From Bryobacterales bacterium (GTDB lineage Bacteria; Acidobacteriota; Terriglobia; Bryobacterales; Bryobacteraceae): a stretch of 64,000 nucleotides of DNA. Below, piece by piece: positions 1 through 64,000 of this stretch. Below the pieces are notes generated by a model. It ran no database searches. It was not told the origin of the DNA and was given only the letters and a program-made list of their open reading frames with translations. Position 1 is the first letter of the stretch. Every line of letters begins with the position of its first letter. The position numbers and the translations under genes are program-made. Location of the stretch: assembly GCA_003166865.1 (NCBI GenBank), contig PMUP01000055.1, positions 1 through 64,000 of the forward strand, in the 5' to 3' direction.

Positions 1-836
1 TCTCGCTTCAGCCGTTGCAGGTCGGTCCGCACGTCCGCCGCGCTCTGGTAGCGCAGATCGCGATCCTTCTCCAGCGCCTTGTCGATAATGCGCTCTAGCT
101 CCGCCGGCAGATCTGGATTCAGCCGCACTGCCGGCGTCGGCGTCCCATCCAGAATCGCCTTGAAGATCACCGCGGAGCTTTCACCGCGAAACGGCAACAC
201 GCCCGTCGCCATCTCGTACAACACCGCGCCGAATGAAAACAAATCGCTGCGAGCGTCCAATTCCTTGCCGCGCGCTTGCTCCGGCGACATGTACGCCACC
301 GTGCCCATGGTGGAACCTGGACTGGTCAGATGAGTCTGCGTGCTGTCCTCGCTGGACAGCGTCGCTGCTTTTACCTTCGCCAGACCGAAATCCAGAATCT
401 TGGCGTGCCCGCGCTCGGTGATGAAAATATTCGCAGGCTTGATATCGCGGTGAACTATCCCCTTCGAGTGCGCCGCATCCAGCGCATCGGCAAGTTCTAT
501 CCCAATGGCCAGCAGAAGTTCCGTTTCAAGTGGCTTGCCACCGATGCGATCCTTCAGCGTCATGCCCTCCAGGCATTCCATGACGATGAAGGACTGCTCG
601 CCCGTGTTGCCGATCTCGTAAATCGTGCAGATGTTCGGATGATTCAGCGCGGACGCTGCCCGCGCCTCGCGCCGAAAGCGTTCCAGCGATTGCGGGTCTT
701 GCGCCATCTCGTCTGGCAGGAACTTCAGCGCGACAAAGCGCCCCAGTTCGGGGTCCTCGGCTTTATAGACGACGCCCATACCTCCGCCGCCCAGCTTTTC
801 GACTATGCGGTACCGCGAGACGGTTTGACCAATCAT
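1..836 (-). CDS. Ser/Thr protein kinase, N-terminal part (runs off the window)
   Basis: Reading from the ATG at 836 leftwards gives a Hanks-type kinase domain. It has a glycine-rich loop ([11 protein letters not shown], residues 15-25), an ATP-binding lysine in VALKFLP, a catalytic HRDIKPAN loop, DFG in DFGLAKV and SPEQ in the activation segment. It phosphorylates Ser/Thr in signalling. The C-terminal part is outside the window, so it cannot be said whether it carries a membrane segment and propeller like the two other kinases here. It is divergent from the ECF sigma gene at 873 with only 36 bases between starts, so the two promoters must overlap coding sequence. The kinase call is firm; the target is unknown. 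Confidence 0.93.
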
Positions 837-872
837 GGGGACCGTTTGTGACGGATGGTACCATGAAAGAGA

Positions 873-1496
873 ATGGCTGCCACCACCGACGCAGGGGTGT
901 TTGACGAGTCAGGGTTGCTGGCCAAGGCGCGCGAGGGCGACTCCGCGGCCTTCAGCGAGCTAGTGAACCAGTACTCCCGCAAGATCTACCGTCTCGCCAA
1001 GCACATTACACAGAACGACTCCGAAGCCGAAGACGTGCTCCAGGAGACTTTTCTGAAGGCCTTCGAGCACTTAGGGGATTTCCAGGGGCAATCTAAGTTT
1101 TACACCTGGATTGTCCGGATCGCCGTCAACGAATCCCTCATGAAGCTCCGCAAGCGGAAGTCCGATCGGACGGTCCCGCTCGACGAGCCGCTCGACACCG
1201 GCGAAGATACCGTAGTCCGGGAAATCGCCGTCTGGGACGAAAACCCGGAGCAACAGTACTCCCGGGAGGAGATCGGGCAAATCCTCGATGAAGCCGTCCA
1301 GAGCCTGAAACCGGCTTTTCGCACCGTTTTTGTCCTTCGGGACATCGAAGAACTAAGCACGGAAGAGACCGCCCGGGCGCTGGAGATCTCAATTCCAGCT
1401 GTGAAGAGTCGCCTGCTGCGCGCGCGGTTGCAATTGCGCGAGAAGTTGACGCGTTTCTTCAAACGGAAAGGGGATGACGTCTTTGCTTACCTGTAA
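873..1496 (+). CDS. ECF RNA polymerase sigma factor
   Basis: The protein is 207 residues and is built as sigma region 2 (about residues 20-90, with [19 protein letters not shown] and the [12 protein letters not shown] segment) followed by sigma region 4 (about 140-195, with [19 protein letters not shown] as the helix-turn-helix). It directs RNA polymerase to alternative promoters. The next gene overlaps it by 23 bases and encodes a zinc-finger protein of anti-sigma type, so the pair is probably co-translated and the second protein probably controls the first. The regulon is unknown. Confidence 0.93.
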
Positions 1497-1731
1497 AGAG
1501 TTCATGCAGGAGCTCAGCGATTACCTGGACGCCACGGTGGATGCCGAGCTCCGCCGCAAGTTGGAGGTCCACATCAGCGAGTGCCCGAACTGCTTCGTGA
1601 TTCTCGACACCACCAAGAAGACCATTGAGGTGTACAAAGGCGTGCAGCCGCAGCCCATCCCCCCGGAAGTGTACTCGCGGTTGATGAAGGCGGTGGAGAA
1701 GAAGCTGGCTGCGACCCATAAACCGGGCTAA
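1474..1731 (+). CDS. Zinc-finger (zf-HC2) putative anti-sigma factor
   Basis: This 85-residue protein has an early cysteine (LLTCKEF) and the HISECPNC motif, which is the HxxxCxxC zinc site of the ZAS/zf-HC2 anti-sigma family. No membrane segment is visible, so it would be a short soluble form. It overlaps the sigma gene upstream by 23 bases, the usual arrangement for translational coupling. A redox- or metal-sensitive clamp on that sigma factor is the natural reading, but it is inferred from family and context. Its end overlaps the end of the convergent small gene by 4 bases. Confidence 0.82.
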   Translation: MTSLLTCKEFMQELSDYLDATVDAELRRKLEVHISECPNCFVILDTTKKTIEVYKGVQPQPIPPEVYSRLMKAVEKKLAATHKPG

Positions 1732-2009
1732 TCTTTCCGGGCGAATGCCCCGGAGATAGCCAGATTGTCGGAGTCGAAACCCTCGCGGCGCAGCGCGTCG
1801 CGCACCTGTTCGATCTGCAGTGAATAAGCCGGAAACTCAACCCGCACTTCCGCCGCGCGGTGATAGAGTTGCGGATTTACGGGAAAATCGAGTGAGGCTA
1901 ACGCCTCCAGAAGGTCTTCGAGCAGCCTCGGTTCGGTCGCGATACTCAGAGAAATCAGCTCACCCTCTCGTCCAAATAGAGCGGGTTCTGATGGAAGAGA
2001 CGCCGTCAT
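1728..2009 (-). CDS. Small ACT/NIL-like protein downstream of a structured leader
   Basis: The 93-residue protein (MTASLPSEPAL...) shows two repeats of strand-helix-strand character (LISLSIATEPRLLEDLLEAL and VRVEFPAYSLQIEQVRDAL), which resembles a small ligand-binding ferredoxin-like fold such as ACT or NIL. I do not recognise a named family. The longer ORF reaches 2042, but the start at 2009 has a GAGAGGA ribosome site about 8 bases upstream, and the longer form would begin inside the terminator tail. Expression is probably set by the leader RNA and terminator just upstream (2041-2159). Function is unknown; a regulatory or amino-acid-sensing role is inferred. Confidence 0.7.
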   Translation of the reverse strand: MTASLPSEPALFGREGELISLSIATEPRLLEDLLEALASLDFPVNPQLYHRAAEVRVEFPAYSLQIEQVRDALRREGFDSDNLAISGAFARKD

Positions 2010-2040
2010 GCAAAGTATTCCTCTCCGGCGACTCGGCTCC

Positions 2041-2074
2041 AAATAAAAATCCCCTGGGCAGGTGCCACAGGGGG
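2041..2074 (-). terminator. Intrinsic terminator between leader RNA and the 93-residue gene
   Basis: On the minus strand CCCCTG and CAGGGG (2051-2056 and 2068-2073) pair, extended by GGC/GCC inside, and are followed by ATTTTTATTT (2041-2050). The hairpin lies between the structured leader and the ribosome site of the gene at 2009. That position fits conditional termination (attenuation) rather than the end of a gene. Confidence 0.75.
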
Positions 2075-2165
2075 TTTAGGTTTCGTGAAGACCGACTCAC
2101 CTTTAGCACTTTTTAGCGTGGTTGCAATTAGCAAGCCCTACCTTGCGGTAGAACCTAAATCAATC
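2075..2165 (-). ncRNA. Structured leader RNA, candidate SAM-clan riboswitch
   Basis: On the minus strand an outer helix joins TTTAGGTT (plus positions 2152-2159) to AACCTAAA (2075-2082). Inside it come a CTACC/GGTAG hairpin capped by GCAA (2138-2151), a TTGC/GCAA hairpin, a short CAC/GTG hairpin and a GTGA/TCAC hairpin. The junction carries GCAACC before the third hairpin and GTGCTAA after it. That is the order of the conserved core in the SAM-I/SAM-IV riboswitch clan. A terminator follows directly. The secondary structure is seen; the ligand is inferred from the motif resemblance, and the 5' half does not match textbook SAM-I. Confidence 0.5.
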
Positions 2166-2230
2166 CACGGTTCAATTACAGGTTACCACTACCTCGGATG
2201 ATATGCAATAGTCTCCTATACTGGAAAATC

Positions 2231-4012
2231 ATGACCCACCTGTCCCGTAGGAACTTCCTTGCTGCTGGAATAACATGCGGAGCCGCCTTCGCCCAGAATT
2301 CGCCCCCAGCGCCTCGCTCCATTGACGATTTCTTCAGCGACTTCACGGCGGACTGGGTTCGTCACGATCCCAACCTGGCCACTGGCGCCCGCTATTTCTC
2401 CGGCGATGAGCAGGATCGCATCGAGCGCCAGTTGACGCCCCAAACCCTGCAATGGAAACGCGACCGTATCCAGCGCGCCCGCCAGGGACTCGCCGAGCTC
2501 CGCAAGTTCAACCGCGCATCGCTCACCGAGACCCAACGAATTTCGGCGGACCTCATGGACTGGCAACTCAACGAAGTGATTCGCGAGGAGCCTTTCTTCG
2601 ATTACACATTTCCGCTGGAACAAATGAACGGCGCCAACGTCCGGCTGGTGGAAACCATGACGGTCCGGCATCCGCTGCTCACCGAACGCGACGCTGAAAA
2701 CTATGTGGCCGCATTGGGCGAGGTACGCGCGCAAATGGAGGAAGCCATCGCCCAAGCGCGCCGCCTGGAAGCAAAGAACACCATTCCTCCGAAATTTATC
2801 CTGCAAGCGACGGTGAAACAGATGCAGGGTTTCGCCGACCCTTCACCGAGCCAGAATCCGTTCGTCACCGTATTCGATGGCAAGATGGCAACCATCCAAT
2901 CGCTCCCCGAAGCCAAGCGCCGCGAGCTCCGCGAAGCGGCCGAGAAAGTGGTCGGAGAGGACATTTATCCCGCTTGGAAGAAGGCCATCGCGTTGCTCGA
3001 GGCGCAGACCGCGAAGGCGTCAGACGACGCCGGCATTTGGCGGTTGAAGGGCGGCGCAGAGGCTTACACGTATTTCCTGCATCGCTTCACCACCACCAAC
3101 CTTACTGCGGCCGAGATTCACGAGATCGGGCTCAAGCACGTCGAGCAACTCGAGAGCCAGATGGAAACTCTGCTGCGCCGCCTGGGCCGGATCGAAGGTT
3201 CTGTTAAGGACCGCATCGAGAAGCTCAAGCTGGACATGCAATACCCGAATCCCACTTCGGAGGAGAGCCGCGCTCAGATCATGCGCGACATCGATGGCAT
3301 TCTTGCCGACGCGTTGAAGCGGTCCGCGTTGCTGTTCGATCTGCGCCCCAAGTCGCCCATCGTCGCGCAGCCGTTTCCCCGCTTTCGCGAAGCCAACGCG
3401 GCGGCTAATTACAACTCGCCGGCGCCGGACGGTTCACGCCCCGGCACGTTCCAGTTCCCGCGCCGCATCGAGTACATGACCAAGTTCGGACTGCGCAGCA
3501 TCGTCTATCACGAAACCGTGCCCGGACACCACTTTCAGATCGCGCTTCAGGTGGAGAACAAGAATCTTCCCAGGTTCCGTCAAATCGGGGCCTTTGGTGG
3601 AATTTCCGCGTTGTCGGAAGGATGGGGACTCTACGCGGAGCGGCTAGCGGCCGAATCGGGCTGGTATGGAGACGACATCGAAGGATTGCTGGGGCAGCGC
3701 AATGACGAACTTTTCCGCGCGCGGCGTCTGGTGGTGGACACCGGCCTCCACGCGATGAAGTGGACCCGCCAGCAGGGTATCGACTACGGAATCGAAGCCA
3801 GCGAGGTAGAGCGCTATACGGTCTACCCCGGCCAGGCTTGCTCGTACATGATCGGAGAGCTGAAGATCATCGAGCTGCGCGAAAAGGCCAAGAAAGCTTT
3901 GGGCGATAAGTTTTCGCTGCGCGAATATCACAACGTCGTGCTGCGGACGGGAACCGTGCCGCTCGATCTTCTGGAGCGACAGGTGGACGCGTTCATCCAC
4001 GCCGCCGGCTGA
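2231..4012 (+). CDS. DUF885-family exported protein, putative metallopeptidase
   Basis: The 593-residue product starts at the ATG at 2231, because that start gives a Tat-like leader (SRRNFLAAGITCGAAFAQ); an earlier in-frame ATG at 2198 would bury the leader. The body matches the DUF885 family, and near the C-terminal third it has the YHETVPGHHFQIA segment, the HExxPGH motif thought to bind zinc in that family. It is therefore probably a periplasmic peptidase-like hydrolase, although the substrate is not known. It converges with the kinase gene, with 23 bases between the ends. Confidence 0.85.
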   Translation: MTHLSRRNFLAAGITCGAAFAQNSPPAPRSIDDFFSDFTADWVRHDPNLATGARYFSGDEQDRIERQLTPQTLQWKRDRIQRARQGLAELRKFNRASLTETQRISADLMDWQLNEVIREEPFFDYTFPLEQMNGANVRLVETMTVRHPLLTERDAENYVAALGEVRAQMEEAIAQARRLEAKNTIPPKFILQATVKQMQGFADPSPSQNPFVTVFDGKMATIQSLPEAKRRELREAAEKVVGEDIYPAWKKAIALLEAQTAKASDDAGIWRLKGGAEAYTYFLHRFTTTNLTAAEIHEIGLKHVEQLESQMETLLRRLGRIEGSVKDRIEKLKLDMQYPNPTSEESRAQIMRDIDGILADALKRSALLFDLRPKSPIVAQPFPRFREANAAANYNSPAPDGSRPGTFQFPRRIEYMTKFGLRSIVYHETVPGHHFQIALQVENKNLPRFRQIGAFGGISALSEGWGLYAERLAAESGWYGDDIEGLLGQRNDELFRARRLVVDTGLHAMKWTRQQGIDYGIEASEVERYTVYPGQACSYMIGELKIIELREKAKKALGDKFSLREYHNVVLRTGTVPLDLLERQVDAFIHAAG

Positions 4013-4035
4013 ACCGCGCGCGTGAGCAAGCGGGC

Positions 4036-6783
4036 TTAATGCAGCGGTATCCGAAACAGATTCGCGTGCACCGACGCTTTGATGTACGCGTAAGTGGAAG
4101 GATCCGGCCCGGGCGCGATGTTGTCGTGCTCCACTATCTTGACGCCGGGAATCTTCGCCCATTCTTCCGCGTGGTAGACCTCCACTGGAGGAATAGACGG
4201 GAAGGACTCGCCAGGAGGTACTGGAATCGCCGCTGTCCTCCCAAGCGGGTTTTCCCGGGAAGCGGGGACGATCTCGATGTAAACGTACCGCCCGTCCGGG
4301 GACCAGGCCACTGGACAAGGAAAATCGCAGATCTGTCGCACGGAGTGGCCCACGAGCGAGTAAACGACGCCTACCGGGACGGCGGATGTGTGCCCGACGG
4401 CGAGACTGATCAGACGGCGATCCGGCGACATGCCGTTTATGTCAATCGTCGGATCCGGAAACACTTTCCGGCGCCCGGATCCATCGCGTGACATCGCGGC
4501 GAGATAGTAAGCTTTGCCATCGGTTAGTTGGAAGAGCACCTCGTTGTTCGGACCGAAATGCGGAACACTTTCGCCGTTCTCCGCAATCCTGCGCGGGGGA
4601 GCGCTCCGGTCCAAAGGCGCGATCCAGATTTGGGAAGATTGTCCAGGAGGAACGGTAGAATAGACCACATCTTTTTCATCCGGAGAGATATCATATTCGT
4701 GCATCGAGACGCCTGGTATGACGACTTCAGTCTTGCCGGAAGCGAGATCGGCGCGCACCAGCTCGGCGGGCGACTCGGGCGAGTCGCGATGCAGCAAATA
4801 GTAGAGACGTTTCCCGTCCGAAGAGAACACGGGAGGCGCTCCATCCGCGTATCCTTCGGCGGAAAGGGCGCGGTCACCGCCGGCATCGTGAATCCAGACC
4901 ACATTCTGCCGCGTGAATATCGAAGTGATCAAAGAGCGGCCGTCCGGAGCCATGGCGATGCCGCCTTCTTCGGTGGAACCGAACGTGATTTGCTCCGGTT
5001 GTCCATCTGGGAAACGCTGACGCCACAAGTGGTTTCGGCCATTGACCTGGACTGTCAGGTACATCCATTTGCCGTCCGGAGACCAAGCCCCTGAGGTGCA
5101 AATGCCGTCGGGTCCCACCTGCCGTCCGGGCGAGCCGCCGGAAATCGGCACCACGCGGCAGGGACGGAATTCGGAAATCATTTCCGCTAACAGGACCCAT
5201 TTCTGGTCCGGCGAAAGATAGGAGTAATGTGCCATGCCGCGCGCGTGCGCCGGGAAATAGATCTCACGAAGATCGGACCGGTCTGGTTTCGAGGTCACGA
5301 TCCCCATGTGGATTCCGGTCTTAATTTCTGAGAACAGCACGTGGCCGTCGTCCAGCCAGCTCAGTCCCGCTGAATTCGGGAGGAACAGTTTGGAATCGCC
5401 ACCCAGCGTGGGTACGGTATAGGTCTCAAATCCAAATACGGTGTACGCGATCTGGGAGCCGTCCGGAGAAAACGCGATATTGTATTTCGTACGCGGATCG
5501 TGCGTCACTTGAACCGGCTCGCCGTTAGGTAGCAGCTTGATCCAAATCTGATCCGACGTGCCGAATGGATGATCGCTGCGATAGAAGGCGAGCATCCGGC
5601 CGTCAGGGGAAAGCGTGGGCGAAACCGCCGAATCAGTAAAGCTGGTGAGCTGGGTGTAGGAGGCTGGGTTGTTGGGGATTGGGGGTTTGGTTTCAGGCAC
5701 TTTGGATCGCAGGTAGAGCCATGCCGCGAGCGAGAGAAGCACTACGACAGCGGGGATAACGTAGACGGGACGCCATCGAGATCCCAGAGGCGCAGCGGCC
5801 AGTCGATCGGCAATTGCCGACAACTCCCGCGCCACGTCGGATGCGGATTGCGGGCGCTTGGCCGGATCTTTTTCGAGAAGCTTGGCGACCAATCCATCCA
5901 GGCTGGCCGGAACCCCCACGCGCTCGCGCGAAGGTGCGGGCACGGCGGGATGGGCCCCGCTCGAAAGCATTTGTCCCAACGACGCGCCCGGAAAGGGTAG
6001 CTTCCCGACGGCCATTTCATACAGCACCAGGCCGAGCGAAAACAGGTCCGTGGCGCTCGACGGCTCGCGGCCCTCCACCTGTTCCGGAGCCATATACGCT
6101 GGCGTGCCCATGATGGCGTTGGTGTCGGTTATGCCAGCTTCAGTCAGCACCTTAGCCAACCCGAAATCGAGTACTTTCACGCCATGGCGAGTGAGCATCA
6201 CGTTGGAAGGCTTCAAGTCGCGATGTACGATTCCGAGCGAGTGCGCCTCCGCCAATGCGCCAGCGATTTGCGCGCCGTAGCTGGCCGCCGCTTCAGGAGC
6301 CAGCGGACCTTTCTTGATCTCCGCCGCCAGCGTGGAGCCTTCAATGAACTCCATCACCAGATAATTCGGGCCGACGTCGTAGAGCGTGCAAACGTGCGGA
6401 TGGTTCAGGGTGGAAATTGCCCGCGCTTCGAGTTGAAATCTTTCGCTATAGCGCTCGGCCGCGATCTTGATGGCAACCACCCGTCCCAATCGCGTATCCA
6501 CGGCGCGGTACACGGTTCCCATGCCGCCGGCGCCAATTTGAGCTTCAATCTGGTAGGGACCGAGTTGGGTTCCGGCGGTGATCGCGGTTTTTGTCTGGTC
6601 GGCCAATAAGTCGCTAGCCGATCGATCAAGAATCTGTCCATTCGATTCCAGCGCGAGCATCCGTTCGACGCGCGCGCGGATCTCCGGATCGGTGCATTCC
6701 AGCAAAGCCGCGCGCTCGGCGGGACCACCCTTCCGAGCCGCGTGATAGAGATCTTCGATCTGGCGCCAATGCTCTGGTGTCAT
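4036..6783 (-). CDS. Ser/Thr protein kinase with C-terminal TolB-like propeller
   Basis: The start is set at 6783 (MTPEHWRQIEDLYHAA), a common beginning for acidobacterial kinases; the longer ORF to 6849 crosses the divergent promoter region. Of 915 residues, the kinase domain covers about 75-335 (GAGGMGTVY loop, Lys106, HRDLKPSN at 187-194, DFG at 206-208). One membrane helix lies at about 339-360. The rest is repeated SPDGRxLxF/SPDGKWxx blades of a TolB/WD40-like propeller that would sit outside the membrane as a sensor. It is divergent from the ECF sigma gene at 6837, which suggests a shared regulatory unit. The ligand is unknown. Confidence 0.93.
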   Translation of the reverse strand: MTPEHWRQIEDLYHAARKGGPAERAALLECTDPEIRARVERMLALESNGQILDRSASDLLADQTKTAITAGTQLGPYQIEAQIGAGGMGTVYRAVDTRLGRVVAIKIAAERYSERFQLEARAISTLNHPHVCTLYDVGPNYLVMEFIEGSTLAAEIKKGPLAPEAAASYGAQIAGALAEAHSLGIVHRDLKPSNVMLTRHGVKVLDFGLAKVLTEAGITDTNAIMGTPAYMAPEQVEGREPSSATDLFSLGLVLYEMAVGKLPFPGASLGQMLSSGAHPAVPAPSRERVGVPASLDGLVAKLLEKDPAKRPQSASDVARELSAIADRLAAAPLGSRWRPVYVIPAVVVLLSLAAWLYLRSKVPETKPPIPNNPASYTQLTSFTDSAVSPTLSPDGRMLAFYRSDHPFGTSDQIWIKLLPNGEPVQVTHDPRTKYNIAFSPDGSQIAYTVFGFETYTVPTLGGDSKLFLPNSAGLSWLDDGHVLFSEIKTGIHMGIVTSKPDRSDLREIYFPAHARGMAHYSYLSPDQKWVLLAEMISEFRPCRVVPISGGSPGRQVGPDGICTSGAWSPDGKWMYLTVQVNGRNHLWRQRFPDGQPEQITFGSTEEGGIAMAPDGRSLITSIFTRQNVVWIHDAGGDRALSAEGYADGAPPVFSSDGKRLYYLLHRDSPESPAELVRADLASGKTEVVIPGVSMHEYDISPDEKDVVYSTVPPGQSSQIWIAPLDRSAPPRRIAENGESVPHFGPNNEVLFQLTDGKAYYLAAMSRDGSGRRKVFPDPTIDINGMSPDRRLISLAVGHTSAVPVGVVYSLVGHSVRQICDFPCPVAWSPDGRYVYIEIVPASRENPLGRTAAIPVPPGESFPSIPPVEVYHAEEWAKIPGVKIVEHDNIAPGPDPSTYAYIKASVHANLFRIPLH

Positions 6784-6836
6784 CCCCGCAAAATCCCAAT
6801 TGTTTCTACATATTCTATACTTCCCAAGACGGGGCC

Positions 6837-7403
6837 ATGGCAAACTCATCCACCTCCGACACCACCCAGCTTCTGCGCGCCTGGGCGGAAGGCGATTCTC
6901 AAGCCCTGAAAAAATTAACTCCGCGCGTCTACCGTGAACTGCGCCGCGTGGCTGGGCACCTGTTGCAAAATGAGCGCGCAGGATACAGCCTGCAAAGCTC
7001 GGATTTGGTTCACGAGGTGTACCTGCGCCTGGTGAACGCGCAGCAAGTGGACTGGCAGCACCGCGCGCATTTCTTCGCCGTGGCAGCCACGCTGATGCGC
7101 CGAATCCTGCTTGATCGGGCCCGCCGCAAGGCAGCCGCCAAGCGCGGCGGCAAAGCGCAGCCTTTGGACCTCACCAAGACCCTGGATGTGGCTCAGACTC
7201 CGGCGCGCCAACTGCTGGCTCTCGATGACGCACTGGACGCGTTGGCCGAAGTTGACCCGCGCAAAGCCCGGATCGTGGAGCTGCGATTTTTCGGCGGTCT
7301 AAGCGTCAAAGAGACTGCCGAGGTGGTGAAGGTCTCTTCCGACACCGTGATGCGCGATTGGAAGGTGGCTCGGGCGTGGCTGCTGACCGAGCTGAGCGCC
7401 TAA
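6837..7403 (+). CDS. ECF sigma factor, TIGR02999-like
   Basis: The 188-residue protein begins at the ATG at 6837 (MANSSTSDTTQLLRAW); the longer ORF from 6777 would start within the divergent kinase gene. It has the DLVHEVYLRLV block of region 2 and the LSVKETAEVVKVSSDTVMRDWK helix-turn-helix of region 4. RxLLxRARRKAAAKRGG between them is typical of the sigma-70-like family often found beside Hanks kinases in acidobacteria and planctomycetes. There is no anti-sigma gene next to it; the divergent transmembrane kinase may do that job by phosphorylation, which is inference. Confidence 0.9.
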   Translation: MANSSTSDTTQLLRAWAEGDSQALKKLTPRVYRELRRVAGHLLQNERAGYSLQSSDLVHEVYLRLVNAQQVDWQHRAHFFAVAATLMRRILLDRARRKAAAKRGGKAQPLDLTKTLDVAQTPARQLLALDDALDALAEVDPRKARIVELRFFGGLSVKETAEVVKVSSDTVMRDWKVARAWLLTELSA

Positions 7404-7493
7404 AATTTTCCCTAGGCCGGTGCCAGTTCTTGCTGCCGGATTGCGCCCTTGAGATTGTACGCGGGATTTACCCGCGGCAGAAAGAGGAACTTT

Positions 7494-8120
7494 ATGAAAA
7501 CAATCTCTCGAGCAATTACCATGAGCTTGAGTGCGGGGATCTTCGTGACGCTGTTCGTCTCCAATGCCTTCGCAAGTTGCGGGGATCTGAATTTGCGAGG
7601 CCCCTTTGAGTTTCCCGAGCACGCGGTCGGTGGGCGCGTACTTGCGGCAGCAGCGGCGGAAAAGGCGTCTGATGACAGCCCGACCACCGCGTCGATCGTC
7701 GGGCTCTGGAAAATTCAGTTGATATCCAAGGGCAACACGAGCCACAATCCCTCCATCCCGGACGGCGCACTGCTCGACTTCGGGTTTACCCAATGGCACA
7801 GCGACGGAACCGAAATACAAAATTCTGCCGGCGTCCCAGGCGGCGGCTTCTGTCTGGGCACCTGGATGCAGACTGGGTTCTTGGGATTCGAACTCAACCA
7901 TTTTCCGATCGCGTTCGACCCGACTACCGGAAAAGTTGCCAACTATATCAACCTTCGTGAACAGGTCACCCTGTCTCCCGATGGCACCTTCTACGCTGGC
8001 AGTTTTACCGAGAACATCTATGACCCCACGGGAAAACAGGTCGACCACCTCGCGGGAACCATAGAGGGGGAGCGAATCACGGTGGATTCTTCATATCCAA
8101 GCGCCCTCCCCACCAATTGA
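7494..8120 (+). CDS. Hypothetical secreted protein
   Basis: The start at 7494 (MKTISRAITMSLSAGIFV) gives a clean signal peptide ending near SNAFA and has an AGAGGAA ribosome site 7 bases upstream, so it is preferred over the ORF start at 7449. The mature part is about 180 residues, with GLWKIQLISKG, DFGFTQWHSDGTE and a C-terminal GTFYAGSFTENIYD...HLAGTIEGERI segment, which suggests a beta-rich lipocalin-like barrel. I do not recognise the family. It stands alone, about 90 bases after the sigma gene, and may be a target of that sigma factor. Confidence 0.75.
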   Translation: MKTISRAITMSLSAGIFVTLFVSNAFASCGDLNLRGPFEFPEHAVGGRVLAAAAAEKASDDSPTTASIVGLWKIQLISKGNTSHNPSIPDGALLDFGFTQWHSDGTEIQNSAGVPGGGFCLGTWMQTGFLGFELNHFPIAFDPTTGKVANYINLREQVTLSPDGTFYAGSFTENIYDPTGKQVDHLAGTIEGERITVDSSYPSALPTN

Positions 8121-8196
8121 AATAGTCGAATCGCGGGCGCGCAATGCGACCTAGGGAGGGTTGCGCGCCAGTCCCACACCACAATGCCAAGCTGGT

Positions 8197-8574
8197 CTAC
8201 CGCGCGGGAAGTTTGTCGGAAAGCTCTTCGAAGCGTTTGCGCTGCTCGGGCGTGAGTATTTGCACGATCTTTGTGCGCCCCGTAGCGCGCACGTCCTCAA
8301 TCTGCGCTTCCAGATCCTCGTGATACTTCACGTAATCATCCAGAATGGTTTTCAGACGCTCGGATTGCTCCGGCGTCAGATTCAGCTCGGTCTTCAGCCG
8401 CAGGTAGGAAAACTCCGCCTTGTCACCGCGCCAGTAAGCGGCGCCGCGATGCAACTGCTCGTGCAAACCTTCGCGCATGCCGATGGCGCCCGCCAGCGCG
8501 CCGGTTAAAAACACCAGCACCAGCGTCGTCAGAATGCGCGGATTCTGCCAGCTTGGCCGATCCGATGCAAGCAT
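8197..8574 (-). CDS. Periplasmic Spy/CpxP-like (LTXXQ) protein, membrane anchored
   Basis: This 125-residue protein has one N-terminal hydrophobic helix (TTLVLVFLTGALAGAIG). A charged helical body follows with LNLTPEQSERLKTIL and ILTPEQRKRFEEL, the paired LTxxQ motifs of the Spy/CpxP/ZraP family of periplasmic chaperone or stress-sensor proteins. It is the last gene of a three-gene unit after an ECF sigma factor and its putative anti-sigma factor, with 5 bases separating it from the latter. A role in envelope stress is inferred from this context. Confidence 0.8.
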   Translation of the reverse strand: MLASDRPSWQNPRILTTLVLVFLTGALAGAIGMREGLHEQLHRGAAYWRGDKAEFSYLRLKTELNLTPEQSERLKTILDDYVKYHEDLEAQIEDVRATGRTKIVQILTPEQRKRFEELSDKLPAR

Positions 8575-8579
8575 AGCCG

Positions 8580-9032
8580 CTACTGGTGGTAGCTGGCCAG
8601 ATCCACCAGCACCGCGTCACGCTGCAGCTGGTCGCCTGTATCGGAGGCCGCTCCGGCTGTCGCAACCGTACTCGCAACTCCGGTCTCGGATCCGCCCGGT
8701 TCCGAAGTCACCAGATATCCGGCGAGCAGCGCTGCAAGCATGCCCGAAGCTACGGCCAGCCGAAATCCGAATTTGCGATCCAGGAACACAGACCAGATCG
8801 AAAACGGTTGTTGCGCTTCGATCCGTTCCATCACGCGCGCGTAGAATCCAGCGCGCGGTCCGGCGTCCTTTTTGCTCTGCAGCGATCGCAGCAGTTGCGA
8901 CTGTTCTTCCAGCCGCCGCAGCTCGCTCGCGCAGTCCCGGCACTCTCCCAAGTGCCGGTGAAACTCCGCCGGAATCTCTGAAACGGAGCCTTTTAGATAC
9001 TCCTCAAGATTCTTCCTGATTGATTGATGCAT
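8580..9032 (-). CDS. Membrane anti-sigma factor with zinc-finger motif
   Basis: The N-terminal cytosolic part contains HRHLGECRDCASEL, the HxxxCxxC zinc-binding motif of anti-sigma factors. A single membrane helix follows (LAVASGMLAALLAGYLVTS, about residues 92-110) and then a short outer tail. The gene is 77 bases downstream of an ECF sigma gene on the same strand and 5 bases upstream of the LTXXQ gene. The predicted job is to hold that sigma factor at the membrane until a signal releases it. Confidence 0.85.
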   Translation of the reverse strand: MHQSIRKNLEEYLKGSVSEIPAEFHRHLGECRDCASELRRLEEQSQLLRSLQSKKDAGPRAGFYARVMERIEAQQPFSIWSVFLDRKFGFRLAVASGMLAALLAGYLVTSEPGGSETGVASTVATAGAASDTGDQLQRDAVLVDLASYHQ

Positions 9033-9109
9033 TGACTTCTTCCCTCATAAAAGACTGCTTTGACTTGTACGGATCGATTCGTCCGTTTCGTTCCAACTGT
9101 TCTATCACA

Positions 9110-9772
9110 TCACGCGAGCGACTGCCCGCCCCGCATCAGACGTTGCGCGACCTTCAATAGTTTCTGGCGCGCGCGAAACAATTTCACCTTTATTGTATTT
9201 TCGTTCATGCCCGTCATCTGCGACAACTCTTCCACCGAATGGCCTTCCACCTCTTTGAGAAGCAGCAGGCTCCGGTCTTCATTCGACAGTTTTGCCAGGA
9301 GCTTGGTAACCAGATCCTTGCGCGCCAGTTGCGTATCCACGGCCGGCTCCTGGCCGACAGCCGACTCGCTGTTCTGCATCCGCTGCGCGTCTTCTTCGGA
9401 AAAATCGCTCTCGTAAACCAGTTTTCGCACGCGCTTCTTGCGCAGATAGTCGTAACACTCGTTGACCGTGATCTTGTAAATCCAGGTCAGCAGCGAGCTG
9501 CGAAAGTCGAAGCTTTGGATCGAGAAATAGATCTTTGCGAAAACCTGCTGGGCGATGTCCTCGGCGTCGTTGTGATTCCGGAGAATTCCAAAGATGATGG
9601 AGAATACCTTGGCCTGGTAGCGCCCCACGATTTCGCTAAACGCGATCTCGTCCCGGGCCTGAACCCGCCGCACCAGCGAAGCTTCTTCAGAATTCCGGTG
9701 ATCCACTCTGGTCTTGGCCTGAACCCGGGTGCCGGACGCCGGAAAAGGCAGAGTTCCCGAAACAGCGCTCAT
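9110..9772 (-). CDS. ECF RNA polymerase sigma factor (RpoE-like)
   Basis: The 220-residue protein has sigma region 2 (NHNDAEDIAQQVFAKIYF, LLTWIYKITVNECYDYLRK) and region 4 (LSNEDRSLLLLKEVEGHSVEELSQMTGMNENTIKVKLFRARQKL). The first about 30 residues are not conserved in type, so the true start could be internal. It leads the unit sigma, anti-sigma, LTXXQ protein. Such units usually autoregulate from a promoter upstream of the sigma gene; the 188-base gap before erpA would hold it. Confidence 0.92.
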   Translation of the reverse strand: MSAVSGTLPFPASGTRVQAKTRVDHRNSEEASLVRRVQARDEIAFSEIVGRYQAKVFSIIFGILRNHNDAEDIAQQVFAKIYFSIQSFDFRSSLLTWIYKITVNECYDYLRKKRVRKLVYESDFSEEDAQRMQNSESAVGQEPAVDTQLARKDLVTKLLAKLSNEDRSLLLLKEVEGHSVEELSQMTGMNENTIKVKLFRARQKLLKVAQRLMRGGQSLA

Positions 9773-9960
9773 ACACCCTGCCAGACGTATGCCAAGGGGC
9801 TGCGGTTGCAGTCAGTTGGGCCTCCTGAGCGAAATTTAGCCGGACTTGCATCCTACCAGCGATCTTAACATCCAAAGGGTTGAGTACTAGCGTCTTGCGA
9901 TGCGCGAGCGTTCGGGTGATAATAGCTTCTAGAGAGTTCAGCCAATAGGAGATCTTAGAA

Positions 9961-10284
9961 ATGGTTCAACTGACCGAGACAGCCGTGACCAAGGTGAGGG
10001 AGATTTTGGGAAGCCAGGATCCCAAGCCAGCCGGGCTCCGCATTGCAGTGGTGGGCGGCGGATGCTCCGGATTCAGCTATTCGATGGCTTTCGAAAACAC
10101 CCCGAACATGTTGGACAAAACCTACAAATTCGACGATCTGAAGGTGTTCATCGATCAGGCCAGCCTGTTGTATCTGGACGGCGCCGAGGTGGACTACGTG
10201 GAAACCATGGAAGGATCGGGGTTTAAGTTCAACAATCCCAATGTCAAGAGCACCTGCGGGTGCGGTAGCTCCTTCAGCGCTTAA
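9961..10284 (+). CDS. erpA: A-type iron-sulfur cluster carrier (ErpA/IscA-like)
   Basis: The 107-residue length and the three cluster-binding cysteines fit the HesB/IscA/ErpA family exactly. Cys35 lies in GGGCSGFSY, and Cys99 and Cys101 lie in CGCGSSF near the C-terminus. The protein passes Fe-S clusters to apo-enzymes in the cytoplasm. It stands alone, without isc or suf genes nearby, which favours ErpA-type delivery over a scaffold-operon member, although sequence alone does not separate ErpA from IscA. A purine-rich AGGAGA site precedes the ATG. Confidence 0.93.
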   Translation: MVQLTETAVTKVREILGSQDPKPAGLRIAVVGGGCSGFSYSMAFENTPNMLDKTYKFDDLKVFIDQASLLYLDGAEVDYVETMEGSGFKFNNPNVKSTCGCGSSFSA

Positions 10285-10298
10285 GTGAATCTCCTGAA

Positions 10299-11189
10299 GT
10301 GAACCTGGAAGCTCTCCTGACCGAGCAGCCGAATCCGGCTTCCGCTCATATCGACACTCTCCGAACGGCCGATGTCCTCGCCATCATTAATCAGGAAGAT
10401 CAGAAGGTGGCGGGCGCGGTAGCGGCCGAGATTCCCCAAATTGCTGAAGCCGTCGATCGGATCGTGGATCGAATGCGAGCCGGCGGGCGCCTTTTCTATA
10501 TCGGGGCAGGGTCCAGCGGCCGTTTGGGCGTCCTGGATGCCGCTGAATGTCCGCCGACGTTCCACGTGGAGCCGGACTTGGTCCAGGGCATCATCGCCGG
10601 CGGCGAGGCGGCGTTGGCGCACGCTACGGAGGCCTCTGAAGACCATCCCGAAGAAGGCCGCCGCGACCTGATCGCCCGCGGGTTCATAGCGAAAGACGCT
10701 CTGGCCGGAATAGCCGCCAGCGGCCGGACCCCGTATGTTTTGGGCGCGGTGGAGGAGGCGAATCGGTTGGGCGCGCTGACCGTCGGGATCAGTTGCACGC
10801 CCGATTCACCGCTTTCGCGCGCGGTGCGCATCGCAATTACGCCTCTGGCGGGCCCGGAAGTGATCGCCGGATCGACGCGCATGAAAGCCGGCAGCGCGAC
10901 GAAATTGGTGCTGAACATGATCAGCACGGCGGTTATGATCCGCCTGGGTTATGTCTACGGCAACCTCATGGTCAACGTGCAGCCGCGCAATGCCAAGCTG
11001 CGGGACCGCGCCGCGCGCATCATTGCCGCGAGCGCGGCGGTTACTTACGAGCGGGCGGGTGAACTGCTCGCCGAGGCCGGCGATGTGCGGGTGGCAATTT
11101 TGATGGCCAGGCTAGCGCTCGATCGCGGCGCGGCCGAGGCGCGCCTGGCTGCGGCAGGCGGCCGGCTCTCCGAGGCACTCAAGAACTAA
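10299..11189 (+). CDS. murQ: N-acetylmuramic acid 6-phosphate etherase
   Basis: The 296-residue protein starts with GTG 14 bases after erpA. It has the SIS sugar-phosphate isomerase fold with GRLFYIGAGSSGRLGVLDAAECPPTF, which is the MurQ signature, and AGSTRMKAGSATKLVLNMIST. It cleaves the lactyl ether of MurNAc-6-phosphate to give GlcNAc-6-phosphate in peptidoglycan recycling. The next gene, 19 bases on, is murA, so recycling and first-step synthesis are probably co-expressed. No MurNAc kinase or transporter is seen in the window. Confidence 0.95.
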   Translation: MNLEALLTEQPNPASAHIDTLRTADVLAIINQEDQKVAGAVAAEIPQIAEAVDRIVDRMRAGGRLFYIGAGSSGRLGVLDAAECPPTFHVEPDLVQGIIAGGEAALAHATEASEDHPEEGRRDLIARGFIAKDALAGIAASGRTPYVLGAVEEANRLGALTVGISCTPDSPLSRAVRIAITPLAGPEVIAGSTRMKAGSATKLVLNMISTAVMIRLGYVYGNLMVNVQPRNAKLRDRAARIIAASAAVTYERAGELLAEAGDVRVAILMARLALDRGAAEARLAAAGGRLSEALKN

Positions 11190-11208
11190 CAACCAACAAC
11201 TAACAACT

Positions 11209-12465
11209 ATGGACAAATTCCGCATCCAAGGTGGCGTGCCGCTGGAAGGCGAGATCGCGGTGGGCGGAGCCAAGAATTCCGCGCTGCCAGCACTGGCGGC
11301 CTGTTTGCTCACCAGCGATCCGGTAACGCTCCGGCGCATTCCGCCGGTGCGCGACATCGGCACGATGCAGCAGTTGTTGCAGCATGCGGGGGCGGATCTG
11401 GAAGTCGCGGACGGGAGCGTCACGGTGCGCGCCGCCCGGCTGGATCATCCCGAGGCGCCCTACGATCTGGTGAAGACCATGCGTGCCTCGAGCCTGGTGT
11501 TGGGGCCGCTGGTGGCTCGCACGGGCCGAGCGCGAGTGTCGATGCCGGGCGGCTGCGCGATCGGCGCTCGTCCGATCAATTTGCACGTGGCGGCACTCGA
11601 GCAGCTCGGCGCCGAGATCCAGCATTCGCATGGCTACGTGGAAGCGCGAGCGCCGCACGGTTTGAAGGGAGCGCTGGTGCACTTCGACCGCATCACAGTC
11701 ACCGGGACTGAGGACGTGCTAATGGCCGCCGTTTTGGCTGAAGGTGAAACTGTCATTCACAACGCCGCGCGCGAACCCGAGGTGCAGGATTTGGCGCTGC
11801 TGCTGAACAAGATGGGTGCGTGCGTGGAAGGCGCCGGCACGTCGACCATCCGCGTGCAAGGGGTCGCCGCTTTGCACGGAACCGAGCACACAATTATTGC
11901 GGACCGCATTGAAGCCGGCACATTTCTGATCGCGGGTGCCATCACGCGCGGCGACCTGGTGGTTTCAGGTTTCGTTCCCGAACACGTGTATGCGTTGACC
12001 GCGAAATTGCGGCAAGCTGGCGTGGATATCACCGCGGCGGGCGAGGGCGCGCTGCGCGTGCGGGCAGCCTCCCGCCTACGCGCCACTGACATCACGACTG
12101 AAGAATTTCCCGGGTTCGCGACCGACTTGCAGGCGCAGTACATGGCGCTCATCACGCTCGCGGAGGGAATCTCCTTCATTAGCGAGACCATTTTTGAAAA
12201 CCGCTTCATGCACACGCAGGAACTGGCGCGGATGGGAGCAACTATCCGCGTGGAAGGCCGGCAGGCCATTGTGGCGGGGGTAACAGAACTGACCGGCGCG
12301 CAGGTGATCGCTTCCGATCTCCGCGCCAGCGCGTCGCTGGTGCTGGCGGGCCTGGTGGCGCACGGCGAAACCCTGGTGGATCGCGTGTACCACATCGACC
12401 GCGGCTATGAGAAAATCGAGGAGAAATTGGCGCGCGCTGGCGCGCGAATCGAGCGCATAATATGA
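11209..12465 (+). CDS. murA: UDP-N-acetylglucosamine 1-carboxyvinyltransferase
   Basis: The 418-residue protein has the full MurA length and shows GGAKNSALP with Lys22-Asn23 in the substrate site. The catalytic cysteine is present (MPGGCAIGARP, Cys116), which also predicts fosfomycin sensitivity at the target level. It transfers enolpyruvate from PEP to UDP-GlcNAc, the first committed step of peptidoglycan synthesis. It follows murQ by 19 bases and overlaps the rhodanese gene by 4 bases (ATGA), so the three form a tight operon. Confidence 0.97.
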   Translation: MDKFRIQGGVPLEGEIAVGGAKNSALPALAACLLTSDPVTLRRIPPVRDIGTMQQLLQHAGADLEVADGSVTVRAARLDHPEAPYDLVKTMRASSLVLGPLVARTGRARVSMPGGCAIGARPINLHVAALEQLGAEIQHSHGYVEARAPHGLKGALVHFDRITVTGTEDVLMAAVLAEGETVIHNAAREPEVQDLALLLNKMGACVEGAGTSTIRVQGVAALHGTEHTIIADRIEAGTFLIAGAITRGDLVVSGFVPEHVYALTAKLRQAGVDITAAGEGALRVRAASRLRATDITTEEFPGFATDLQAQYMALITLAEGISFISETIFENRFMHTQELARMGATIRVEGRQAIVAGVTELTGAQVIASDLRASASLVLAGLVAHGETLVDRVYHIDRGYEKIEEKLARAGARIERII

Positions 12466-12842
12466 CCGCACCAAAGGTTCACAATCCTGGTTTCCTGGCG
12501 TTGGTGAACAGCGCCAAAGGCCGAATTCAAGAAATCGATATCGGCGAGTACCAGCGGCTGCGCGCCGCTGGCGAAGAGCACGTATTGATCGATACACGCG
12601 AAGACAGTGAGTGGGCGGCCGGGCACGCGGCGGGCGCCATACACCTGGGGAAGGGAATCATCGAGCGCGACATTGAAGCGCGCGTTCCGCGCAAGGATGC
12701 CAAGCTGGTGCTGTATTGCGGCGGTGGATACCGCTCGGCGCTGGCAGCGGATGCGCTGCGGCAGATGGGCTACAGCAACGCCATCTCATTGGATGGCGGG
12801 TGGCGTTTGTATCAGGAATCTGGTTTGCCGTTGGAGAAGTAG
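12462..12842 (+). CDS. Rhodanese-like domain protein
   Basis: The 126-residue single-domain protein has the rhodanese landmarks VLIDTREDSEWAAGHAAGAI and an active-site cysteine in VLYCGGGYRSALAADALR, and ends with LDGGWRLY. This family moves sulfane sulfur between carriers. The ATG overlaps the murA stop (ATGA), so it is translated with murA. Why it sits in a cell-wall operon is not clear; erpA two genes upstream suggests a shared link to sulfur and Fe-S supply, which is inference. Confidence 0.9.
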   Translation: MTAPKVHNPGFLALVNSAKGRIQEIDIGEYQRLRAAGEEHVLIDTREDSEWAAGHAAGAIHLGKGIIERDIEARVPRKDAKLVLYCGGGYRSALAADALRQMGYSNAISLDGGWRLYQESGLPLEK

Positions 12843-12871
12843 AGCCAAGTAGCGGCAAGTAGAAAGAGTAG

Positions 12872-13180
12872 CTACTGCAGCAGCATGCCCGCCGAGAGGT
12901 AGAGCATTACGCCCAGCGCGGTCACTTCCAGGACTTTCACCACGCGCGTAAAGCCGTTGTTCATGAATTCAAAGCGCAGCATGAGCGCCAGCGCGAACCC
13001 TGTAAAAATCAGCCAAAACGGAACCGAGCCCTCGGTGGACTGCATGTAGGCGATCAAAACGATATAGAAGATGATCGGGACATTGCTCTGCAGCCAGTTC
13101 TTGAACCGCGTATAAATCACGAACAGTCCGAACAGAATCAAAAGCCCCAGCGTTACTTGGGAGGCGCCAGAAACATGCAT
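12872..13180 (-). CDS. Small integral membrane protein of unknown function
   Basis: The 102-residue protein has three to four hydrophobic helices: VTLGLLILFGLFVIYTRF, VPIIFYIVLIAYM, VPFWLIFTGFALALML, and EVTALGVMLYLSAGMLL at the C-terminus. It has no motif I can assign. It is on the minus strand, converging on the murA-rhodanese operon with 29 bases between the ends. The composition and the clean helix pattern support a real gene. Confidence 0.72.
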   Translation of the reverse strand: MHVSGASQVTLGLLILFGLFVIYTRFKNWLQSNVPIIFYIVLIAYMQSTEGSVPFWLIFTGFALALMLRFEFMNNGFTRVVKVLEVTALGVMLYLSAGMLLQ

Positions 13181-13221
13181 TGGTCAAAACCGCCTATTCT
13201 TTGGAAGGCAGCCGCTAGCGA

Positions 13222-13242
13222 CCCGGCGGGAAACCCGCCGGG
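13222..13242. repeat. Perfect GC-rich inverted repeat
   Basis: CCCGGCGGG, AAA and CCCGCCGGG form a perfect 9-base-pair hairpin with a three-base loop. It lies 17 bases downstream of the stop of the outer-membrane protein gene (minus strand). There is no T-run on either side, so it is more likely an mRNA-stabilising 3' hairpin or a Rho-type end than a standard intrinsic terminator. Confidence 0.6.
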
Positions 13243-13258
13243 CGCCGGAAGATTGAGA

Positions 13259-13906
13259 TCAGAAAGCGTAGCCGATTCCGACCTCAGCCACGAAGTCGTT
13301 CAGCCAGCCGCCCACGCTGGATCCCGGCATGGGCGCGATCAGCTGGTTGGGAAACGGAGTCAGGTAGTCATGCACCTCGAGACGCAGCAGGACTGACTTG
13401 GCGATATTGAATTTCAAGCCCGCTCCCACCGAAACCAGGGCTCTCAGGTCCTTGACGTCGCTGAACACCGCGATATTCGACAGCGGCTGATATACTTGCT
13501 CGGTGCCGGTGCCGGTATACCATTTCACTCCGGCGCCGCCCTCGATAAAGGGCCGCACGGCCGATTCAGAAGAGGCAAAGTTAACAACGACGTCATAGTG
13601 AACGGCGTTGCTTTGGCTGGCGAACTTGACTGTGGTGCCACCCGAGGACAGCTTTAGATCGCCGGCCTCGTGGTCGTAGCGGAGCTCCCCGCCGAATACT
13701 CCGCTGCCAATGTTGTTGTCGAGCCAGGCGCTCACGGCCAGGCCCGGATCGCGGCCGGCGTCGGCATTACCCGCCGGGTTGGTGATGGTTTCGGAGGTTA
13801 GAAAACTGCCGCCTGCTCCGATGCCAACTTCCCACTTCTGGGCAAATGCCGCCGGTGTAGCCGCCGCGGCAAGAGCCAAAAACATTAACGACAGGAAATG
13901 TTTCAT
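13259..13906 (-). CDS. Outer-membrane beta-barrel protein
   Basis: The start at 13906 (MKHFLSLMFLALAAAATPAAFAQ) is preferred over the ATG at 13918, because a GAGAG ribosome site lies just upstream and the signal peptide then begins normally. The mature part alternates polar and hydrophobic residues (VGIGAGGSFLTSE, GGELRYDHEAG, PFIEGGAGVKWYTG, VSVGAGLKFNIAKSVLLRLEVHDY) and ends in VEVGIGYAF with a terminal Phe. This is the pattern of an eight-stranded OmpA/OmpX-like barrel. Specific function is unknown. Confidence 0.82.
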   Translation of the reverse strand: MKHFLSLMFLALAAAATPAAFAQKWEVGIGAGGSFLTSETITNPAGNADAGRDPGLAVSAWLDNNIGSGVFGGELRYDHEAGDLKLSSGGTTVKFASQSNAVHYDVVVNFASSESAVRPFIEGGAGVKWYTGTGTEQVYQPLSNIAVFSDVKDLRALVSVGAGLKFNIAKSVLLRLEVHDYLTPFPNQLIAPMPGSSVGGWLNDFVAEVGIGYAF

Positions 13907-13937
13907 AGTGTCTCTCATTCTAATCTAGAATCTGCGG

Positions 13938-16900
13938 TTAATCCACCACCCGCTCGGGGATGGAGGTTGAAACGTCGCCCTCCGTGATCACCAGGGGGAC
14001 AGAGAATCCCGTGGGGACATTGGAGGGCACACTGACGTTGATCTGATCGACGCCCACTAAGCCGGGAGCCAAGCCGGAATAAAGCACCGGCAAGTTCACG
14101 CCTCCCAGGGTGACGGTGGGCTGCACCAGCGAGACTGACAGCGGATTGGAAGGCGCCGGCTGTCCGGTTGGAACCGCTGGATAAGTCTGGCCCAGGCCAG
14201 TCAGGTAAATCACCAGCGCCGAGCCCGAATCGCGATGAATCGGATGGGAAGGCGTGATGAGTTCGTTATCGTCGAAACGGACCACGGTGGGGATGTTGTC
14301 TTCCGGTCCCGCCGTGCCGTAGAACACGCTGGGAGCGTTGGGTTCAATCACCACATTAAAGTTGTTGCTGATGCCGCCGGGCGTGCGCAGAATCAGTGTC
14401 ACATCGCCCACGGCCTGGAACGGCATCTGAGCGTTCACCTGGGTGGGGGAGACGAACAGAATCGGAACTGGCAAGCCGTCCACGCTCAGGCAGCTATTGG
14501 CGAGAGCGGTGGGCAATGGAATCTCGGACGAAGCCATGTTGACCGGGCTCAAATTGGTCCCGAAGACGGAGATCAAACCACCGGGTGCGATGTCGCCTCC
14601 GAAATTGCCCGCGTTCACCACCGAGGTGATGTTGGGCGGCGGGACCGAGGCGGCGAAGTTCCAGGGCAGAACGGTGACACCGGAAACCGTCAGGTTCATG
14701 ATGGCAACCTGGCTGGCGAGCGGCGCGATGGTGCGGGTGAAGGGGGAAGCCGTGGTTCCGAGCAGCGGCGCTTCCACCATTTGGGTGGCATTGCTCACCG
14801 AAGCAGTCGGATTGGTCATGTCAATGCGCTCCATGACGCCCGGAGAACTGCTCTGAGCGCCGGGTGTGACGGGTGCGGGCACGGTGGTGGTCGTTGTGGT
14901 GCAGGTAGTGGTGGGCGCGGTGCCTGTGCACGTTGTGACGGTCGTGGTAGTGCCGGTGGGGCTCGTTGTGGTGCAGGTAGTGCCTGTCGCGGTGTCTACG
15001 CACGTTGTGTTGGTCGTGGTAGTGCTGGTGGTAGTCGCCGGCGCGGGAGCATTGGAACGGAAACCGGTCTGGTCCACAAAGGAGAACCCGGATGGAGTTC
15101 CCGTGGCCGTCTCAAACGTCAGCACCGGATTCAGCGAAGAGTTCAGAAGACTGCTGTCGACCACATATTGATTGAAGGCCGACGCGGCGTAAGGTCCGGA
15201 CAGCGACGTGCCGACCTGCTGTGAAACCGCGAACGTGTTGGAATTGGCGTCGTAGAGATACACCGTGCCGTCGGCTTGCGCGATGAAGATGGAAGAGCCG
15301 TTCTGCGAAGTGGTCATTACGGTATTGGCGTTGGTGAGGTTATTGAAGATGCCCAGCGTGGGCAGTTCAGCTCCCATGCCCTGCGCGATATCCAGTTGCA
15401 GGATGTGGAAGGTGCCGTCGTAATAGCCGCCCTGCGCCAGCGTGGCGTTAGCCGAGGAGGCGATCGAAAGGGCGATGAAGCCCGACGGAAGGACAATCGG
15501 CGACACCGGTTGCAGAGTGTCGAGATCGAATACGTTGACGATTTGCGATCCCGAATTTCCCACCAACAGATATTGCTGGTCGAAGGAGATCGCCATGGTG
15601 TTCGGCTGGTTGCCGGTCTGCAGCGTGGCGATCTTGGAATAGTTGGTTCCGTTGAAGGCCAGCACTTCATTCTGGTCGCTGCGCACCACGAAGAACTGGT
15701 TGCGGACCGGGTCGGCCATAATATCGGTAAGCGTTCCCGGCACACTGATCAAGCTCCCAACCTGGTTGGGCGCCGCGTTGTTCACCAGCACCTGAACGCT
15801 GGGTATGACATTGATGGCCGTGGGAGATGTGATCGCGAGCGTAGCGGCCACGGTTCCAGACTGGCTCCCGAACGCGGAGGGGTCCACCGAGACCGTCAGC
15901 GTGGCTGGCGTCACGCCGTTGGAGGGAGAAACCGAAACGCCGGCCGTATTGGAGCTGATGCTAAAGGGCGTGTGATTGCCGCCCGGATCCAAGATGTTGA
16001 GGTGTTGCGTGGACACTCCTGGATTGCAGAAATTGCCGCGAAACACCAGATCTTCCTGCTGCGCCACTACCCGCGGCAGCTTGGCGAGGCTGCCGACCGG
16101 CAGAATGGTGATGCCGCTGGCCGAAACAGAGTAGAGGGTATTGGAATCGCTCGATAGCACGCTTTTGCCGGTGAGATTCTCCGGCAATTGCAAGGTCTGC
16201 TGCAGGGCTAGGTTGCTGGATTTGACCACCATCAGCGTGGGCGGCGCGCCAATAACCGCCGGGATCTGGGCGTACAGCAAGCCGCGGCTATCGTCGAACG
16301 CGGTGCTTCCAACGCTGAACTGATTGGTGTGTTGCGGGAAAAAGTTAACGAACGTACCTTGCTGGTTGACCATCACCCATCCGGCCATCGCCAGAGAGCC
16401 ATTACTGTTCAGACTGACCACGCGCGGTCCGAGGACTCCCGTGCTGGTCACGATGCCGCCCGGGTAAAGAGCACTCGCGTTGACATCGTAGCGGAATGTG
16501 ATCGTGCTGGTAGTGCCGCCCAGGCCGTAGATCTGAGTGCCGTCCGCGGATGCCGCAACCGAGGCTGCGGTGATTTCGGCCGGGAAGTTGCTGGTGGGCG
16601 CCACCGGTATCGAATTGGCCACCACGTTCGCGAGCGTGCTCACTTCCTGGGTCGCGCCGGTACTGGGATCGAACAACAGGAAGTCGGTGGTGGTGACGAC
16701 CAGGGCGAGCCCATTGGCTCCGAAGGCGACACCCAGCGGCGGGTTGCCGAGGGCGAAGGTCTGGATTCCCTGGGTGGTCAGATTGATCACCGTCAACGCA
16801 TTGGAAGCAGTGGCGGGCGCCACCGCGTTCCCGAAGTTGGTGGCCACCAGATACTGACCGTCCCTCGACATCGAGATCGAACTGGGTTGGGCGGCCACAT

Positions 16901-17117
16901 TGATCGAGGTCACGATGCTGTTGGTCGCGAGCGACATGACGTCGATGGTGTTGCCGGTGAAGTCGGCAATGTAGAGCAAGCCGCGCGTGTTATCCAGCGC
17001 CAGGTCCGCGGCCTCGCCGCCTATGGACACCACCGTCCCGAAGGTCTGGCCCCACGCCGCCGCCGCCGCGAACGAAGCGGCGATAAGTATCTTCCACCAA
17101 TAAGACTTCATTAGCAT
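13938..17117 (-). CDS. Large secreted propeller protein with Solibacter C-terminal domain
   Basis: The 1059-residue protein has a signal peptide (MLMKSYWWKILIAASF). A YVTN-like beta-propeller follows (about 25-370), then a BACON/Ig-like block (about 370-455), a second propeller (about 460-680), a Thr- and Cys-rich low-complexity linker (about 690-770), and a C-terminal region of about 230 residues (ITSVVNAGNFGGDIAPGGLISVFGTNLSP... to QINVSVPSNVPTGFSVPLVI). I recognise the last part as the TIGR03437 Solibacter domain. The mRNA has GGGAG before the ATG at 17117. It probably acts at the cell surface; its ligand is unknown. Confidence 0.88.
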   Translation of the reverse strand: MLMKSYWWKILIAASFAAAAAWGQTFGTVVSIGGEAADLALDNTRGLLYIADFTGNTIDVMSLATNSIVTSINVAAQPSSISMSRDGQYLVATNFGNAVAPATASNALTVINLTTQGIQTFALGNPPLGVAFGANGLALVVTTTDFLLFDPSTGATQEVSTLANVVANSIPVAPTSNFPAEITAASVAASADGTQIYGLGGTTSTITFRYDVNASALYPGGIVTSTGVLGPRVVSLNSNGSLAMAGWVMVNQQGTFVNFFPQHTNQFSVGSTAFDDSRGLLYAQIPAVIGAPPTLMVVKSSNLALQQTLQLPENLTGKSVLSSDSNTLYSVSASGITILPVGSLAKLPRVVAQQEDLVFRGNFCNPGVSTQHLNILDPGGNHTPFSISSNTAGVSVSPSNGVTPATLTVSVDPSAFGSQSGTVAATLAITSPTAINVIPSVQVLVNNAAPNQVGSLISVPGTLTDIMADPVRNQFFVVRSDQNEVLAFNGTNYSKIATLQTGNQPNTMAISFDQQYLLVGNSGSQIVNVFDLDTLQPVSPIVLPSGFIALSIASSANATLAQGGYYDGTFHILQLDIAQGMGAELPTLGIFNNLTNANTVMTTSQNGSSIFIAQADGTVYLYDANSNTFAVSQQVGTSLSGPYAASAFNQYVVDSSLLNSSLNPVLTFETATGTPSGFSFVDQTGFRSNAPAPATTTSTTTTNTTCVDTATGTTCTTTSPTGTTTTVTTCTGTAPTTTCTTTTTTVPAPVTPGAQSSSPGVMERIDMTNPTASVSNATQMVEAPLLGTTASPFTRTIAPLASQVAIMNLTVSGVTVLPWNFAASVPPPNITSVVNAGNFGGDIAPGGLISVFGTNLSPVNMASSEIPLPTALANSCLSVDGLPVPILFVSPTQVNAQMPFQAVGDVTLILRTPGGISNNFNVVIEPNAPSVFYGTAGPEDNIPTVVRFDDNELITPSHPIHRDSGSALVIYLTGLGQTYPAVPTGQPAPSNPLSVSLVQPTVTLGGVNLPVLYSGLAPGLVGVDQINVSVPSNVPTGFSVPLVITEGDVSTSIPERVVD

Positions 17118-17260
17118 AACGGTTCACTCCCAAGAAACAATCAAATTTCCAACTCTTACAGGCCGGCTGTTTTCAAGCACGGCTTGGTTCTTCGCGGCCC
17201 GCCCCACACCACGTCCACGCCGGAGGGCAAAGCCGGTGCTCCACAAAATTTCACGGGTCC

Positions 17261-17290
17261 CCGGCAACCGGGCCTCCGGCAACCGGGTCT
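17261..17290. repeat. Two tandem 15-bp units
   Basis: CCGGCAACCGGGCCT and CCGGCAACCGGGTCT follow each other with one mismatch, in the non-coding stretch upstream of the large propeller gene. Each unit holds a short CCGG-centred palindrome. No function can be assigned. Confidence 0.6.
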
Positions 17291-17367
17291 TCGGCGCGAG
17301 GCGCGCCAGGGGAACTCGTCCCTGACGCCCCGCCAGATCCACCGCCCGAATTACACCCCCGAGTTAC

Positions 17368-17457
17368 TCAGCGCCCTTTTTGCGCCGCAAGACAATCAGT
17401 CCTACAAACAGGATTGCGAGCACCGCGCAAACAATGCGAATCATCGAGCTATCCATC
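17368..17457 (-). CDS. Very small hydrophobic ORF downstream of tadC, possibly frameshifted
   Basis: A strong AAAGGAG site is followed after 7 bases by ATG at 17457 and a 29-residue reading frame with a hydrophobic stretch (MIRIVCAVLAILFVG). As given, it ends with the polar tail TDCLAAQKGR. Losing one T near 17400-17401 would instead give the tail LIVLRRKKGAE, a normal membrane-helix end with positive charges, in a 30-residue protein. Either the gene is slightly damaged, the base is a sequence error, or the 29-residue form is real. It is the last candidate gene of the Tad cluster strand. Confidence 0.45.
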
Positions 17458-17492
17458 GTTGTTCTCCTTTCCCGCGAAAATGGCTTCCGCTA

Positions 17493-17548
17493 CGCTACAT
17501 GTTGTTCGTCACATATTGTTCGTCACATATTGTTCGTCACATATTGTT
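17493..17548. repeat. Four tandem 14-bp units spanning the tadC stop codon
   Basis: On the plus strand CGTCACATATTGTT occurs three times in a row (17507-17548), preceded by a diverged unit CGCTACATGTTGTT (17493-17506). The tadC stop codon (17537-17539) lies in the unit nearest the gene, so each further copy on the minus strand repeats Asn-Asn-Met-stop. The array is a likely slippage product and leaves the protein unchanged. Confidence 0.85.
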
Positions 17549-18457
17549 CATCATCGGGATCAGCTCCCGCATGATTTTCATGACGACTGGTCCGACGCTC
17601 ACGACAAACAAAGACGGCAAAATACAAAAGAAGATCGGGAACACCAGCTTGACGCCCAGTTTGGCGGCCTTCTCCTCGGCCACCTGCCGGGCCTGAACCC
17701 GCATATAGTCGGCATGCGCGCGCAAGCTCTGCGCCACGCCCGTGCCGAACCGGTCGGCCTGGATCAGCACCGCGACCAGCTTCTTGAGATCTTCGACCGC
17801 AGTCCGGTCCGCCAGGTTGCGCAGCGCTTCGGCGCGGCGTTTTCCCGCCTTCAGTTCCAAGTTCACGATGGCGAGTTCTTCGCTGATCTCCGGATGCGCG
17901 TGCTCCAGTTCCTTGGCTACCTGCATGACCGCCTGATCCAATCCCAGTCCCGACTCGACGCACACCACCATCAGGTCGAGCGCGTTGGCCAAGCCGCGCT
18001 GGATCTGTTTCTGGCGTCGCTTGGCCACCATCCGGATATACTCGTTGGGTCCGAAGAAACCGGCCGCCAGAGCCACCAGAATCGCCGCGAACTTGTTGCT
18101 TTGCGAAAACGAGGAGTTCACCACCAGCGCGGCCGCCAGCGCTGGCAACAGCACCGCGCAGATGGCCTTGGCGCCATACAGGACCTTCAGCGCATTGGGA
18201 TTCCGGTAGCCCGCCCGAATCAGCCGCCGTTGCATCACCGTCACGTCTTTGGGCGACGCGGGTACCAGCGTGCCCAGCCGCTTCACCAGATCGTGAAAGA
18301 GCAGGCTGGGATGGACGGGGGCCGCATCTTGGGCGCTCATCCCGGTGCCAGCCACGCGCTCGATGGCCTCCTTGGGCTTGACGTACAGCTTCACCAGGCC
18401 AAAGAAGATTAATCCCGCGAACAGCAAGAAGACCACGAAACTGAAGAGAATGAGCAT
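17537..18457 (-). CDS. tadC: Tad secretion inner-membrane platform protein TadC
   Basis: The 306-residue GspF-domain protein has an N-terminal helix (LILFSFVVFLLFAGLIFFGLV), a cytosolic four-helix domain (about 160-260, LANALDLMVVCVESGLGLDQAVMQVAKEL) and C-terminal helices (GVKLVFPIFFCILPSLFVVSVGPVVM). With TadB it forms the inner-membrane core that works with the CpaF ATPase to assemble Flp-type pili. It follows tadB by 4 bases. The stop lies in a short tandem repeat. Confidence 0.92.
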   Translation of the reverse strand: MLILFSFVVFLLFAGLIFFGLVKLYVKPKEAIERVAGTGMSAQDAAPVHPSLLFHDLVKRLGTLVPASPKDVTVMQRRLIRAGYRNPNALKVLYGAKAICAVLLPALAAALVVNSSFSQSNKFAAILVALAAGFFGPNEYIRMVAKRRQKQIQRGLANALDLMVVCVESGLGLDQAVMQVAKELEHAHPEISEELAIVNLELKAGKRRAEALRNLADRTAVEDLKKLVAVLIQADRFGTGVAQSLRAHADYMRVQARQVAEEKAAKLGVKLVFPIFFCILPSLFVVSVGPVVMKIMRELIPMMNNM

Positions 18458-18461
18458 GCCA

Positions 18462-19430
18462 TTACACCTCGATGTTCGTGATGTGCTTCATCACCAGAAA
18501 GCCGATAATCTGAAGGAACACCGCGCAACCCAGCATGATGTTGCCGACGTCGTCCAAGAAGAAGAACTTCACATAATCCGGATTGGTGTAGAACATGAGA
18601 ACCGCCACGCCAATCGGAATGCAGGTTAAGGCGATCCCGGTCATGCGCCCATGCGCGCTGATGGCCCGGATGCGGCCGCGCAGCTTGAAGCGCTCCCGGA
18701 TGACGTAGGCGAGTTTGTCCAGGATCTCCGCCAAGTTGCCGCCGGTGCGCTTTTGCAGCAGCACCGCGGACACAAAGAAGTGCACGTCCAGCGACGGGAT
18801 ACGCTTGGCCAATTTCTGCAGGGCGACATCCAGCGGCAGCCCCAGATTGTGCTCCTCGAAGGTGCGGCGAAATTCGCCCGACAGAGGTTCCTGGAATTCG
18901 CGGTGGATCATTTCAAGCGACACCGAGAAGGCGTGGCCGGCCCGCATCGACCGCGACACAAACTCCAGACTGTCCGGAAACAGCTCCTCGAACCGCCGCA
19001 GGCGCGCTTTGCGCTTGCGCAACACGTACAGCAGCGGCAACGCACCCGCCCCGATCGCCGGAACATAGGAAAAACGCCGGAATTGGTCGGGAAGCAGGAG
19101 CCAGCCCAGCGCCCAGGAGGCCACCACCGCGACCAGGCAGGTGTTGACCAGCCGATGCGTGCTCCACTTCATGCCGGCCTGTTCGAGCAACTCCTGCAGC
19201 TTGCTCTGCAGCTGGAAGCGGCGCAGGAACTTGGTGGCCAGCAGGACGTTTTTTTCGTCGGTCTGGATCAGCGAGCCGCCGGTCGCGGCCGCCTTGGCCG
19301 CCTTGGGTTTGCTGCCGCCTATCAAGCGGCTTTTCAGTTTGTCGAGATCCGAGTGGCGGAATGCATTGGAACAGATCCACCAGATGACCAGGGCGCAAGC
19401 CCACACCGCGATGGCGATTAGAAGAAACAT
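18462..19430 (-). CDS. tadB: Tad secretion inner-membrane platform protein TadB
   Basis: The start is placed at 19430 (MFLLIAIAVWACALVIWW), which opens with a membrane helix and follows the cpaF stop by 4 bases; the ORF start at 19547 lies inside cpaF. The 323-residue protein carries the GspF cytosolic domain (FPDSLEFVSRSMRAGHAFSVSLEMI and KRTGGNLAEILDKLAYVIRERFKL) and C-terminal helices. It pairs with TadC in the pilus assembly platform. The order cpaF, tadB, tadC is the standard one. Confidence 0.92.
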   Translation of the reverse strand: MFLLIAIAVWACALVIWWICSNAFRHSDLDKLKSRLIGGSKPKAAKAAATGGSLIQTDEKNVLLATKFLRRFQLQSKLQELLEQAGMKWSTHRLVNTCLVAVVASWALGWLLLPDQFRRFSYVPAIGAGALPLLYVLRKRKARLRRFEELFPDSLEFVSRSMRAGHAFSVSLEMIHREFQEPLSGEFRRTFEEHNLGLPLDVALQKLAKRIPSLDVHFFVSAVLLQKRTGGNLAEILDKLAYVIRERFKLRGRIRAISAHGRMTGIALTCIPIGVAVLMFYTNPDYVKFFFLDDVGNIMLGCAVFLQIIGFLVMKHITNIEV

Positions 19431-19434
19431 AAAT

Positions 19435-20799
19435 TCAAACCTCCACCACCTCGTCGAACAGATCGGCGCGCAGGCGGATGCCCGCCGCCAGCAGCTTTTC
19501 GTAAAATTTCGGCCGGATTCCGGTGGCCGCGAAGCGGCCCACCACACGCCCGTCCGGATTCAAGCCACGCTTTTCGAACACGAAGATATCCTGCAACGTC
19601 ACCACGTCGCCTTCCATGCCGGTGACTTCGGTGAGATTGACCACGCGGCGCGAGCCGTCGCTCATGCGCGAGGCTTGCACCAGCAGGTGCACGGCGCTAG
19701 CGATCTGCTGCCGGATGGAAACCAGCTGCATGTTCGCGTTGGCGAGCGAAACCATGACTTCCAGGCGCGAAATCGCGTCGCGCGGGCTGTTGGCGTGGAC
19801 CGTGGTCAGCGATCCGTCGTGGCCGGTATTCATGGCCTGCAACATATCCAGCGCTTCCTCGCCGCGGACTTCGCCCACCACGATGCGGTCCGGACGCATA
19901 CGCAGACTGTTCACCAGCAACTCGCGCTGTCTGACCGCGCCATGGCCTTCCAGGTTCGGCGGACGGGTTTCCAGGCGCACCACGTGCGGCTGCTTCAGCT
20001 GCAATTCGGCTGCGTCTTCAATGGTGACAATGCGTTCCTTGGGCGAGATGAAGGCCGAAAGAGCGTTCAACAGCGTGGTCTTACCGGAGCCGGTGCCGCC
20101 CGCGATGATGATGTTCATACGGGCCTTGACGGCGGCTTCGAGCAATTCCATCATGCCGGGCGTCATGGCGCGGCGTTCCACCAGGTCGGCCGGCATCAGT
20201 TTGTCGGTGGAGAAACGGCGGATCGAGAGTATTGCGCCGTCCACCGCGAGCGGTGGAATGATGGCGTTGACGCGCGAGCCGTCGCTCAGGCGGGCGTCCA
20301 CCATGGGCGTGGACTCGTCCACGCGCCGGCCAACCTGGGACACAATCTTGTCGATGATGCGCAGCAAGTGCTGGCCGTCGCGGAAACTGACCGAGGTCAG
20401 TTCGAGCAAGCCCTTGCGCTCGACATACACCTGCTTGTAGGTGTTGACCAGAATGTCGGAAATGGTGGGATCCTGCAGCAACGGCTCGAGCGGCCCGAGG
20501 CCGAAGACTTCATCCAGCACTTCGTCGCAAATCTGCTGCTTTTCGAGCGAACTGAGCAGCGTCGGCTCGGTATCGATCAACGAGATCAGCGCCTGGCGCA
20601 CTTCACTGCGCACGCGCTGGTTGTCGATGGTGGCCAGCGCCTCCAGGTTGATCTTGTCCACCAGCTTGCGGTGCAGCGTGAACTTCAGCTCCTGATATTC
20701 CGGCTTCAACGCTCCTTTGGACTTGCCGCCGTTCTTGAGCAGGCGTTGCTCCCAGCTGACTTGGGGGGTGGTCGATTTGGTTTCAAGATTCGGAAACAT
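19435..20799 (-). CDS. cpaF: Tad/Flp pilus assembly ATPase CpaF (TadA)
   Basis: The 454-residue type II/IV secretion ATPase has Walker [18 protein letters not shown] near residue 235, an acidic [14 protein letters not shown] box, [20 protein letters not shown] as Walker B, and [17 protein letters not shown] as the His box. It supplies the energy for pilus polymerisation at the inner membrane. It lies between cpaE (12 bases upstream) and tadB (4 bases downstream), so the cluster is clearly one transcript. Confidence 0.95.
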
Positions 20800-20811
20800 A
20801 GATAATTCTCG

Positions 20812-22005
20812 CTACACGGCCGAAGTGGCAACCTTCAAATCGGAAATTGAGGCTCGCTTGCGATCCTGGCTGCCCCGGCCGGATAACCGCCCGGCCAAGC
20901 TCTCCATGGCTTTGCCCAGCTCGCAGTGGGCGTCGACGGGCTGACCGAGCGTTACCGCGCGGTGCAGCGAGAAGTAGTCGTTCGGTATCCGGGCATCGAT
21001 GGCACAATTAAACAGCCGCTCGATGTCGGACCCGCCGATTTCGTCCCGCCGGTTGATACGGTTCATCAGGATCTGAAATCGTTCCTTGGGAAAGCCCAGC
21101 TGATCGAGTAAATTGACCGCCTTGCGCGCCAAGTGCAGACTCGGCAGCTCGGGTGTGGCTACCAGGAACGCCCGGTCCGATTCGGAGATCGTCATCAGGC
21201 TGAGGCGTTGAAATACAACCGGCAGGTCGATAACCACCCAGTCATAGTTCATGCGCGCGTATTCCATCACGGCGTGCAGACGCGCCGCGTCGACCGGTCC
21301 GGCGTAGGGGGTCTCCGGGGCCGCCAGGATGTCCACGCCATCGGCTACCGCCACCGCGGACGCCCAGGCTCCGTCGTCCAGCCGCTCAGCCAGGGGCAGC
21401 AGGTCCAGCAGCGACTTGGTATTGGTAAGCTTCAGATAGAAGCCGATCATTCCGCCCATCAAATCAAAATCCGCGAGCAGCACCCGCTTGGAGGTTGTCC
21501 GCCGCAGCGCGAAGGCCGTTTGCGCGGCCAGCGTCGATGCTCCGGAACCGGGTTTGGCGCTGGAAAACGCGATGATGTTGCCGGGCTCGCTCTCAGCGGC
21601 CGGTCCGGGCTGCAGCAGCCGGCGCAGACGGGCCACTGCGTCGTTCTGGGTCTGTACGTCGAAGGGCGCATATAGGAATTCGCTCGCGCCGCTCCGGAGC
21701 GAGCGCAGAATCGCGTCTGAGTCGTTGCACACGTGCAACCCGACCACGTGGGTCTGCAGATTGAACGAGGACACGCAGCGGATCAGTTCACAGGCCTGAT
21801 CGAGGTCCGAGGCCAGGTCCAGCAAGATGACGTCGGGCTTGATCTGGCGCACCCGGATTTCCAGCGCCTGATGCGACGGATAGGAGTTGAACTCCGACAC
21901 GATCTGGAACGAACGGGTGCGCTCCAGCGTGGCCGCGAGCTGGCTGGCGAGCGCGCGGTCGGGAATGATGGATAAGGCTGTGAGAACCGGACCCCGGCCC
22001 ATCAT
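20812..22005 (-). CDS. cpaE: Pilus assembly ATPase-like protein CpaE (TadZ)
   Basis: The 397-residue protein has an N-terminal receiver-like domain (about 5-125, VILLDLASDLDQACELI) followed by a ParA/MinD-type domain (about 140-350). The P-loop FSSAKPGSGASTLAAQTAFAL is of the deviant Walker A kind, with Lys before the glycines and Ser-Thr at the end. FDLMGGMIGFYLKL and DWVVIDLPVVFQ are the matching switch segments. CpaE/TadZ localises the Tad machine at the pole or membrane. It is 34 bases downstream of the secretin gene. Confidence 0.88.
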   Translation of the reverse strand: MMGRGPVLTALSIIPDRALASQLAATLERTRSFQIVSEFNSYPSHQALEIRVRQIKPDVILLDLASDLDQACELIRCVSSFNLQTHVVGLHVCNDSDAILRSLRSGASEFLYAPFDVQTQNDAVARLRRLLQPGPAAESEPGNIIAFSSAKPGSGASTLAAQTAFALRRTTSKRVLLADFDLMGGMIGFYLKLTNTKSLLDLLPLAERLDDGAWASAVAVADGVDILAAPETPYAGPVDAARLHAVMEYARMNYDWVVIDLPVVFQRLSLMTISESDRAFLVATPELPSLHLARKAVNLLDQLGFPKERFQILMNRINRRDEIGGSDIERLFNCAIDARIPNDYFSLHRAVTLGQPVDAHCELGKAMESLAGRLSGRGSQDRKRASISDLKVATSAV

Positions 22006-22039
22006 CGCGCGCTCCTATGGCTGTCGATCCGAAGCACTG

Positions 22040-23371
22040 CTACTTGGACCCCCCTTTGGAAGTCCCCGGGAATGCGTTCGTGGACCCCGGCGCGATCGGC
22101 ACCAGGTAGGGGTGCGGCGCCGGGACACTGGGTTTGGCGTCGCCGGGCTGCAGCGGCATGGTGATTTCCGGAGTCACCAGGACCACCAGTTCGTCGTCAC
22201 TCTTGGTGATTGATTTCGACTTGAACAGATTCCCTAGGATCGGCAGACTCGACAGACCGGGAATCCTGGAGAGCGTTTCCGTCACCTGGTTGTCGATGAG
22301 ACCGGCAATGACAAAGCTCTGGCCTTCGCCCAGCTCGACATTGGTCTCTATTTTGCGCGACGACAGCGCCGGGATGGTGAACCCATTGAACGACAGCGCG
22401 TTGCTGTAGTCCAGCGAGGAAACCTCCGGCTGGACGTGCAAGCGAATGTTGTTGTTCCCGGTGATGGTCGGTGTGAATTTCAGCCGGACGCCAAACTCTC
22501 GAAACTGAATGGTCACAGCGCCGGAATTCGCCCCTCCCTGCAGGACCGGGATCGGAAATTCGCCGCCCACCAGGAAGCTGGCTTCTTTGCCATCGCTGGT
22601 CATCAGGGTCGGCTCGTCCAAGGTCTGCAGCAGGTTGTGTTGTTCCAGGGCTTGGATGAATGCCCCCAGGTTCAGGTCCGGCCGGAAGGCGAAAATGTTC
22701 AGTGCGTTGGAAATGGTGAAGGTAGATTGGCCCGATCCAATACTCGAAGGAGTGGTGGAGGATGCCTGGCCCGTGCTGACTTGGCCGATGGTGTTGGTGG
22801 CGCCGGTGGAAACCAAGTTGACCGCGAACGTGTTGGCCGCGGAACGGCTTAGTTCGGCGAACTTGATGCGCAACAGGATCTGCCTCTCCGCCTTGGCTTC
22901 GGCAACCTGCAGGTTATTCACAATGGTCTTGCCGAACGGCGCAGCCAGAGCGGCGGCCTGATCGGACACAGCCTTGCTCGTTACCCGGCCGGTCAGGGAA
23001 AGCGAGTCCCGCGAGGACTGAACGTGAATATCTTCGTTCGGGAAGGTATCTTTCATCAGCTTCCGCAGCGGCTCCAGGTTTTGCTCCACGGTGATGTTGT
23101 AGAAGTTGCGCTGGCCGGCTTTGCTCCAAACCACCAGCGTGACGGTTCCAAACGCTTTTCCATGCACCAGCACTTCGCGGCCGGTGACCGGAGATGCGTC
23201 CACGATGTCCGCGTTGCTCGTGGAAATGCGCGCGATATCGGCTGGATAGTCGATAACAATGCTCTTTCCAATCGTCAACCGGATCTCTTCCGGGCCGCCC
23301 TGCGCGAAGACGGAACTCGCCGCCGCGGCCACCAGCACAGACACCAGGCACAACTGTTTGATCTCTCGCAT
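22040..23371 (-). CDS. cpaC: Outer-membrane secretin CpaC (RcpA)
   Basis: The 443-residue protein has a signal peptide (LVSVLVAAAASSVFAQ), an N-terminal pilus-assembly domain (LTIGKSIVIDYPADIARISTS), a BON-like segment and the C-terminal secretin domain (GGEFPIPVLQGG, FREFGVRLKFTPTI, ETNVELGEGQSFVIAGL, GLSSLPILGNLFKS, ELVVLVTPEI). It forms the outer-membrane ring through which the Tad pilus exits. It is 3 bases after cpaB. A Ser/Thr-rich loop near residues 190-215 is less usual. Confidence 0.94.
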   Translation of the reverse strand: MREIKQLCLVSVLVAAAASSVFAQGGPEEIRLTIGKSIVIDYPADIARISTSNADIVDASPVTGREVLVHGKAFGTVTLVVWSKAGQRNFYNITVEQNLEPLRKLMKDTFPNEDIHVQSSRDSLSLTGRVTSKAVSDQAAALAAPFGKTIVNNLQVAEAKAERQILLRIKFAELSRSAANTFAVNLVSTGATNTIGQVSTGQASSTTPSSIGSGQSTFTISNALNIFAFRPDLNLGAFIQALEQHNLLQTLDEPTLMTSDGKEASFLVGGEFPIPVLQGGANSGAVTIQFREFGVRLKFTPTITGNNNIRLHVQPEVSSLDYSNALSFNGFTIPALSSRKIETNVELGEGQSFVIAGLIDNQVTETLSRIPGLSSLPILGNLFKSKSITKSDDELVVLVTPEITMPLQPGDAKPSVPAPHPYLVPIAPGSTNAFPGTSKGGSK

Positions 23372-23374
23372 GGT

Positions 23375-24262
23375 CTACTTACTCCCATTCCCGCCAACGC
23401 CGACTATTTCCACACTCTTCTGCGTGCCCCGAATCACTATGATCTGATCGGGAGGCGGCGGAGGAGGTGGCGGCGCCGCGGTGACAACCGGGACCGGCCG
23501 GGATCTGGGCCTCGGTGGAGCGGCATTCTCCGGGGCCTTCTTGTGCACCGCCCGCTCTCCATACAACTCGGCGATCTCGCGCCCCGGCGTTTTCTCGATG
23601 GTCTGATCGCTCCCGTTCCTCAAAACCAATTGAATGCGCGTGTCGGCATTCGCCAAAGTGAGCGTCTCGGCCTGCTCGGGCGTCGCCAGCAACGTGACGT
23701 TGGCCGAAGGCATGGCCTGCCCGCGCGCGTCCGGCTGCATCACCGTTCCGGCCGAAAGCACCAGCATGTTTTGCAACGGGGTGGTGGTGACCGATCCCTC
23801 CGAGTTGGGTGGATGTCCGGTGACCAGCACGTCCACGCGCATCCCGGGCAGCACAAAACCTGCAATACCGGTGACGTCGTTCACGCGCACAGTCACCCCG
23901 CGCATTCCGACTGGAATGGTGGGCGCCAGGCCTAGCCCGCTGCCGCGAGCCGCCAGGCGGCCTTCAAGAATCGGCTCGTCCATGAGGATGTTGCTCACCA
24001 GCGGCCGATCGATCACTTCCTCCGGCTTGGTGAAAGCGCCTTTGGGGAAGGCGGACGAAGGCATTTTGCCGAGCTTGATATCGGCCGGCTTCACCGTGGT
24101 GCCCACCGACAGTGGCCGGGCGGCCACAACGATGTCACGCAGGTCGGTGACCTCGGCCTTCTTGGGACTCCCAGCGCGAGCCGTCATCTGGTAAAACACG
24201 CTCGATATCACGAGCGCGAACAGCAGGCTCACGCCCAATACGGTCAGAAATCTACGATCCAT
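23375..24262 (-). CDS. cpaB: Flp pilus assembly protein CpaB (RcpC)
   Basis: The start at 24262 (MDRRFLTVLGVSLLFALVISSV) is preferred, because a membrane helix and a GAAGGA site then stand in place; the upstream ORF start at 24307 adds an unlikely segment. The 295-residue protein contains a SAF-type domain (VVAARPLSVGTTVKPADIKLG) and the RcpC/CpaB region (GMRGVTVRVNDVTGIAGFVLPGMRVDV). It ends in a Pro-rich stretch with eight prolines in a row. It is a periplasmic partner of the secretin. Confidence 0.92.
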   Translation of the reverse strand: MDRRFLTVLGVSLLFALVISSVFYQMTARAGSPKKAEVTDLRDIVVAARPLSVGTTVKPADIKLGKMPSSAFPKGAFTKPEEVIDRPLVSNILMDEPILEGRLAARGSGLGLAPTIPVGMRGVTVRVNDVTGIAGFVLPGMRVDVLVTGHPPNSEGSVTTTPLQNMLVLSAGTVMQPDARGQAMPSANVTLLATPEQAETLTLANADTRIQLVLRNGSDQTIEKTPGREIAELYGERAVHKKAPENAAPPRPRSRPVPVVTAAPPPPPPPPDQIIVIRGTQKSVEIVGVGGNGSK

Positions 24263-24340
24263 ATCCTTCTCTCCCGCGTTCCGAAGCTGAAGTGCAATGC
24301 AAAGCAACCACCGTCATGTCGCCACCACCGGACTTCGCCG

Positions 24341-24841
24341 TCATGTCGCCGCCACCAGGCTTAGCCAAACACCCGCCGCGATCGCGGGGGCGTAAGGGAT
24401 GGAATCCGCTTGCCTGGCCTCCTGGACAGTCAACGGTCCGGCGGCCGGCTTTCCGGCGCGCGCGCGATTGCTGCTCGCCCACAAATCCCCAATCGCTCGG
24501 GCGGCGATCACCGCCAAAGCCATCAAACCGCCACAACCCGCCGTCCACAGCGCGGCTTGGAATAGCTGCTGAACACCCAGCAGCGCCCCGAATCCCGCCA
24601 TCAACTTCACGTCTCCGCCGCCCATGCCGCCCAGCAGATAAAAAACCAGGAACACGCTCGCGCCCGCTAAGGCTCCCGCCAGCGCCGATCCGGCGCCACG
24701 CCAGCCGTGCTGGACGCTGTGAAGAATCAAACCGCCCGCAAAGGCCGAGCAGGGAATCCAGTTGGAGATTTGACGCCGCGACAAATCGTCGATCGACGCC
24801 GCCACTCCGATCACTCCCGCCATAATTGCCAGCGCCGTCAA
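24341..24841 (-). CDS. cpaA: Prepilin peptidase CpaA (A24 family)
   Basis: The 166-residue polytopic protein has both aspartates of the A24 peptidases: ASIDDLSRRQISNWIP and GMGGGDVKLMAGFGALLG (GxGDxK type). It would cleave and possibly methylate the Flp pilin. The start is TTG at 24841, overlapping the stop of the preceding 95-residue ORF; an ATG six codons on is the alternative. A short direct repeat (GGTGG, GGCGACATGACGG type) covers its stop codon and the gap to cpaB. Confidence 0.9.
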   Translation of the reverse strand: MTALAIMAGVIGVAASIDDLSRRQISNWIPCSAFAGGLILHSVQHGWRGAGSALAGALAGASVFLVFYLLGGMGGGDVKLMAGFGALLGVQQLFQAALWTAGCGGLMALAVIAARAIGDLWASSNRARAGKPAAGPLTVQEARQADSIPYAPAIAAGVWLSLVAAT

Positions 24842-25125
24842 TGGCTGTCCCCTTTGCCGAAATGTTTGCTCCGCGCATCCAAGGCCCCGTCTAAGGTCCG
24901 TGGCGCGTTGGCTGGATTCTTTCCAAAACTCTTCGCTCGAAAAAGCAACGGCGCCAGAAATCCCGCTTGCAGCGCAAATTCCGCCAGGGCCTTACCGGAC
25001 GGCAATCGCCAACTCCCCGAGTCCAGCCACTCCATTGGCATCCCGGACAACGGCATCCGCGGCATGCCTAACTTGCTCCCGGCACTGCGGTTAGCAGAAA
25101 CAGACGGGTTCTGGTTGCTTCTCAT
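24838..25125 (-). CDS. Small protein upstream of cpaA, possible TadE-like remnant
   Basis: ATG at 25125 has an AGGAG site 11 bases upstream and gives a 95-residue protein that overlaps cpaA, so it is probably translated. The only familiar segment is GKALAEFALQAGFLAPLLF, which resembles the N-terminal helix of TadE-like pseudopilins (usually GQALVEFAL...). The rest is polar and basic, and the usual downstream domain is missing. It may be a divergent or shortened pseudopilin, or a protein unique to this lineage. No ordinary Flp pilin is seen nearby. Confidence 0.5.
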   Translation of the reverse strand: MRSNQNPSVSANRSAGSKLGMPRMPLSGMPMEWLDSGSWRLPSGKALAEFALQAGFLAPLLFRAKSFGKNPANAPRTLDGALDARSKHFGKGDSH

Positions 25126-25174
25126 GCCGGTCGTTCTCCTGCTTATCAGTTCGGCAAACTGGGAGGTTTTCATT

Positions 25175-25196
25175 AGCCCGACATCGGGCTTTCTTT
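25175..25196 (+). terminator. Hairpin with T-rich tail (weak terminator candidate)
   Basis: AGCCCGA and TCGGGCT (25175-25181, 25184-25190) pair with a two-base loop, and TTCTTT follows on the plus strand. No plus-strand gene ends here; on the minus strand it lies between the 530-residue membrane protein and the 95-residue gene. It may limit antisense transcription into the membrane protein gene. The call is weak. Confidence 0.3.
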
Positions 25197-25230
25197 AGTA
25201 CGGCGGATCGGTGGGTGGGTGCGATTTTAC

Positions 25231-26823
25231 CTAATTCGCGGGGGCTGGCCGACTTAGCCGCCGGAACAGCACGGAACTGTGATCGTCCGCCACCACCCGC
25301 CAGGAAGCGTCTTGTTTTAATAGCGATGACAATGGCCATTGGGCCGGCAACAGCGCCACGTCAAACCCATTCCGGTCCATGATCGCCCGCCAGTCATAAG
25401 CGCCCTGGAGTAGATGCAGGTACTGGTTGGCTAAGGTCTCTCCGTAGAAGTCGCTCCGTCCGTCGACGTACACCTTTTGCCGCGGATAATAACTATAGAT
25501 AATGTAGTCGCCCCATTGATCGGTGGTCAGCAGCCGGCCGGTGGCCACCAAATCGGCGTGCTGATGAATCATGGCGGTGGGAAACATCTCGCTTGGAAAA
25601 TCACGCGGCCACTTGAGCGGCGCGTCCATCAATACCAAAGCGAGAATGAATAGCGCCGGCCACACGCTGGTCCGCCGGAAGCCGGGCGACAAATCCGTCC
25701 CCAACTGGTGAAGAATGCGCCAGGCCTGGGACTTCTTCATCCGCGCCGCGCTCGCGCTCCACCACTCGCTGAGTTCGCAAGCGATGAAGGGAGCCGCCAC
25801 CGCGGCGTAGATGGGCGCGTGCCGCACGCTGATGAGCGAAGCATGCGCCAGAAACAAAATCCACAACGCTTCAGTGCAGCGCCGCTTCCGCACCAGGAAG
25901 CCGATTGCGATTAAACCGCCCACTAGCAAGGCCTCATACTGTAACTGCCCCTCGTTGCGAAACGTGGGCGCTTGAAACTCCTGCACGATGTTCTTGATCC
26001 AATCGGCGCGCAGATACTCGAAGATGTGGATGTGCAACTGGACGCCATAAGGGTTGATCACCGACGCGAGCGAACATCCCAGCAACAGCAGCCCGTAGCG
26101 GCGAACAGCGGGCCAGTGCGGGGCCCCCAGCCAAGCCTCCAGCGCGGTTCCGGCCACCAGCAGTGCAATCAACGCCAGGAAAATGACGAAGCCGCCATGC
26201 AAATTCGCCCACACAGCGGTTATTGGAATCAGTGCCCAGAGCCAGCGTGTTTTCGTTCTGCGATCCGCCTCCAGCACCCAAAAACAGACCGGCACCAGCA
26301 GCAGCGTAAACAAATGCGGCCGCGCCAGAAAGTGCATCGATGCGGCGCCGGCGGCGAGCAGCGTGGTGAATAGGGCCACCAGCATGTGGGCGCCCCGCCA
26401 CAGCGTGTAACGCAGCACGATGGTCGCAAAAAGCCCAATCATCAATCCGGAGGCCAGCACGATTGCCTTCAGCCCGCCCATTTGAAACAACGCCGCATAC
26501 ATCACGTCGGTAAGCCATTCCCAAGCGAACCACGGCGCTCCGGCGCGGGAGAATGAAAACAGGTCCACGGTCGGCACGGCGTGGTGCGCCAGAATGTACT
26601 GGCCGGCGCGGATGTGCCAGCCGGTATCGCCATCGCCCAGCAACGATTTCCAGCCGCTCGCCGCGAAGATGAACAACCAGCTAACCAGCGCTATGAAAAA
26701 AAGGTCGGACATCGAAGGCGCCAGGGCTCCCAATATTCGTCCCGCCGCGCCGGGGGCGAATTGTGCGGCGTGCGGCGAAACTGCCTCAGATGCGGTTGCC
26801 GGTGACTGAGTTATAGTTGCCAC
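25231..26823 (-). CDS. Polytopic membrane protein, glycosyltransferase-like
   Basis: The 530-residue protein has about ten hydrophobic helices. Its early loop GDGDTGWHIRAGQYILAH and WFAWEWLTDVMYA recalls the first periplasmic loop of GT-C membrane glycosyltransferases, which carry acidic residues there. The C-terminal part (VYVDGRSDFYGETLANQYLHL, then RVVADDHSSVLFRR) is soluble and is also typical of an acidobacterial family I have seen only as hypothetical. It would work at the membrane on lipid-linked sugars, but this is inference. It precedes the Tad cluster on the same strand. Confidence 0.72.
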   Translation of the reverse strand: MATITQSPATASEAVSPHAAQFAPGAAGRILGALAPSMSDLFFIALVSWLFIFAASGWKSLLGDGDTGWHIRAGQYILAHHAVPTVDLFSFSRAGAPWFAWEWLTDVMYAALFQMGGLKAIVLASGLMIGLFATIVLRYTLWRGAHMLVALFTTLLAAGAASMHFLARPHLFTLLLVPVCFWVLEADRRTKTRWLWALIPITAVWANLHGGFVIFLALIALLVAGTALEAWLGAPHWPAVRRYGLLLLGCSLASVINPYGVQLHIHIFEYLRADWIKNIVQEFQAPTFRNEGQLQYEALLVGGLIAIGFLVRKRRCTEALWILFLAHASLISVRHAPIYAAVAAPFIACELSEWWSASAARMKKSQAWRILHQLGTDLSPGFRRTSVWPALFILALVLMDAPLKWPRDFPSEMFPTAMIHQHADLVATGRLLTTDQWGDYIIYSYYPRQKVYVDGRSDFYGETLANQYLHLLQGAYDWRAIMDRNGFDVALLPAQWPLSSLLKQDASWRVVADDHSSVLFRRLSRPAPAN

Positions 26824-26897
26824 AGTAATCGCTTGAATCGGTCGTGCCGGGGGATGGCGCCTTCCTGAACGCTGATCGACTCCGGAACCGCCGGGCT

Positions 26898-27560
26898 TTA
26901 GCGGCCGTTGCTTTCGAGCGGGGCTACCATGCCAGATAGAGGCTCGACACCGGCCAACTCGCGGCCATGGACGGCCAAGGCCAGCCGGTCTTTCAGCCCA
27001 GTCTTCTCAAAGATATGCATCAAGTGAACCTTGACTGTTCCCGGTGTAATATGCAGATTCTCCGCAATTTGCTTATTCCTAAGACCCCTGCAGATCAGCC
27101 GCACAACTTCTTTCTCCCGAGGCGTCAGCCGCGACGCTTCCTTGCGCTGCAGGAACTCGGTGACTTGCTCGGATTGCTGCATCCAGATCTGACCCGATGC
27201 CACTTCCCGGATGCATTCGAGCAGCGTGGGTATTGGCAAGGTCTTCTTCAGGATGCCTCGCGCGCCGATCTGCAAGGCTCGAAAGGCGTCCATCTCGGGA
27301 AGGTCCACCACCCACAGCACGCTGTGAACCGGCGCGCCGGCTTTGAGATTCCCAACCAACCGAAGCGCTGCTGTCAGTCCGGCGCTCCCATCAATGAGCA
27401 CGACATCGGGGCGAACGCGCTGAATGGCCTCGAGCGCGTCACTCGCCTTGGGCGCCCAACCGGAGAAAACGAGATCGTCGCAATCGGCCAGCACCTTCTG
27501 CAGGCCTTCGACGACGATAGGTTGTGATTCGCAGGCAAATACAGAAATACTACTCAACAA
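26898..27560 (-). CDS. NarL/LuxR-type response regulator
   Basis: The 220-residue protein has a receiver-like domain (about 1-120) with VVLIDGSAG at the phosphoacceptor Asp and ILKKTLPIP with the conserved Lys. The acidic pair at the N-terminus is reduced to a single Glu (ACESQP), so phosphorylation may be weak. A linker leads to the LuxR helix-turn-helix (LTPREKEVVRLICRGLRNKQIAENL, then GTVKVHLMHIFEKTGL). It is a DNA-binding regulator. No histidine kinase is adjacent, so its input is unknown. Confidence 0.9.
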   Translation of the reverse strand: MLSSISVFACESQPIVVEGLQKVLADCDDLVFSGWAPKASDALEAIQRVRPDVVLIDGSAGLTAALRLVGNLKAGAPVHSVLWVVDLPEMDAFRALQIGARGILKKTLPIPTLLECIREVASGQIWMQQSEQVTEFLQRKEASRLTPREKEVVRLICRGLRNKQIAENLHITPGTVKVHLMHIFEKTGLKDRLALAVHGRELAGVEPLSGMVAPLESNGR

Positions 27561-27867
27561 TCCCTCGCAAGTTCTCTGATCGGCGGCAGAGCATCGCCCA
27601 GATAGGCACTAAGGCAATTACGAGAGATCGCGGCTGTGAGCACTTGAGGAGGTAGTGTCTCCACGGTAGGCACCCATAGGGACATGGTTTCGCGTAAGAG
27701 ATTTCCCCGGCGGAATGTGAGATTTGTAAGTACTGGTACCGCTTTTGGCCCGCGCTGCCAAACACTTGGTCGCAACCGGAACGATTGCTGTATACTGAAC
27801 GAACCTGGGAAGCCAAAATGGAAATCCCGGAAAGAAATCCAAAATGAAAAGTACGGTTGGAGGATTT
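27561..27867. other. Intergenic region with a likely PEP-CTERM promoter
   Basis: No gene is supported here; the minus-strand ORFs have no family features. A TATACT -10 box lies at 27791-27796, and TTGGTC at 27766-27771 could serve as a loose -35 with a long 19-base spacer. The ribosome site GGAGGA (27859-27864) belongs to the PEP-CTERM gene at 27868. A similar TATACT box precedes the other two PEP-CTERM genes. Confidence 0.4.
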
Positions 27868-28467
27868 ATGCAATTTCGACACGCGATGGGCGCCATCCCC
27901 ATCTTATTGACCATTGGCGCGATCTCAGCCATGGCCTCGACTGTTTCCTACACTCTCGATTTCACGGCTTACTCCTCGGGACTAACGCCATCTTCGGGCT
28001 CCTTCGTATACAACACCACGACGGACGAGTTCACGAGCTTCGTGGTGGATTGGGATGGTGCCGTGTACAATATGACAACGGAAGCTAACGCCCCAGCTTC
28101 AGCCGGCCTCGCCCCGGGGGACCCATGTATTACTGCCTCGGGTGCGGCGGCCACCTTCCAGGCTTTCACCACTTGCGACTCGGCAGGCGGCGGGCTGGAA
28201 TGGAACGCCCTGGGGAACAGCGGCGTGGAGGGCTTGTTTGAATTTTTCTACAAGAATGCAGGTGGCTTTGGAGTCCCGATATTTTCCCTCGATACCGGCG
28301 ATTATGTTGATCCGACCGCTGCTGTGGGTTTGGTGTCTTCAACGCTAAGCTCAGGGCCGCCGCCGCCCACAGTGCCCGAGCCTAGCACTATGGGAGTTTC
28401 TGCTCTAGGCTGTGCATTTCTATTCTTCCTTAGATCCCGCCGGTCTACCCGTAAACCGATAGCGTGA
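27868..28467 (+). CDS. PEP-CTERM sorting-domain protein
   Basis: The start at 27868 (MQFRHAMGAIPILLTIG) is chosen because GGAGGA lies 4 bases before it; ATG at 27844 has only a poor site. The 199-residue product has a signal peptide ending near AMAS, a beta-rich body and the C-terminal PPPTVPEPSTMG, hydrophobic helix and RSRRS tail of PEP-CTERM. Such proteins are cleaved by an exosortase and move to the surface or matrix; no exosortase gene is in this window. It shares the linker SSGPPPPT(V/I)PEPS with the PEP-CTERM protein at 32675-33463. Confidence 0.9.
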   Translation: MQFRHAMGAIPILLTIGAISAMASTVSYTLDFTAYSSGLTPSSGSFVYNTTTDEFTSFVVDWDGAVYNMTTEANAPASAGLAPGDPCITASGAAATFQAFTTCDSAGGGLEWNALGNSGVEGLFEFFYKNAGGFGVPIFSLDTGDYVDPTAAVGLVSSTLSSGPPPPTVPEPSTMGVSALGCAFLFFLRSRRSTRKPIA

Positions 28468-28640
28468 TCACAGATCGAGCCGTGACCTGGCTTCCCCCGG
28501 TGCGGCTCGACTTTGCCCTTGTCCTCGGTGTACGGTTTGCGGGCTTCCCCGCTTCCACACGATCCGCCTGGAGGCGCAATTCGAGATTGCCATTTCCAGT
28601 AGCCGCGTGTGGCCGGCTTGCTACAATGAGGCAGTAATGC

Positions 28641-29519
28641 ATGGCGCGCTTCCTGCCATTGCCGCTCCCGGACTTGCCGCCGCTCACCCTCACCGCGGCG
28701 ATTGACATCGTCATTGTCGCGGCCCTCATCTATCAATTTCTGCTGATTATCCGCGGCCGCCGCGCGGTCCACGTCCTTATGGGACTGGGCGTTCTGGCCC
28801 TGATTTACGCCGTCGCGGTCTGGGCCAAGCTCGACCTGCTGCGTACCATTTTGGCGACGCTGGCGCCCTACACACCCATCGCGTTGATCGTAATGTTTCA
28901 AGCCGAACTGCGGCGGGCATTGGCGCGGCTCGGCCGCCGTCCCTTTCTGGGTGTCAGCCAGATCGAGCGCCGCGAGCTGAGCCAGGAAGTGGTGCTGGCC
29001 GTCGGCCGGATGTCGCTGAATAAGACCGGCGCTCTGATTGTCCTGGAGCGCAAAATCGGCCTGAGAACATTTGTCGAGAGCGGCGTGAACCTGGACGCGT
29101 CAGTTTCGCGTGACCTGCTGTGCTCCATTTTTCATCCGGGTGGGGCGCTGCACGATGGCGCCGTCATCATCCAGGGCGACCGCATCACCGCCGCCGCTTG
29201 CTTCTTGCCGTTGTCCACCAATCCTCTGCGGGTCTCTGAACTCGGCACACGCCACCGCGCCGCGCTCGGCATCAGCGAGGAGTCGGATTGCATCGCTGTC
29301 GTGGTGTCGGAAGAAACCGGCAAGGTATCGCTCGCGGCGTTTGGCGAAATCGAAATCGATGTTTCACTCGAACGCGTGGAGCAGCTGCTGTCCGACCGCG
29401 TGGATCATCGCGACAAGCGCAGCGTGGCTGCCCCACTGAGGCATCCCGCGCCAGCGCACCAACCGACCTCAGTCCAACACTCCAGCCCAGTGCAACACTC
29501 CGGTTTGGACCAGCCATGA
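28641..29519 (+). CDS. cdaA: Diadenylate cyclase CdaA
   Basis: The 292-residue protein has three N-terminal membrane helices (about 20-90) and a DisA_N cyclase domain with both catalytic signatures, DGA at 172-174 (GALHDGAVII) and RHR at 204-206 (GTRHRAALGIS). It makes cyclic di-AMP from two ATP at the membrane. The stop overlaps the cdaR start (ATGA), and cdaR overlaps glmM, giving the well-known cdaA-cdaR-glmM unit that links c-di-AMP to wall precursor supply. A C-terminal tail rich in His, Gln and Ser is not part of the cyclase fold. Confidence 0.96.
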   Translation: MARFLPLPLPDLPPLTLTAAIDIVIVAALIYQFLLIIRGRRAVHVLMGLGVLALIYAVAVWAKLDLLRTILATLAPYTPIALIVMFQAELRRALARLGRRPFLGVSQIERRELSQEVVLAVGRMSLNKTGALIVLERKIGLRTFVESGVNLDASVSRDLLCSIFHPGGALHDGAVIIQGDRITAAACFLPLSTNPLRVSELGTRHRAALGISEESDCIAVVVSEETGKVSLAAFGEIEIDVSLERVEQLLSDRVDHRDKRSVAAPLRHPAPAHQPTSVQHSSPVQHSGLDQP

Positions 29520-30178
29520 GACAACTGCTCACCCAAAACCTGGGCTGGAAATTGTTGTCGTTATTGTTAGCCGTGATGCTGTGGCTGGCCATTGCGCGCG
29601 AACCCGAAGTGGCCGCCTCGCTCTCGGTCCCGGTCGAGTTCAAAAACATGCGGGACGACCTGGATATCAGCGGTAACTTGCCCGACCGGGTAATTCTCGA
29701 GGTGCGGGGCCCATCCGGACGGCTCTCGCGCGATAACCTCTCCACGGTGGCCGCGGTGCTGGACCTTTCTGACGCCCAGCCAGGCGAGCGCACCTACAAC
29801 ATCCGCGGCCGCAATCTCAACCTGCCTTCCGGAGTGGTCTTTTATCGCGCCGTTCCTTCTCAACTCACGCTGCGTTTCGACCAGCTCGCCTTCAAGAACG
29901 AACCCGTGCAGCCCGTCTTCGTGAACCGGCCCGCCAGCTATCGCATCGCGAGCCAGCAGTTCAGTCCGACGCAAGTACGAATTCGGGGCTCCGAGGATCG
30001 TGTGCAAGCCATTAATCAGATCAAAACGGATCCAATGGACTTGAGTGGCGTAGCCGGAGAGCAAGTCTTTCACACGCATCTCAATGTCGGTGATGCCCAA
30101 GTAAGGTTAGTCGACACTTCGTCCGATATAACGGTACGAGTGAAACTTGAAAAGATCTTGACCGGCGGCGCCCGCTAG
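29516..30178 (+). CDS. cdaR: CdaA regulatory protein CdaR (YbbR-domain)
   Basis: The true start is ATG at 29516 (MRQLLTQNLGWKLLSLLLAV), overlapping the cdaA stop; the longer ORF starts inside cdaA. The 220-residue product has one N-terminal membrane helix (LLSLLLAVMLWLAIA) and YbbR-type repeats outside (SVPVEFKNM, PDRVILEVRGPSGRLSR, VFVNRPASYRIASQQFSPTQVRIRGSEDRV). CdaR binds and tunes CdaA in other bacteria. Most Firmicute homologues have four YbbR repeats; this one has room for two, typical of shorter forms. Confidence 0.93.
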   Translation: MRQLLTQNLGWKLLSLLLAVMLWLAIAREPEVAASLSVPVEFKNMRDDLDISGNLPDRVILEVRGPSGRLSRDNLSTVAAVLDLSDAQPGERTYNIRGRNLNLPSGVVFYRAVPSQLTLRFDQLAFKNEPVQPVFVNRPASYRIASQQFSPTQVRIRGSEDRVQAINQIKTDPMDLSGVAGEQVFHTHLNVGDAQVRLVDTSSDITVRVKLEKILTGGAR

Positions 30179-31527
30179 TGGCGCGTGCGCTATTTGGAAC
30201 CGACGGAATTCGCGGCGTGGCGGGCGTGGCTCCATTGGACCCGAAGACCGCGCAGGCCGTGGGCGCCGCGCTGGGTCATTGGGTCGTTGATTCCGAGCGA
30301 CAGCATCGAGAGGTCGTCATTGGAATGGACACGCGCGAATCGGGCCCGTGGCTCGCCGCCGAGGTTGCGAGCGGCATCGCGTCGCGTGGCGTGAAGGTTG
30401 AATTCGCGGGCGTCACCACCACTCCCGGCGTCGCGTACCTCGCTAAGAACGGACCCTTCGCCGCCGGAGTGATGATCTCGGCCTCGCACAATCCATTCCG
30501 GGACAACGGCATCAAACTGATCGGTCACGCCGGATACAAGCTCCCTGACGAACAGGAAGAGCGGCTGGAGAGGGAAATCTTTCGGCTGCTCGAAGAGGGT
30601 TTGGATCTGCCGCCGGTCCGGCTTCGAGTGAACGCGGGCCTGGATTGCAGCTATATCGATCACCTGGCGGCAACGCTGCCCGACGGTCTGGATGGATTGA
30701 GCCTGGTGGTGGATTGCGCCAACGGCTCAGCGTCGTCGCTAGCTCATGAGCTTTTTCGGGGGCTGGGCGCGCGCGTGCATACGGTCCATTGCGCCCCCGA
30801 CGGCCGCAACATCAATCTGAACTGCGGATCGCTGCACCTGGAAGCTCTGCAGGCGGCGGTGCTCGAACAGAATGCGGACGCCGGTGTCGCCTTCGATGGC
30901 GATGCCGATCGTGCGTTGTTCGTCGCGCGCTCCGGGAAAATCATCGACGGCGACGCGGTGTTGTTTGTGACGGCGCTCCACTTGAAGGTGCCCACCGTGA
31001 TCGCCACTGTAATGTCCAACCTGGGCCTGGAACTGGCGTTGCGTGCGCATGGAATCGGCCTGGTGCGGACGCCGGTCGGCGACAAGTACGTGCTAGAGGA
31101 AATGCTGCGCCGGGGCGCGGTTCTGGGAGGCGAGCAGTCCGGCCACATCATCTTTCATCAGTACGCAACCGCGGGCGACGGAATGCTCACCGCCCTGCGA
31201 GTTTTCGAAGTCATGCGGGAGACCGGCGCCGGTCTGGATGAGTTAACGGCCGAGCTGCAGGTCTATCCCCAGCGCCTGGTGAACGTCCGCGTGCGGCAGC
31301 GCAAGCCTCTCGAAGACCTGCCGGGGGTGGTGGCCGAGATTCGCGCCGCCGAAAAATCCTTTGGCGATGCCGGCCGCGTATTAGTCCGATTCTCGGGTAC
31401 CGAGCCGCTGGCCCGGGTGATGGTGGAGGGTCCGGAATTGGACCAGGTGGAGCACTTCGCCCAGCGGATCGCGGAGCGGATTCGAGCCGAACTCGGCGGC
31501 GGCGATCCAGATCAAGTCACTCATTAG
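30178..31527 (+). CDS. glmM: Phosphoglucosamine mutase
   Basis: The 449-residue protein starts with GTG at 30178, sharing a base with the cdaR stop (TAGTG). It shows the phosphoserine loop ISASHNP with Ser103, the metal loop DGDADR (240-245), the sugar-binding GGEQSGHIIF and the phosphate-binding RFSGTEPLARVMVEG. It converts glucosamine-6-phosphate to glucosamine-1-phosphate on the way to UDP-GlcNAc, the MurA substrate. In other bacteria GlmM also binds and inhibits CdaA. Confidence 0.97.
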   Translation: MARALFGTDGIRGVAGVAPLDPKTAQAVGAALGHWVVDSERQHREVVIGMDTRESGPWLAAEVASGIASRGVKVEFAGVTTTPGVAYLAKNGPFAAGVMISASHNPFRDNGIKLIGHAGYKLPDEQEERLEREIFRLLEEGLDLPPVRLRVNAGLDCSYIDHLAATLPDGLDGLSLVVDCANGSASSLAHELFRGLGARVHTVHCAPDGRNINLNCGSLHLEALQAAVLEQNADAGVAFDGDADRALFVARSGKIIDGDAVLFVTALHLKVPTVIATVMSNLGLELALRAHGIGLVRTPVGDKYVLEEMLRRGAVLGGEQSGHIIFHQYATAGDGMLTALRVFEVMRETGAGLDELTAELQVYPQRLVNVRVRQRKPLEDLPGVVAEIRAAEKSFGDAGRVLVRFSGTEPLARVMVEGPELDQVEHFAQRIAERIRAELGGGDPDQVTH

Positions 31528-31601
31528 ATCGTCAACCTTAAATTGCTGAAAGCAAGACCCTAGCGAGATGGGCCATCCAAAAAAGTCTCGCTTATCCTGA
31601 C

Positions 31602-31795
31602 GACCTCTGTTATGATGGCCACGGGAGCGTAACTGCTCAGTTCGGGAATCGGTTTTCTTAAATTGATCCGACAGTCAATTGTCTAGGGGTCCGACTCGGT
31701 TTACGCGTTGGTGTGCAAGCTCCGGCGGCCTAAAAACTGTCATTGGAGAAGCCTAAAGACGCTCGGGGGGCTCCGCCCTGCAGAGATTCGGGGTC
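31602..31795 (+). ncRNA. ssrS: 6S RNA candidate
   Basis: The gap between glmM and ymdB folds into one long interrupted hairpin of about 194 bases. GACC/GGTC (31602-31605, 31792-31795), TCTG/CAGA (31606-31609, 31781-31784), GGC/GCC (31617-31619, 31775-31777) and GAGCG/CGCTC (31625-31629, 31760-31764) form the closing stem. An open central region and an inner arm follow (GGTTTTCT with AGAAGCC; ATTGA with TCAAT). Size and layout match 6S RNA, which binds RNA polymerase with its central bubble. The fold is seen by eye; strand and identity are inferred. Confidence 0.5.
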
Positions 31796-31859
31796 AAGGA
31801 CGGAAGCCGGTTCCGCTGGTGCGTTGCGCTCCTTTTCTTTTTCCACCCCTTCAGATCTC

Positions 31860-32636
31860 ATGAACATCTTATTCATCGGCGATATCTTTGCGTCGCCCGG
31901 CCGCGTTCTGGTAGCTCGTTACCTGCAGGAAATCATTTCGGCCGAGAAAATCCAACTCGCGATCGCCAACGCGGAGAACTCGGCTGGCGGATTTGGCGTC
32001 ACGCCGTCCATCGCCGAGGAGCTGTTTTCGCTGGGTGTCGATGTCCTGACTTCGGGCAATCATATTTGGGACAAGAAAGAGATCTTCGATTATCTTCCGC
32101 ACACGCCGCGGCTGCTGCGTCCCGCCAACTATCCGGCCGATCTTCCCGGAAGCGGCTTGCTGGTGACCAAGGCGCGGAATGGTGTGCCGGTGGCTGTGAT
32201 CGATTTGCAGGGCCGCGTGCACCTGCCCGCCATTGACGATCCGTTCCGAACGGCCGATTGCATTCTCAAATCTCTCGACCCTGGGGTGAAGGTCCGCTTC
32301 GTCGATTTCCATGCCGAGCTTACCAGCGAGAAGATGGCCATGGGCTGGTATCTCGACGGCCGGGTTTCAGCCATGGTGGGCACGCACACGCACATCCCGA
32401 CCGCCGATGAGCGCATCTTGCCGGGCGGGACTGCGTATCAGACCGATGTCGGTATGACCGGTCCGTACGATTCGGTGATTGGTTCCGAGAAGAGCCTGGC
32501 GATCCGCCGGTTTCTCACCGGTATGCCGATCCGGCTCGATAACGCCAAAGGCGGCGCGGAACTGCACGCGACCATCGTTACCGTGGACCCGGAGACCGGA
32601 CACGCCACCGCGATCCGCCGCTACACCCGCGAGTGA
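31860..32636 (+). CDS. ymdB: YmdB-family metallophosphoesterase
   Basis: The start at 31860 (MNILFIGDIFASPGRVLV) is the family start; the longer ORF from 31743 begins in the RNA region. The 258-residue protein has the metal-binding GDIFASPGR, ANAENSAGGFG, TSGNHIWDKKE and VGTHTHIPTADERIL motifs of the YmdB/TIGR00282 family, which hydrolyse 2',3'-cyclic nucleotides. In Bacillus YmdB influences biofilm choice and mRNA turnover. It lies next to the c-di-AMP operon and a 6S-like RNA, so nucleotide signalling may be grouped here. Confidence 0.93.
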   Translation: MNILFIGDIFASPGRVLVARYLQEIISAEKIQLAIANAENSAGGFGVTPSIAEELFSLGVDVLTSGNHIWDKKEIFDYLPHTPRLLRPANYPADLPGSGLLVTKARNGVPVAVIDLQGRVHLPAIDDPFRTADCILKSLDPGVKVRFVDFHAELTSEKMAMGWYLDGRVSAMVGTHTHIPTADERILPGGTAYQTDVGMTGPYDSVIGSEKSLAIRRFLTGMPIRLDNAKGGAELHATIVTVDPETGHATAIRRYTRE

Positions 32637-32674
32637 CTGCGACCGCGCAGATTATGGGCGTTTTGTGTCTGAAC

Positions 32675-33463
32675 TCAATCCGCAGCCGTTCTGGTTGAAG
32701 CGGATTTCATTCTGCGGCGGACTATCGCAACACCCACAAACCCTATTCCCAGGAGCCAAAACATAGAAGGCTCGGGAATTGTGGGAGGGGGAGGACCACT
32801 TGAGATTGCCGTCCCGTCGATTTCAAATGCGCTTTCAGCCTCGTTAGTGAACCAAGGCCCACTGTTGCCAGCATTTATAGGATCGTATAGCGCTCCAGGC
32901 CCGATTGAGGCCGCCCAACCTAAGTCCCACTCCACCGCAGAAGTAGTCGACGCGGCGGTCACAACCAGCCAGTATTCATCTCCGCTGGTCAGGGTCACTG
33001 CTGGCCCGGACGCGTCCAGAGTGATGGTAGTCTGGGCAATCGGATAAACCTGTTGCGTTGTGCCCACCACGTTCAGCCAACTTTCAAGTACCGACCCTGG
33101 AGCAGCGCCACTGCTACTCATCAGGTAGACGTCGGCATCCCCGTCGCCAACAGTAATCAACGGCAAGCTGACGTCGTTAAACGTGAAATTGCCCGTCGGT
33201 ACAAACGCTCCAGCGAGCGACTCAGTGTCCAAAGAATCAGTTGGCTGATATGTTTGCGCCGTGCCTCCCACCACCTCTGCGCCGTTGATACCGTTAGCGC
33301 CCAAACAGAGGGAACTGCCCCCGCAAACACTCGGGCCGTAATCGGTAAAGACAACAGTAGCTCGCGCCGGGGTTGTGAGCACAACACCCAGCAAAATGGC
33401 TGACAAAGACGCAAAAACGAGCCGCGTCTGGTTCGCCGGTACAGAAATCCGTGGCTTCTTCAA
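32675..33463 (-). CDS. PEP-CTERM sorting-domain protein
   Basis: The 262-residue protein starts with TTG at 33463, supported by a perfect AGGAGG site 8 bases upstream. It has a signal peptide (SLSAILLGVVLTTPARA) and a beta-rich body with FNDVSLPLITVGDGDADVYLMSSSGAAPG, similar to choice-of-anchor proteins of this phylum. PPPTIPEPSMFW, a hydrophobic helix and RRRMKSAS end it as PEP-CTERM. It is probably exported and sorted by an exosortase encoded elsewhere. It is convergent with ymdB (38 bases between the ends). Confidence 0.9.
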   Translation of the reverse strand: MKKPRISVPANQTRLVFASLSAILLGVVLTTPARATVVFTDYGPSVCGGSSLCLGANGINGAEVVGGTAQTYQPTDSLDTESLAGAFVPTGNFTFNDVSLPLITVGDGDADVYLMSSSGAAPGSVLESWLNVVGTTQQVYPIAQTTITLDASGPAVTLTSGDEYWLVVTAASTTSAVEWDLGWAASIGPGALYDPINAGNSGPWFTNEAESAFEIDGTAISSGPPPPTIPEPSMFWLLGIGFVGVAIVRRRMKSASTRTAAD

Positions 33464-33655
33464 TCGTTTTTCCTCCTTGGTACCCGAACCAGGGTTCTAG
33501 TCCTGGACTCGGCAAGCCGGGATCTCCATTCTGGATTCTCGACGTTTTTAGAGTATACAGCGTTTTCCTCGATTGAGACCGCGTTTTGGGCCGCGCGCAC
33601 TGCAAAATGAGTACTGGGGAGTACTGGTGGATCTACGGGAAGTGGGACGGCTTCG

Positions 33656-34648
33656 TCACGGCCGGATTCCGGCGACGTTCGTCCTGATCCGATAAAGCCC
33701 GGTGCGCGCCGTTACGTAAAGAGTTTTGCCGTCCGCGTCTCCCCATGCGCAGTTGGCCGGAACCTCGGGAAATCCAATCACGCCTAGCAGTTTCCCCTGC
33801 GCCGAAATCACCAGGATGCCGCCGGGGCCGGTGGCCCAGACATTACCCGCCGTATCTACCTTCATGCCATCCGGCACGCCCGGCCCAGTCTCTTTCTCCG
33901 CATCGTAGAAGATGCGCCCGTTCCCGAGCGTGCCATCCTTCTTGACGTCATACACGCTCCAGGTCTTGCCGGCGGAATTGGCTATATAAAGCTCTTTCTC
34001 GTTTGGCGAAAAGGCCAGCCCGTTCGGCAGCGCGATGTCTTTTGTCATCACGTCGAACTTGCCTGGCGCGGTGATCCGAAACACTCCGTTGAAATCCAGT
34101 TCTCGCAATGGATTCTTCGCCGCGTCCGCCAACCCCTGCCCGGGGCGCAACAATCCGAACGGAGGATCGGTGAAGTAGATCTCCCCGGTCTTCTTCACCA
34201 CCAGGTCGTTCGGGCTGTTCAATCGCTTGCCTTGGTAACGCTCGGCGAGAACCGTCATCGCTCCGTCCTGCTCGATGCGCGATACTCGGCGGTTGCCATG
34301 TTCGGCGGCGACGATGTGGCCCTGCTTGTCGAGCGTGAGGCCGTTGGTTCCAACCTGCGCGCCATCCGGATATTCGCCTTCGAAAATCCGCGCGCGGAAG
34401 ACGCTTGCGCCGCCGGAGGGCGACCACGTCATGATCGCGTTGCCGGGAATGTCGCTGAATACCAAATAGCCGCTGCGATTCCAAACCGGTCCTTCCACGA
34501 ACCGAAATCCTCCGGCTACTTTCTCGACCTTGGCTCCCGGCGAAAGCAGCTTATCGAGAGCGGGATCGACGCGGCGAATGGTTGGCTCGACCGCGGGCTG
34601 AGCGAATAGCACGGAGGCCGACAAGACAACGGTGACGAATGACTTCAT
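33656..34648 (-). CDS. SMP-30/gluconolactonase-like exported hydrolase
   Basis: The start is ATG at 34648 (MKSFVTVVLSASVLFAQ), which gives a signal peptide and overlaps the stop of the upstream gene by 4 bases; the longer ORF begins within that gene. The 330-residue product is a six-bladed SMP-30-type propeller with KVAGGFRFVEGPVWNRSGYLVFSDIPGN, LNSPNDLVVKKTGEIYFTDPPFG, FSPNEKELYIANS and PGVPDGMKVDTAGNVWATGPGG. These are the calcium-site Glu, Asn and Asp segments of the family. It probably opens a sugar or aromatic lactone in the periplasm; the substrate is not known. Confidence 0.9.
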   Translation of the reverse strand: MKSFVTVVLSASVLFAQPAVEPTIRRVDPALDKLLSPGAKVEKVAGGFRFVEGPVWNRSGYLVFSDIPGNAIMTWSPSGGASVFRARIFEGEYPDGAQVGTNGLTLDKQGHIVAAEHGNRRVSRIEQDGAMTVLAERYQGKRLNSPNDLVVKKTGEIYFTDPPFGLLRPGQGLADAAKNPLRELDFNGVFRITAPGKFDVMTKDIALPNGLAFSPNEKELYIANSAGKTWSVYDVKKDGTLGNGRIFYDAEKETGPGVPDGMKVDTAGNVWATGPGGILVISAQGKLLGVIGFPEVPANCAWGDADGKTLYVTARTGLYRIRTNVAGIRP

Positions 34649-35574
34649 GCAGCCAATTCTACATGCCCGCGCCAGGCCGCGCCCTCGAGCGCCGGCTCGA
34701 ACGCCTCCGGGTGCAGGATCTCGGCCAGGATTTGCAATGACTCGACGATCCGCGGGCCCGGGCGGTTGAAGTATTGATTGCCGTCGGCCAAGTAAACCTG
34801 GCCCGTTTGCACGGCGCGCAGCTTGGGCCACTCCGGTCTACGGTCAAGCCAATACATTTCCGCGCAAGTGCGGGCGAGGTCAAAACCGCAGGGCATGCTC
34901 ACAATAACGTCAGGGTCGGCTTCCACCAGTTGCTGCCAGGTCATCCAGGGCGAATGGGCGCCAGCCTGGCCGAACAGGTTCACCGCGCCGGCCATCTCCA
35001 CCAGCTCGGGAACCCAGTTGCCCGCGGCCATCAACGGCTCATGCCATTCGATGCAGGCGACGCGCGGCCGGCGAGGCGAGTGGCAGGCGCGCGCCGAAAT
35101 CTCACCCATCGTACCTTGCAGCGCTTCGAGCGCTTGCTCGCCACGTTCCGGGACTCCGCATGAAACGGCCACGCGCTGGATGTCCGACCAGATGTCAGCC
35201 AGGGCATTCGGCTCAAGCGCGACCAGCTTCGGCCGGCTGGTCACCCATCCGGTGAGCGCGCGCTCCACATCCTCCAGGCTAACCGCGCAAACCCGGCACT
35301 GCGTTTGTGTGATGACGTGCGTCGGCTGCAATTCGTCCAGCACTTCGCGCGAGACTTCGTAGACCGAGAGCGCGTCGGCCACTCGCTGCTTGACGCGCTG
35401 GTCGATTTCGGCGCTGGAGCCATCGGTGGGGAAAGCTGGCGATGTACAGATCGGCAGCGCCAGGATCTCCGCCGGGAAATCGCATTCGTGCGAGCGGCCC
35501 ACTTGATGGCGAGTCAGGCCCAGGGTGGAAAGGATTTCGCTGGCACTGGCAATGAGCGAGACGATCCGGAGCAT
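34645..35574 (-). CDS. BtuF-like cobalamin/siderophore-binding protein without signal peptide
   Basis: The 309-residue protein has the periplasmic binding protein fold for B12/iron chelates: MLRIVSLIASASEILSTLGL, VGRSHECDFP, ADPDVIVSMPCGFDL, then NQYFNRPGPRIVESLQILAEIL. The N-terminus goes straight into the first strand, so there is no signal peptide or lipobox, although the family is usually periplasmic. It overlaps the SMP-30 gene by 4 bases (ATGA). No permease or ATPase genes lie beside it. A cytosolic corrinoid-handling role, as proposed for similar leaderless COG0614 proteins, is possible. Confidence 0.82.
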   Translation of the reverse strand: MLRIVSLIASASEILSTLGLTRHQVGRSHECDFPAEILALPICTSPAFPTDGSSAEIDQRVKQRVADALSVYEVSREVLDELQPTHVITQTQCRVCAVSLEDVERALTGWVTSRPKLVALEPNALADIWSDIQRVAVSCGVPERGEQALEALQGTMGEISARACHSPRRPRVACIEWHEPLMAAGNWVPELVEMAGAVNLFGQAGAHSPWMTWQQLVEADPDVIVSMPCGFDLARTCAEMYWLDRRPEWPKLRAVQTGQVYLADGNQYFNRPGPRIVESLQILAEILHPEAFEPALEGAAWRGHVELAA

Positions 35575-35939
35575 GCTTCTACTTTAAAGCCGGAGACCCC
35601 GATCGTGGCAAGATCGTGCCGAATGACCGGATTTCGTCACAAGTGGCGAACGGCCGTCTATTGTCTCTGGGATTTCTAAAACTCAAGGAGCCGGTCGGGA
35701 GGGAGTTCAGTAGGGAAAGTTACGCAGTTTCTTAGTTTGGAGAGTACGAAGGGGGAGTTAACTGGGGAACGACCTTTGCTCCTTGAGCTTCAAATGATTT
35801 CACGTGGTCGGTATTAGCAAGCCGGTCGCCAAAAGCGGAACACGCTTATTTCAGAGCTGTATGCCTCAAACTGCCTAGAAAAAATTACCGTATTGGAACG
35901 CCGCGCAGTGCAAATACGGTACTGGTTATCTAAAGGCCG
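35575..35939. other. Intergenic region, nothing recognised
   Basis: This stretch between the BtuF-like gene start and the end of the TolC-like gene holds no ORF with coding character. It is less GC-rich than its surroundings in places and has purine-rich runs near 35690-35765. The BtuF-like promoter must lie near 35580. No hairpin followed by a T-run was found for the TolC-like pair. Confidence 0.4.
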
Positions 35940-37838
35940 TCACTTGAGACCATCTGTCGGCTCCGGGGCAGCCGAGACGCGCTGGACTCTGCCGGCTCGT
36001 GCGTCTTCGAGGGCGACATGATTCACTTCGAGTGTAGTCCCAAGCGTCTGGTCCAGCGCCAAGCGAGCGTTGCTGAAATCAACCAACGCGGCAATCTCAG
36101 TCGACTGCGCGGCGGACAGGTCGCGTTGCTGCTGCACCACATTGAACGGCGTGGATGCTCCTCCCGCCAGTTTCTTTTGTTCCGCATCCAACAACTGCTG
36201 CTGCAGAATCCGGGTTTGGACGGCGGCGCGGTAACGGCCTCGAGCCTGCCGCAGGGCCACGCCGTAATTGGAAATATCGACTGCCACCTGATTCAGATCC
36301 TTGCTCAACTGGATCTGCGACTGGCGCAGTTGCAACTGGTCGATGGCAAAGTCGGCTTGCGCTTGATCGTTCCGCAGCGGGGCCTGGAAAACACCGGCAA
36401 CACGGTTGGTCGGGAAATTACGCCGTAACACCTGGCTGACGGCAGTGCCGATTCCTCCATCGAAGTAAGGGTTGGCGGTTTCAACGCCGAAGCTGCTCAC
36501 CGCAGTTCGCGGCGTACCCGACAAGCCGGCGGCGCTCTCGGCGGCGATGCCCAGCAACAAAGGCAGGATTCCGTTGCGGGTCCCCAGCGCTGAGATCTCG
36601 CTGCTGGTAATCCCCAAGCGTTCAGACGCCAGATCGCTGCGGTTGGCCAAGGCCGTTTGCAGCAGGTCTTTGAGAGGCGGGAGATCGTCGGCCTCCGGCA
36701 CGGCAATCCGATCGAGCGGAACAATTTGTACGGAAGCGAGCATCGGGTCCGCAATGCCCGTCCGGCTCAGGAGGTTCTTCAGTTGAACCTCTTGTAGCTG
36801 CAGATTGGTTTGGGAATTCACCAGGTCGTATTGGGCGCTCGCAAGTTGGGCCTCAGCGGTTGTGACATCCAGCCGAGCCATCGTTCCCGCCCGTTCCTGG
36901 ATCGCGCTGTTTTCAGAGAACTGTTCCGCGACTTCGACGGCGTTGGATTTCGCTTTGATATCTTCGTACCCGGCTGACAGCGCGTAGTAAAGATTGAGGA
37001 CTTGGTTGACCGTGCTGCTCACCTGAGTCTTGAAATTCTGCTCGGAAGCCTTGGCATTTAATTGACTTACTCGAATCGTGCGGGCGTTGACTCCGACTCC
37101 GAAGCCACGCAGGAGGTTCTGCTGGAACGTGATGGAGAGACTGGGCGCCGAGGAAGGATTCAGGACGTCGGTGGGCGCATCCTCGTTCAGATAGCTATCC
37201 CGATAACTCACGGTGACATTGCCGCCGATCAGGAACCCTTGCGCATAGGAGAAGGTGGAGTTCCGGGTGTTGGAAATGAGCACCGGAAGGACAGTCTGCG
37301 TCTCATTGGCTTGCGGCGCTGTCTGATGGCTGAGCACGGTGTTTTCCTGGATGGTGGGATCCAGCGTCTGGCTGATCGGGCCGATTTGAGCAATGGTCGC
37401 ATTGGTGGCGGAGGTGCCGGCGTTTGTGTTGCCTCCAGTGCTCACACCCGCGGCTGCCTGGCTTCCGGCGACCCCCTGGCCGTTGGCGACATTGCCGGCC
37501 TGGGCGGCGCTGCTCGGCACGCCAGGCAAAGCTCCGCCGGCGCGGGAACGCTCCAGCTGCCACTCGGCCAGGATCGGGTTATAGCGCGCAACTTCGATGT
37601 CCATATTGTTTTCGAGCGCGAGTGCGATGGCGTCCTGCACGGTCAAGTACAGCATGCCGGCTCGAACCAAATTGCCCAAGCGGCCGGAATTTACGAGGCG
37701 GATGGGCGGGATGTACGGAGGTAGGTAGGGACGCACCGCGACCAGCGCGGAAGGGCGCACCGGGTCGATCGTAGGTTCTTGCGCCGCGAGCAGGCCGAGC
37801 GAGCACGTAACGCACAATGCTGTCCGCAGCGCCGTCAT
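35940..37838 (-). CDS. TolC-family outer-membrane protein (second of tandem pair)
   Basis: The 632-residue protein has a signal peptide (LCVTCSLGLLAAQ), a family-typical YLTVQDAIALALENNMDIEVARYNP segment near residue 70 and two OEP repeats. The second covers about 400-620 (ALANRSDLASERLGI, LRNDQAQADFAIDQLQLRQSQ, LDAEQKKLAGGASTPFNVVQQQRDL, ALVDFSNARLALDQTLGTTLEVN). It forms a trimeric channel-tunnel in the outer membrane for efflux or secretion. It overlaps the upstream TolC-like gene by 4 bases (ATGA). No membrane-fusion or inner-membrane pump gene is adjacent. Confidence 0.92.
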   Translation of the reverse strand: MTALRTALCVTCSLGLLAAQEPTIDPVRPSALVAVRPYLPPYIPPIRLVNSGRLGNLVRAGMLYLTVQDAIALALENNMDIEVARYNPILAEWQLERSRAGGALPGVPSSAAQAGNVANGQGVAGSQAAAGVSTGGNTNAGTSATNATIAQIGPISQTLDPTIQENTVLSHQTAPQANETQTVLPVLISNTRNSTFSYAQGFLIGGNVTVSYRDSYLNEDAPTDVLNPSSAPSLSITFQQNLLRGFGVGVNARTIRVSQLNAKASEQNFKTQVSSTVNQVLNLYYALSAGYEDIKAKSNAVEVAEQFSENSAIQERAGTMARLDVTTAEAQLASAQYDLVNSQTNLQLQEVQLKNLLSRTGIADPMLASVQIVPLDRIAVPEADDLPPLKDLLQTALANRSDLASERLGITSSEISALGTRNGILPLLLGIAAESAAGLSGTPRTAVSSFGVETANPYFDGGIGTAVSQVLRRNFPTNRVAGVFQAPLRNDQAQADFAIDQLQLRQSQIQLSKDLNQVAVDISNYGVALRQARGRYRAAVQTRILQQQLLDAEQKKLAGGASTPFNVVQQQRDLSAAQSTEIAALVDFSNARLALDQTLGTTLEVNHVALEDARAGRVQRVSAAPEPTDGLK

Positions 37839-39724
37839 GGCTGGACGTCCTTCGGAAGAGTGGCCGGCAGCTCCGACGGCCGGGCAATGGTCCCAGCCAA
37901 GGCTTCGTCGAACGAAATGTTATTGGCTTCGAGCGTCCTACCCAAAGCCTGGTCGAGCCCGATGTGGGCGTGGCTGTAGCTCGCTAGGGCTTGCACCTCC
38001 GAGCTTTCGGCGCTGGCGAGATTTTGCTGATCCAGCACGATCTGGTAAGCGGTGGATGCTCCGAGGGCGAACCGTTTCTGGTCCGCTTCGAGAGTCTGCT
38101 GTTGAAGATCGCGCGCCTTGACGGCGGCGGCATATCGCGCGCGCGCCTGTTGCAGTGCGATCACCGCGTTCTGCACGTCCACCCGAACCTGGTTGATGTT
38201 CTGCTGAAGGCCGAGTTCGTTCTGCCGCAGATCGAGTTCGCTGGTCACATAGTCGGATTGCGCCGCGCGGTTGCGCAAGGGAATGTTCAGCGCGACACCC
38301 ACCGAATAGTTGGGAAAATTTCGGCGGAACTCCTGCGCCAGGAGGTTGTCATAACCGCCTGCCAGGTATTCCACACCGGGGGTTTGCTGGCCGAGCGGAG
38401 TGATCGTTCCGGTCAGCCCGTTGTTGGTCAGCTCCGCAAAGGCTTGCAATGTTGGTTTCAAGGCGTTCTTGATTCCCACAAGATTCAATTTGTTGCTATC
38501 GATATTCAGACGGCTCTGCGCGATCTCCGACCGGTTGGCGAGGGCCTGTTCCACCAATTGCTGGACGGGCGGCGTATCATCTTTGGCCGGAATGGTGATG
38601 CTATCCAGCGGAATGATATGCGCGTCCGCCAGACCGAGATTGGCAATCCCGTTGCGGCTGAGCGCGTTCTTCAGGACCGTCTCCTGCTGGAGCAGGTTGG
38701 TCTGCGATACCAGCAAATCCTGCTGGCTGACGTACACCTGAGCTTCGGCGCGAGTGACTTCGATGGCCGCGAGCGAGCCTGCCTCCACCTGCTTCCGGTT
38801 GTTGTCCAGAAGCTGTTCGGCGGCCGCCAGTTCGCGCTGCCGGGCGCGCTGGTCCTGCCAGAATTCAACCAAGTCCCAATACAGGTTGAGAACCGCGGAC
38901 ACAGTGGTGGCCACTTGTTGTTTGAATTGCAGATTGGTCACCTTGATATTGTTTTTCTGCACGCGGATGTTGCGCCCGTTCACCGCGGATCCGAAACCGT
39001 ACAACAGGTTCTGCGTCACCTGCAGATCCAAATAACCCGAGGTGTACGGATTGACGTCGAAAAACGCGCTGTTGACGTTGATGTGCTGATCGTACACGGT
39101 GAACTGGGCAGTCATTCCGAAGTCCCAGGCCTGCAGATACTGCGCCTGATAGGAGCGGCTGTTCTGGATCAACGCGGTGGTCCCGGTCAGGATGGTGTTG
39201 CTTTGCGGGCTGGTGGCATGCGCGAAATTCCCATATAAAGTAACGGTGGGATCGAACGACGAGATGGGCGGCCCCAATTGCGTCACGATGCCGCCACCGG
39301 AGCTGATACCCGCGCCGGCCGTACCGGCCGTGCCGATGTTGGTGACGGTGACTCCCGTCAGGCTGACGCTGGCCGGGCCCGCAGCCACGCCGACCCCGAC
39401 GCTCCGTAGCGCACCACCGGCTCGCGCGCGCCGCAACACCTCCTGAGCTAATAGAGGGCCGTAGCGCTGAACTTCGATGTCCAGATTGTTTTCAACCGCC
39501 AGGGCCACCGCGTCTTGAGCCGAGAGATATAGGTTTCCCGCGCGCAGCAGGGATTCCAGCCGCGGCGAATTGGCCAGGTTGACGGGGGGAACCGAGCGCG
39601 CTCGAAAGGGCCGCGTGAGGCGAGTGAAGGACCCCTGCGCCGGGTCGATCCTGACCGCGTTCTCGGCTGCGGCGGACCCGGCCAGCAGCAGCAACATGGA
39701 CCATCGTAAACGACAAAAGTGCAT
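37835..39724 (-). CDS. TolC-family outer-membrane protein (first of tandem pair)
   Basis: The start is taken at ATG 39724 (MHFCRLRWSMLLLLAG), which lies 9 bases after GGAGGT; the ATG at 39733 abuts that ribosome site and is unlikely. The 629-residue product has a signal peptide ending SAAA, a YLSAQDAVALAVENNLDIEVQRYGP block and the same OEP repeats as its neighbour (ALANRSEIAQSRLNI, LEADQKRFALGASTAYQIVLDQQNL, ALASYSHAHIGLDQALGRTLEAN). The pair clearly arose by duplication. A region around 110-170 that is rich in Gly, Thr and Val differs between the two. Confidence 0.92.
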   Translation of the reverse strand: MHFCRLRWSMLLLLAGSAAAENAVRIDPAQGSFTRLTRPFRARSVPPVNLANSPRLESLLRAGNLYLSAQDAVALAVENNLDIEVQRYGPLLAQEVLRRARAGGALRSVGVGVAAGPASVSLTGVTVTNIGTAGTAGAGISSGGGIVTQLGPPISSFDPTVTLYGNFAHATSPQSNTILTGTTALIQNSRSYQAQYLQAWDFGMTAQFTVYDQHINVNSAFFDVNPYTSGYLDLQVTQNLLYGFGSAVNGRNIRVQKNNIKVTNLQFKQQVATTVSAVLNLYWDLVEFWQDQRARQRELAAAEQLLDNNRKQVEAGSLAAIEVTRAEAQVYVSQQDLLVSQTNLLQQETVLKNALSRNGIANLGLADAHIIPLDSITIPAKDDTPPVQQLVEQALANRSEIAQSRLNIDSNKLNLVGIKNALKPTLQAFAELTNNGLTGTITPLGQQTPGVEYLAGGYDNLLAQEFRRNFPNYSVGVALNIPLRNRAAQSDYVTSELDLRQNELGLQQNINQVRVDVQNAVIALQQARARYAAAVKARDLQQQTLEADQKRFALGASTAYQIVLDQQNLASAESSEVQALASYSHAHIGLDQALGRTLEANNISFDEALAGTIARPSELPATLPKDVQP

Positions 39725-39793
39725 CCTGAGCATACCTCCAAGTTTGGCTAGAAGATCACTTGGCGAGCACCAAGCGGCCGTAGTTACACAGTA

Positions 39794-40576
39794 ATGTTAC
39801 ACAGTACGTTAAACTTGCCGTTGGGTGCTTCCGTGCGCCGAATCAAGATCATGGTGTGTTATGACGGAACCGACTATCACGGCTGGCAGGTGCAGCCGGG
39901 GTTGCCGACCATCCAAGGCGTGCTGGAAGCCGTGATCTCCGGAATTGAGGGATGCGCGGTGCAGGTGGCCGGTTCAGGCCGCACCGATGCCGGCGTTCAT
40001 GCACTCGGGCAGGTGGCGTCGTTTTCGATCGAGAATCCGATACCGTTGGACAATTTACGGCGCGCCGTGAACCGTCTGCTTCCGCGCGATATTCGCGTAC
40101 TGCACGTCGAGGAAGCCGCGCCCGATTTTCACCCGCGCTTCCAGGCCAAGCGGAAGACGTACGAATACCGCATCTTTCGCGGCGAGATCTGTTCGCCATT
40201 CGAGCGGCGCTACGTTTGCCATCATCCGTATCCGTTGGCTGTGGAGGAGATGATCGGCCTCGCACCGTTGCTGGAAGGCGAGCATGACTTCACGGCGTTC
40301 GCGGCGTCGGATGATCGCGATGAGTTGGAAGCGTCAAAGGTGCGGACTATTTATTGCTCGCGGCTAGCGCTCGAAGGCGATCGGTTGATCTATCGTGTCA
40401 CCGGAAGCGGATTTTTGAAGCACATGGTGCGCAATATCGTGGGTGTGCTGCTCGAGGCAGGGAAGGGAAACGTGGATCGCGCGGGGTTGCTGGCGCGCCT
40501 GGAACACGGTTGCGTGATTCCACCCGGGCCGACGGCACCGGCGCGAGGGTTGTTTCTGGTGTCGGTGGAGTATTGA
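39794..40576 (+). CDS. truA: tRNA pseudouridine synthase A
   Basis: The 260-residue protein has CYDGTDYHGWQVQPGLPTIQGVLE, the catalytic Asp in GSGRTDAGVHALGQVASF, and FLKHMVRNIVGVLLEAGKG near the end. TruA converts uridines 38-40 in the tRNA anticodon stem to pseudouridine. The ORF begins at ATG 39794, but a GTG at 39833 (VRRIKIMVCYDGT) gives the more usual N-terminus. A diverged copy of its last 80 bases lies at 43033-43112 upstream of the kinase gene. Confidence 0.94.
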   Translation: MLHSTLNLPLGASVRRIKIMVCYDGTDYHGWQVQPGLPTIQGVLEAVISGIEGCAVQVAGSGRTDAGVHALGQVASFSIENPIPLDNLRRAVNRLLPRDIRVLHVEEAAPDFHPRFQAKRKTYEYRIFRGEICSPFERRYVCHHPYPLAVEEMIGLAPLLEGEHDFTAFAASDDRDELEASKVRTIYCSRLALEGDRLIYRVTGSGFLKHMVRNIVGVLLEAGKGNVDRAGLLARLEHGCVIPPGPTAPARGLFLVSVEY

Positions 40577-40992
40577 GTGGGCCGTCCGGGGGGCTACACG
40601 TGGGAACCAGGTGACGGTTGCTACGAGCATGGGTGTGCGATGCTGACTTGTCGGTTTAATCAGGGAAGTTCCTTTAACGCCATTTAGCGTGAGCGTAACG
40701 TCGACGGGTGCCCTCCGGACGAATTTGTTCCGAGGCCGGGCCTGCCTGACGAAATCGGGAGCGGCGTGGCCGGACTCGCCTTCGATGCGCTGGCGTCGCC
40801 TTCCAGGCTAATGCTGAAAATGCAGCAGCCAAGGAACGAGCGGGCCGTCTTACCTCGCCACGATCAGATACGCGACCGTAATACGCAGGAATGTTCACCC
40901 TGCCGCGTTGGGAAACTCAGTCGGCAAGACAAGAAGGGCAGTTCATACACTCTTGCCCTCGGCTCTTGAACAGACTACGCTTTCTGATAGCG
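40577..40992. other. Non-coding stretch between truA and an orphan membrane gene
   Basis: No supported gene is seen. Small overlapping ORFs on both strands (40674-40898 minus, 40766-40969 plus) have low-complexity Arg/Ala-rich products and no ribosome sites. This stretch lies in the block that separates truA from the kinase gene and may be imported DNA. Confidence 0.4.
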
Positions 40993-42375
40993 ATGAATCT
41001 GAGCAATGAATCGTTTAGCACGTTGCGAGCAGCGCACCTTCTGAGCATCGCGGTGTCCGCAGCCAGTCTTATTCTGCTCTTCGCCCCGTTCGAAACCGAT
41101 TTTCGCGAGGCGCTAAATGAGGCTCGGGTTCTTAAGGAGCTGAGCACTTCCGGGTTTCAAAAGTACGCGCATGATGCACTTGGTTTAGCGATGGCGAGCC
41201 CAGAGTTCTTGCCTCGCTCGTCAAGGGGAAGCGTGTATGTCGGCGCGCAGTTAGTGTTCTTCATGAAAAACAAGATGTGCTGCCTTAGCCCCGAGCCGGC
41301 TAACGACTGGTCGGTTACACCTGCGCTCGCTTACGATCCGCCTCCGCTCGGTAGGCCTCTCCAAGATTGGCTGACGTGGATTAATCTTAAGACACCCGCC
41401 CGTTACTGGAGCCCGGACTGGGAAGACGCGCTCATTTCTCTGGACACACTTCACAAAGCAAACAGCATTCCGGGGGCTGCTCCGGTATGCGACGACGATA
41501 CTGACTGTACGCCAGCCGATCTGAGGGCGCTGAGCTTCTTCAGCGTGCGTCCTGACAATCCCCGCATGTCTGGCGAACGATGGTATAGGTTTCGAGCGTT
41601 TTTTGACCGAGCATTGCAGCGAAAGCCTCCTGCTCCTTGGTGGCAAGGTCTTGAGGATGCTCCTTCGAGCAAATTCGAAGAAAAAGCCCTGCTAGAGTCA
41701 CTCAACAGAGAGAAACGTTCGGTGATTGAAGGTTTTGTACGGGCATCCTCCGACATGGGCGAGCGTGTTCTGCCTCCCATCAGTGCTTGGATCACACATG
41801 CGCCTTCCACGCGAGCACTCTTCGGCTCCCCCTCCCGACCTGACGAACTCGGGATGCCGAATCTGAGAGAGCACTGGTCTGTACTTGCTACGAAACCGCT
41901 CGACGAGGCAATCGCATTCATGGAGCAGGAGCAGAGGCGTGTTAGAGATGTAAGTCTTTTTGGCGTCTCAGTTCCGGGTTCCCTCTGCCTGGTCGCGATA
42001 CCGCTAGCCTTCGCGGTGAGCCACCTCTATCTTCTCCTTAACTTATCCTCCTGTATTGACGCGGTAACAACAATGAAGGAAGCGCCAAACGACCATTTCC
42101 CGTGGATAGGACTGTACGGTGAGCCTCTTGCACGAGTGGTGACTTCTTGGAGCATTACCTTAATTCCCGCCCTCTTGACCGCGCTTCTAATACTCCGATA
42201 TCACGGTCGGCTCGGCTTGTCTTCAAGCCTCCCGGCAGGCCTGCTTGCAGTGACAGCCCTCGGTCTCGGGTGGCAGGCATCCCGGTCGACCGCGAAATTC
42301 CGAGCGTGTTTGTCGGCATTGCGCGTCCGACAGGGGGACGGCCGCGATTCAGCAAACAACCTGACGATCGATTGA
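40993..42375 (+). CDS. Orphan membrane protein of unknown function
   Basis: ATG at 40993 (MNLSNESFSTLRAAHLLSI) gives 460 residues and places a membrane helix at about 13-30; the ORF could extend to 40891. A large soluble part (about 31-335) follows, with two possible disulfide regions (MCCLSPEP and VCDDDTDC). Three or four C-terminal helices come next (VSVPGSLCLVAIPLAFAVSHLYLLL, WSITLIPALLTALLIL, LPAGLLAVTALGLGW). I recognise no family. Its base composition is visibly more AT-rich and less codon-biased than its neighbours, and it lies in the block bounded by truA and the dtxR/truA scar, so it may be imported. Confidence 0.7.
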   Translation: MNLSNESFSTLRAAHLLSIAVSAASLILLFAPFETDFREALNEARVLKELSTSGFQKYAHDALGLAMASPEFLPRSSRGSVYVGAQLVFFMKNKMCCLSPEPANDWSVTPALAYDPPPLGRPLQDWLTWINLKTPARYWSPDWEDALISLDTLHKANSIPGAAPVCDDDTDCTPADLRALSFFSVRPDNPRMSGERWYRFRAFFDRALQRKPPAPWWQGLEDAPSSKFEEKALLESLNREKRSVIEGFVRASSDMGERVLPPISAWITHAPSTRALFGSPSRPDELGMPNLREHWSVLATKPLDEAIAFMEQEQRRVRDVSLFGVSVPGSLCLVAIPLAFAVSHLYLLLNLSSCIDAVTTMKEAPNDHFPWIGLYGEPLARVVTSWSITLIPALLTALLILRYHGRLGLSSSLPAGLLAVTALGLGWQASRSTAKFRACLSALRVRQGDGRDSANNLTID

Positions 42376-42833
42376 ATGCTGTCTGCCGCCCGCGCAGGCG
42401 TTATTCGGAGCGATGCGATTTCGCTTGTGCCCATGGCTCCAAAGCGTCTCGATTGAGCACAGAACATTGTCGTTGATGGTGGTCGCGACATAGGGCGAAT
42501 GTACCTCCAGCAACGGATCTGACCGGCGCCGTCGTGACATCGAGCAGGACGCCTTACTCAGCGGTCGTGTTCTTGAAGTGCGTCCTCCGCGCCCGCTTCG
42601 AGGGTCACCGCCTTCGCCCAGAACAAAAGGGCGGATCGAAGATAGATGAACACCTGGCCGTTTCACGCCGCTTGGCGCCGAGTGGACCCGCTTCACCTCG
42701 CTCGCAAACGGTCCCCAACGTGGGCGTGGTTGTGGACAGCCCGAAGTCTGATTCTGGGAAGCTTGCGGATCACAACAAGAAACGCACTCACCGCCGTCTA
42801 TGCCATTCCGATCACGATACAATCAGACTTGGC
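42376..42833. other. Non-coding stretch before the dtxR/truA scar
   Basis: No gene with recognisable domains is present; ORFs on both strands (42349-42822 minus, 42534-42974 plus) lack family features. From about 42803 the sequence becomes a near copy of the promoter region of the intact dtxR gene (matching from 45711), including its ATACAAT -10-like box. Confidence 0.45.
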
Positions 42834-43032
42834 GTGAAAATCACGGTCTCCAAGGAGAATTACCTCAAAGCGATTGCGGAAGCCGAAAGCGAAGGTGAGC
42901 GTGTCATTCCGGCCACTTTGGCCAACCGGCTGAACGTTTCGGCGCCGCGTTCACCATGGCCATCAAGCGCTTGAAGCGGGACGCATTGATCCGCACCGGC
43001 CGCGATGGGACCCTTTCACTCACTGCGGCCGG
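42834..43032 (+). pseudogene. dtxR-like gene fragment (5' part, frameshifted)
   Basis: From the GTG at 42834 this copies the first 199 bases of the intact dtxR at 45739, at about 90% identity by eye, and the upstream 30 bases also match. One base is lost near 42947 (GCGCCGCGTTCACC here, GCGCCCGCCGTCACC in the intact gene), so the helix-turn-helix frame is broken. The copy stops at GGCCGGG, where sequence related to the end of truA begins. It cannot make a working repressor. Confidence 0.9.
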
Positions 43033-43112
43033 GCCTGGAACCCGGCTGCGCGATTCCCCCCGGGCCGACGGCGGCAGCGCGGGGGTTGCTTCTGATATCG
43101 GTCGAGTATTGA
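43033..43112 (+). pseudogene. truA 3'-end fragment
   Basis: These 80 bases align with the last 80 bases of truA (40497-40576) with 68 identities by my count, including the final GAGTATTGA. Read in the truA frame, the copy is open and gives LEPGCAIPPGPTAAARGLLL. Only five residues differ from truA and the other changes are silent. That pattern means it diverged while part of a working truA and was truncated later. It is directly upstream of the kinase gene. Confidence 0.88.
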
Positions 43113-43154
43113 GGGTGCGCGACGCTATCGCGATGGTAGAATCGTTCGTCACTC

Positions 43155-45689
43155 ATGCCCTTGACTGCCGGAGCTCGATTAGGTCCGTATGACATCCTCG
43201 CGCCGCTCGGCGCGGGCGGGATGGGCGAGGTGTACCGGGCCCGAGACTCGCGCCTGGGCCGCGACGTTGCGATAAAAGTTTTACCCGCATCGTTTGCCGC
43301 TGATCCGGACCGCTTGCGGCGCTTTGAGTTGGAAGCGCGCGCCACGGGAATGTTGAACCATCCCAACATTCTCGCGGTCTACGACATCGGTACCCACGAA
43401 GGCGCGCCGTATCTGGTAACAGAATTGTTGGAAGGCGACACGCTGCGCGAGCACATTCCCTTGCCGCGCCGCAAGACCATCGAGTATGCACAGCAGGTCG
43501 CCAACGGCCTCGCGGCCGCGCACGCCAAAGGCGTCACGCATCGCGACCTGAAGCCGGAGAATATTTTCATCACCAACGATGGCCACGTCAAGATTCTAGA
43601 CTTCGGGCTTGCTAAGGTGACCAGCGCCGACGCCGCCCAAACGGCCACTTTGAACGCAACTACACCGGGAATGGCCATGGGCACCGCCGGCTACATGTCG
43701 CCGGAACAGGTTCGCGGACAACCCATCGATCAGCGTTCCGACATCTTTAGCCTGGGCGTGATTCTCTACGAGATGCTCTCCGGGCAGCGAGCGTTCCAGG
43801 GTGACTCAGCCATAGAAGCGATGAACGCAATCCTCAAACAGGATCCGCCGCCGCTGGCGGACGCCAGCTTCGATCGCTTGATCCGGCACTGCCTGGAGAA
43901 GAATCCCGAGGAACGGCTGCAATCCGCGCGCGACCTCAGGTTCAACCTGGATACGCTTTCCAGTCCCAGTCAAGCTCCGGCTGCACCCGCGATCCAACCT
44001 GTTTCTCCCAATCGCTCGCGCCTGATGGCCGGCCTGGCCGCGGTGGTTGGAGCCATCGCTTGCGTGGCTGCGGGCCATTACCTTTGGAAGATTCCACCTC
44101 CTCCGCCGCCGGCCTTCCACATCCTGACCTTCGACCAGGGTTACGTTTGGTCGGCCCGATTTACGCCGGATGGCCAGTCCGTGGTTTATGGCGCGGCTTG
44201 GAAAGGAAATCCGCTCCAACTGTTCTCAGTTCGCATGGGAAGCGTGGAGTCCCGCTCGTTGGGACTTCCCAGCGCTGACGTGCTTTCGATTTCTTCTTCG
44301 GGCGAAGTGGCCGTCTCCTCCGGCCGTCATTACACGGTCGGGTGGATCAACGGCGGAAAACTGGCGCGCGTGGCCCTGGACGGTCAAATTCCTCGCGAGG
44401 TGCTGGACGACGTACTGTGCGCGGACTGGGCGCCGGACGGTCGCTCGCTTGCATTGGTCCGTTCGGTCGCCGGACGCTATCGCTTGGAGTACCCCGAAGG
44501 CACAGTGCTGTATGAAACCAGCGGATGGATCAGCGATGCCCGAGTCTCCCCGGACGGGCAAAGCGTCGCCTTTCTGGACCACCCGCTTCTGGGAGACGAT
44601 CGGGGAACGGTAGCCGTGGTGGACCGGCAGCGAAAAAAGACCACGCTCTCCACAGAATATGCTGGTGAGCTAGGTTTGGCTTGGGCTCCCGGAGGCAAGG
44701 AGATTTGGTATACCGCGTCTGCCGAGGATTTCTATACGATCCGCGCGGTCTCGCTTTCCGGAAAACAACGCGTGGTCATGCGCTCGCCCGGCGATTTGGA
44801 ACTTCAGGATATCTCCAAAGACGGGCGCGTTCTGATCACCAGCTTTCAAAACCGGATGGGGCTGATGGGAAGCGCTCCCGGGGAGGGCCAGGAGCACGAT
44901 TGGTCCTGGTTCGATTATTCGATGGTCACTAACATTTCGTCCGACGGAAGCAAGCTGCTGTTCACGGAATCCTCCGCCGCTGGCGGTCCACTCTATTCTG
45001 TTTTCCTGCGCCGAACGGATGGATCTCCGGCGGTACGTTTGGGTGACGGCCGCGGAGAGGGCATATCCCCCGACGGTAAGTGGGTCTTGGCTCTGGTGCC
45101 GACTTCGCCTCCGCAGCTTAGCCTGCTGCCGACGGGAGCGGGTGAACCCAGAATGCTCTCGCGCGATTCCATTGATTATCAGCGAGCCTGGTGGTTTCCG
45201 GACGGCAAACGCATCCTGGTGGCAGGCAGTGAACCCGGCCATAGCACCCGCCTTTACGTTCGAGATCTGGAGGGAGGTAAGCTCCGGCCCGTCACGCCAG
45301 AAAACATCGAAGTGTCGGTCGGAGAGGATATTCTTTCTCCGGACGGCAAGTGGATTGCCGTCTCCGAGGCTGGACAAAATGCCCGGCTCTACCCTGTGGA
45401 TGGAGGTGAACCGCGCCCCATATCCGGCATCGCCGAAGGTGAAGTGCCCGTTCAATGGACCCCCGATGGAGGCGCGTTATACGTGCGGCGCTGGGATGAA
45501 ATGCCGGCTCGCGTCTTTCGCCTGGACCTCGGCACAGGACGCCGCGAACTTTGGAAGCAGATCATGCCGGCCGATCACACCGGCGTGGTCAAGATTAGCA
45601 CGATCCTGCCAACCCCCGACGGACGGGCCTATGGTTACAGCTATATGCGCATTCTCTCGGAATTGTACGTAGTGGAAGGGCTGAAATAG
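43155..45689 (+). CDS. Ser/Thr protein kinase with C-terminal TolB-like propeller
   Basis: The 844-residue protein has a kinase domain at about 12-275 with LGAGGMGEVYRARD, Lys41, HRDLKPEN at 129-136 and DFG at 149-151. A membrane helix lies near 290-313 (LMAGLAAVVGAIACVAAGHYL). A propeller follows with repeated xSPDGxxVAF and TPDGQSVVYG units. It is a membrane sensor kinase of the type common in acidobacteria. It lies between the dtxR/truA scar and the intact dtxR gene, and has no N-terminal extension unlike the kinase at 4036. Confidence 0.94.
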   Translation: MPLTAGARLGPYDILAPLGAGGMGEVYRARDSRLGRDVAIKVLPASFAADPDRLRRFELEARATGMLNHPNILAVYDIGTHEGAPYLVTELLEGDTLREHIPLPRRKTIEYAQQVANGLAAAHAKGVTHRDLKPENIFITNDGHVKILDFGLAKVTSADAAQTATLNATTPGMAMGTAGYMSPEQVRGQPIDQRSDIFSLGVILYEMLSGQRAFQGDSAIEAMNAILKQDPPPLADASFDRLIRHCLEKNPEERLQSARDLRFNLDTLSSPSQAPAAPAIQPVSPNRSRLMAGLAAVVGAIACVAAGHYLWKIPPPPPPAFHILTFDQGYVWSARFTPDGQSVVYGAAWKGNPLQLFSVRMGSVESRSLGLPSADVLSISSSGEVAVSSGRHYTVGWINGGKLARVALDGQIPREVLDDVLCADWAPDGRSLALVRSVAGRYRLEYPEGTVLYETSGWISDARVSPDGQSVAFLDHPLLGDDRGTVAVVDRQRKKTTLSTEYAGELGLAWAPGGKEIWYTASAEDFYTIRAVSLSGKQRVVMRSPGDLELQDISKDGRVLITSFQNRMGLMGSAPGEGQEHDWSWFDYSMVTNISSDGSKLLFTESSAAGGPLYSVFLRRTDGSPAVRLGDGRGEGISPDGKWVLALVPTSPPQLSLLPTGAGEPRMLSRDSIDYQRAWWFPDGKRILVAGSEPGHSTRLYVRDLEGGKLRPVTPENIEVSVGEDILSPDGKWIAVSEAGQNARLYPVDGGEPRPISGIAEGEVPVQWTPDGGALYVRRWDEMPARVFRLDLGTGRRELWKQIMPADHTGVVKISTILPTPDGRAYGYSYMRILSELYVVEGLK

Positions 45690-45738
45690 CCACCAAGACA
45701 CGGAGAACCATTCCGATCACGATACAATCGGACTTGGC

Positions 45739-46446
45739 GTGAAAATCACGGTCTCCAAGGAGAATTACCTCAAAGCGATCGCGGAAGCCGAAAGCGAAGG
45801 TGAGCCTGTTATTCCGGCCACATTAGCCCGCTGGCTGAACGTTTCGGCGCCCGCCGTCACCATGGCCATCAAGCGCCTGAAGCGGGACGCATTGATCCGC
45901 ACCGGCCGGGATGGAACGCTGTCACTGACATCGGCCGGGCGCGACATCGCCAATCGGCTGCTCAACCGGCATCATTTGATCGAACGGATGCTCACCGAGA
46001 TTTTCGGCATGGAGTGGTACAAGGTCCATGACGAGGCCGAGCAGTTGGAGCACGCCGTATCGGCCGACTTCGAGCGGCGCTTGCTGGATAAACTGGGCCG
46101 AGGCGAAGCCTGCCCGCACGGGAATCGCGTGGAAGGCGACACGCCGCAGGATCGCCGGGATCGCGGACTGCGGCCGCTGGATGAAGCTCCAGCCGAATCG
46201 GATTCCATCGTGGTCAGCGTGTTCGAGCGCGACCGCCGTTTGCTCGAGTACCTGCACGGTCTGGGCATTCATCCCGGCGCCGTAGTTCGGATGATGGCGT
46301 CCAACTATGACGACACGCTGACGCTGCGCATCGCGGGGCATCCGGTGCAGCTCGGGAAAGCCGCGGCCGCAAAGGTCTGGATCGCGGTGTCGCCAGTTAG
46401 GACGGAGCGAGAGCCGGCGAAGGCAGGCGCTGGAAGTAGTCGATAG
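45739..46446 (+). CDS. DtxR/MntR-family metal-dependent repressor
   Basis: The start is GTG at 45739 ([19 protein letters not shown]). The 235-residue protein has the winged-helix DNA-binding domain (1-65, [15 protein letters not shown] as recognition region), the metal-binding dimerisation domain (about 66-145, [16 protein letters not shown]...[12 protein letters not shown], with the His and Glu ligands) and a C-terminal FeoA/SH3-like domain ([16 protein letters not shown]). It senses Mn or Fe and controls metal uptake or storage genes. The end overlaps the convergent epimerase gene by 50 bases. A broken copy of its first part lies at 42834. Confidence 0.93.
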
Positions 46447-47362
46447 TTTCCTTCAGCCCATCTTCCAGGCTGACCTTCGGTTCCCAGCCGAGTATCTTTC
46501 TTGCCTTGCCGATGTTGGGCTGCCGCCGCTTGGGATCGTCCTGCGGGAGCGGCTTGAATTCGAGTTGAGCAGTGGTTCCGGTCAGCCGGCGGATGCGCTT
46601 GGCAAACTCCAGAATGGTCAGCTCCAGCGGATTGCCGAGATTCACCGGATAACGCTCGTCGGACAGCGTCAGACGATAGAGCCCATCGACAAGATCCTGC
46701 ACGTAGCAGAAACTGCGCGTCTGCGTGCCGTCGCCGAATACCGTCATCGGTTCGCCGTGCAGCGCCTGATCGATGAACGCAGGCACCACGCGGCCGTCCT
46801 TCAGTTGCATGCGCGGCCCATAGGTGTTAAAAATGCGCGCGATGTTGGTCCGCACGCCGTGGACGCGATGGTAAGCCATCGTGAGCGCTTCGGCGTAGCG
46901 CTTGCTTTCGTCGTAGCAGGATCGAACGCCCACCGGGTTCACGTTGCCCCAATAAGTTTCCACTTGCGGATGCTCGAGCGGATCGCCGTAGCATTCTGAC
47001 GTGGAGGTCAGCATGAAACGGGCGTCGTGCTGGCGCGCGATTTCGAGCATATTGCGCGTTCCGGCCGAGCCGACGTCCAGCGTCTCAATGGGGTGCTCGA
47101 AGTAGTCCTTCGGGCTCGCGAGCGAAGCCAGGTGCAGCACGCCATCCACGGGACCATCCACCTTGAACGAACGGCAAACATCCCACTCGCGAAATTCAAA
47201 CGCCGGATTTCCTTCCAGATGCTGGAGATTGCGGGCATCTCCGGTCATGTAATTGTCGTAGCCCAAAACTGCATGGCCTTCGGCAATCAAGCGGTCGCAC
47301 AAGTGCGATCCGATGAATCCCGCGGCTCCAGACATGATGAATCGCAAATGTTCGGCTCCCAC
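46397..47362 (-). CDS. NAD-dependent UDP-glucuronate decarboxylase-like epimerase
   Basis: The 321-residue SDR-fold protein has the NAD-binding [14 protein letters not shown], Ser/Thr in [11 protein letters not shown], and the catalytic Tyr-Lys pair in [32 protein letters not shown] follows. This matches the UDP-xylose synthase (UDP-glucuronate decarboxylase) subgroup best, but UDP-glucose 4-epimerase-like activities cannot be excluded. It makes a sugar nucleotide for surface glycans. The start codon at 47362 is GTG; an ATG at 47335 would cut into the first strand. Confidence 0.88.
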
Positions 47363-47433
47363 TTTATCTATCGTATCGAAGGATCAAGCCCTTTATAGGA
47401 CGCCGAAGACAACTCCCTGCGCTACACTCGCAG

Positions 47434-49311
47434 TTGGTGCCTCAACTGTCCTGGCCGGAATCCGGCTTGTTCCTGGTATTGCTGGCAGCGTCGTTGTACG
47501 GATTTTGGCTGCGATTCGGCAAGGTTTGGCGAACGGTTCGCAGCTCCAAGAAAGATCCCGAATTCCGGCTCCGGCCATTCTGGCGCCGCCTCGCCGATTT
47601 CACCTGGGAAGTGTTGCTGCAAGGGAAAGTGATCTGGCAGCGGCCTCTGCCGGGTCTCGCGCACGCGCTGGTCTTCTGGGGATTCTGCGTGTTCGCGCTC
47701 ATCACTCTCAACCATTTCGCTGAAGGTCTGCGCATCGGCTTTCTCGATCGGAGCGGCTTCTTTGGGTCCTTCTACTTTGACTTCGCTGCGGTTTTTGCCA
47801 TCGCGGTGGCAGTCTCCATCAGCGGTCTGACGTTCCGGCGATTTGTCATACGGCCAAAATGGCTGGGGCCGATATCCAAGGAATCTGGTGTCATCGCCCT
47901 GCTGATTTTCCTGCTGATGATCACCTACTTGGGAACGTTCGTGCCGGGCTGGGAGTCGAGCCGTCTGCTCTGGTGGGCGCACACGCTGACGCTTCTCGCC
48001 TTTCTACCGCTGATCCCGCACACCAAACATTTGCATCTGGTGCTGAGCCCCGTGACGGTCTTCTTGAAGCGCGACGCGTTCAGCAAGATTCCGCCGCTGG
48101 TGGGCGATGACGACTTCGGATTGGACACCGGTAAGGACGTCACCGAACTGATCGCGCTGCAAGCGTTCACGTGCGTGGAGTGCGGCCGGTGCAGCCAATA
48201 TTGTCCGGCGACGAATACGGGAAAGCTTCTCAACCCGAAAGAGATCGCCTTGGGAGTGCGCGGCTATTTGAATGAGTTTGGCCCCGCGAGCGAGCAGCCG
48301 CTGATCGGCGCTCACCTCTCGCAAGAGGCCGTGTTCCAGTGCACCACCTGCGGGTCGTGCGAGTTTCAATGTCCGGTGGGAATTCAGCATCTGCCCATGA
48401 TCATCGGCCTGCGGCGCGGCGCGGTGAACACCGGCAAATGGGAAGACGATTACGGAACCAAACTGTTTTTGAATTTGGAGCGCAATGGGAACGCGCTGGG
48501 GTTTTCCTCCACCGAGCGCGACAAGTTTGTCGAGAAGCAGGCACTGCCCATCTTCGACGGCACGCAGGAGTACTGTTTGTGGCTGGGCTGCATGGGCGGC
48601 TATGATCCGCAGGGCAGGGAAATCATCGCGTCGCTGGCGCGGATTCTGCGCGGATTGAATATCAGCTTTGGAGTGCTCCGCAAGGAGAAGTGCACGGGCG
48701 ATCCGGCGCGGCGCTTAGGCAACGATCTTGCGTTCGGGCAGCTTGCCGAGAGCAATCTCGAAACCCTGCGGCAGAGCCAAGTGAAGAAGATCATTTCCAT
48801 CTGTCCGCATTGCGTGCGCACCATGAGTACCGACTGGGCAGAATACGGAGAGGCCCCGCCCATCGAGCATCACAGCGAGTTTCTTGCGCGGCACCTAGAT
48901 AAGCTACCCGAGCGAACGGGCGAAGGTGAAAAAATCGTTTACCACGATCCCTGCTATCTCGGCCGCTATCGCAACGTGTACGACGAGCCGCGCGATGTGA
49001 TTGGCAAGTTCGGGACACTCATCGATCCACCGCGCTCGCGCGAGCGTTCGTTCTGTTGCGGCGCGGGCGGAGGGCTGGCGTTCCTCGGCGAGGAGAAAGG
49101 CAAGCGCATCAGCGTGGAACGCGCCGAGGAATTGGTGGCTACCGGTGCAAGTGTAGTGGCGGCGGCCTGCCCGTTCTGCAATACGATGTTCCGCGATGCC
49201 TTGGCTGGAGTCACGGGGACGGGAGTTTCCGGCACCCCGCCCAAGCTTCTGGATATCGCGCAGATCGCGGCGGCATCGTTTGCGCCGAAAGAGGCTGGCG
49301 ATAGTGGATAG
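47434..49311 (+). CDS. Membrane Fe-S oxidoreductase, heterodisulfide-reductase-like
   Basis: The 625-residue protein opens with five to six membrane helices (about 10-200). Two [4Fe-4S] motifs follow (CVECGRCSQYCPA and CTTCGSCEFQCPV), then two CCG domains with CLWLGC, HDPCYLGR and SFCCGAGGG. This is an HdrE-like membrane part fused to an HdrD/GlcF-like part, a family that moves electrons between quinone and a soluble partner. No ETF genes adjoin it in the window, so the partner is unknown. The start could be TTG at 47434 or GTG at 47437. Confidence 0.9.
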   Translation: MVPQLSWPESGLFLVLLAASLYGFWLRFGKVWRTVRSSKKDPEFRLRPFWRRLADFTWEVLLQGKVIWQRPLPGLAHALVFWGFCVFALITLNHFAEGLRIGFLDRSGFFGSFYFDFAAVFAIAVAVSISGLTFRRFVIRPKWLGPISKESGVIALLIFLLMITYLGTFVPGWESSRLLWWAHTLTLLAFLPLIPHTKHLHLVLSPVTVFLKRDAFSKIPPLVGDDDFGLDTGKDVTELIALQAFTCVECGRCSQYCPATNTGKLLNPKEIALGVRGYLNEFGPASEQPLIGAHLSQEAVFQCTTCGSCEFQCPVGIQHLPMIIGLRRGAVNTGKWEDDYGTKLFLNLERNGNALGFSSTERDKFVEKQALPIFDGTQEYCLWLGCMGGYDPQGREIIASLARILRGLNISFGVLRKEKCTGDPARRLGNDLAFGQLAESNLETLRQSQVKKIISICPHCVRTMSTDWAEYGEAPPIEHHSEFLARHLDKLPERTGEGEKIVYHDPCYLGRYRNVYDEPRDVIGKFGTLIDPPRSRERSFCCGAGGGLAFLGEEKGKRISVERAEELVATGASVVAAACPFCNTMFRDALAGVTGTGVSGTPPKLLDIAQIAAASFAPKEAGDSG

Positions 49312-50770
49312 GGAAGTCGTACGGCGCGCGTGGAGCGCTGGATACTGGGGCGCCCCGTTGCTCCTGGCGCTCGTGCTCTACTGGCCGGCCCTGGCGTCCT
49401 GGTTTCAAAAAGACGACTTCGTCTGGCTCCGCCTCCGCAGTTTGGTGCACAGTTGGCACGACCTTTGGTGGGTACTCTTCACTCCGTTCGCGCAAGGCAC
49501 CATTCGGATCTTGAGCGAGCGTCTGTTTTTCCTTTCCTTCTTCTCCCTCTTCGGATTGCATGCGGCTCCCTACCACTTCTGGAGCTTTCTCATCTTCGCG
49601 GCCATCATCCCGCTGTTAGCATCGGTGTGCGGAAGAGTGACCGGCTCACGCGCCGCCGGTTTTTGGGCCGCCATTCTTTGGACCGTAAGCTGTGGCGTTG
49701 CGGTGACTATTTCTTGGATCGCCATCAGCAACGAACTACTATGCGCCTTCTTCCTCCTCATGAGTCTTTGGCTGTTGATCCGGTACATCGATACTGGGCA
49801 AAAGCGCTTTTATATCGCGCAATGCGCCGTATTCGTGCTGGGCTTCGGCGTGCTAGAGCTGAACGTTGTCTATCCTGCTTTGGCGGCTGCTTATGCGCTC
49901 TGTTGCGCCCGGCATGTCCTTCTCAAGATGGCACCGCTATTCGCCGTTTCCGCCACGTACTCGGTGGCGCATTTGGTCGCGGCGCCCTTGCCCACAAGTG
50001 GCCCGTACAAGATGTATTGGGACGCCGGAGCAGCCTCGACCCTCTGGACGTACTGGAAATGGGCCATGGGGCCGAGGCAATTGATATTTCTCGGAATCCA
50101 ACCATCTCTATTCCGTTCGTCCCTGACGGTGCTGCTGACTTTAGGATTGGCGGCCTTTTTGATATGGAAGCTTCGCCGCGGGCAATGGGCGGCGGTTTTT
50201 TTCCCCGCATGGTTCCTGATCGTTCTGGCGCCGCTGCTGCCGTTGCATGATCACATGGATCTCGCTTATCTGACCGTTCCCGCAGTCGGGCTAGCCATGT
50301 GGGGAGGCTGGGCCCTGGTTTCCAGCTGGTCCGCGAACCGGCTTGCAAGATACGTGGGGATCTTACTGCTCGTGATCTACCTTTGTGTCGCGATCCCGGT
50401 GGCGCGAGTAATTACGTTTTCGTTCTACGATCGTAGTCAGAAGATTCGCAGGCTGGTCCTCGGCGTAGTCGATTTGAGCCGGACTCAGCCCGAGAAGCTG
50501 GTTTTTTTGCGTGGTGTCGGACCAGATCTGTTTTGGTCGGCAGTGTACGATCGCCCGTTCCGCCTGTTCGGCATTCGCGACCCATACCTGGTGCCAGAGG
50601 ACGCGCCAAACATTCCACCGGATGCTCAAATGGAAAACATACATGAGTTTTTCGCCGAGCCCCTTGAGGAAAAGAATGCCTTGGCTCAGGGACGCGCCAT
50701 GGTGTTGGACGTGAGCGGCGAGGTTCGCGACATCACGGCCGAATATCGCATGCCAGCGCAAATCCAGTAA
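49304..50770 (+). CDS. Polytopic membrane protein, GT-C glycosyltransferase-like
   Basis: GTG at 49304 overlaps the stop of the Fe-S gene and gives 488 residues; the longer ORF from 49196 lies within that gene. About ten helices are visible, and the first loop has FQKDDFVWLRLRSLVHSW. The DDF motif early in the first periplasmic loop is typical of GT-C enzymes that use lipid-linked sugars (PMT/ArnT-like). The soluble C-terminus is short. It may glycosylate lipids or proteins, but substrate and acceptor are unknown. Confidence 0.75.
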   Translation: MDREVVRRAWSAGYWGAPLLLALVLYWPALASWFQKDDFVWLRLRSLVHSWHDLWWVLFTPFAQGTIRILSERLFFLSFFSLFGLHAAPYHFWSFLIFAAIIPLLASVCGRVTGSRAAGFWAAILWTVSCGVAVTISWIAISNELLCAFFLLMSLWLLIRYIDTGQKRFYIAQCAVFVLGFGVLELNVVYPALAAAYALCCARHVLLKMAPLFAVSATYSVAHLVAAPLPTSGPYKMYWDAGAASTLWTYWKWAMGPRQLIFLGIQPSLFRSSLTVLLTLGLAAFLIWKLRRGQWAAVFFPAWFLIVLAPLLPLHDHMDLAYLTVPAVGLAMWGGWALVSSWSANRLARYVGILLLVIYLCVAIPVARVITFSFYDRSQKIRRLVLGVVDLSRTQPEKLVFLRGVGPDLFWSAVYDRPFRLFGIRDPYLVPEDAPNIPPDAQMENIHEFFAEPLEEKNALAQGRAMVLDVSGEVRDITAEYRMPAQIQ

Positions 50771-50858
50771 GGCGGAGTGCGTGGCGCGGTGGTACAATCG
50801 AAAAGTTGGCGCGAGTGAATCTCACAAAGCGCTGGACTTCTTCAAGCGATTCTCGATC

Positions 50859-50934
<76 letters not shown>

Positions 50935-50955
50935 ACCCAATCAATTAGTTAGAGG

Positions 50956-51240
50956 CTACTGGATTGTAGCGGCCTGCTCTACTACAGGGACGTTCACAGG
51001 GACTGCCTCCGAATTCTCGCTCTCTTTGGCCTTAGGTCTCAAGACCACGCCCGCCACGGCGTCACGTTTCGCTGCAATCCGAATGTGGTATTCTCTTCGC
51101 CGAAGGCCGGTTGGAGCTCGTTCACGTTGCGAATCCTCGCCGCCTTCTGTTGCGTGGGCAAGCCTGCCGCCCTGATACACGAACTCGCAGATGTAATATT
51201 TCGATGTCTCGCCTTTGCGATTTGGCTTGTAGACCGCCAT
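50956..51240 (-). pseudogene. Remnant of a tyrosine-recombinase integrase
   Basis: The 94-residue reading frame starts MAVYKPNRKGETSKYYICEF, the usual opening of the arm-binding N-terminal domain of phage-type integrases. It then loses similarity and ends after 94 residues, against about 350-400 for a full enzyme. The Arg-His-Arg-Tyr catalytic region is absent. The tail VPVNVPVVEQAATIQ may be the original C-terminus joined by an internal deletion. It points at the tRNA and ends 21 bases from it, the normal place for an integrase gene. Confidence 0.7.
50982..51006. repeat. Left copy of a 25-bp motif with two CAGGGAC boxes
   Basis: CTACAGGGACGTTCACAGGGACTGC here matches 54475-54499 at 23 of 25 bases and in the same orientation. 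Each copy has two CAGGGAC boxes 11 bases apart, and the right one has a third. The two lie close to the two attachment repeats, so they may be recombinase arm sites or repeats coding Val-Pro-Val in the old integrase end. Confidence 0.65.
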
Positions 51241-51413
51241 CACTTACCGCCTTTCTTCGTATCTTTCGTCTTTTTCGTACTGCCCTTTGGCCGCCCGCCT
51301 AGCTTGCCCCATTCCTGCATCCGCTTAACGAACTCCCGCTTGCCCCATTTCTTGACGCGGGCTTCGGCGCTGCGTCGGCCCATCAAACTGGCTGCCTTGT
51401 TCACAGGGTCCAT
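51240..51413 (-). CDS. Small basic protein upstream of the integrase remnant
   Basis: The 57-residue protein (MDPVNKAASLMGRRSAEAR...) contains GKREFVKRMQEWGKLGGRP and a Lys/Thr tail. Its stop overlaps the start of the integrase remnant (TGATG), so the two were translated together. Short basic proteins ending in GGRPK followed by a Lys-rich tail are often found next to integrases in related genomes; I recall the pattern but cannot name a family. It may be a DNA-binding or excision helper. Confidence 0.55.
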   Translation of the reverse strand: MDPVNKAASLMGRRSAEARVKKWGKREFVKRMQEWGKLGGRPKGSTKKTKDTKKGGK

Positions 51414-51498
51414 AGCGCCGTTATCACACGCCTGATCACATCCGTTGCCTTACCTCGGCTAACGGAGTAGAATGTCCGGCACAGGAGATCCTCTACCA

Positions 51499-52074
51499 AT
51501 GAGCACACGTCTTCCAGGGTTCAAAGGAGAATACCTTTGGGAATTTGACATCGCTGAACAAAATCTGCTCGCATTGGCCGAGGCTTTCCCGGAGGAACGC
51601 TATAGCTGGCGTCCGGCGGAGACGGCGCGCTCGGTAAGCGAAGTTCTGGTGCACCTTGGAGCCAGTGGCCGTATGTTCCTGGCCCTTCTGGGCGTGGAAG
51701 CAGCGGAGGATCTGTACGGCAAGCTGGAAGGCGATGGGGTGGCCAAGGCCATGGCGATGTTCGCTAGAAACGAGAGTCTAGAAACAAGCATGACGGACAA
51801 GGCTGACGTTCTTGCTTTGCAGAGGAAATCCCTAAACGCTGTGCGCACAGCGTTTAGGGAAACCTCGGATGCCGAGTTAGACAGGCCGGAAGTGTTCTTT
51901 GGGGAGAACACGACGGTTCGCCGCTTCTACATGCGAGCCCTATGCCACCTGCACGAGCACATGGGACAGCTCACCGCCTACACTCGCGCTATGGGCATGC
52001 CCGCGCCATGGCAGGCAGCGCGCGAAGCTCGCCGGAAGGAAATCGAACGCCAGCTGGCGACCGCAAAGAAATAA
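51499..52074 (+). CDS. DinB-like four-helix protein
   Basis: ATG at 51499 (MSTRLPGFKGEYLWEFDIAE) with AGGAG upstream gives 191 residues. The layout is that of DinB/YfiT proteins, a four-helix bundle with histidines that bind a metal: VSEVLVHLGASGRMFL in helix 2 and CHLHEHMGQLTAYTRAMGM near the end, with ERYSWRPAETARSVSE between helices 1 and 2. Many members are thiol transferases or of unknown role. It is carried inside the tRNA-Lys element. Confidence 0.85.
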   Translation: MSTRLPGFKGEYLWEFDIAEQNLLALAEAFPEERYSWRPAETARSVSEVLVHLGASGRMFLALLGVEAAEDLYGKLEGDGVAKAMAMFARNESLETSMTDKADVLALQRKSLNAVRTAFRETSDAELDRPEVFFGENTTVRRFYMRALCHLHEHMGQLTAYTRAMGMPAPWQAAREARRKEIERQLATAKK

Positions 52075-52426
52075 AGGGCCACTCAGATATTGGCGCAAAA
52101 CCTCGACTAGCCCCGGGAAATGGCGCGCGCGACCTTCTGAAGATGCCGCTCTGCAACTAGGCTCGCCACGATTTGGCAGCATAGCCTTCTGTAAAATCCG
52201 GATTCAACGTAGATAGCGTTTTGATAGGCATCCCCTAAACAAGCGTCTAGCAGGATTTCACCTTCGGCTCCAGTTCGCCCCCACGTAGCTTTCCGTGGCC
52301 CGCCATGAACCTGCATCGACTACCAACGGCATAACAGGGTCCCGCTTCTTGCTTGACCTACGCGCGAGTACGCCGAGTCTGTGACGGTCAGGAGGAACCA
52401 TCCGTAAAGCTAGTATTCGGATTATC
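52075..52426. other. Gap inside the tRNA-Lys element, one doubtful ORF
   Basis: No clear gene is present. A minus-strand ORF at 52107-52316 (69 residues, with AYQNAIYVESGFYRRLCCQI) has some ordinary-looking composition, but no ribosome site or family. It may be the remains of a gene. The 3' ends of two convergent genes face this gap. Confidence 0.35.
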
Positions 52427-53623
52427 TCATTCTATTTTGTACCCCAGTAGCCACTCCTGCTTTTTGCTTTCGAGAGGGACGAAAACGCGGGTCATCTGTT
52501 GTTGAACCCAGTAAGCCAAAGCTGACATGTTTTCTTTTTGCCTGGCATAGCGACGGCCGAGGGCGATCACCTTGTCAGTGCGCGGGCGGCGTTGCTGCTC
52601 GAAAATGGCAAAGACTTTCTCAAAGGATGTGCCGTTCGATTCGCGGAGTAGTTTGGCGAGGAACATGGCATCTTCGAGGGCCATAGACGCTCCCTGCCCG
52701 GAGTGCGGGGCGACGGCATGAGCTGCGTCGCCGATGAGGACTGTGCGGTTGACGCTCCAATGGGGTAGGTCCGGGACATCGTGGATGGGAACGTTGAGGA
52801 TGACCTCGGCCGATTGGAGCAGTTGCGGGATGGGATGCGCCCAGTCGCCGTGCAGGGCAAGGAGGCGTTGCTGCAATTCGGCTTTGGTGGTTATTCTTTC
52901 CTTGCTGTCTAGCGGTGCGGAGGCTGTGCTCCACCAACATGTGCGTGGACCTTCGGAGGTGACTACGTTGAAGTAACCGAAGAAGCCCTTCTGTCCGAAG
53001 ATGAAGTGGGTTTGTTGGTTGGAGCGCGCACCATAGGAGACATCGCCGATGCAGGGGCTGAAGCCGCCGGGGGACATCATGCCGGTGTAGACAGGCTTTG
53101 GAGCTTCGGGCATGACGGACTGCCGCACGAGCGAACGGATGCCGTCGGCCCCGACGATGAAGTCGCCTTCCGCCGTTGAGCCGTCTTCAAAGTGAGCGAC
53201 AATGGGTCGGCTCGGTCGATCATCAATTCTAACGAGGCGTTTGCTGTAGTGGACCGGGATGCCCTGTTCTTCGGCACGGTCGACGACGACGCGATGGAGC
53301 GCGGCGCGGGTAATCATGACGGAAGGCTGGCCGTACCGGGCTGGGTCTCTGGCGGGCCAACAAGCGAGAAGTTTGCCGTGCTGGTTCTCGAAGGCCCAGT
53401 CGTCGGCTGTGACGCTGACATCGCGCACCTGTTCAACGACACCGGCGGCGGCGAGGACATTCATGCCATTGGAGGCGAGGCCGATGCCTCCGCCGGTGCC
53501 GCTGGGGCCGCTCAATGCTTCAAAGACCTGCACGTCGAAGCCGTACCGTTTGAGGAAGAGGGCAAGGACGGGGCCTGCGATTCCGCCGCCGATGATGAGT
53601 GCGCGTTTTGGACTGACTGTCAT
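52427..53623 (-). CDS. FAD-dependent monooxygenase (group A)
   Basis: The 398-residue protein has the FAD-binding GGGIAGPVLALFLKRYGF, the second site ADGIRSLVRQSV (DG motif) and VLIGDAAHAVAPHSGQGASMALEDA (GD motif) of PHBH-type hydroxylases. It would hydroxylate or epoxidise a small aromatic or polycyclic compound with NAD(P)H and oxygen, and antibiotic-inactivating TetX-like enzymes are of this fold. It is divergent from a MarR gene with a palindrome between them, so it is probably induced by its substrate. Confidence 0.9.
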   Translation of the reverse strand: MTVSPKRALIIGGGIAGPVLALFLKRYGFDVQVFEALSGPSGTGGGIGLASNGMNVLAAAGVVEQVRDVSVTADDWAFENQHGKLLACWPARDPARYGQPSVMITRAALHRVVVDRAEEQGIPVHYSKRLVRIDDRPSRPIVAHFEDGSTAEGDFIVGADGIRSLVRQSVMPEAPKPVYTGMMSPGGFSPCIGDVSYGARSNQQTHFIFGQKGFFGYFNVVTSEGPRTCWWSTASAPLDSKERITTKAELQQRLLALHGDWAHPIPQLLQSAEVILNVPIHDVPDLPHWSVNRTVLIGDAAHAVAPHSGQGASMALEDAMFLAKLLRESNGTSFEKVFAIFEQQRRPRTDKVIALGRRYARQKENMSALAYWVQQQMTRVFVPLESKKQEWLLGYKIE

Positions 53624-53645
53624 CCCTATTACCTCAGTAGAAAAG

Positions 53646-53664
53646 TATCTTAATTACTAAGATA
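53646..53664. promoter_or_regulatory. Palindromic operator between monooxygenase and marR
   Basis: TATCTTA (53646-53652) and TAAGATA (53658-53664) form a perfect inverted repeat around a five-base spacer. It sits midway in the 58-base gap between the divergent starts at 53623 and 53682. The length, AT-richness and position are those of a MarR-family operator controlling both genes. Confidence 0.8.
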
Positions 53665-53681
53665 GTTATATCATAAGCGGT

Positions 53682-54233
53682 ATGGGGTCCTCGCACAAGA
53701 GAAAAGAGCTGGAAAAAGCTGTGGGCATGCAGATCGGCCGCGAGGTGAGTGCGCGGACGATCATCTTTCATCAGGCGATTGCGAATGCGGCTGGGGTATC
53801 GGCGACTGACCTGAAGTGTCTGGATTACATTCACCGCGGCGGCGATGTGACCGCAGGCGATTTGGCGCGGCTGACCGGACTGACGACGGGGGCGATAACA
53901 ATGGCTATCGATCGGCTGGAGAAGGCGCGGCTCGCGAGACGGGAGCGCAGCGAAACTGACCGGAGAAAAGTATTCATAAGATTGTGCCAGTCGTCCGAGA
54001 TGGCGCGGATCAGGCCTATCTATGAAGCGCTTGGGCGGGAGATGGCGCAATTGGCCGCACGATATTCAACGCGAGAACTTGAGACGATCCTGGATTTCTG
54101 CGCGCGTTGCGTTGAGATTCTGCGGCAACAGACCGAGGCGATTCAGGTTTCTGTGAAGCTTACTGAACAGGACGGCAGCCCGGCCCATGATCGCGCATTA
54201 GAACGAGGACATGATTATCCCGGCGCAGTTTGA
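53682..54233 (+). CDS. MarR-family transcriptional regulator
   Basis: The 183-residue protein has the MarR winged helix (ADLKCLDYIHRGGDVTAGDLAR as scaffold, LTTGAITMAIDRLEKARLARRERSETDRRKVFIRL as recognition helix and wing). Long terminal helices serve for dimerisation. It probably represses itself and the divergent flavin monooxygenase through the palindrome at 53646-53664 and is released by a small aromatic ligand. The ribosome site is weak. Confidence 0.93.
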   Translation: MGSSHKRKELEKAVGMQIGREVSARTIIFHQAIANAAGVSATDLKCLDYIHRGGDVTAGDLARLTGLTTGAITMAIDRLEKARLARRERSETDRRKVFIRLCQSSEMARIRPIYEALGREMAQLAARYSTRELETILDFCARCVEILRQQTEAIQVSVKLTEQDGSPAHDRALERGHDYPGAV

Positions 54234-54624
54234 GGTTGTAGCGGCCCGGTTAAGATCAAGGGAAGGGGTCCGCTCAAGGGCGCTTTCACTGCATTTTCTT
54301 CGGCGCAGTCTTCTTTCACAGCGAGTTTCCAGCGAAACTTTCTATTTTTTTCGAGGTGGGTCAGTCCGTCTCGTGGGCTCGCGGCGTAGCGCCTTTCGTT
54401 TCTTCGCGGCTGCCAGTGAAGCCTTCTGAAGCCAGAGCCTCTACGAAAGGAGAGGCCGACCACCACAGGGACTGCTACAGGGACTTTCACAGGGACTCCA
54501 GTTCAAAATGGCGATATTCCGTGAGTAAGGTTGAGCAAGCGCGGAAGCCTTGAAGGCCAATAAATACAGACATTTCGCGCAATCGTGAGCAGCTACGCGA
54601 AACCCTGAGTAGGCCGGTTTCGGC
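54234..54624. other. Right end of the tRNA-Lys element, non-coding
   Basis: No gene is supported. A minus-strand frame (54215-54490) encodes a Val-Pro-Val repeat and an Arg-rich stretch, without family features. The stretch contains the CAGGGAC repeats (54464-54499) and a T-run near 54348, and ends at the right attachment repeat. Confidence 0.45.
54464..54499. repeat. Right copy of CAGGGAC repeats (three boxes)
   Basis: Three CAGGGAC boxes lie at intervals of 11-14 bases, and the last 25 bases match 50982-51006 at 23 positions. Presence at both ends of the element, in the same orientation, supports a role in recombination or a shared origin of the two ends. Confidence 0.65.
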
Positions 54625-54795
54625 GACTCTTAATCGGTAGGTTGTAGGTTCCATTCCTACCGCGCTCACCACCTTCCCAGTGTCCGACCCGTCATGCCTT
54701 CCAAAGAGCTTGAACGACCCGAAGTCCTTGTACCATGGGCCTTCTGGAACCTGGCGAAGTTCAGGCGGCAGATCTCGCCATTCTATTTTCGGCAT
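54487..54795 (-). CDS. Damaged partner gene of the RHH protein, reading into the tRNA repeat
   Basis: The frame starts MPKIEWRDLPPELRQ, overlapping the stop of the ribbon-helix-helix gene (TGATG). It continues EGPWYKDFGSFKLFGRHDG and then passes through the right tRNA repeat in antisense, which gives the false tail VGMEPTTYRLR. I recall similar WRDLPP...GPWYKDFGSFK proteins of larger size paired with RHH proteins in Solibacter, but cannot confirm it here. An internal deletion or end truncation is likely. It may be the toxin of a toxin-antitoxin pair. Confidence 0.4.
   Translation of the reverse strand: MPKIEWRDLPPELRQVPEGPWYKDFGSFKLFGRHDGSDTGKVVSAVGMEPTTYRLRVAETGLLRVSRSCSRLREMSVFIGLQGFRACSTLLTEYRHFELESL
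54625..54671 (+). repeat. Right attachment repeat (attR), partial tRNA-Lys
   Basis: These 47 bases repeat the tRNA-Lys 3' end (anticodon loop, T-arm, acceptor 3' strand and CCA) with two mismatches (54636 A to G, 54652 G to C). The 5' half of the tRNA is absent, so no tRNA is made. With 50888-50934 it bounds a 3.7-kb element. Confidence 0.88.
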
Positions 54796-55061
54796 CAGCC
54801 GCCGAAGGTCATCCGCGCGAGCTCCTCGCGAAGTCGTTTTGTCTCGGCCGGTTTAGTGGATTTCTGAAAACGATCTGCCAGCTCTAAAAACGCGATTCGC
54901 CGCTGTTCATGTGCCACGATCGCCTCCGCCAACAGATCGACAATCGCACGGTTCACGCTAACGTGCCGACTGGCCGCGATGCTGTCGATCTTCTCGGCCA
55001 TCTCAGCGGGGAGCGAAACGCTCCGTCTGATTATTTCCGCTGCTGCGACAGTCACATCCAT
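54795..55061 (-). CDS. Ribbon-helix-helix protein, putative antitoxin
   Basis: The start is placed at 55061 (MDVTVAAAEIIRRSVSL), giving 88 residues; the ORF continues upstream to 55136 without support. RRSVSLPAEMAEKIDSIAA and SVNRAIVDLLAEAI form a CopG/MetJ-like ribbon-helix-helix. A C-terminal charged helix (FLELADRFQKSTKPAETKRL) would bind a partner. It overlaps the next gene by TGATG, the usual toxin-antitoxin arrangement, and lies immediately outside the right attachment repeat. Confidence 0.78.
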   Translation of the reverse strand: MDVTVAAAEIIRRSVSLPAEMAEKIDSIAASRHVSVNRAIVDLLAEAIVAHEQRRIAFLELADRFQKSTKPAETKRLREELARMTFGG

Positions 55062-55198
55062 CACCACCAGAATACACCAAATTACACCAAACACAACCCC
55101 TGCCCGCGCTCGCCTGCTTCCGCCAGTGAGAGTCAAAGCCGGACCGGATCAAGTATTGACGCCCGAATTCGGCTATCCTACTTAAAGGAGGATTTTCC

Positions 55199-56491
55199 TT
55201 GAAGAAAACTGCTCTGGTCTTGCTCGCCTTCGCACTGGGTGCGTTCGCCGCCGATACCACCCCGACGTTCTCCTTGGACGTAGCGCCGATTCTGTATAAA
55301 AACTGCGCGACCTGCCATCGGCCGGGCGAGATCGCGCCGATGTCGCTGCTCACTTATGAACAGGCCAGGCCGTGGGCGAAATCCATCAAGGAGAAAGTCG
55401 CGCTCGGCCAGATGCCGCCGTGGCATGCGACCGAGCCGCGCGGAGTTTTCTCGAATGACCGCCGGCTGACCGACGCTGAAAGGGACACTCTGATCCGCTG
55501 GGCGTCCAACGGCGCGCCGCAAGGCGACCCCAAGGATCTGCCGCCCGTGCCGAAGTTCATCGACGGCTGGGAAATCGGCCAACCCGATCAGGTCTTCACC
55601 ATGGAGAAAGCCTACGAAGTGCCCGCCTCCGGCACTATCGACTATCAGTACATAACCATTCCCACAAATCTGTCCGAGGACAAATGGATACAGGCCATCG
55701 AGGTGCGGCCCGGGGTGCACCGGGCGGTTCACCATGTGCTGGTGTTCTCGAAGGAACCAAAGGAAGCGGGAGTCGCGGCACGTCCTGCGGCTTTTGGCGT
55801 GTTGATTCCGAAAGCGGTGAACCCGCCGCCCGGCGATGATCCCGATCATCTGAAGCCCGCGCCGAACCTGTCGCCCGGCATCCTGATCGCCACCACCGCG
55901 CCCGGCACCAACGCCATGACTTTCGCGCCCGGCCGCGCCATCCGGATTCGCGCCGGCACGACTCTGGTGCTGCAGATCCACTACACCGCCTATGGAACCG
56001 CCGCGAGCGACCTGACCAGGGTGGGAATCATCTACGCGAAGGAGCCCCCGCGACAGGAGATCCGCACCAGCGCGTTTATGAACGGGACGTTGAAGCTGCC
56101 GCCCAGCTCATCGGACACCGAGGTCGAATCGGCCATTCAGTTCCTGGAGGATTCACACATCACCGCGATTTTTCCGCACACCCATCTGCGCGGAAAGAGC
56201 TGGGAATATCACATCGTGTATCCGGACGGCCGCTCGGAAGTGGTGCTCACCGTGCCGAGATACGATTTCAACTGGCAGACCTATTACGTGTTCACGAAAC
56301 CGCTGGCGGCTCCCAAGGGATCGCGCCTGGAGGCGTTCGCTCACTACGACAATTCGACCGAAAACAAATGGAATCCGGACCCGACCGTGGAAGTCCATTG
56401 GGGCGAGCAGACCTGGAACGAAATGCAGTATTCGGGAATCACGTATTTCGTCGACGAGCAACCCCAGCCGGCCAGCGTGGCCGCGCGCTAA
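55199..56491 (+). CDS. Exported cytochrome c and copper-monooxygenase-like protein
   Basis: The TTG start at 55199 is supported by AAGGAGG 8 bases upstream. The 430-residue protein has a signal peptide (LVLLAFALGAFAA), a c-type heme motif (CATCHRP, near residue 40) with Met ligands near MPPWH, and a C-terminal PHM-like copper domain (about 130-425). Histidine pairs in GVHRAVHHVLVF, LQIHYTA and IFPHTHLRGKSW fit the two copper sites. It may oxidise a substrate in the periplasm using electrons passed through the heme. The family is common in acidobacteria and its substrate is unknown. Confidence 0.86.
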   Translation: MKKTALVLLAFALGAFAADTTPTFSLDVAPILYKNCATCHRPGEIAPMSLLTYEQARPWAKSIKEKVALGQMPPWHATEPRGVFSNDRRLTDAERDTLIRWASNGAPQGDPKDLPPVPKFIDGWEIGQPDQVFTMEKAYEVPASGTIDYQYITIPTNLSEDKWIQAIEVRPGVHRAVHHVLVFSKEPKEAGVAARPAAFGVLIPKAVNPPPGDDPDHLKPAPNLSPGILIATTAPGTNAMTFAPGRAIRIRAGTTLVLQIHYTAYGTAASDLTRVGIIYAKEPPRQEIRTSAFMNGTLKLPPSSSDTEVESAIQFLEDSHITAIFPHTHLRGKSWEYHIVYPDGRSEVVLTVPRYDFNWQTYYVFTKPLAAPKGSRLEAFAHYDNSTENKWNPDPTVEVHWGEQTWNEMQYSGITYFVDEQPQPASVAAR

Positions 56492-56495
56492 TCCG

Positions 56496-56706
56496 TCAGC
56501 GCCGCGCGCTCAGCAATTCGTCGATTTTGGACAACAACGATTCCGGCAAGAACGGCTTTTGCAGAAATGCCGGGCCTTGCTCAATCGCGCTGCCGCGGCC
56601 AAAACCCCATGGCCCGCTTCAGACAGCACATCCTCCAGAAGCATCCGGATCGCGGCATGTTCTTCCACCAGCAGAATGGTTCCGGTCCTCCTGGCGGCAG
56701 CCTCTA
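56496..56706 (-). pseudogene. Remnant of the hybrid histidine kinase receiver domain
   Basis: The stretch repeats the 3' end of the histidine kinase gene at 57572 in the same orientation. 56496 to about 56591 matches 57572-57667, and about 56591-56706 matches about 57848-57960, so about 180 bases are missing between. Identity is about 90% by eye. The copy carries part of a receiver domain only, and is followed by the third PEP-CTERM gene. It makes no full protein. Confidence 0.9.
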
Positions 56707-56862
56707 GTCAGGAGGTCCGCGGGTAGAACTACTGGTACAAAATCTGGCGAAGGGCGGGGCGAGAAAGTCCTTTTTTTACACATCGCTGCAAGCTTTCCGG
56801 TATACTACTCCCTGGCTCAGGTTCGGGCAGTCAGACGTCACCATCGGATTGGAGGTACGCGA

Positions 56863-57567
56863 ATGAAGCTGATCAGCGCAGTATTCGCTGGTTTTCTGGG
56901 TATGGCTGTCATGGCCTATGGCAGCAGTTTCGATATCGACAACTTCAGTTGCTCTGACTCCGTTAGCGCAACTGGGCCGACTACCCTTACCCTTAGCACC
57001 ATCTCGTGCCCAGGTTCCATTGGCGGAAATCGCCTCGACTACTTGTTCGGCCTCAGTGGTCCGAGCACTTCGGTAAGTACAATCAGTTCCACTGGCAATG
57101 GAGTGATCACCGGAACATTCGGACCCGGGATCACCGGATATGAAAGCATGGAATGGACCGGCTCCTCGACAGTCGGGGACTTTGATTTGAACGCGGATGT
57201 GGTTGGGGATGACATACTGGTCCAAATCAAGTCCGCTTCGGCGGGGGAACTATACCTATATTTGGGTCCACCCTCAACTGACCCGCCCACAACTAACCAG
57301 GACGTTTTCATCGTGCCATTCTCGGGAAGCACAGGCTATCAGGACATACTCATTCCTCTCACAACCCCCACCTTTGTGGGTGGAACCGGGGAAAACCTGG
57401 CCGATGTGCCTAGCATCGGATTGCAGGTCGGGCTTGACACTGCCGGAGCGACTTGGAGTATTGATGAAGTTGCGGCCGTACCCGAGCCGTCAACTCTCCT
57501 GCTGACGGGTATCTGCTTCTTAGGCGTGCTGACCAGATCGCTTTGGCGAGGATCTCCTAGCCGGTAG
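56863..57567 (+). CDS. PEP-CTERM sorting-domain protein
   Basis: ATG at 56863 has GGAGGT 6 bases upstream and gives 234 residues with a signal peptide (MKLISAVFAGFLGMAVMAYG); the longer ORF from 56368 runs out of the cytochrome gene. The body is rich in Ser, Thr and Gly, and VPEPSTLLLTGICFLGVLTRSLWRG is a PEP-CTERM tail. It is exported for exosortase sorting. A TATACT -10 box lies near 56800. The gene is bracketed by the receiver-domain remnant and the 3' end of the intact kinase gene. Confidence 0.9.
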   Translation: MKLISAVFAGFLGMAVMAYGSSFDIDNFSCSDSVSATGPTTLTLSTISCPGSIGGNRLDYLFGLSGPSTSVSTISSTGNGVITGTFGPGITGYESMEWTGSSTVGDFDLNADVVGDDILVQIKSASAGELYLYLGPPSTDPPTTNQDVFIVPFSGSTGYQDILIPLTTPTFVGGTGENLADVPSIGLQVGLDTAGATWSIDEVAAVPEPSTLLLTGICFLGVLTRSLWRGSPSR

Positions 57568-57571
57568 GTCC

Positions 57572-59413
57572 TCAGCGCCGCGCGCTCAGCAATTCGTCGA
57601 TCTTGGACAACAGCGATTCCGGCAGGAACGGCTTTTGCAGAAATGCCGCGCCTTGCTCAATTGCGCCTCTATGCAGCAACGCATGGTCGGTGTAGCCGGA
57701 CATGTAGAGCACGATCACGCTGGGCCGCAAGGGCGTGATCCGAGAGGCCAGATCGGGTCCGCTCATTTCCGGCATCACGACGTCGGTAATCAACAGATCC
57801 ACGGCGCCGGTGTATTCGGTGGCGAGTTCGAGCGCGGCACGGCCATCGGCCGCGGCCAAGATCCGATGGCCCGCTTCGGACAGCACATCCTCCAGAAGCA
57901 TCCGAATCGCGGCTTGGTCTTCCACCAGCAGAATGGTTCCGGTTCTCCTGGCGGCAGGCTCCGCAATCGCGGGTGCAAAGCCGGCTGGAGCGCCGCTAGC
58001 CGCCGGAAAGTAGATTTGAAACGAAGCGCCCTGACCCAGTTCGCTAACCACGTCAATCCATCCGCCATGCTGCTGGACAATGCCGTACACGGTGGCAAGG
58101 CCGAGGCCGGTTCCTTTGCTGGGGTCTTTCGTGGTGAAGAACGGTTCAAAGATATGGCTTAGCGTTTCCGCGCTCATGCCCGAGCCTGTGTCGGTGACTG
58201 CCAGCATGGCGTAGCGGCCCGCGGGACGATCACGCTCAACGGCGCAAGTTTCAATACTTAGCCGGCCGCCGTTTGGCATGGCGTCGTGCGCATTCACCGC
58301 CAGGTTCATCAGCACCTGGTTGAATTGGCCGGCATCGGCCGTGACCGGCAACAGCGCATCGTCCAGCGCGACGCTGAGATCGATGTCGTCGCCGAGCAGG
58401 CGCTGCAGCATATCGGTGATACCGCGCACGGCCTCGTTGATATCCAGCACCTCCATCTGCGTCACTTGCTTGCGGCTGAAGGCGAGTAGCTGGCCGGTCA
58501 ACAAAGCCGCTTGTTCACCGGCGCGGCGTACCGCGGCAACCATTCTGCGCAGCGGATCGCCGCTTTCCAGCTTCGCGTGGACGACCGTGGTATAGCCGAG
58601 GATGACTGTAAGCAGGTTGTTGAAGTCGTGCGCTATTCCAGACGCGAGGCACCCAACCGCTTCCATCTTTTGAGAGTGCCGGAACTGCTCCTCCAGGCGC
58701 CGCTGGCCGGTGATGTCGTGGCTGACGCCGACCACGCGAGCTAGCCTCCCGGTATCATCGAAAAAAACTTGGCCGCGAGAGAACAGGTAATGCACCGTCG
58801 TGTCGGGCCACACCACCCGAAACTCGATCGCCACTTCGGATCTGTTCGGATCGGCGCCCAGGATGGACTGCGACACCAGCTCGCGATCCGAGGGATGTAC
58901 GGCGTCCAGCAAATCATCGAAGCGAGCGGCCGAGCCCTCGCCTGGGAATCCAAAAATTTCACGAGCGTATGCGTCCCAGACCAACGCTCCTGAAACCGCA
59001 TCCAAGCTCCAGACGCCTGTCCTGGACGTCCGCAACGCCAGGTCCAGCCGCTCGGCTGATTCGGTAACGTCGTAAACCAGCACGAATTCGCAAGCCGGCG
59101 GGCCGGGCACGTGGTGCGAAACGATGTCCACATGGATCATCGTGCCGTTCTTCCGAAGGTGCCGGCGTCTCGGAAGGGATGACACGGGCGGTCCAGCATC
59201 CGACGGTAGCTCGATGTCGCCCGTGGTGAGAGCGCGAAACTCCTCGCGGCTGTATCCATAATGGCGGGTCGCGGCTTCGTTAACGGCCAAGAATTTATGC
59301 GATTTGCTGTCGACGACCCACCCGGGAAGCGGATTGTTCTCGAAAAACACGAGAGCTTCCTCGGCGCGCTTACGATCCGCGATTTCTCGTGCCTGCTTTG
59401 CCGCGTGATGCAT
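57572..59413 (-). CDS. PAS-domain hybrid histidine kinase
   Basis: ATG at 59413 has GGAG just upstream and begins MHHAAKQAREIADRKRAEEAL; the ORF to 59536 adds an Arg/Pro-rich stretch. The 613-residue protein has two PAS domains (about 20-130 and 135-255) and HisKA with His in ASGIAHDFNNLLTVILGY. An HATPase domain follows (GSGMSAETLSHIFEPFFTTKD, GTGLGLATVYGIV), then a receiver (VEDQ, LLITDVVMPEMSG, FLQKPFLPE). No membrane helix is present, so it senses an internal signal. No partner regulator is adjacent. Its 3' end is partly duplicated at 56496. Confidence 0.93.
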   Translation of the reverse strand: MHHAAKQAREIADRKRAEEALVFFENNPLPGWVVDSKSHKFLAVNEAATRHYGYSREEFRALTTGDIELPSDAGPPVSSLPRRRHLRKNGTMIHVDIVSHHVPGPPACEFVLVYDVTESAERLDLALRTSRTGVWSLDAVSGALVWDAYAREIFGFPGEGSAARFDDLLDAVHPSDRELVSQSILGADPNRSEVAIEFRVVWPDTTVHYLFSRGQVFFDDTGRLARVVGVSHDITGQRRLEEQFRHSQKMEAVGCLASGIAHDFNNLLTVILGYTTVVHAKLESGDPLRRMVAAVRRAGEQAALLTGQLLAFSRKQVTQMEVLDINEAVRGITDMLQRLLGDDIDLSVALDDALLPVTADAGQFNQVLMNLAVNAHDAMPNGGRLSIETCAVERDRPAGRYAMLAVTDTGSGMSAETLSHIFEPFFTTKDPSKGTGLGLATVYGIVQQHGGWIDVVSELGQGASFQIYFPAASGAPAGFAPAIAEPAARRTGTILLVEDQAAIRMLLEDVLSEAGHRILAAADGRAALELATEYTGAVDLLITDVVMPEMSGPDLASRITPLRPSVIVLYMSGYTDHALLHRGAIEQGAAFLQKPFLPESLLSKIDELLSARR

Positions 59414-59697
59414 GAATACTCCAGCACAATGGCACACGGGCCGGGACGGCGAGACTGCTCGAGACGGGCGGGCTGGGACTCGCCGGGCGGGTCGTGCCAG
59501 GGAGGCGCGCGCGGGCGCGGTAGGCGATTCACCCATTCCAGAGGGAATGGATGCCTAAGCGAGGAAATTAACTTTAATCATACCTCACTCGGCGGCGATA
59601 GGTATGGCTGCAGGCGAGCCGGCGGCGGTTCCGGGATCGCCTTGAGCTATGCCCGCCACAAGGGTGCACTGGGCGAGTTAACCTAGGAAAGAGAACT

Positions 59698-59961
59698 ATG
59701 AATCTGGCGGTCGAAATTCCCGACGACGTTGCCCAGCGCCTAAGTGCCGTTGGTGGCGATTTATCCCGCCGGGCTTTAGAGGCCTTGGTAGCGTCGGAAT
59801 ACAGGCAGGGCCATCTTACGAAACCCGATCTTCGGCGGTTGCTTGGCCTTGAAACCAGCGACCAAGTAGATGGATTCCTCAAAGCCCACGATGTCTGGAT
59901 CGACTACACGCTTCGAGACCTGGAACGTGAGCGCGCCGGTCTGCAACGCCTCGGCTTTTGA
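59698..59961 (+). CDS. UPF0175-family protein, antitoxin-like
   Basis: The 87-residue protein (MNLAVEIPDDVAQRL...) matches the UPF0175 layout: a helix-rich N-terminal half with DLSRRALEALVASEYRQGHLTKPDLRRLLGL, and the C-terminal FLKAHDVWIDYTLRDLERE. Members are usually the antitoxin beside a PIN/DUF3368 toxin. No toxin gene is seen within 300 bases on either side, so it is an orphan. AAAGAG before the ATG serves as the ribosome site. Confidence 0.86.
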   Translation: MNLAVEIPDDVAQRLSAVGGDLSRRALEALVASEYRQGHLTKPDLRRLLGLETSDQVDGFLKAHDVWIDYTLRDLERERAGLQRLGF

Positions 59962-60114
59962 TGCTTCTGCCGCTGCGAGAACCGCGGCGGGGGCGGTGCG
60001 TGGCGCAAAGCACACCCCGGCGGGCTCGCTGAACCAAAGTACCAAACGACCGGCGGTACAAAAGTGGTACACAGGCTCCATGGACGGCCCCGGCCTTTCG
60101 GACTTTAATTGGAC

Positions 60115-60483
60115 ATGACCCGATGCAACGCCTGCAACGGCGTGATTAAAAGAATCGATCTGGAGTGCTACACGTGCGGCCAAGCCGTCCCTGGAGCGAT
60201 CAAGTCATTCTGGCGCCGCAAGCAGGAATCCGAAGCCAAACCGCCCGCACCGGTGACGATGGCAAGCAACATGCTATTCATGGCTTCGCTGGTACTGACG
60301 GGAGTCTCGTTCTTTTCGAGTCAAAAAATGCCGTTTCCGGTGAGTGCGGCGTTATCGGGTATTTTGCTGACGGCCAGGATAGTGATGGATCGGAGAGCGG
60401 CTCCCAAGCAGAAGCGCGTCCGCGCCTCATCCCGATCCAATGAAATTTCCCCCGCCTTACTTAGGCGAATCACCTTAGGGTAG
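60115..60483 (+). CDS. Small zinc-ribbon membrane protein
   Basis: ATG at 60115 gives 122 residues; a TTG at 60109 is the alternative. Two CxxC pairs (CNAC and CYTC) near the N-terminus form a zinc ribbon. Two hydrophobic helices follow (MASNMLFMASLVLTGVSFF and VSAALSGILLTARIVM) and then a basic tail. The architecture is a zinc ribbon facing the cytoplasm on a hairpin membrane anchor. The family and function are not known. Confidence 0.65.
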   Translation: MTRCNACNGVIKRIDLECYTCGQAVPGAIKSFWRRKQESEAKPPAPVTMASNMLFMASLVLTGVSFFSSQKMPFPVSAALSGILLTARIVMDRRAAPKQKRVRASSRSNEISPALLRRITLG

Positions 60484-60487
60484 CCTT

Positions 60488-61432
60488 CTACCGTTGCGCC
60501 CAGTATTTGTCGCGCGCTTCCACTACCAGATCCTTGCGGCTGGCGGCCAGTTGCAGCTTCCGGAATTCAGAAACGCGAACCGGCTGGTCCGAAACAAATC
60601 CCAAGTTATATTGGCTGCGCAGTTCCTGCTCGATCACCCCGTAGATCTGGTCGATCGTCAACTTCTTCGACACCGCGAAAAAGCCACCGCCGGTCTCCTT
60701 CGCCAGCCGCTCCATGGCGTTCCTGCCCTCGCCACCACCTCCGCCGTAGGCCGGATCGGCGAAATAGATGGAATAAATCAGCGTGTCAGCGCGCTGCGCG
60801 GCTTCAATCGCGGACGTCAGTGTCTCATCGCTGCCGTTGTCTCCGCCGTCCGACAGGATAATCATCGCCTTGCGATTGCGCTGGCCGCTCATGATCTCCC
60901 GCGATGCCCTCACCACGGCATCGAACAGCAGCGTTCCGCCACCGCGTTGCGACCGCAACTCGTTCCGGCTGGGGGTGTCGACGAAGGGCAGCGATTGTTC
61001 CAGATCGCGGCGGGACGAGGTCAGCTCCTGGCGTGTCAGAACCGCCATGTCGAATTGCGTGACGAAGACTTTGTCTTTGCCTTCGCGCAACACCTGATCC
61101 ACAAATTGGAAGCTGGCACTGCGCTCGCTCTCCAACACCCGCGCCTGGCTCATGCTGGTATCCACCATCAGTCCGATGGTCAAGGGCAGGTCCGATTCGC
61201 GGGCAAAATACTTGATGGCCTCGGGATGGCCGTTCTCCAAAAGAGAAAAGTCGTCCTTGGTCAGATCATTGACGATTTGACCTGACTTGGTCCGCACGGT
61301 GGCCAGAATATTCACCACCTTGACGTCGGTGGAAAAGGTCGGTTCGTCCTGGCCCGGCGTGCGAGTTGAGACCAATAGCAGTACAGCCGACAAAAAAGCG
61401 AACTGGCGCCAGCGAGAGTGCATTCGTTTCAA
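60488..61432 (-). CDS. Acidobacterial VWFA-related exported protein
   Basis: The 314-residue protein has a signal peptide (FAFLSAVLLLVSTRTPGQ). FSTDVKVVNILATVRTKSGQIV and DFSLLENGHPEAIKYFARE mark the beginning of the TIGR03436 family. A VWA domain follows with the metal-ion site in LMVDTSMSQ and ILSDGGDNGSD. It is likely to be a periplasmic or outer-surface adhesion or assembly protein. A run of four glycines near residue 228 is a loop. The start may be ATG at 61432 or the one three codons later. Confidence 0.9.
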   Translation of the reverse strand: MKRMHSRWRQFAFLSAVLLLVSTRTPGQDEPTFSTDVKVVNILATVRTKSGQIVNDLTKDDFSLLENGHPEAIKYFARESDLPLTIGLMVDTSMSQARVLESERSASFQFVDQVLREGKDKVFVTQFDMAVLTRQELTSSRRDLEQSLPFVDTPSRNELRSQRGGGTLLFDAVVRASREIMSGQRNRKAMIILSDGGDNGSDETLTSAIEAAQRADTLIYSIYFADPAYGGGGGEGRNAMERLAKETGGGFFAVSKKLTIDQIYGVIEQELRSQYNLGFVSDQPVRVSEFRKLQLAASRKDLVVEARDKYWAQR

Positions 61433-61461
61433 TTATGCCATCCGAGCCAGTGGGCCAGACG

Positions 61462-63432
61462 CTACTCATCATACAGCCACAGGGGATAGCGGTTCTTCGG
61501 GATCGCTGCTTTTCTGCCGACGACAAAGATACAGTCGTCGCGAAGCAGCGTGGATTGTTTCCCATGCTCCAGAAGATCCTTCACCCGGCCCGCTTCCGCA
61601 AAGGGGGTCTCCGAGTAAGGGGCAGTTTCGATCCGTAGGACGACAAAACCGGAATCAGAGAGCAACTGCGCGATCTCCGTTGGACTGTATTCCCGGAAAT
61701 GTCCCGGATCGGGGGCCAATTCACCGCTTCGAAAGGGACGCGGATATCGATTGTAGTATGCGGGATGATGGCCGCCCAAAACGCGATGGACGACCCGCAG
61801 CGAAGCTACATTCGGCGTGGTTAGAATCAGCACCCCGTCCGGTTTGAGCACCCTGTGGATCTCCCTCATCATTTGCATTGGGTCGCAGTGGAGATGTTCC
61901 AATATCTCGCAGCAAAGCACCGTATGAAAATGATGGCTTGGATAAGGAAACGTGTCCATTTCAGCGTCGAACAAATCGATGGTGCACTCGAACGTCTTCC
62001 CGTCCTGGTTCTGGACGACCTTGGTCTTACATCCGCCCGCTCCCAGATAGCAGCCTCGAATCTCGCCGTATCCCCGCAACTCCCGCAATGCCGGAGTGAT
62101 CTGCAAGTAGCATCCCATCTCGAGAATCCGCTGGTCATTCGCTCCGCGAGGAGTCATTTGAAGCGTCTTGATCAGCCGGCTCGTGTGCGCTTCCAGATAC
62201 CGCCAGCCGTCCGTCTGAGGTTCCGACCATCCGCGGACGTAATCTCGCAAAAACCTGGGATCCAGGCGCCTGTCGGACGCATCGGCCAGAACGGAAGCTT
62301 GGCGAGACGGAAATAGAAAATCGCCGTACGATCGCGCCACCGCTTCCCACAAAGACGTCGTGGCCACCCATTGCTGGGCCGCGCAGCCAATTTCCATCGT
62401 CATCTTCCGGTCGGAAAGGAGCCAGAGCAGGCACTCCACCAGGACGCGATTTTGGAGTTTGTCCACCGGTATTTTCGCGCAGATTTCGTCCGGCAACTCC
62501 TGATTGGCGCCGTTGTCGGAGAGCACCACAGTCTTGCCCAGGCCGAAGGCTCGCGTCTGGATGCCGGAGGTTTCCCCGTACGTCGTTGATCTCAAGTTGA
62601 GAACCACGTCGCAGGCTGCGATATAACGGTCCAGATCCTCCAGCGTCTGAAACCCGAGCTGACGCACGCTGTCTTGAAGTCCCAGCTCTTTCACGCGCTC
62701 ATCCAGCGGCACCTCTGGATGTGACAGCCCCGCAACCAGCAGCTTCGCGGCCGGAAGCTTGTCGAGGATGGTCTGGAATACCAGCAGGCAGTCGCAAGCC
62801 TGCTTGTCCGGCCGCTGGTATCCGAATATTCCGACAAGCGGGTCCTCGGGACGGATGCCGAGTCGCTCTCGGTACGCCCCGCCGTCCAGATCCCGGACCC
62901 GCGCGCCATGCGGGATGTGTGCGATCCTGCCCTGAAAATCCCGCAGCCGCACTTGCTCCTCGGCGAACCGGCTGTGGACGATGCACGCCCTGCTCCGGTC
63001 GAGCAAACGCCTGATCATCGTGAAGCCGCGAGCCTGGGGGCCTGGCTCGATCAATCCATCTTCTGGCAGCGATTCCAGCTCTTGCCCGTAAATCTCGTAG
63101 ACCACCTCGCGGAAATAGCCTCGTTCCCCGCCTTTCCCCATGTCCCGAATCAGGTCATGGACATTAACTTCATGCAGCACTACCACGCCCGGATGTCGTA
63201 GCGCCAGATCGTAGATCTGAGCGTGAAACGGATTGTTTCCGATCTGATAGAGGACCGCGTCAAATTTCTCCGGCTTGAAGTTCCGCGGGACCCGCTCGAA
63301 GACCTGTAGCTGGACCAGCTTTTCCAGCTCAGGAATCAAGTCCGCGGCGTAATCGGCGGTGCCCGTTTGCGAAGGCGGAAGCGGAGTGAAGAGCGCCACT
63401 CTCCCGGACCTAGCGCCGCCCGATGAGTCCAT
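61462..63432 (-). CDS. Glycosyltransferase fused to SAM methyltransferase
   Basis: The 656-residue protein has an N-terminal GT-B glycosyltransferase (about 10-390) with TPLPPSQTGTADYAADLIPEL, VVLHEVNVHDLIRDMG, VGIFGYQRPDKQ and NLRSTTYGETSGIQTRAFGLGK, which is the GT4-type sugar-nucleotide site. A class I methyltransferase follows (about 435-640) with ILEMGC, VLCCEILEHL and VLKPDGVLILTTPN. Both activities probably act on one surface glycan, the methyl capping or decorating the added sugar. The gene overlaps the next methyltransferase gene by 23 bases. Confidence 0.88.
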   Translation of the reverse strand: MDSSGGARSGRVALFTPLPPSQTGTADYAADLIPELEKLVQLQVFERVPRNFKPEKFDAVLYQIGNNPFHAQIYDLALRHPGVVVLHEVNVHDLIRDMGKGGERGYFREVVYEIYGQELESLPEDGLIEPGPQARGFTMIRRLLDRSRACIVHSRFAEEQVRLRDFQGRIAHIPHGARVRDLDGGAYRERLGIRPEDPLVGIFGYQRPDKQACDCLLVFQTILDKLPAAKLLVAGLSHPEVPLDERVKELGLQDSVRQLGFQTLEDLDRYIAACDVVLNLRSTTYGETSGIQTRAFGLGKTVVLSDNGANQELPDEICAKIPVDKLQNRVLVECLLWLLSDRKMTMEIGCAAQQWVATTSLWEAVARSYGDFLFPSRQASVLADASDRRLDPRFLRDYVRGWSEPQTDGWRYLEAHTSRLIKTLQMTPRGANDQRILEMGCYLQITPALRELRGYGEIRGCYLGAGGCKTKVVQNQDGKTFECTIDLFDAEMDTFPYPSHHFHTVLCCEILEHLHCDPMQMMREIHRVLKPDGVLILTTPNVASLRVVHRVLGGHHPAYYNRYPRPFRSGELAPDPGHFREYSPTEIAQLLSDSGFVVLRIETAPYSETPFAEAGRVKDLLEHGKQSTLLRDDCIFVVGRKAAIPKNRYPLWLYDE

Positions 63433-64000
63433 AGTCCTGCGGCCCGTAGAGTGATTCGTTCAAGCGATGAACCACGCTGATCTCATCGTAGGGGAGCCTG
63501 TCATCCTGCGGAGAGCGGTTGAGGTCCAGGCGTTTCACCACCCGCAGGCCGAAATATTCGTAAACGAATTCCAGCAGTGCCGGAGGAATGGGCTGTCGAT
63601 GCGTCGGATCTTTCCAGAAATTAAACGACCCCATCAGCAGGTTGGCGGGATTCGGGGTTTCCATAATCATCAATCCGTCTGGCTTGAGCGCACGGACCGC
63701 CTCTTGCATCAACGCGAGAAAGTAATCCATCGGCCAGTGTTCCACGGCGTGGAATGCCGTCACCACGGCCAGCGATTCGCTCTGCAAGGAGCGCAGATAG
63801 TCAAGCGCGTCCGCTTCTTCCGCGTTGAGCCCCTTAGCGCGGCAGTGCGCCACCGCAACCGGATTCGAGTCGATTCCAGCCACGCCGTATCCGCTCTTGC
63901 CCGCCGCCTCGAGCCATTCGCCCCGGCCGCATCCGATATCGAGCCATGGCGCCCGCGGCAGCGAGCCCACCCAGTTCTCGATCGCGGACAAGTAGGGTTG
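63410..64000 (-). CDS. SAM-dependent methyltransferase, partial (5' end outside the window)
   Basis: The frame is open to the right edge; the TTG at 63991 lies inside PYLSAIENWVGSLP and is probably an internal Leu. The C-terminal about 195 residues show the class I SAM fold with LDIGCGRGEWLEA, FHAVEHWPMDYF and ALKPDGLMIMETPNPAN. FWKDPTHRQPIPPALLEFV follows, as in O-antigen chain-terminating methyltransferases. It overlaps the downstream glycosyltransferase-methyltransferase gene by 23 bases, so both probably belong to a glycan cluster that continues beyond the window. Confidence 0.9.
   Translation of the reverse strand, partial: QPYLSAIENWVGSLPRAPWLDIGCGRGEWLEAAGKSGYGVAGIDSNPVAVAHCRAKGLNAEEADALDYLRSLQSESLAVVTAFHAVEHWPMDYFLALMQEAVRALKPDGLMIMETPNPANLLMGSFNFWKDPTHRQPIPPALLEFVYEYFGLRVVKRLDLNRSPQDDRLPYDEISVVHRLNESLYGPQDYGLIGRR

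Follow-up and report, generated by a model that had tools for sequence, protein, structure and literature searches.

Pseudogenes left at the junctions of tandem duplications and unequal crossovers, in which the start of a downstream gene is joined to the end of one lying upstream, are a known kind. The locus described here, in a stretch of 64,000 nucleotides from a Bryobacterales bacterium (the window), carries a scar of 310 bases in which the promoter and head of dtxR are joined to the tail of truA, with intact truA and intact dtxR on either side. It is like such junction pseudogenes in the orientation of its seam, its intact outer copies, its short microhomology and its dead reading frame, and it differs from them in that its repeated ends enclose intervals of wholly different gene content.

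The second process close to this locus is homology-facilitated illegitimate recombination (HFIR), which has been reported for S. pneumoniae, A. baylyi and P. stutzeri (PMC3240628). Most of its junctions show 3–10 bp of microhomology, a recipient deletion of similar size is usual, the average insertion is about 1 kb, and in three of four E. coli clones the joint was made without homology; most recombinants in that study were duplications from single crossovers, not HFIR (PMC3240628). Set against this account, one homologous and one illegitimate end would give the product seen at the scar in one step, and the 2.5 kb added here is of the same order as the average insertion (PMC3240628). The locus is unlike HFIR in that the homologous crossover is invisible at the scar and little recipient DNA need be lost, and the microhomology is 2 nt uninterrupted (11 nt with three mismatches) between parents that have themselves diverged. 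Since 3–10 bp is typical but none was present in three of the four E. coli clones (PMC3240628), an overlap of 2 bp is neutral on HFIR.

Structure of the scar

An earlier note on this DNA had described a dtxR head joined to a truA tail beside both intact genes. This is borne out by blastn of 42700-43200 against the whole of its own genome, which at E ≤ 0.001 returns the query itself and two places: the intact dtxR promoter and head at 45708-45940 (E 1.2e-89) and the end of intact truA at 40488-40577 (83% identity, E 4e-20). The coordinates and identities given at that time, about 90% for dtxR with one base missing and 68 of 80 bases for truA, are likewise correct. A 2.6-kb query detects no third copy of the scar in the genome at E ≤ 0.01.

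Similarity on the dtxR side starts 15 bp above a TACAAT box, and a single base is absent after position 42946. The relic differs from intact dtxR at 18 of the 194 coding bases compared (the first 65 codons less the gap) and at 1 of 31 promoter bases. The truA copy extends through the stop codon at 43110-43112, with its blastn match ending at 43113. The sequence GGCCGGG, previously taken as the point of the switch, does mark the place, but it is not a 7-nt junction shared by the two parents: their uninterrupted overlap is only GC, from which the truA-side match continues left to 43024 with three mismatches (11 nt). The join runs from within the downstream gene to within the upstream one, and complete copies stand outside it on both sides, which makes it a junction of the tandem-duplication type.

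Table 1. Coordinates of the scar, its parent genes and the two intervals in the window.
Feature	Position	Strand	Remarks
Intact truA, tRNA pseudouridine(38-40) synthase	39794-40576	+	TIGR00071 above cut-off
Interval version 1, with orphan 494-aa ORF (40891-42375)	40577-42802	+	GC 54-57%
Relic dtxR promoter and first ~200 coding bases	42803-43034	+	91% identical to 45708-45940
Seam	43033-43034		GC, the sole bases matched uninterrupted by both parents
Relic truA tail, stop codon included	43033-43112	+	Last 80 bases of truA, 12 differences
Interval version 2: serine/threonine kinase, C-terminal PD40 repeats	43155-45689	+	Starts 42 nt past the relic truA stop
Intact dtxR promoter and gene (gene 45739-46446)	45708-46446	+	DtxR-type repressor with FeoA domain

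The identity of dtxR is given by Pfam matches above cut-offs, the NCBIfam DtxR/MntR matches being below theirs. The true start of truA may lie about 30 nt later, where similarity to the relatives begins. Immediately upstream of this truA are divergent outer-membrane efflux genes, and similar ones occur within about 1 kb of truA in two other genomes (G007 and G012).

The scar is a dead relic

Stops occur in every forward frame of the scar, and in no frame is the dtxR start connected with the truA tail: translation from that start would meet stops at 42972 and 42987, and the single frame without a stop from 42899 up to the relic's end passes through the truA tail in the wrong register. A fusion protein, or a working fusion gene, is ruled out by these stops. 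With no frame through it, the scar is a chimeric pseudogene, a dead relic without a fusion protein. The relic also carries four codon changes (P23R, R31N, W32R and V40F) at residues that are identical in intact dtxR and in four other genomes of the genus (G001-G004), all of them within the Pfam DNA-binding domain match (residues 4-55).

Four further codons, I5V, A26P, V55T and Q60T, are common to the relic and intact dtxR and absent from G001-G004, and thus indicate that relic and intact gene split inside this lineage, after its divergence from the four relatives. The relic differs from intact dtxR by 9% and from the relatives by 24–27%; for the truA tail the figures are 16% and 24–31%. The two halves give no evidence of differing ages (18/194 versus 12/75 differences; Fisher p 0.13). 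The earlier expectation that the tail would group closer to the relatives' truA than the intact gene does is not borne out, since the tail is not clearly the nearer of the two, with differences per 75 bases to G001-G004 of 18, 23, 20 and 20 for the tail versus 20, 23, 21 and 19 for intact truA.

Two unlike intervals between the same ends

The pieces shared by the two sides of the locus, namely the end of truA and the start of dtxR together with the 15 bp that precede its -10 box, are just 9–16% diverged, and the intervals are otherwise unlike: a comparison of 40577-42802 with 43113-45707 yields matches of chance length only, so the DNA between the repeated ends is not now duplicated, which loss at a later time could explain. 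Translated searches of 40577-40900 and 42370-42810 against the window and 22 loci of relatives gave nothing stronger than E 0.03 for decayed remnants of the kinase or other genes.

Searches of Pfam, NCBIfam and PADLOC returned nothing for the orphan ORF, and PHROGs gave one chance-level match (E 0.26). Among 237 genomes of the family its full match is in its own genome only, two others giving partial matches near E 1e-3. Its GC content is lower. The C-terminal part of the kinase is matched in 61 of 61 genomes, the best match outside its own genome being 53–54% identical among the matches listed. In one relative from the same taxonomic order (G039:C97, L091, about 2.8-19.7 kb), the C-terminal part of the PD40 kinase has a row of matches on one contig, six of them long and one split.

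Two labels were considered and not adopted. The intervals were not assigned to a mobile element: the scar is the only long repeat at their borders, and the orphan ORF lacks Pfam, NCBIfam and PADLOC matches. Thirty-five PADLOC models match the kinase at E ≤ 0.1 (best PD-T4-6, 2.6e-86); we do not call it a defence gene, because the matches listed (25 of the 35) fall on the kinase-domain part and all NCBIfam matches are below cut-off.

A possible origin from two versions of one interval

The explanation we prefer, with about an even chance of being right, is that the scar is the dead junction left where one chromosomal interval, in two versions that had diverged, was spliced head to tail. Version A would have held truA, the orphan ORF and dtxR, and version B truA, the kinase and dtxR. 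One illegitimate join, at a microhomology of 2 nt that was perhaps originally longer, would have connected base ~200 of the dtxR of version A to the last 80 bases of the truA of version B, leaving truA complete on the left (from A), dtxR complete on the right (from B) and, between them, the accessory cassettes of both versions in tandem. With a whole copy of each core gene still in place, the event would have cost little. Afterwards the fragment would have decayed through amino-acid changes in the N-terminal DNA-binding domain and a frameshift, until no frame led through it. As in HFIR, and not as in a tandem duplication in situ, the two versions would have come from two cells or sister species, with homology used on the truA side and illegitimate joining on the other. 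That the intervals share no sequence favours such a join of two diverged versions.

The serious rival, which we regard as a real possibility though well short of probable, is a tandem duplication in situ from the truA tail to the dtxR head, the scar being a pseudogene at birth and the orphan ORF and the kinase having been lost reciprocally from the two copies. It would account directly for a seam of the tandem-duplication type, but it needs two extra, complementary deletions, flush with the truA stop and with the dtxR promoter and without leftover similarity. The two explanations differ in when the copies should have ceased to work: a long working phase followed by decay is expected for alleles that diverged apart before they were joined.

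Selection on the copies

We fitted codon models to 88 codons of six sequences, a short alignment in which silent sites are near saturation against the outgroups; for both reasons the evidence on selection is moderate. In the equal-time model, which allots the relic and the intact copies the same branch time, the scar branch has an omega of 0.28 versus 0.03 for the background; the limits at 3.84 lie between 0.10 and 0.15 below and between 0.5 and 0.7 above. For the combined pieces, both omega = 1 (2dlnL 9.6) and omega equal to background (2dlnL 16.4) are rejected, and none of 100 simulations under either null reached the combined values. Piece by piece, omega = 1 gives p 0.014 for dtxR and 0.021 for truA, and the background omega gives p 0.0002 for dtxR and 0.074 for truA. 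The equal-time constraint itself is not rejected (p 0.17). Given this model, an omega between the background and 1 suggests that most of the divergence probably arose while the copies were still working, with decay setting in later; read as a constrained phase followed by a free one, this omega would correspond to about a quarter of the time spent as a pseudogene. The rejection of omega = 1 under equal time, with no simulation reaching the observed value, argues against a pseudogene at birth and hence against the duplication in situ.

When branch times are left free the scar still departs from the background (combined 2dlnL 16.7), the background being rejected for dtxR (p 0.0035) and narrowly retained for the truA tail (p 0.054). 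Omega = 1 then fits the scar as well as the best value does, without a useful upper limit, so that immediate decay is allowed once equal time is dropped, in keeping with a duplication in situ. The changes that can be placed also look like plain decay, as that rival would have it: seven of eight on the scar alter the amino acid versus two of six on the intact copies (Fisher p 0.09), 16 of the 30 changes being unplaced. Both marks of a pseudogene, no usable frame and relaxed selection, are found in the scar, with relaxation only weakly supported in the truA tail by itself (p 0.05–0.07).

The earlier note had argued that the truA tail diverged as a working gene since most of its changes are silent. 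A purifying phase is supported under equal time (omega 0.28), but the raw comparison does not yield it: changes at the three codon positions number 8, 4 and 18 (p 0.006), and this excess does not prove that the tail was working, since silent changes also accrue on the intact branch and omega = 1 is rejected only with equal time.

Gene neighbourhoods in related genomes

Matches to dtxR occur in 47 of 61 genomes and to truA in 60 of 61 (E ≤ 0.001, with the own genome and distant paralogues counted). Within the genus the comparison rests on four other genomes, G001-G004, in two of which truA and dtxR lie on different contigs. The order in G001 and G002 is pyrE, truA, several other genes, two M28 peptidases, dtxR, an epimerase-family gene and an Fe-S protein gene; these names were checked with Pfam and NCBIfam on the pyrE and peptidases of G001 and on the epimerase and Fe-S proteins of the window. 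Besides the two peptidases that adjoin dtxR, the genes between truA and dtxR include an amidase or an MFS transporter; the content of this interval is not the same in G001 as in G002, a point in favour of the two-version splice, and no match to the kinase was found in it in either. The M28 pair also adjoins dtxR in G003, and one M28 gene lies about 1.8 kb from dtxR in G004. In G001 and G002 pyrE directly precedes truA (L035:2050-2664), where the own genome differs (39733-39794); the best match to the genus pyrE in the own genome is 34% identical.

We also kept 80 of 124 named dtxR loci, each reaching at most 10 kb from dtxR. A divergent M28 gene lies within 400 bp in 26 of the 71 loci with at least about 1.5 kb upstream, truA is present on 2 of the 80, and in the 69 with more than 3 kb upstream neither the kinase of this locus (within 3 kb upstream of dtxR) nor the orphan ORF was found. 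One of the loci (L143), from a GenBank metagenome-assembled genome titled Bordetella parapertussis, carries dtxR, epimerase and Fe-S genes of acidobacterial type at 70% identity, and its name looks wrong.

An ancestral order of truA, kinase and dtxR, as proposed before, is unsupported by these neighbourhoods: in G001 and G002 other genes stand between truA and dtxR, none of them matching the kinase; two of the four relatives are informative here, and the kinase count upstream of dtxR is 0 of 69 loci. On the limited evidence of these two relatives, the orphan ORF and the kinase appear to be fillings peculiar to this lineage in an interval whose content varies. Neither version A nor version B turned up by itself among the genomes searched, of which four others belong to the genus, two of these with truA and dtxR on different contigs. 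Against the splice of two versions, the M28 peptidases of the relatives are missing from both intervals (the nearest match to the genus M28 gene in the own genome, at 61% identity, is not a close copy), and duplication of an already altered interval explains this equally well.

The same order was the starting point of the history put forward in the earlier note, in which a second truA, the orphan ORF and dtxR were inserted beside truA-kinase-dtxR, lived on as working paralogues and were then fused by a deletion. It too would let the copies work for a time before decaying and would end in the same product, yet we think it quite improbable: the assumed order is not seen in relatives, two complete truA and two complete dtxR orthologues would have had to be long retained, and the history takes one step beyond need, one tandem-duplication-like or illegitimate crossover giving the same seam. 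Full duplicates of truA or dtxR were not found in G001-G004, where second truA matches are 38–42% paralogues and the one second dtxR match, in G002, is 48% identical and partial.

An assembly chimera is barely credible: the genome is probably a metagenome assembly, like the named genus relatives, and with 107 contigs and 1.5% contamination a strain mixture could supply both versions, but the dtxR piece, with its frameshift, its changes at codons invariant in five intact sequences and its relaxed constraint, is unlike an intact allele, and the k-mer joins of assemblers need an overlap longer than the 2 uninterrupted nucleotides at the seam.

The relic promoter and what the scar means

The relic has retained its -10-like TACAAT, at 42818-42823, which places the box 0.3 kb upstream of the kinase. 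A TACA(A/C)T box ending 8-14 nt before the dtxR start occurs in 31 of 80 loci (L098-L177) versus 0 of 79 controls taken 300 nt further up, the pattern having been picked after an alignment that included some of these genomes. From these counts, dtxR may have a near-leaderless promoter in this group, with the box about 10 nt before the start. Conservation of the relic promoter is not above that of the coding relic (1/31 versus 18/194 differences, p 0.48) and gives no sign of selection on it. A bolder form of the two-version splice, which we hold to be unlikely, is that a truA-to-dtxR stretch of a sister species was added and not swapped, by an event half homologous and half illegitimate; the two cassettes would thereby have come to adjoin, and the relic dtxR promoter may drive the kinase.

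The scar is real but ordinary in kind, a curiosity of genome evolution and not a new system, and by itself it brings no new function. What it offers is a well-preserved, datable seam, at which accessory genes can be seen to pile up between core genes while leaving the core genes unbroken. If the reading as a splice of two versions is true, such scars would allow additive illegitimate transfers to be counted in uncultured bacteria.
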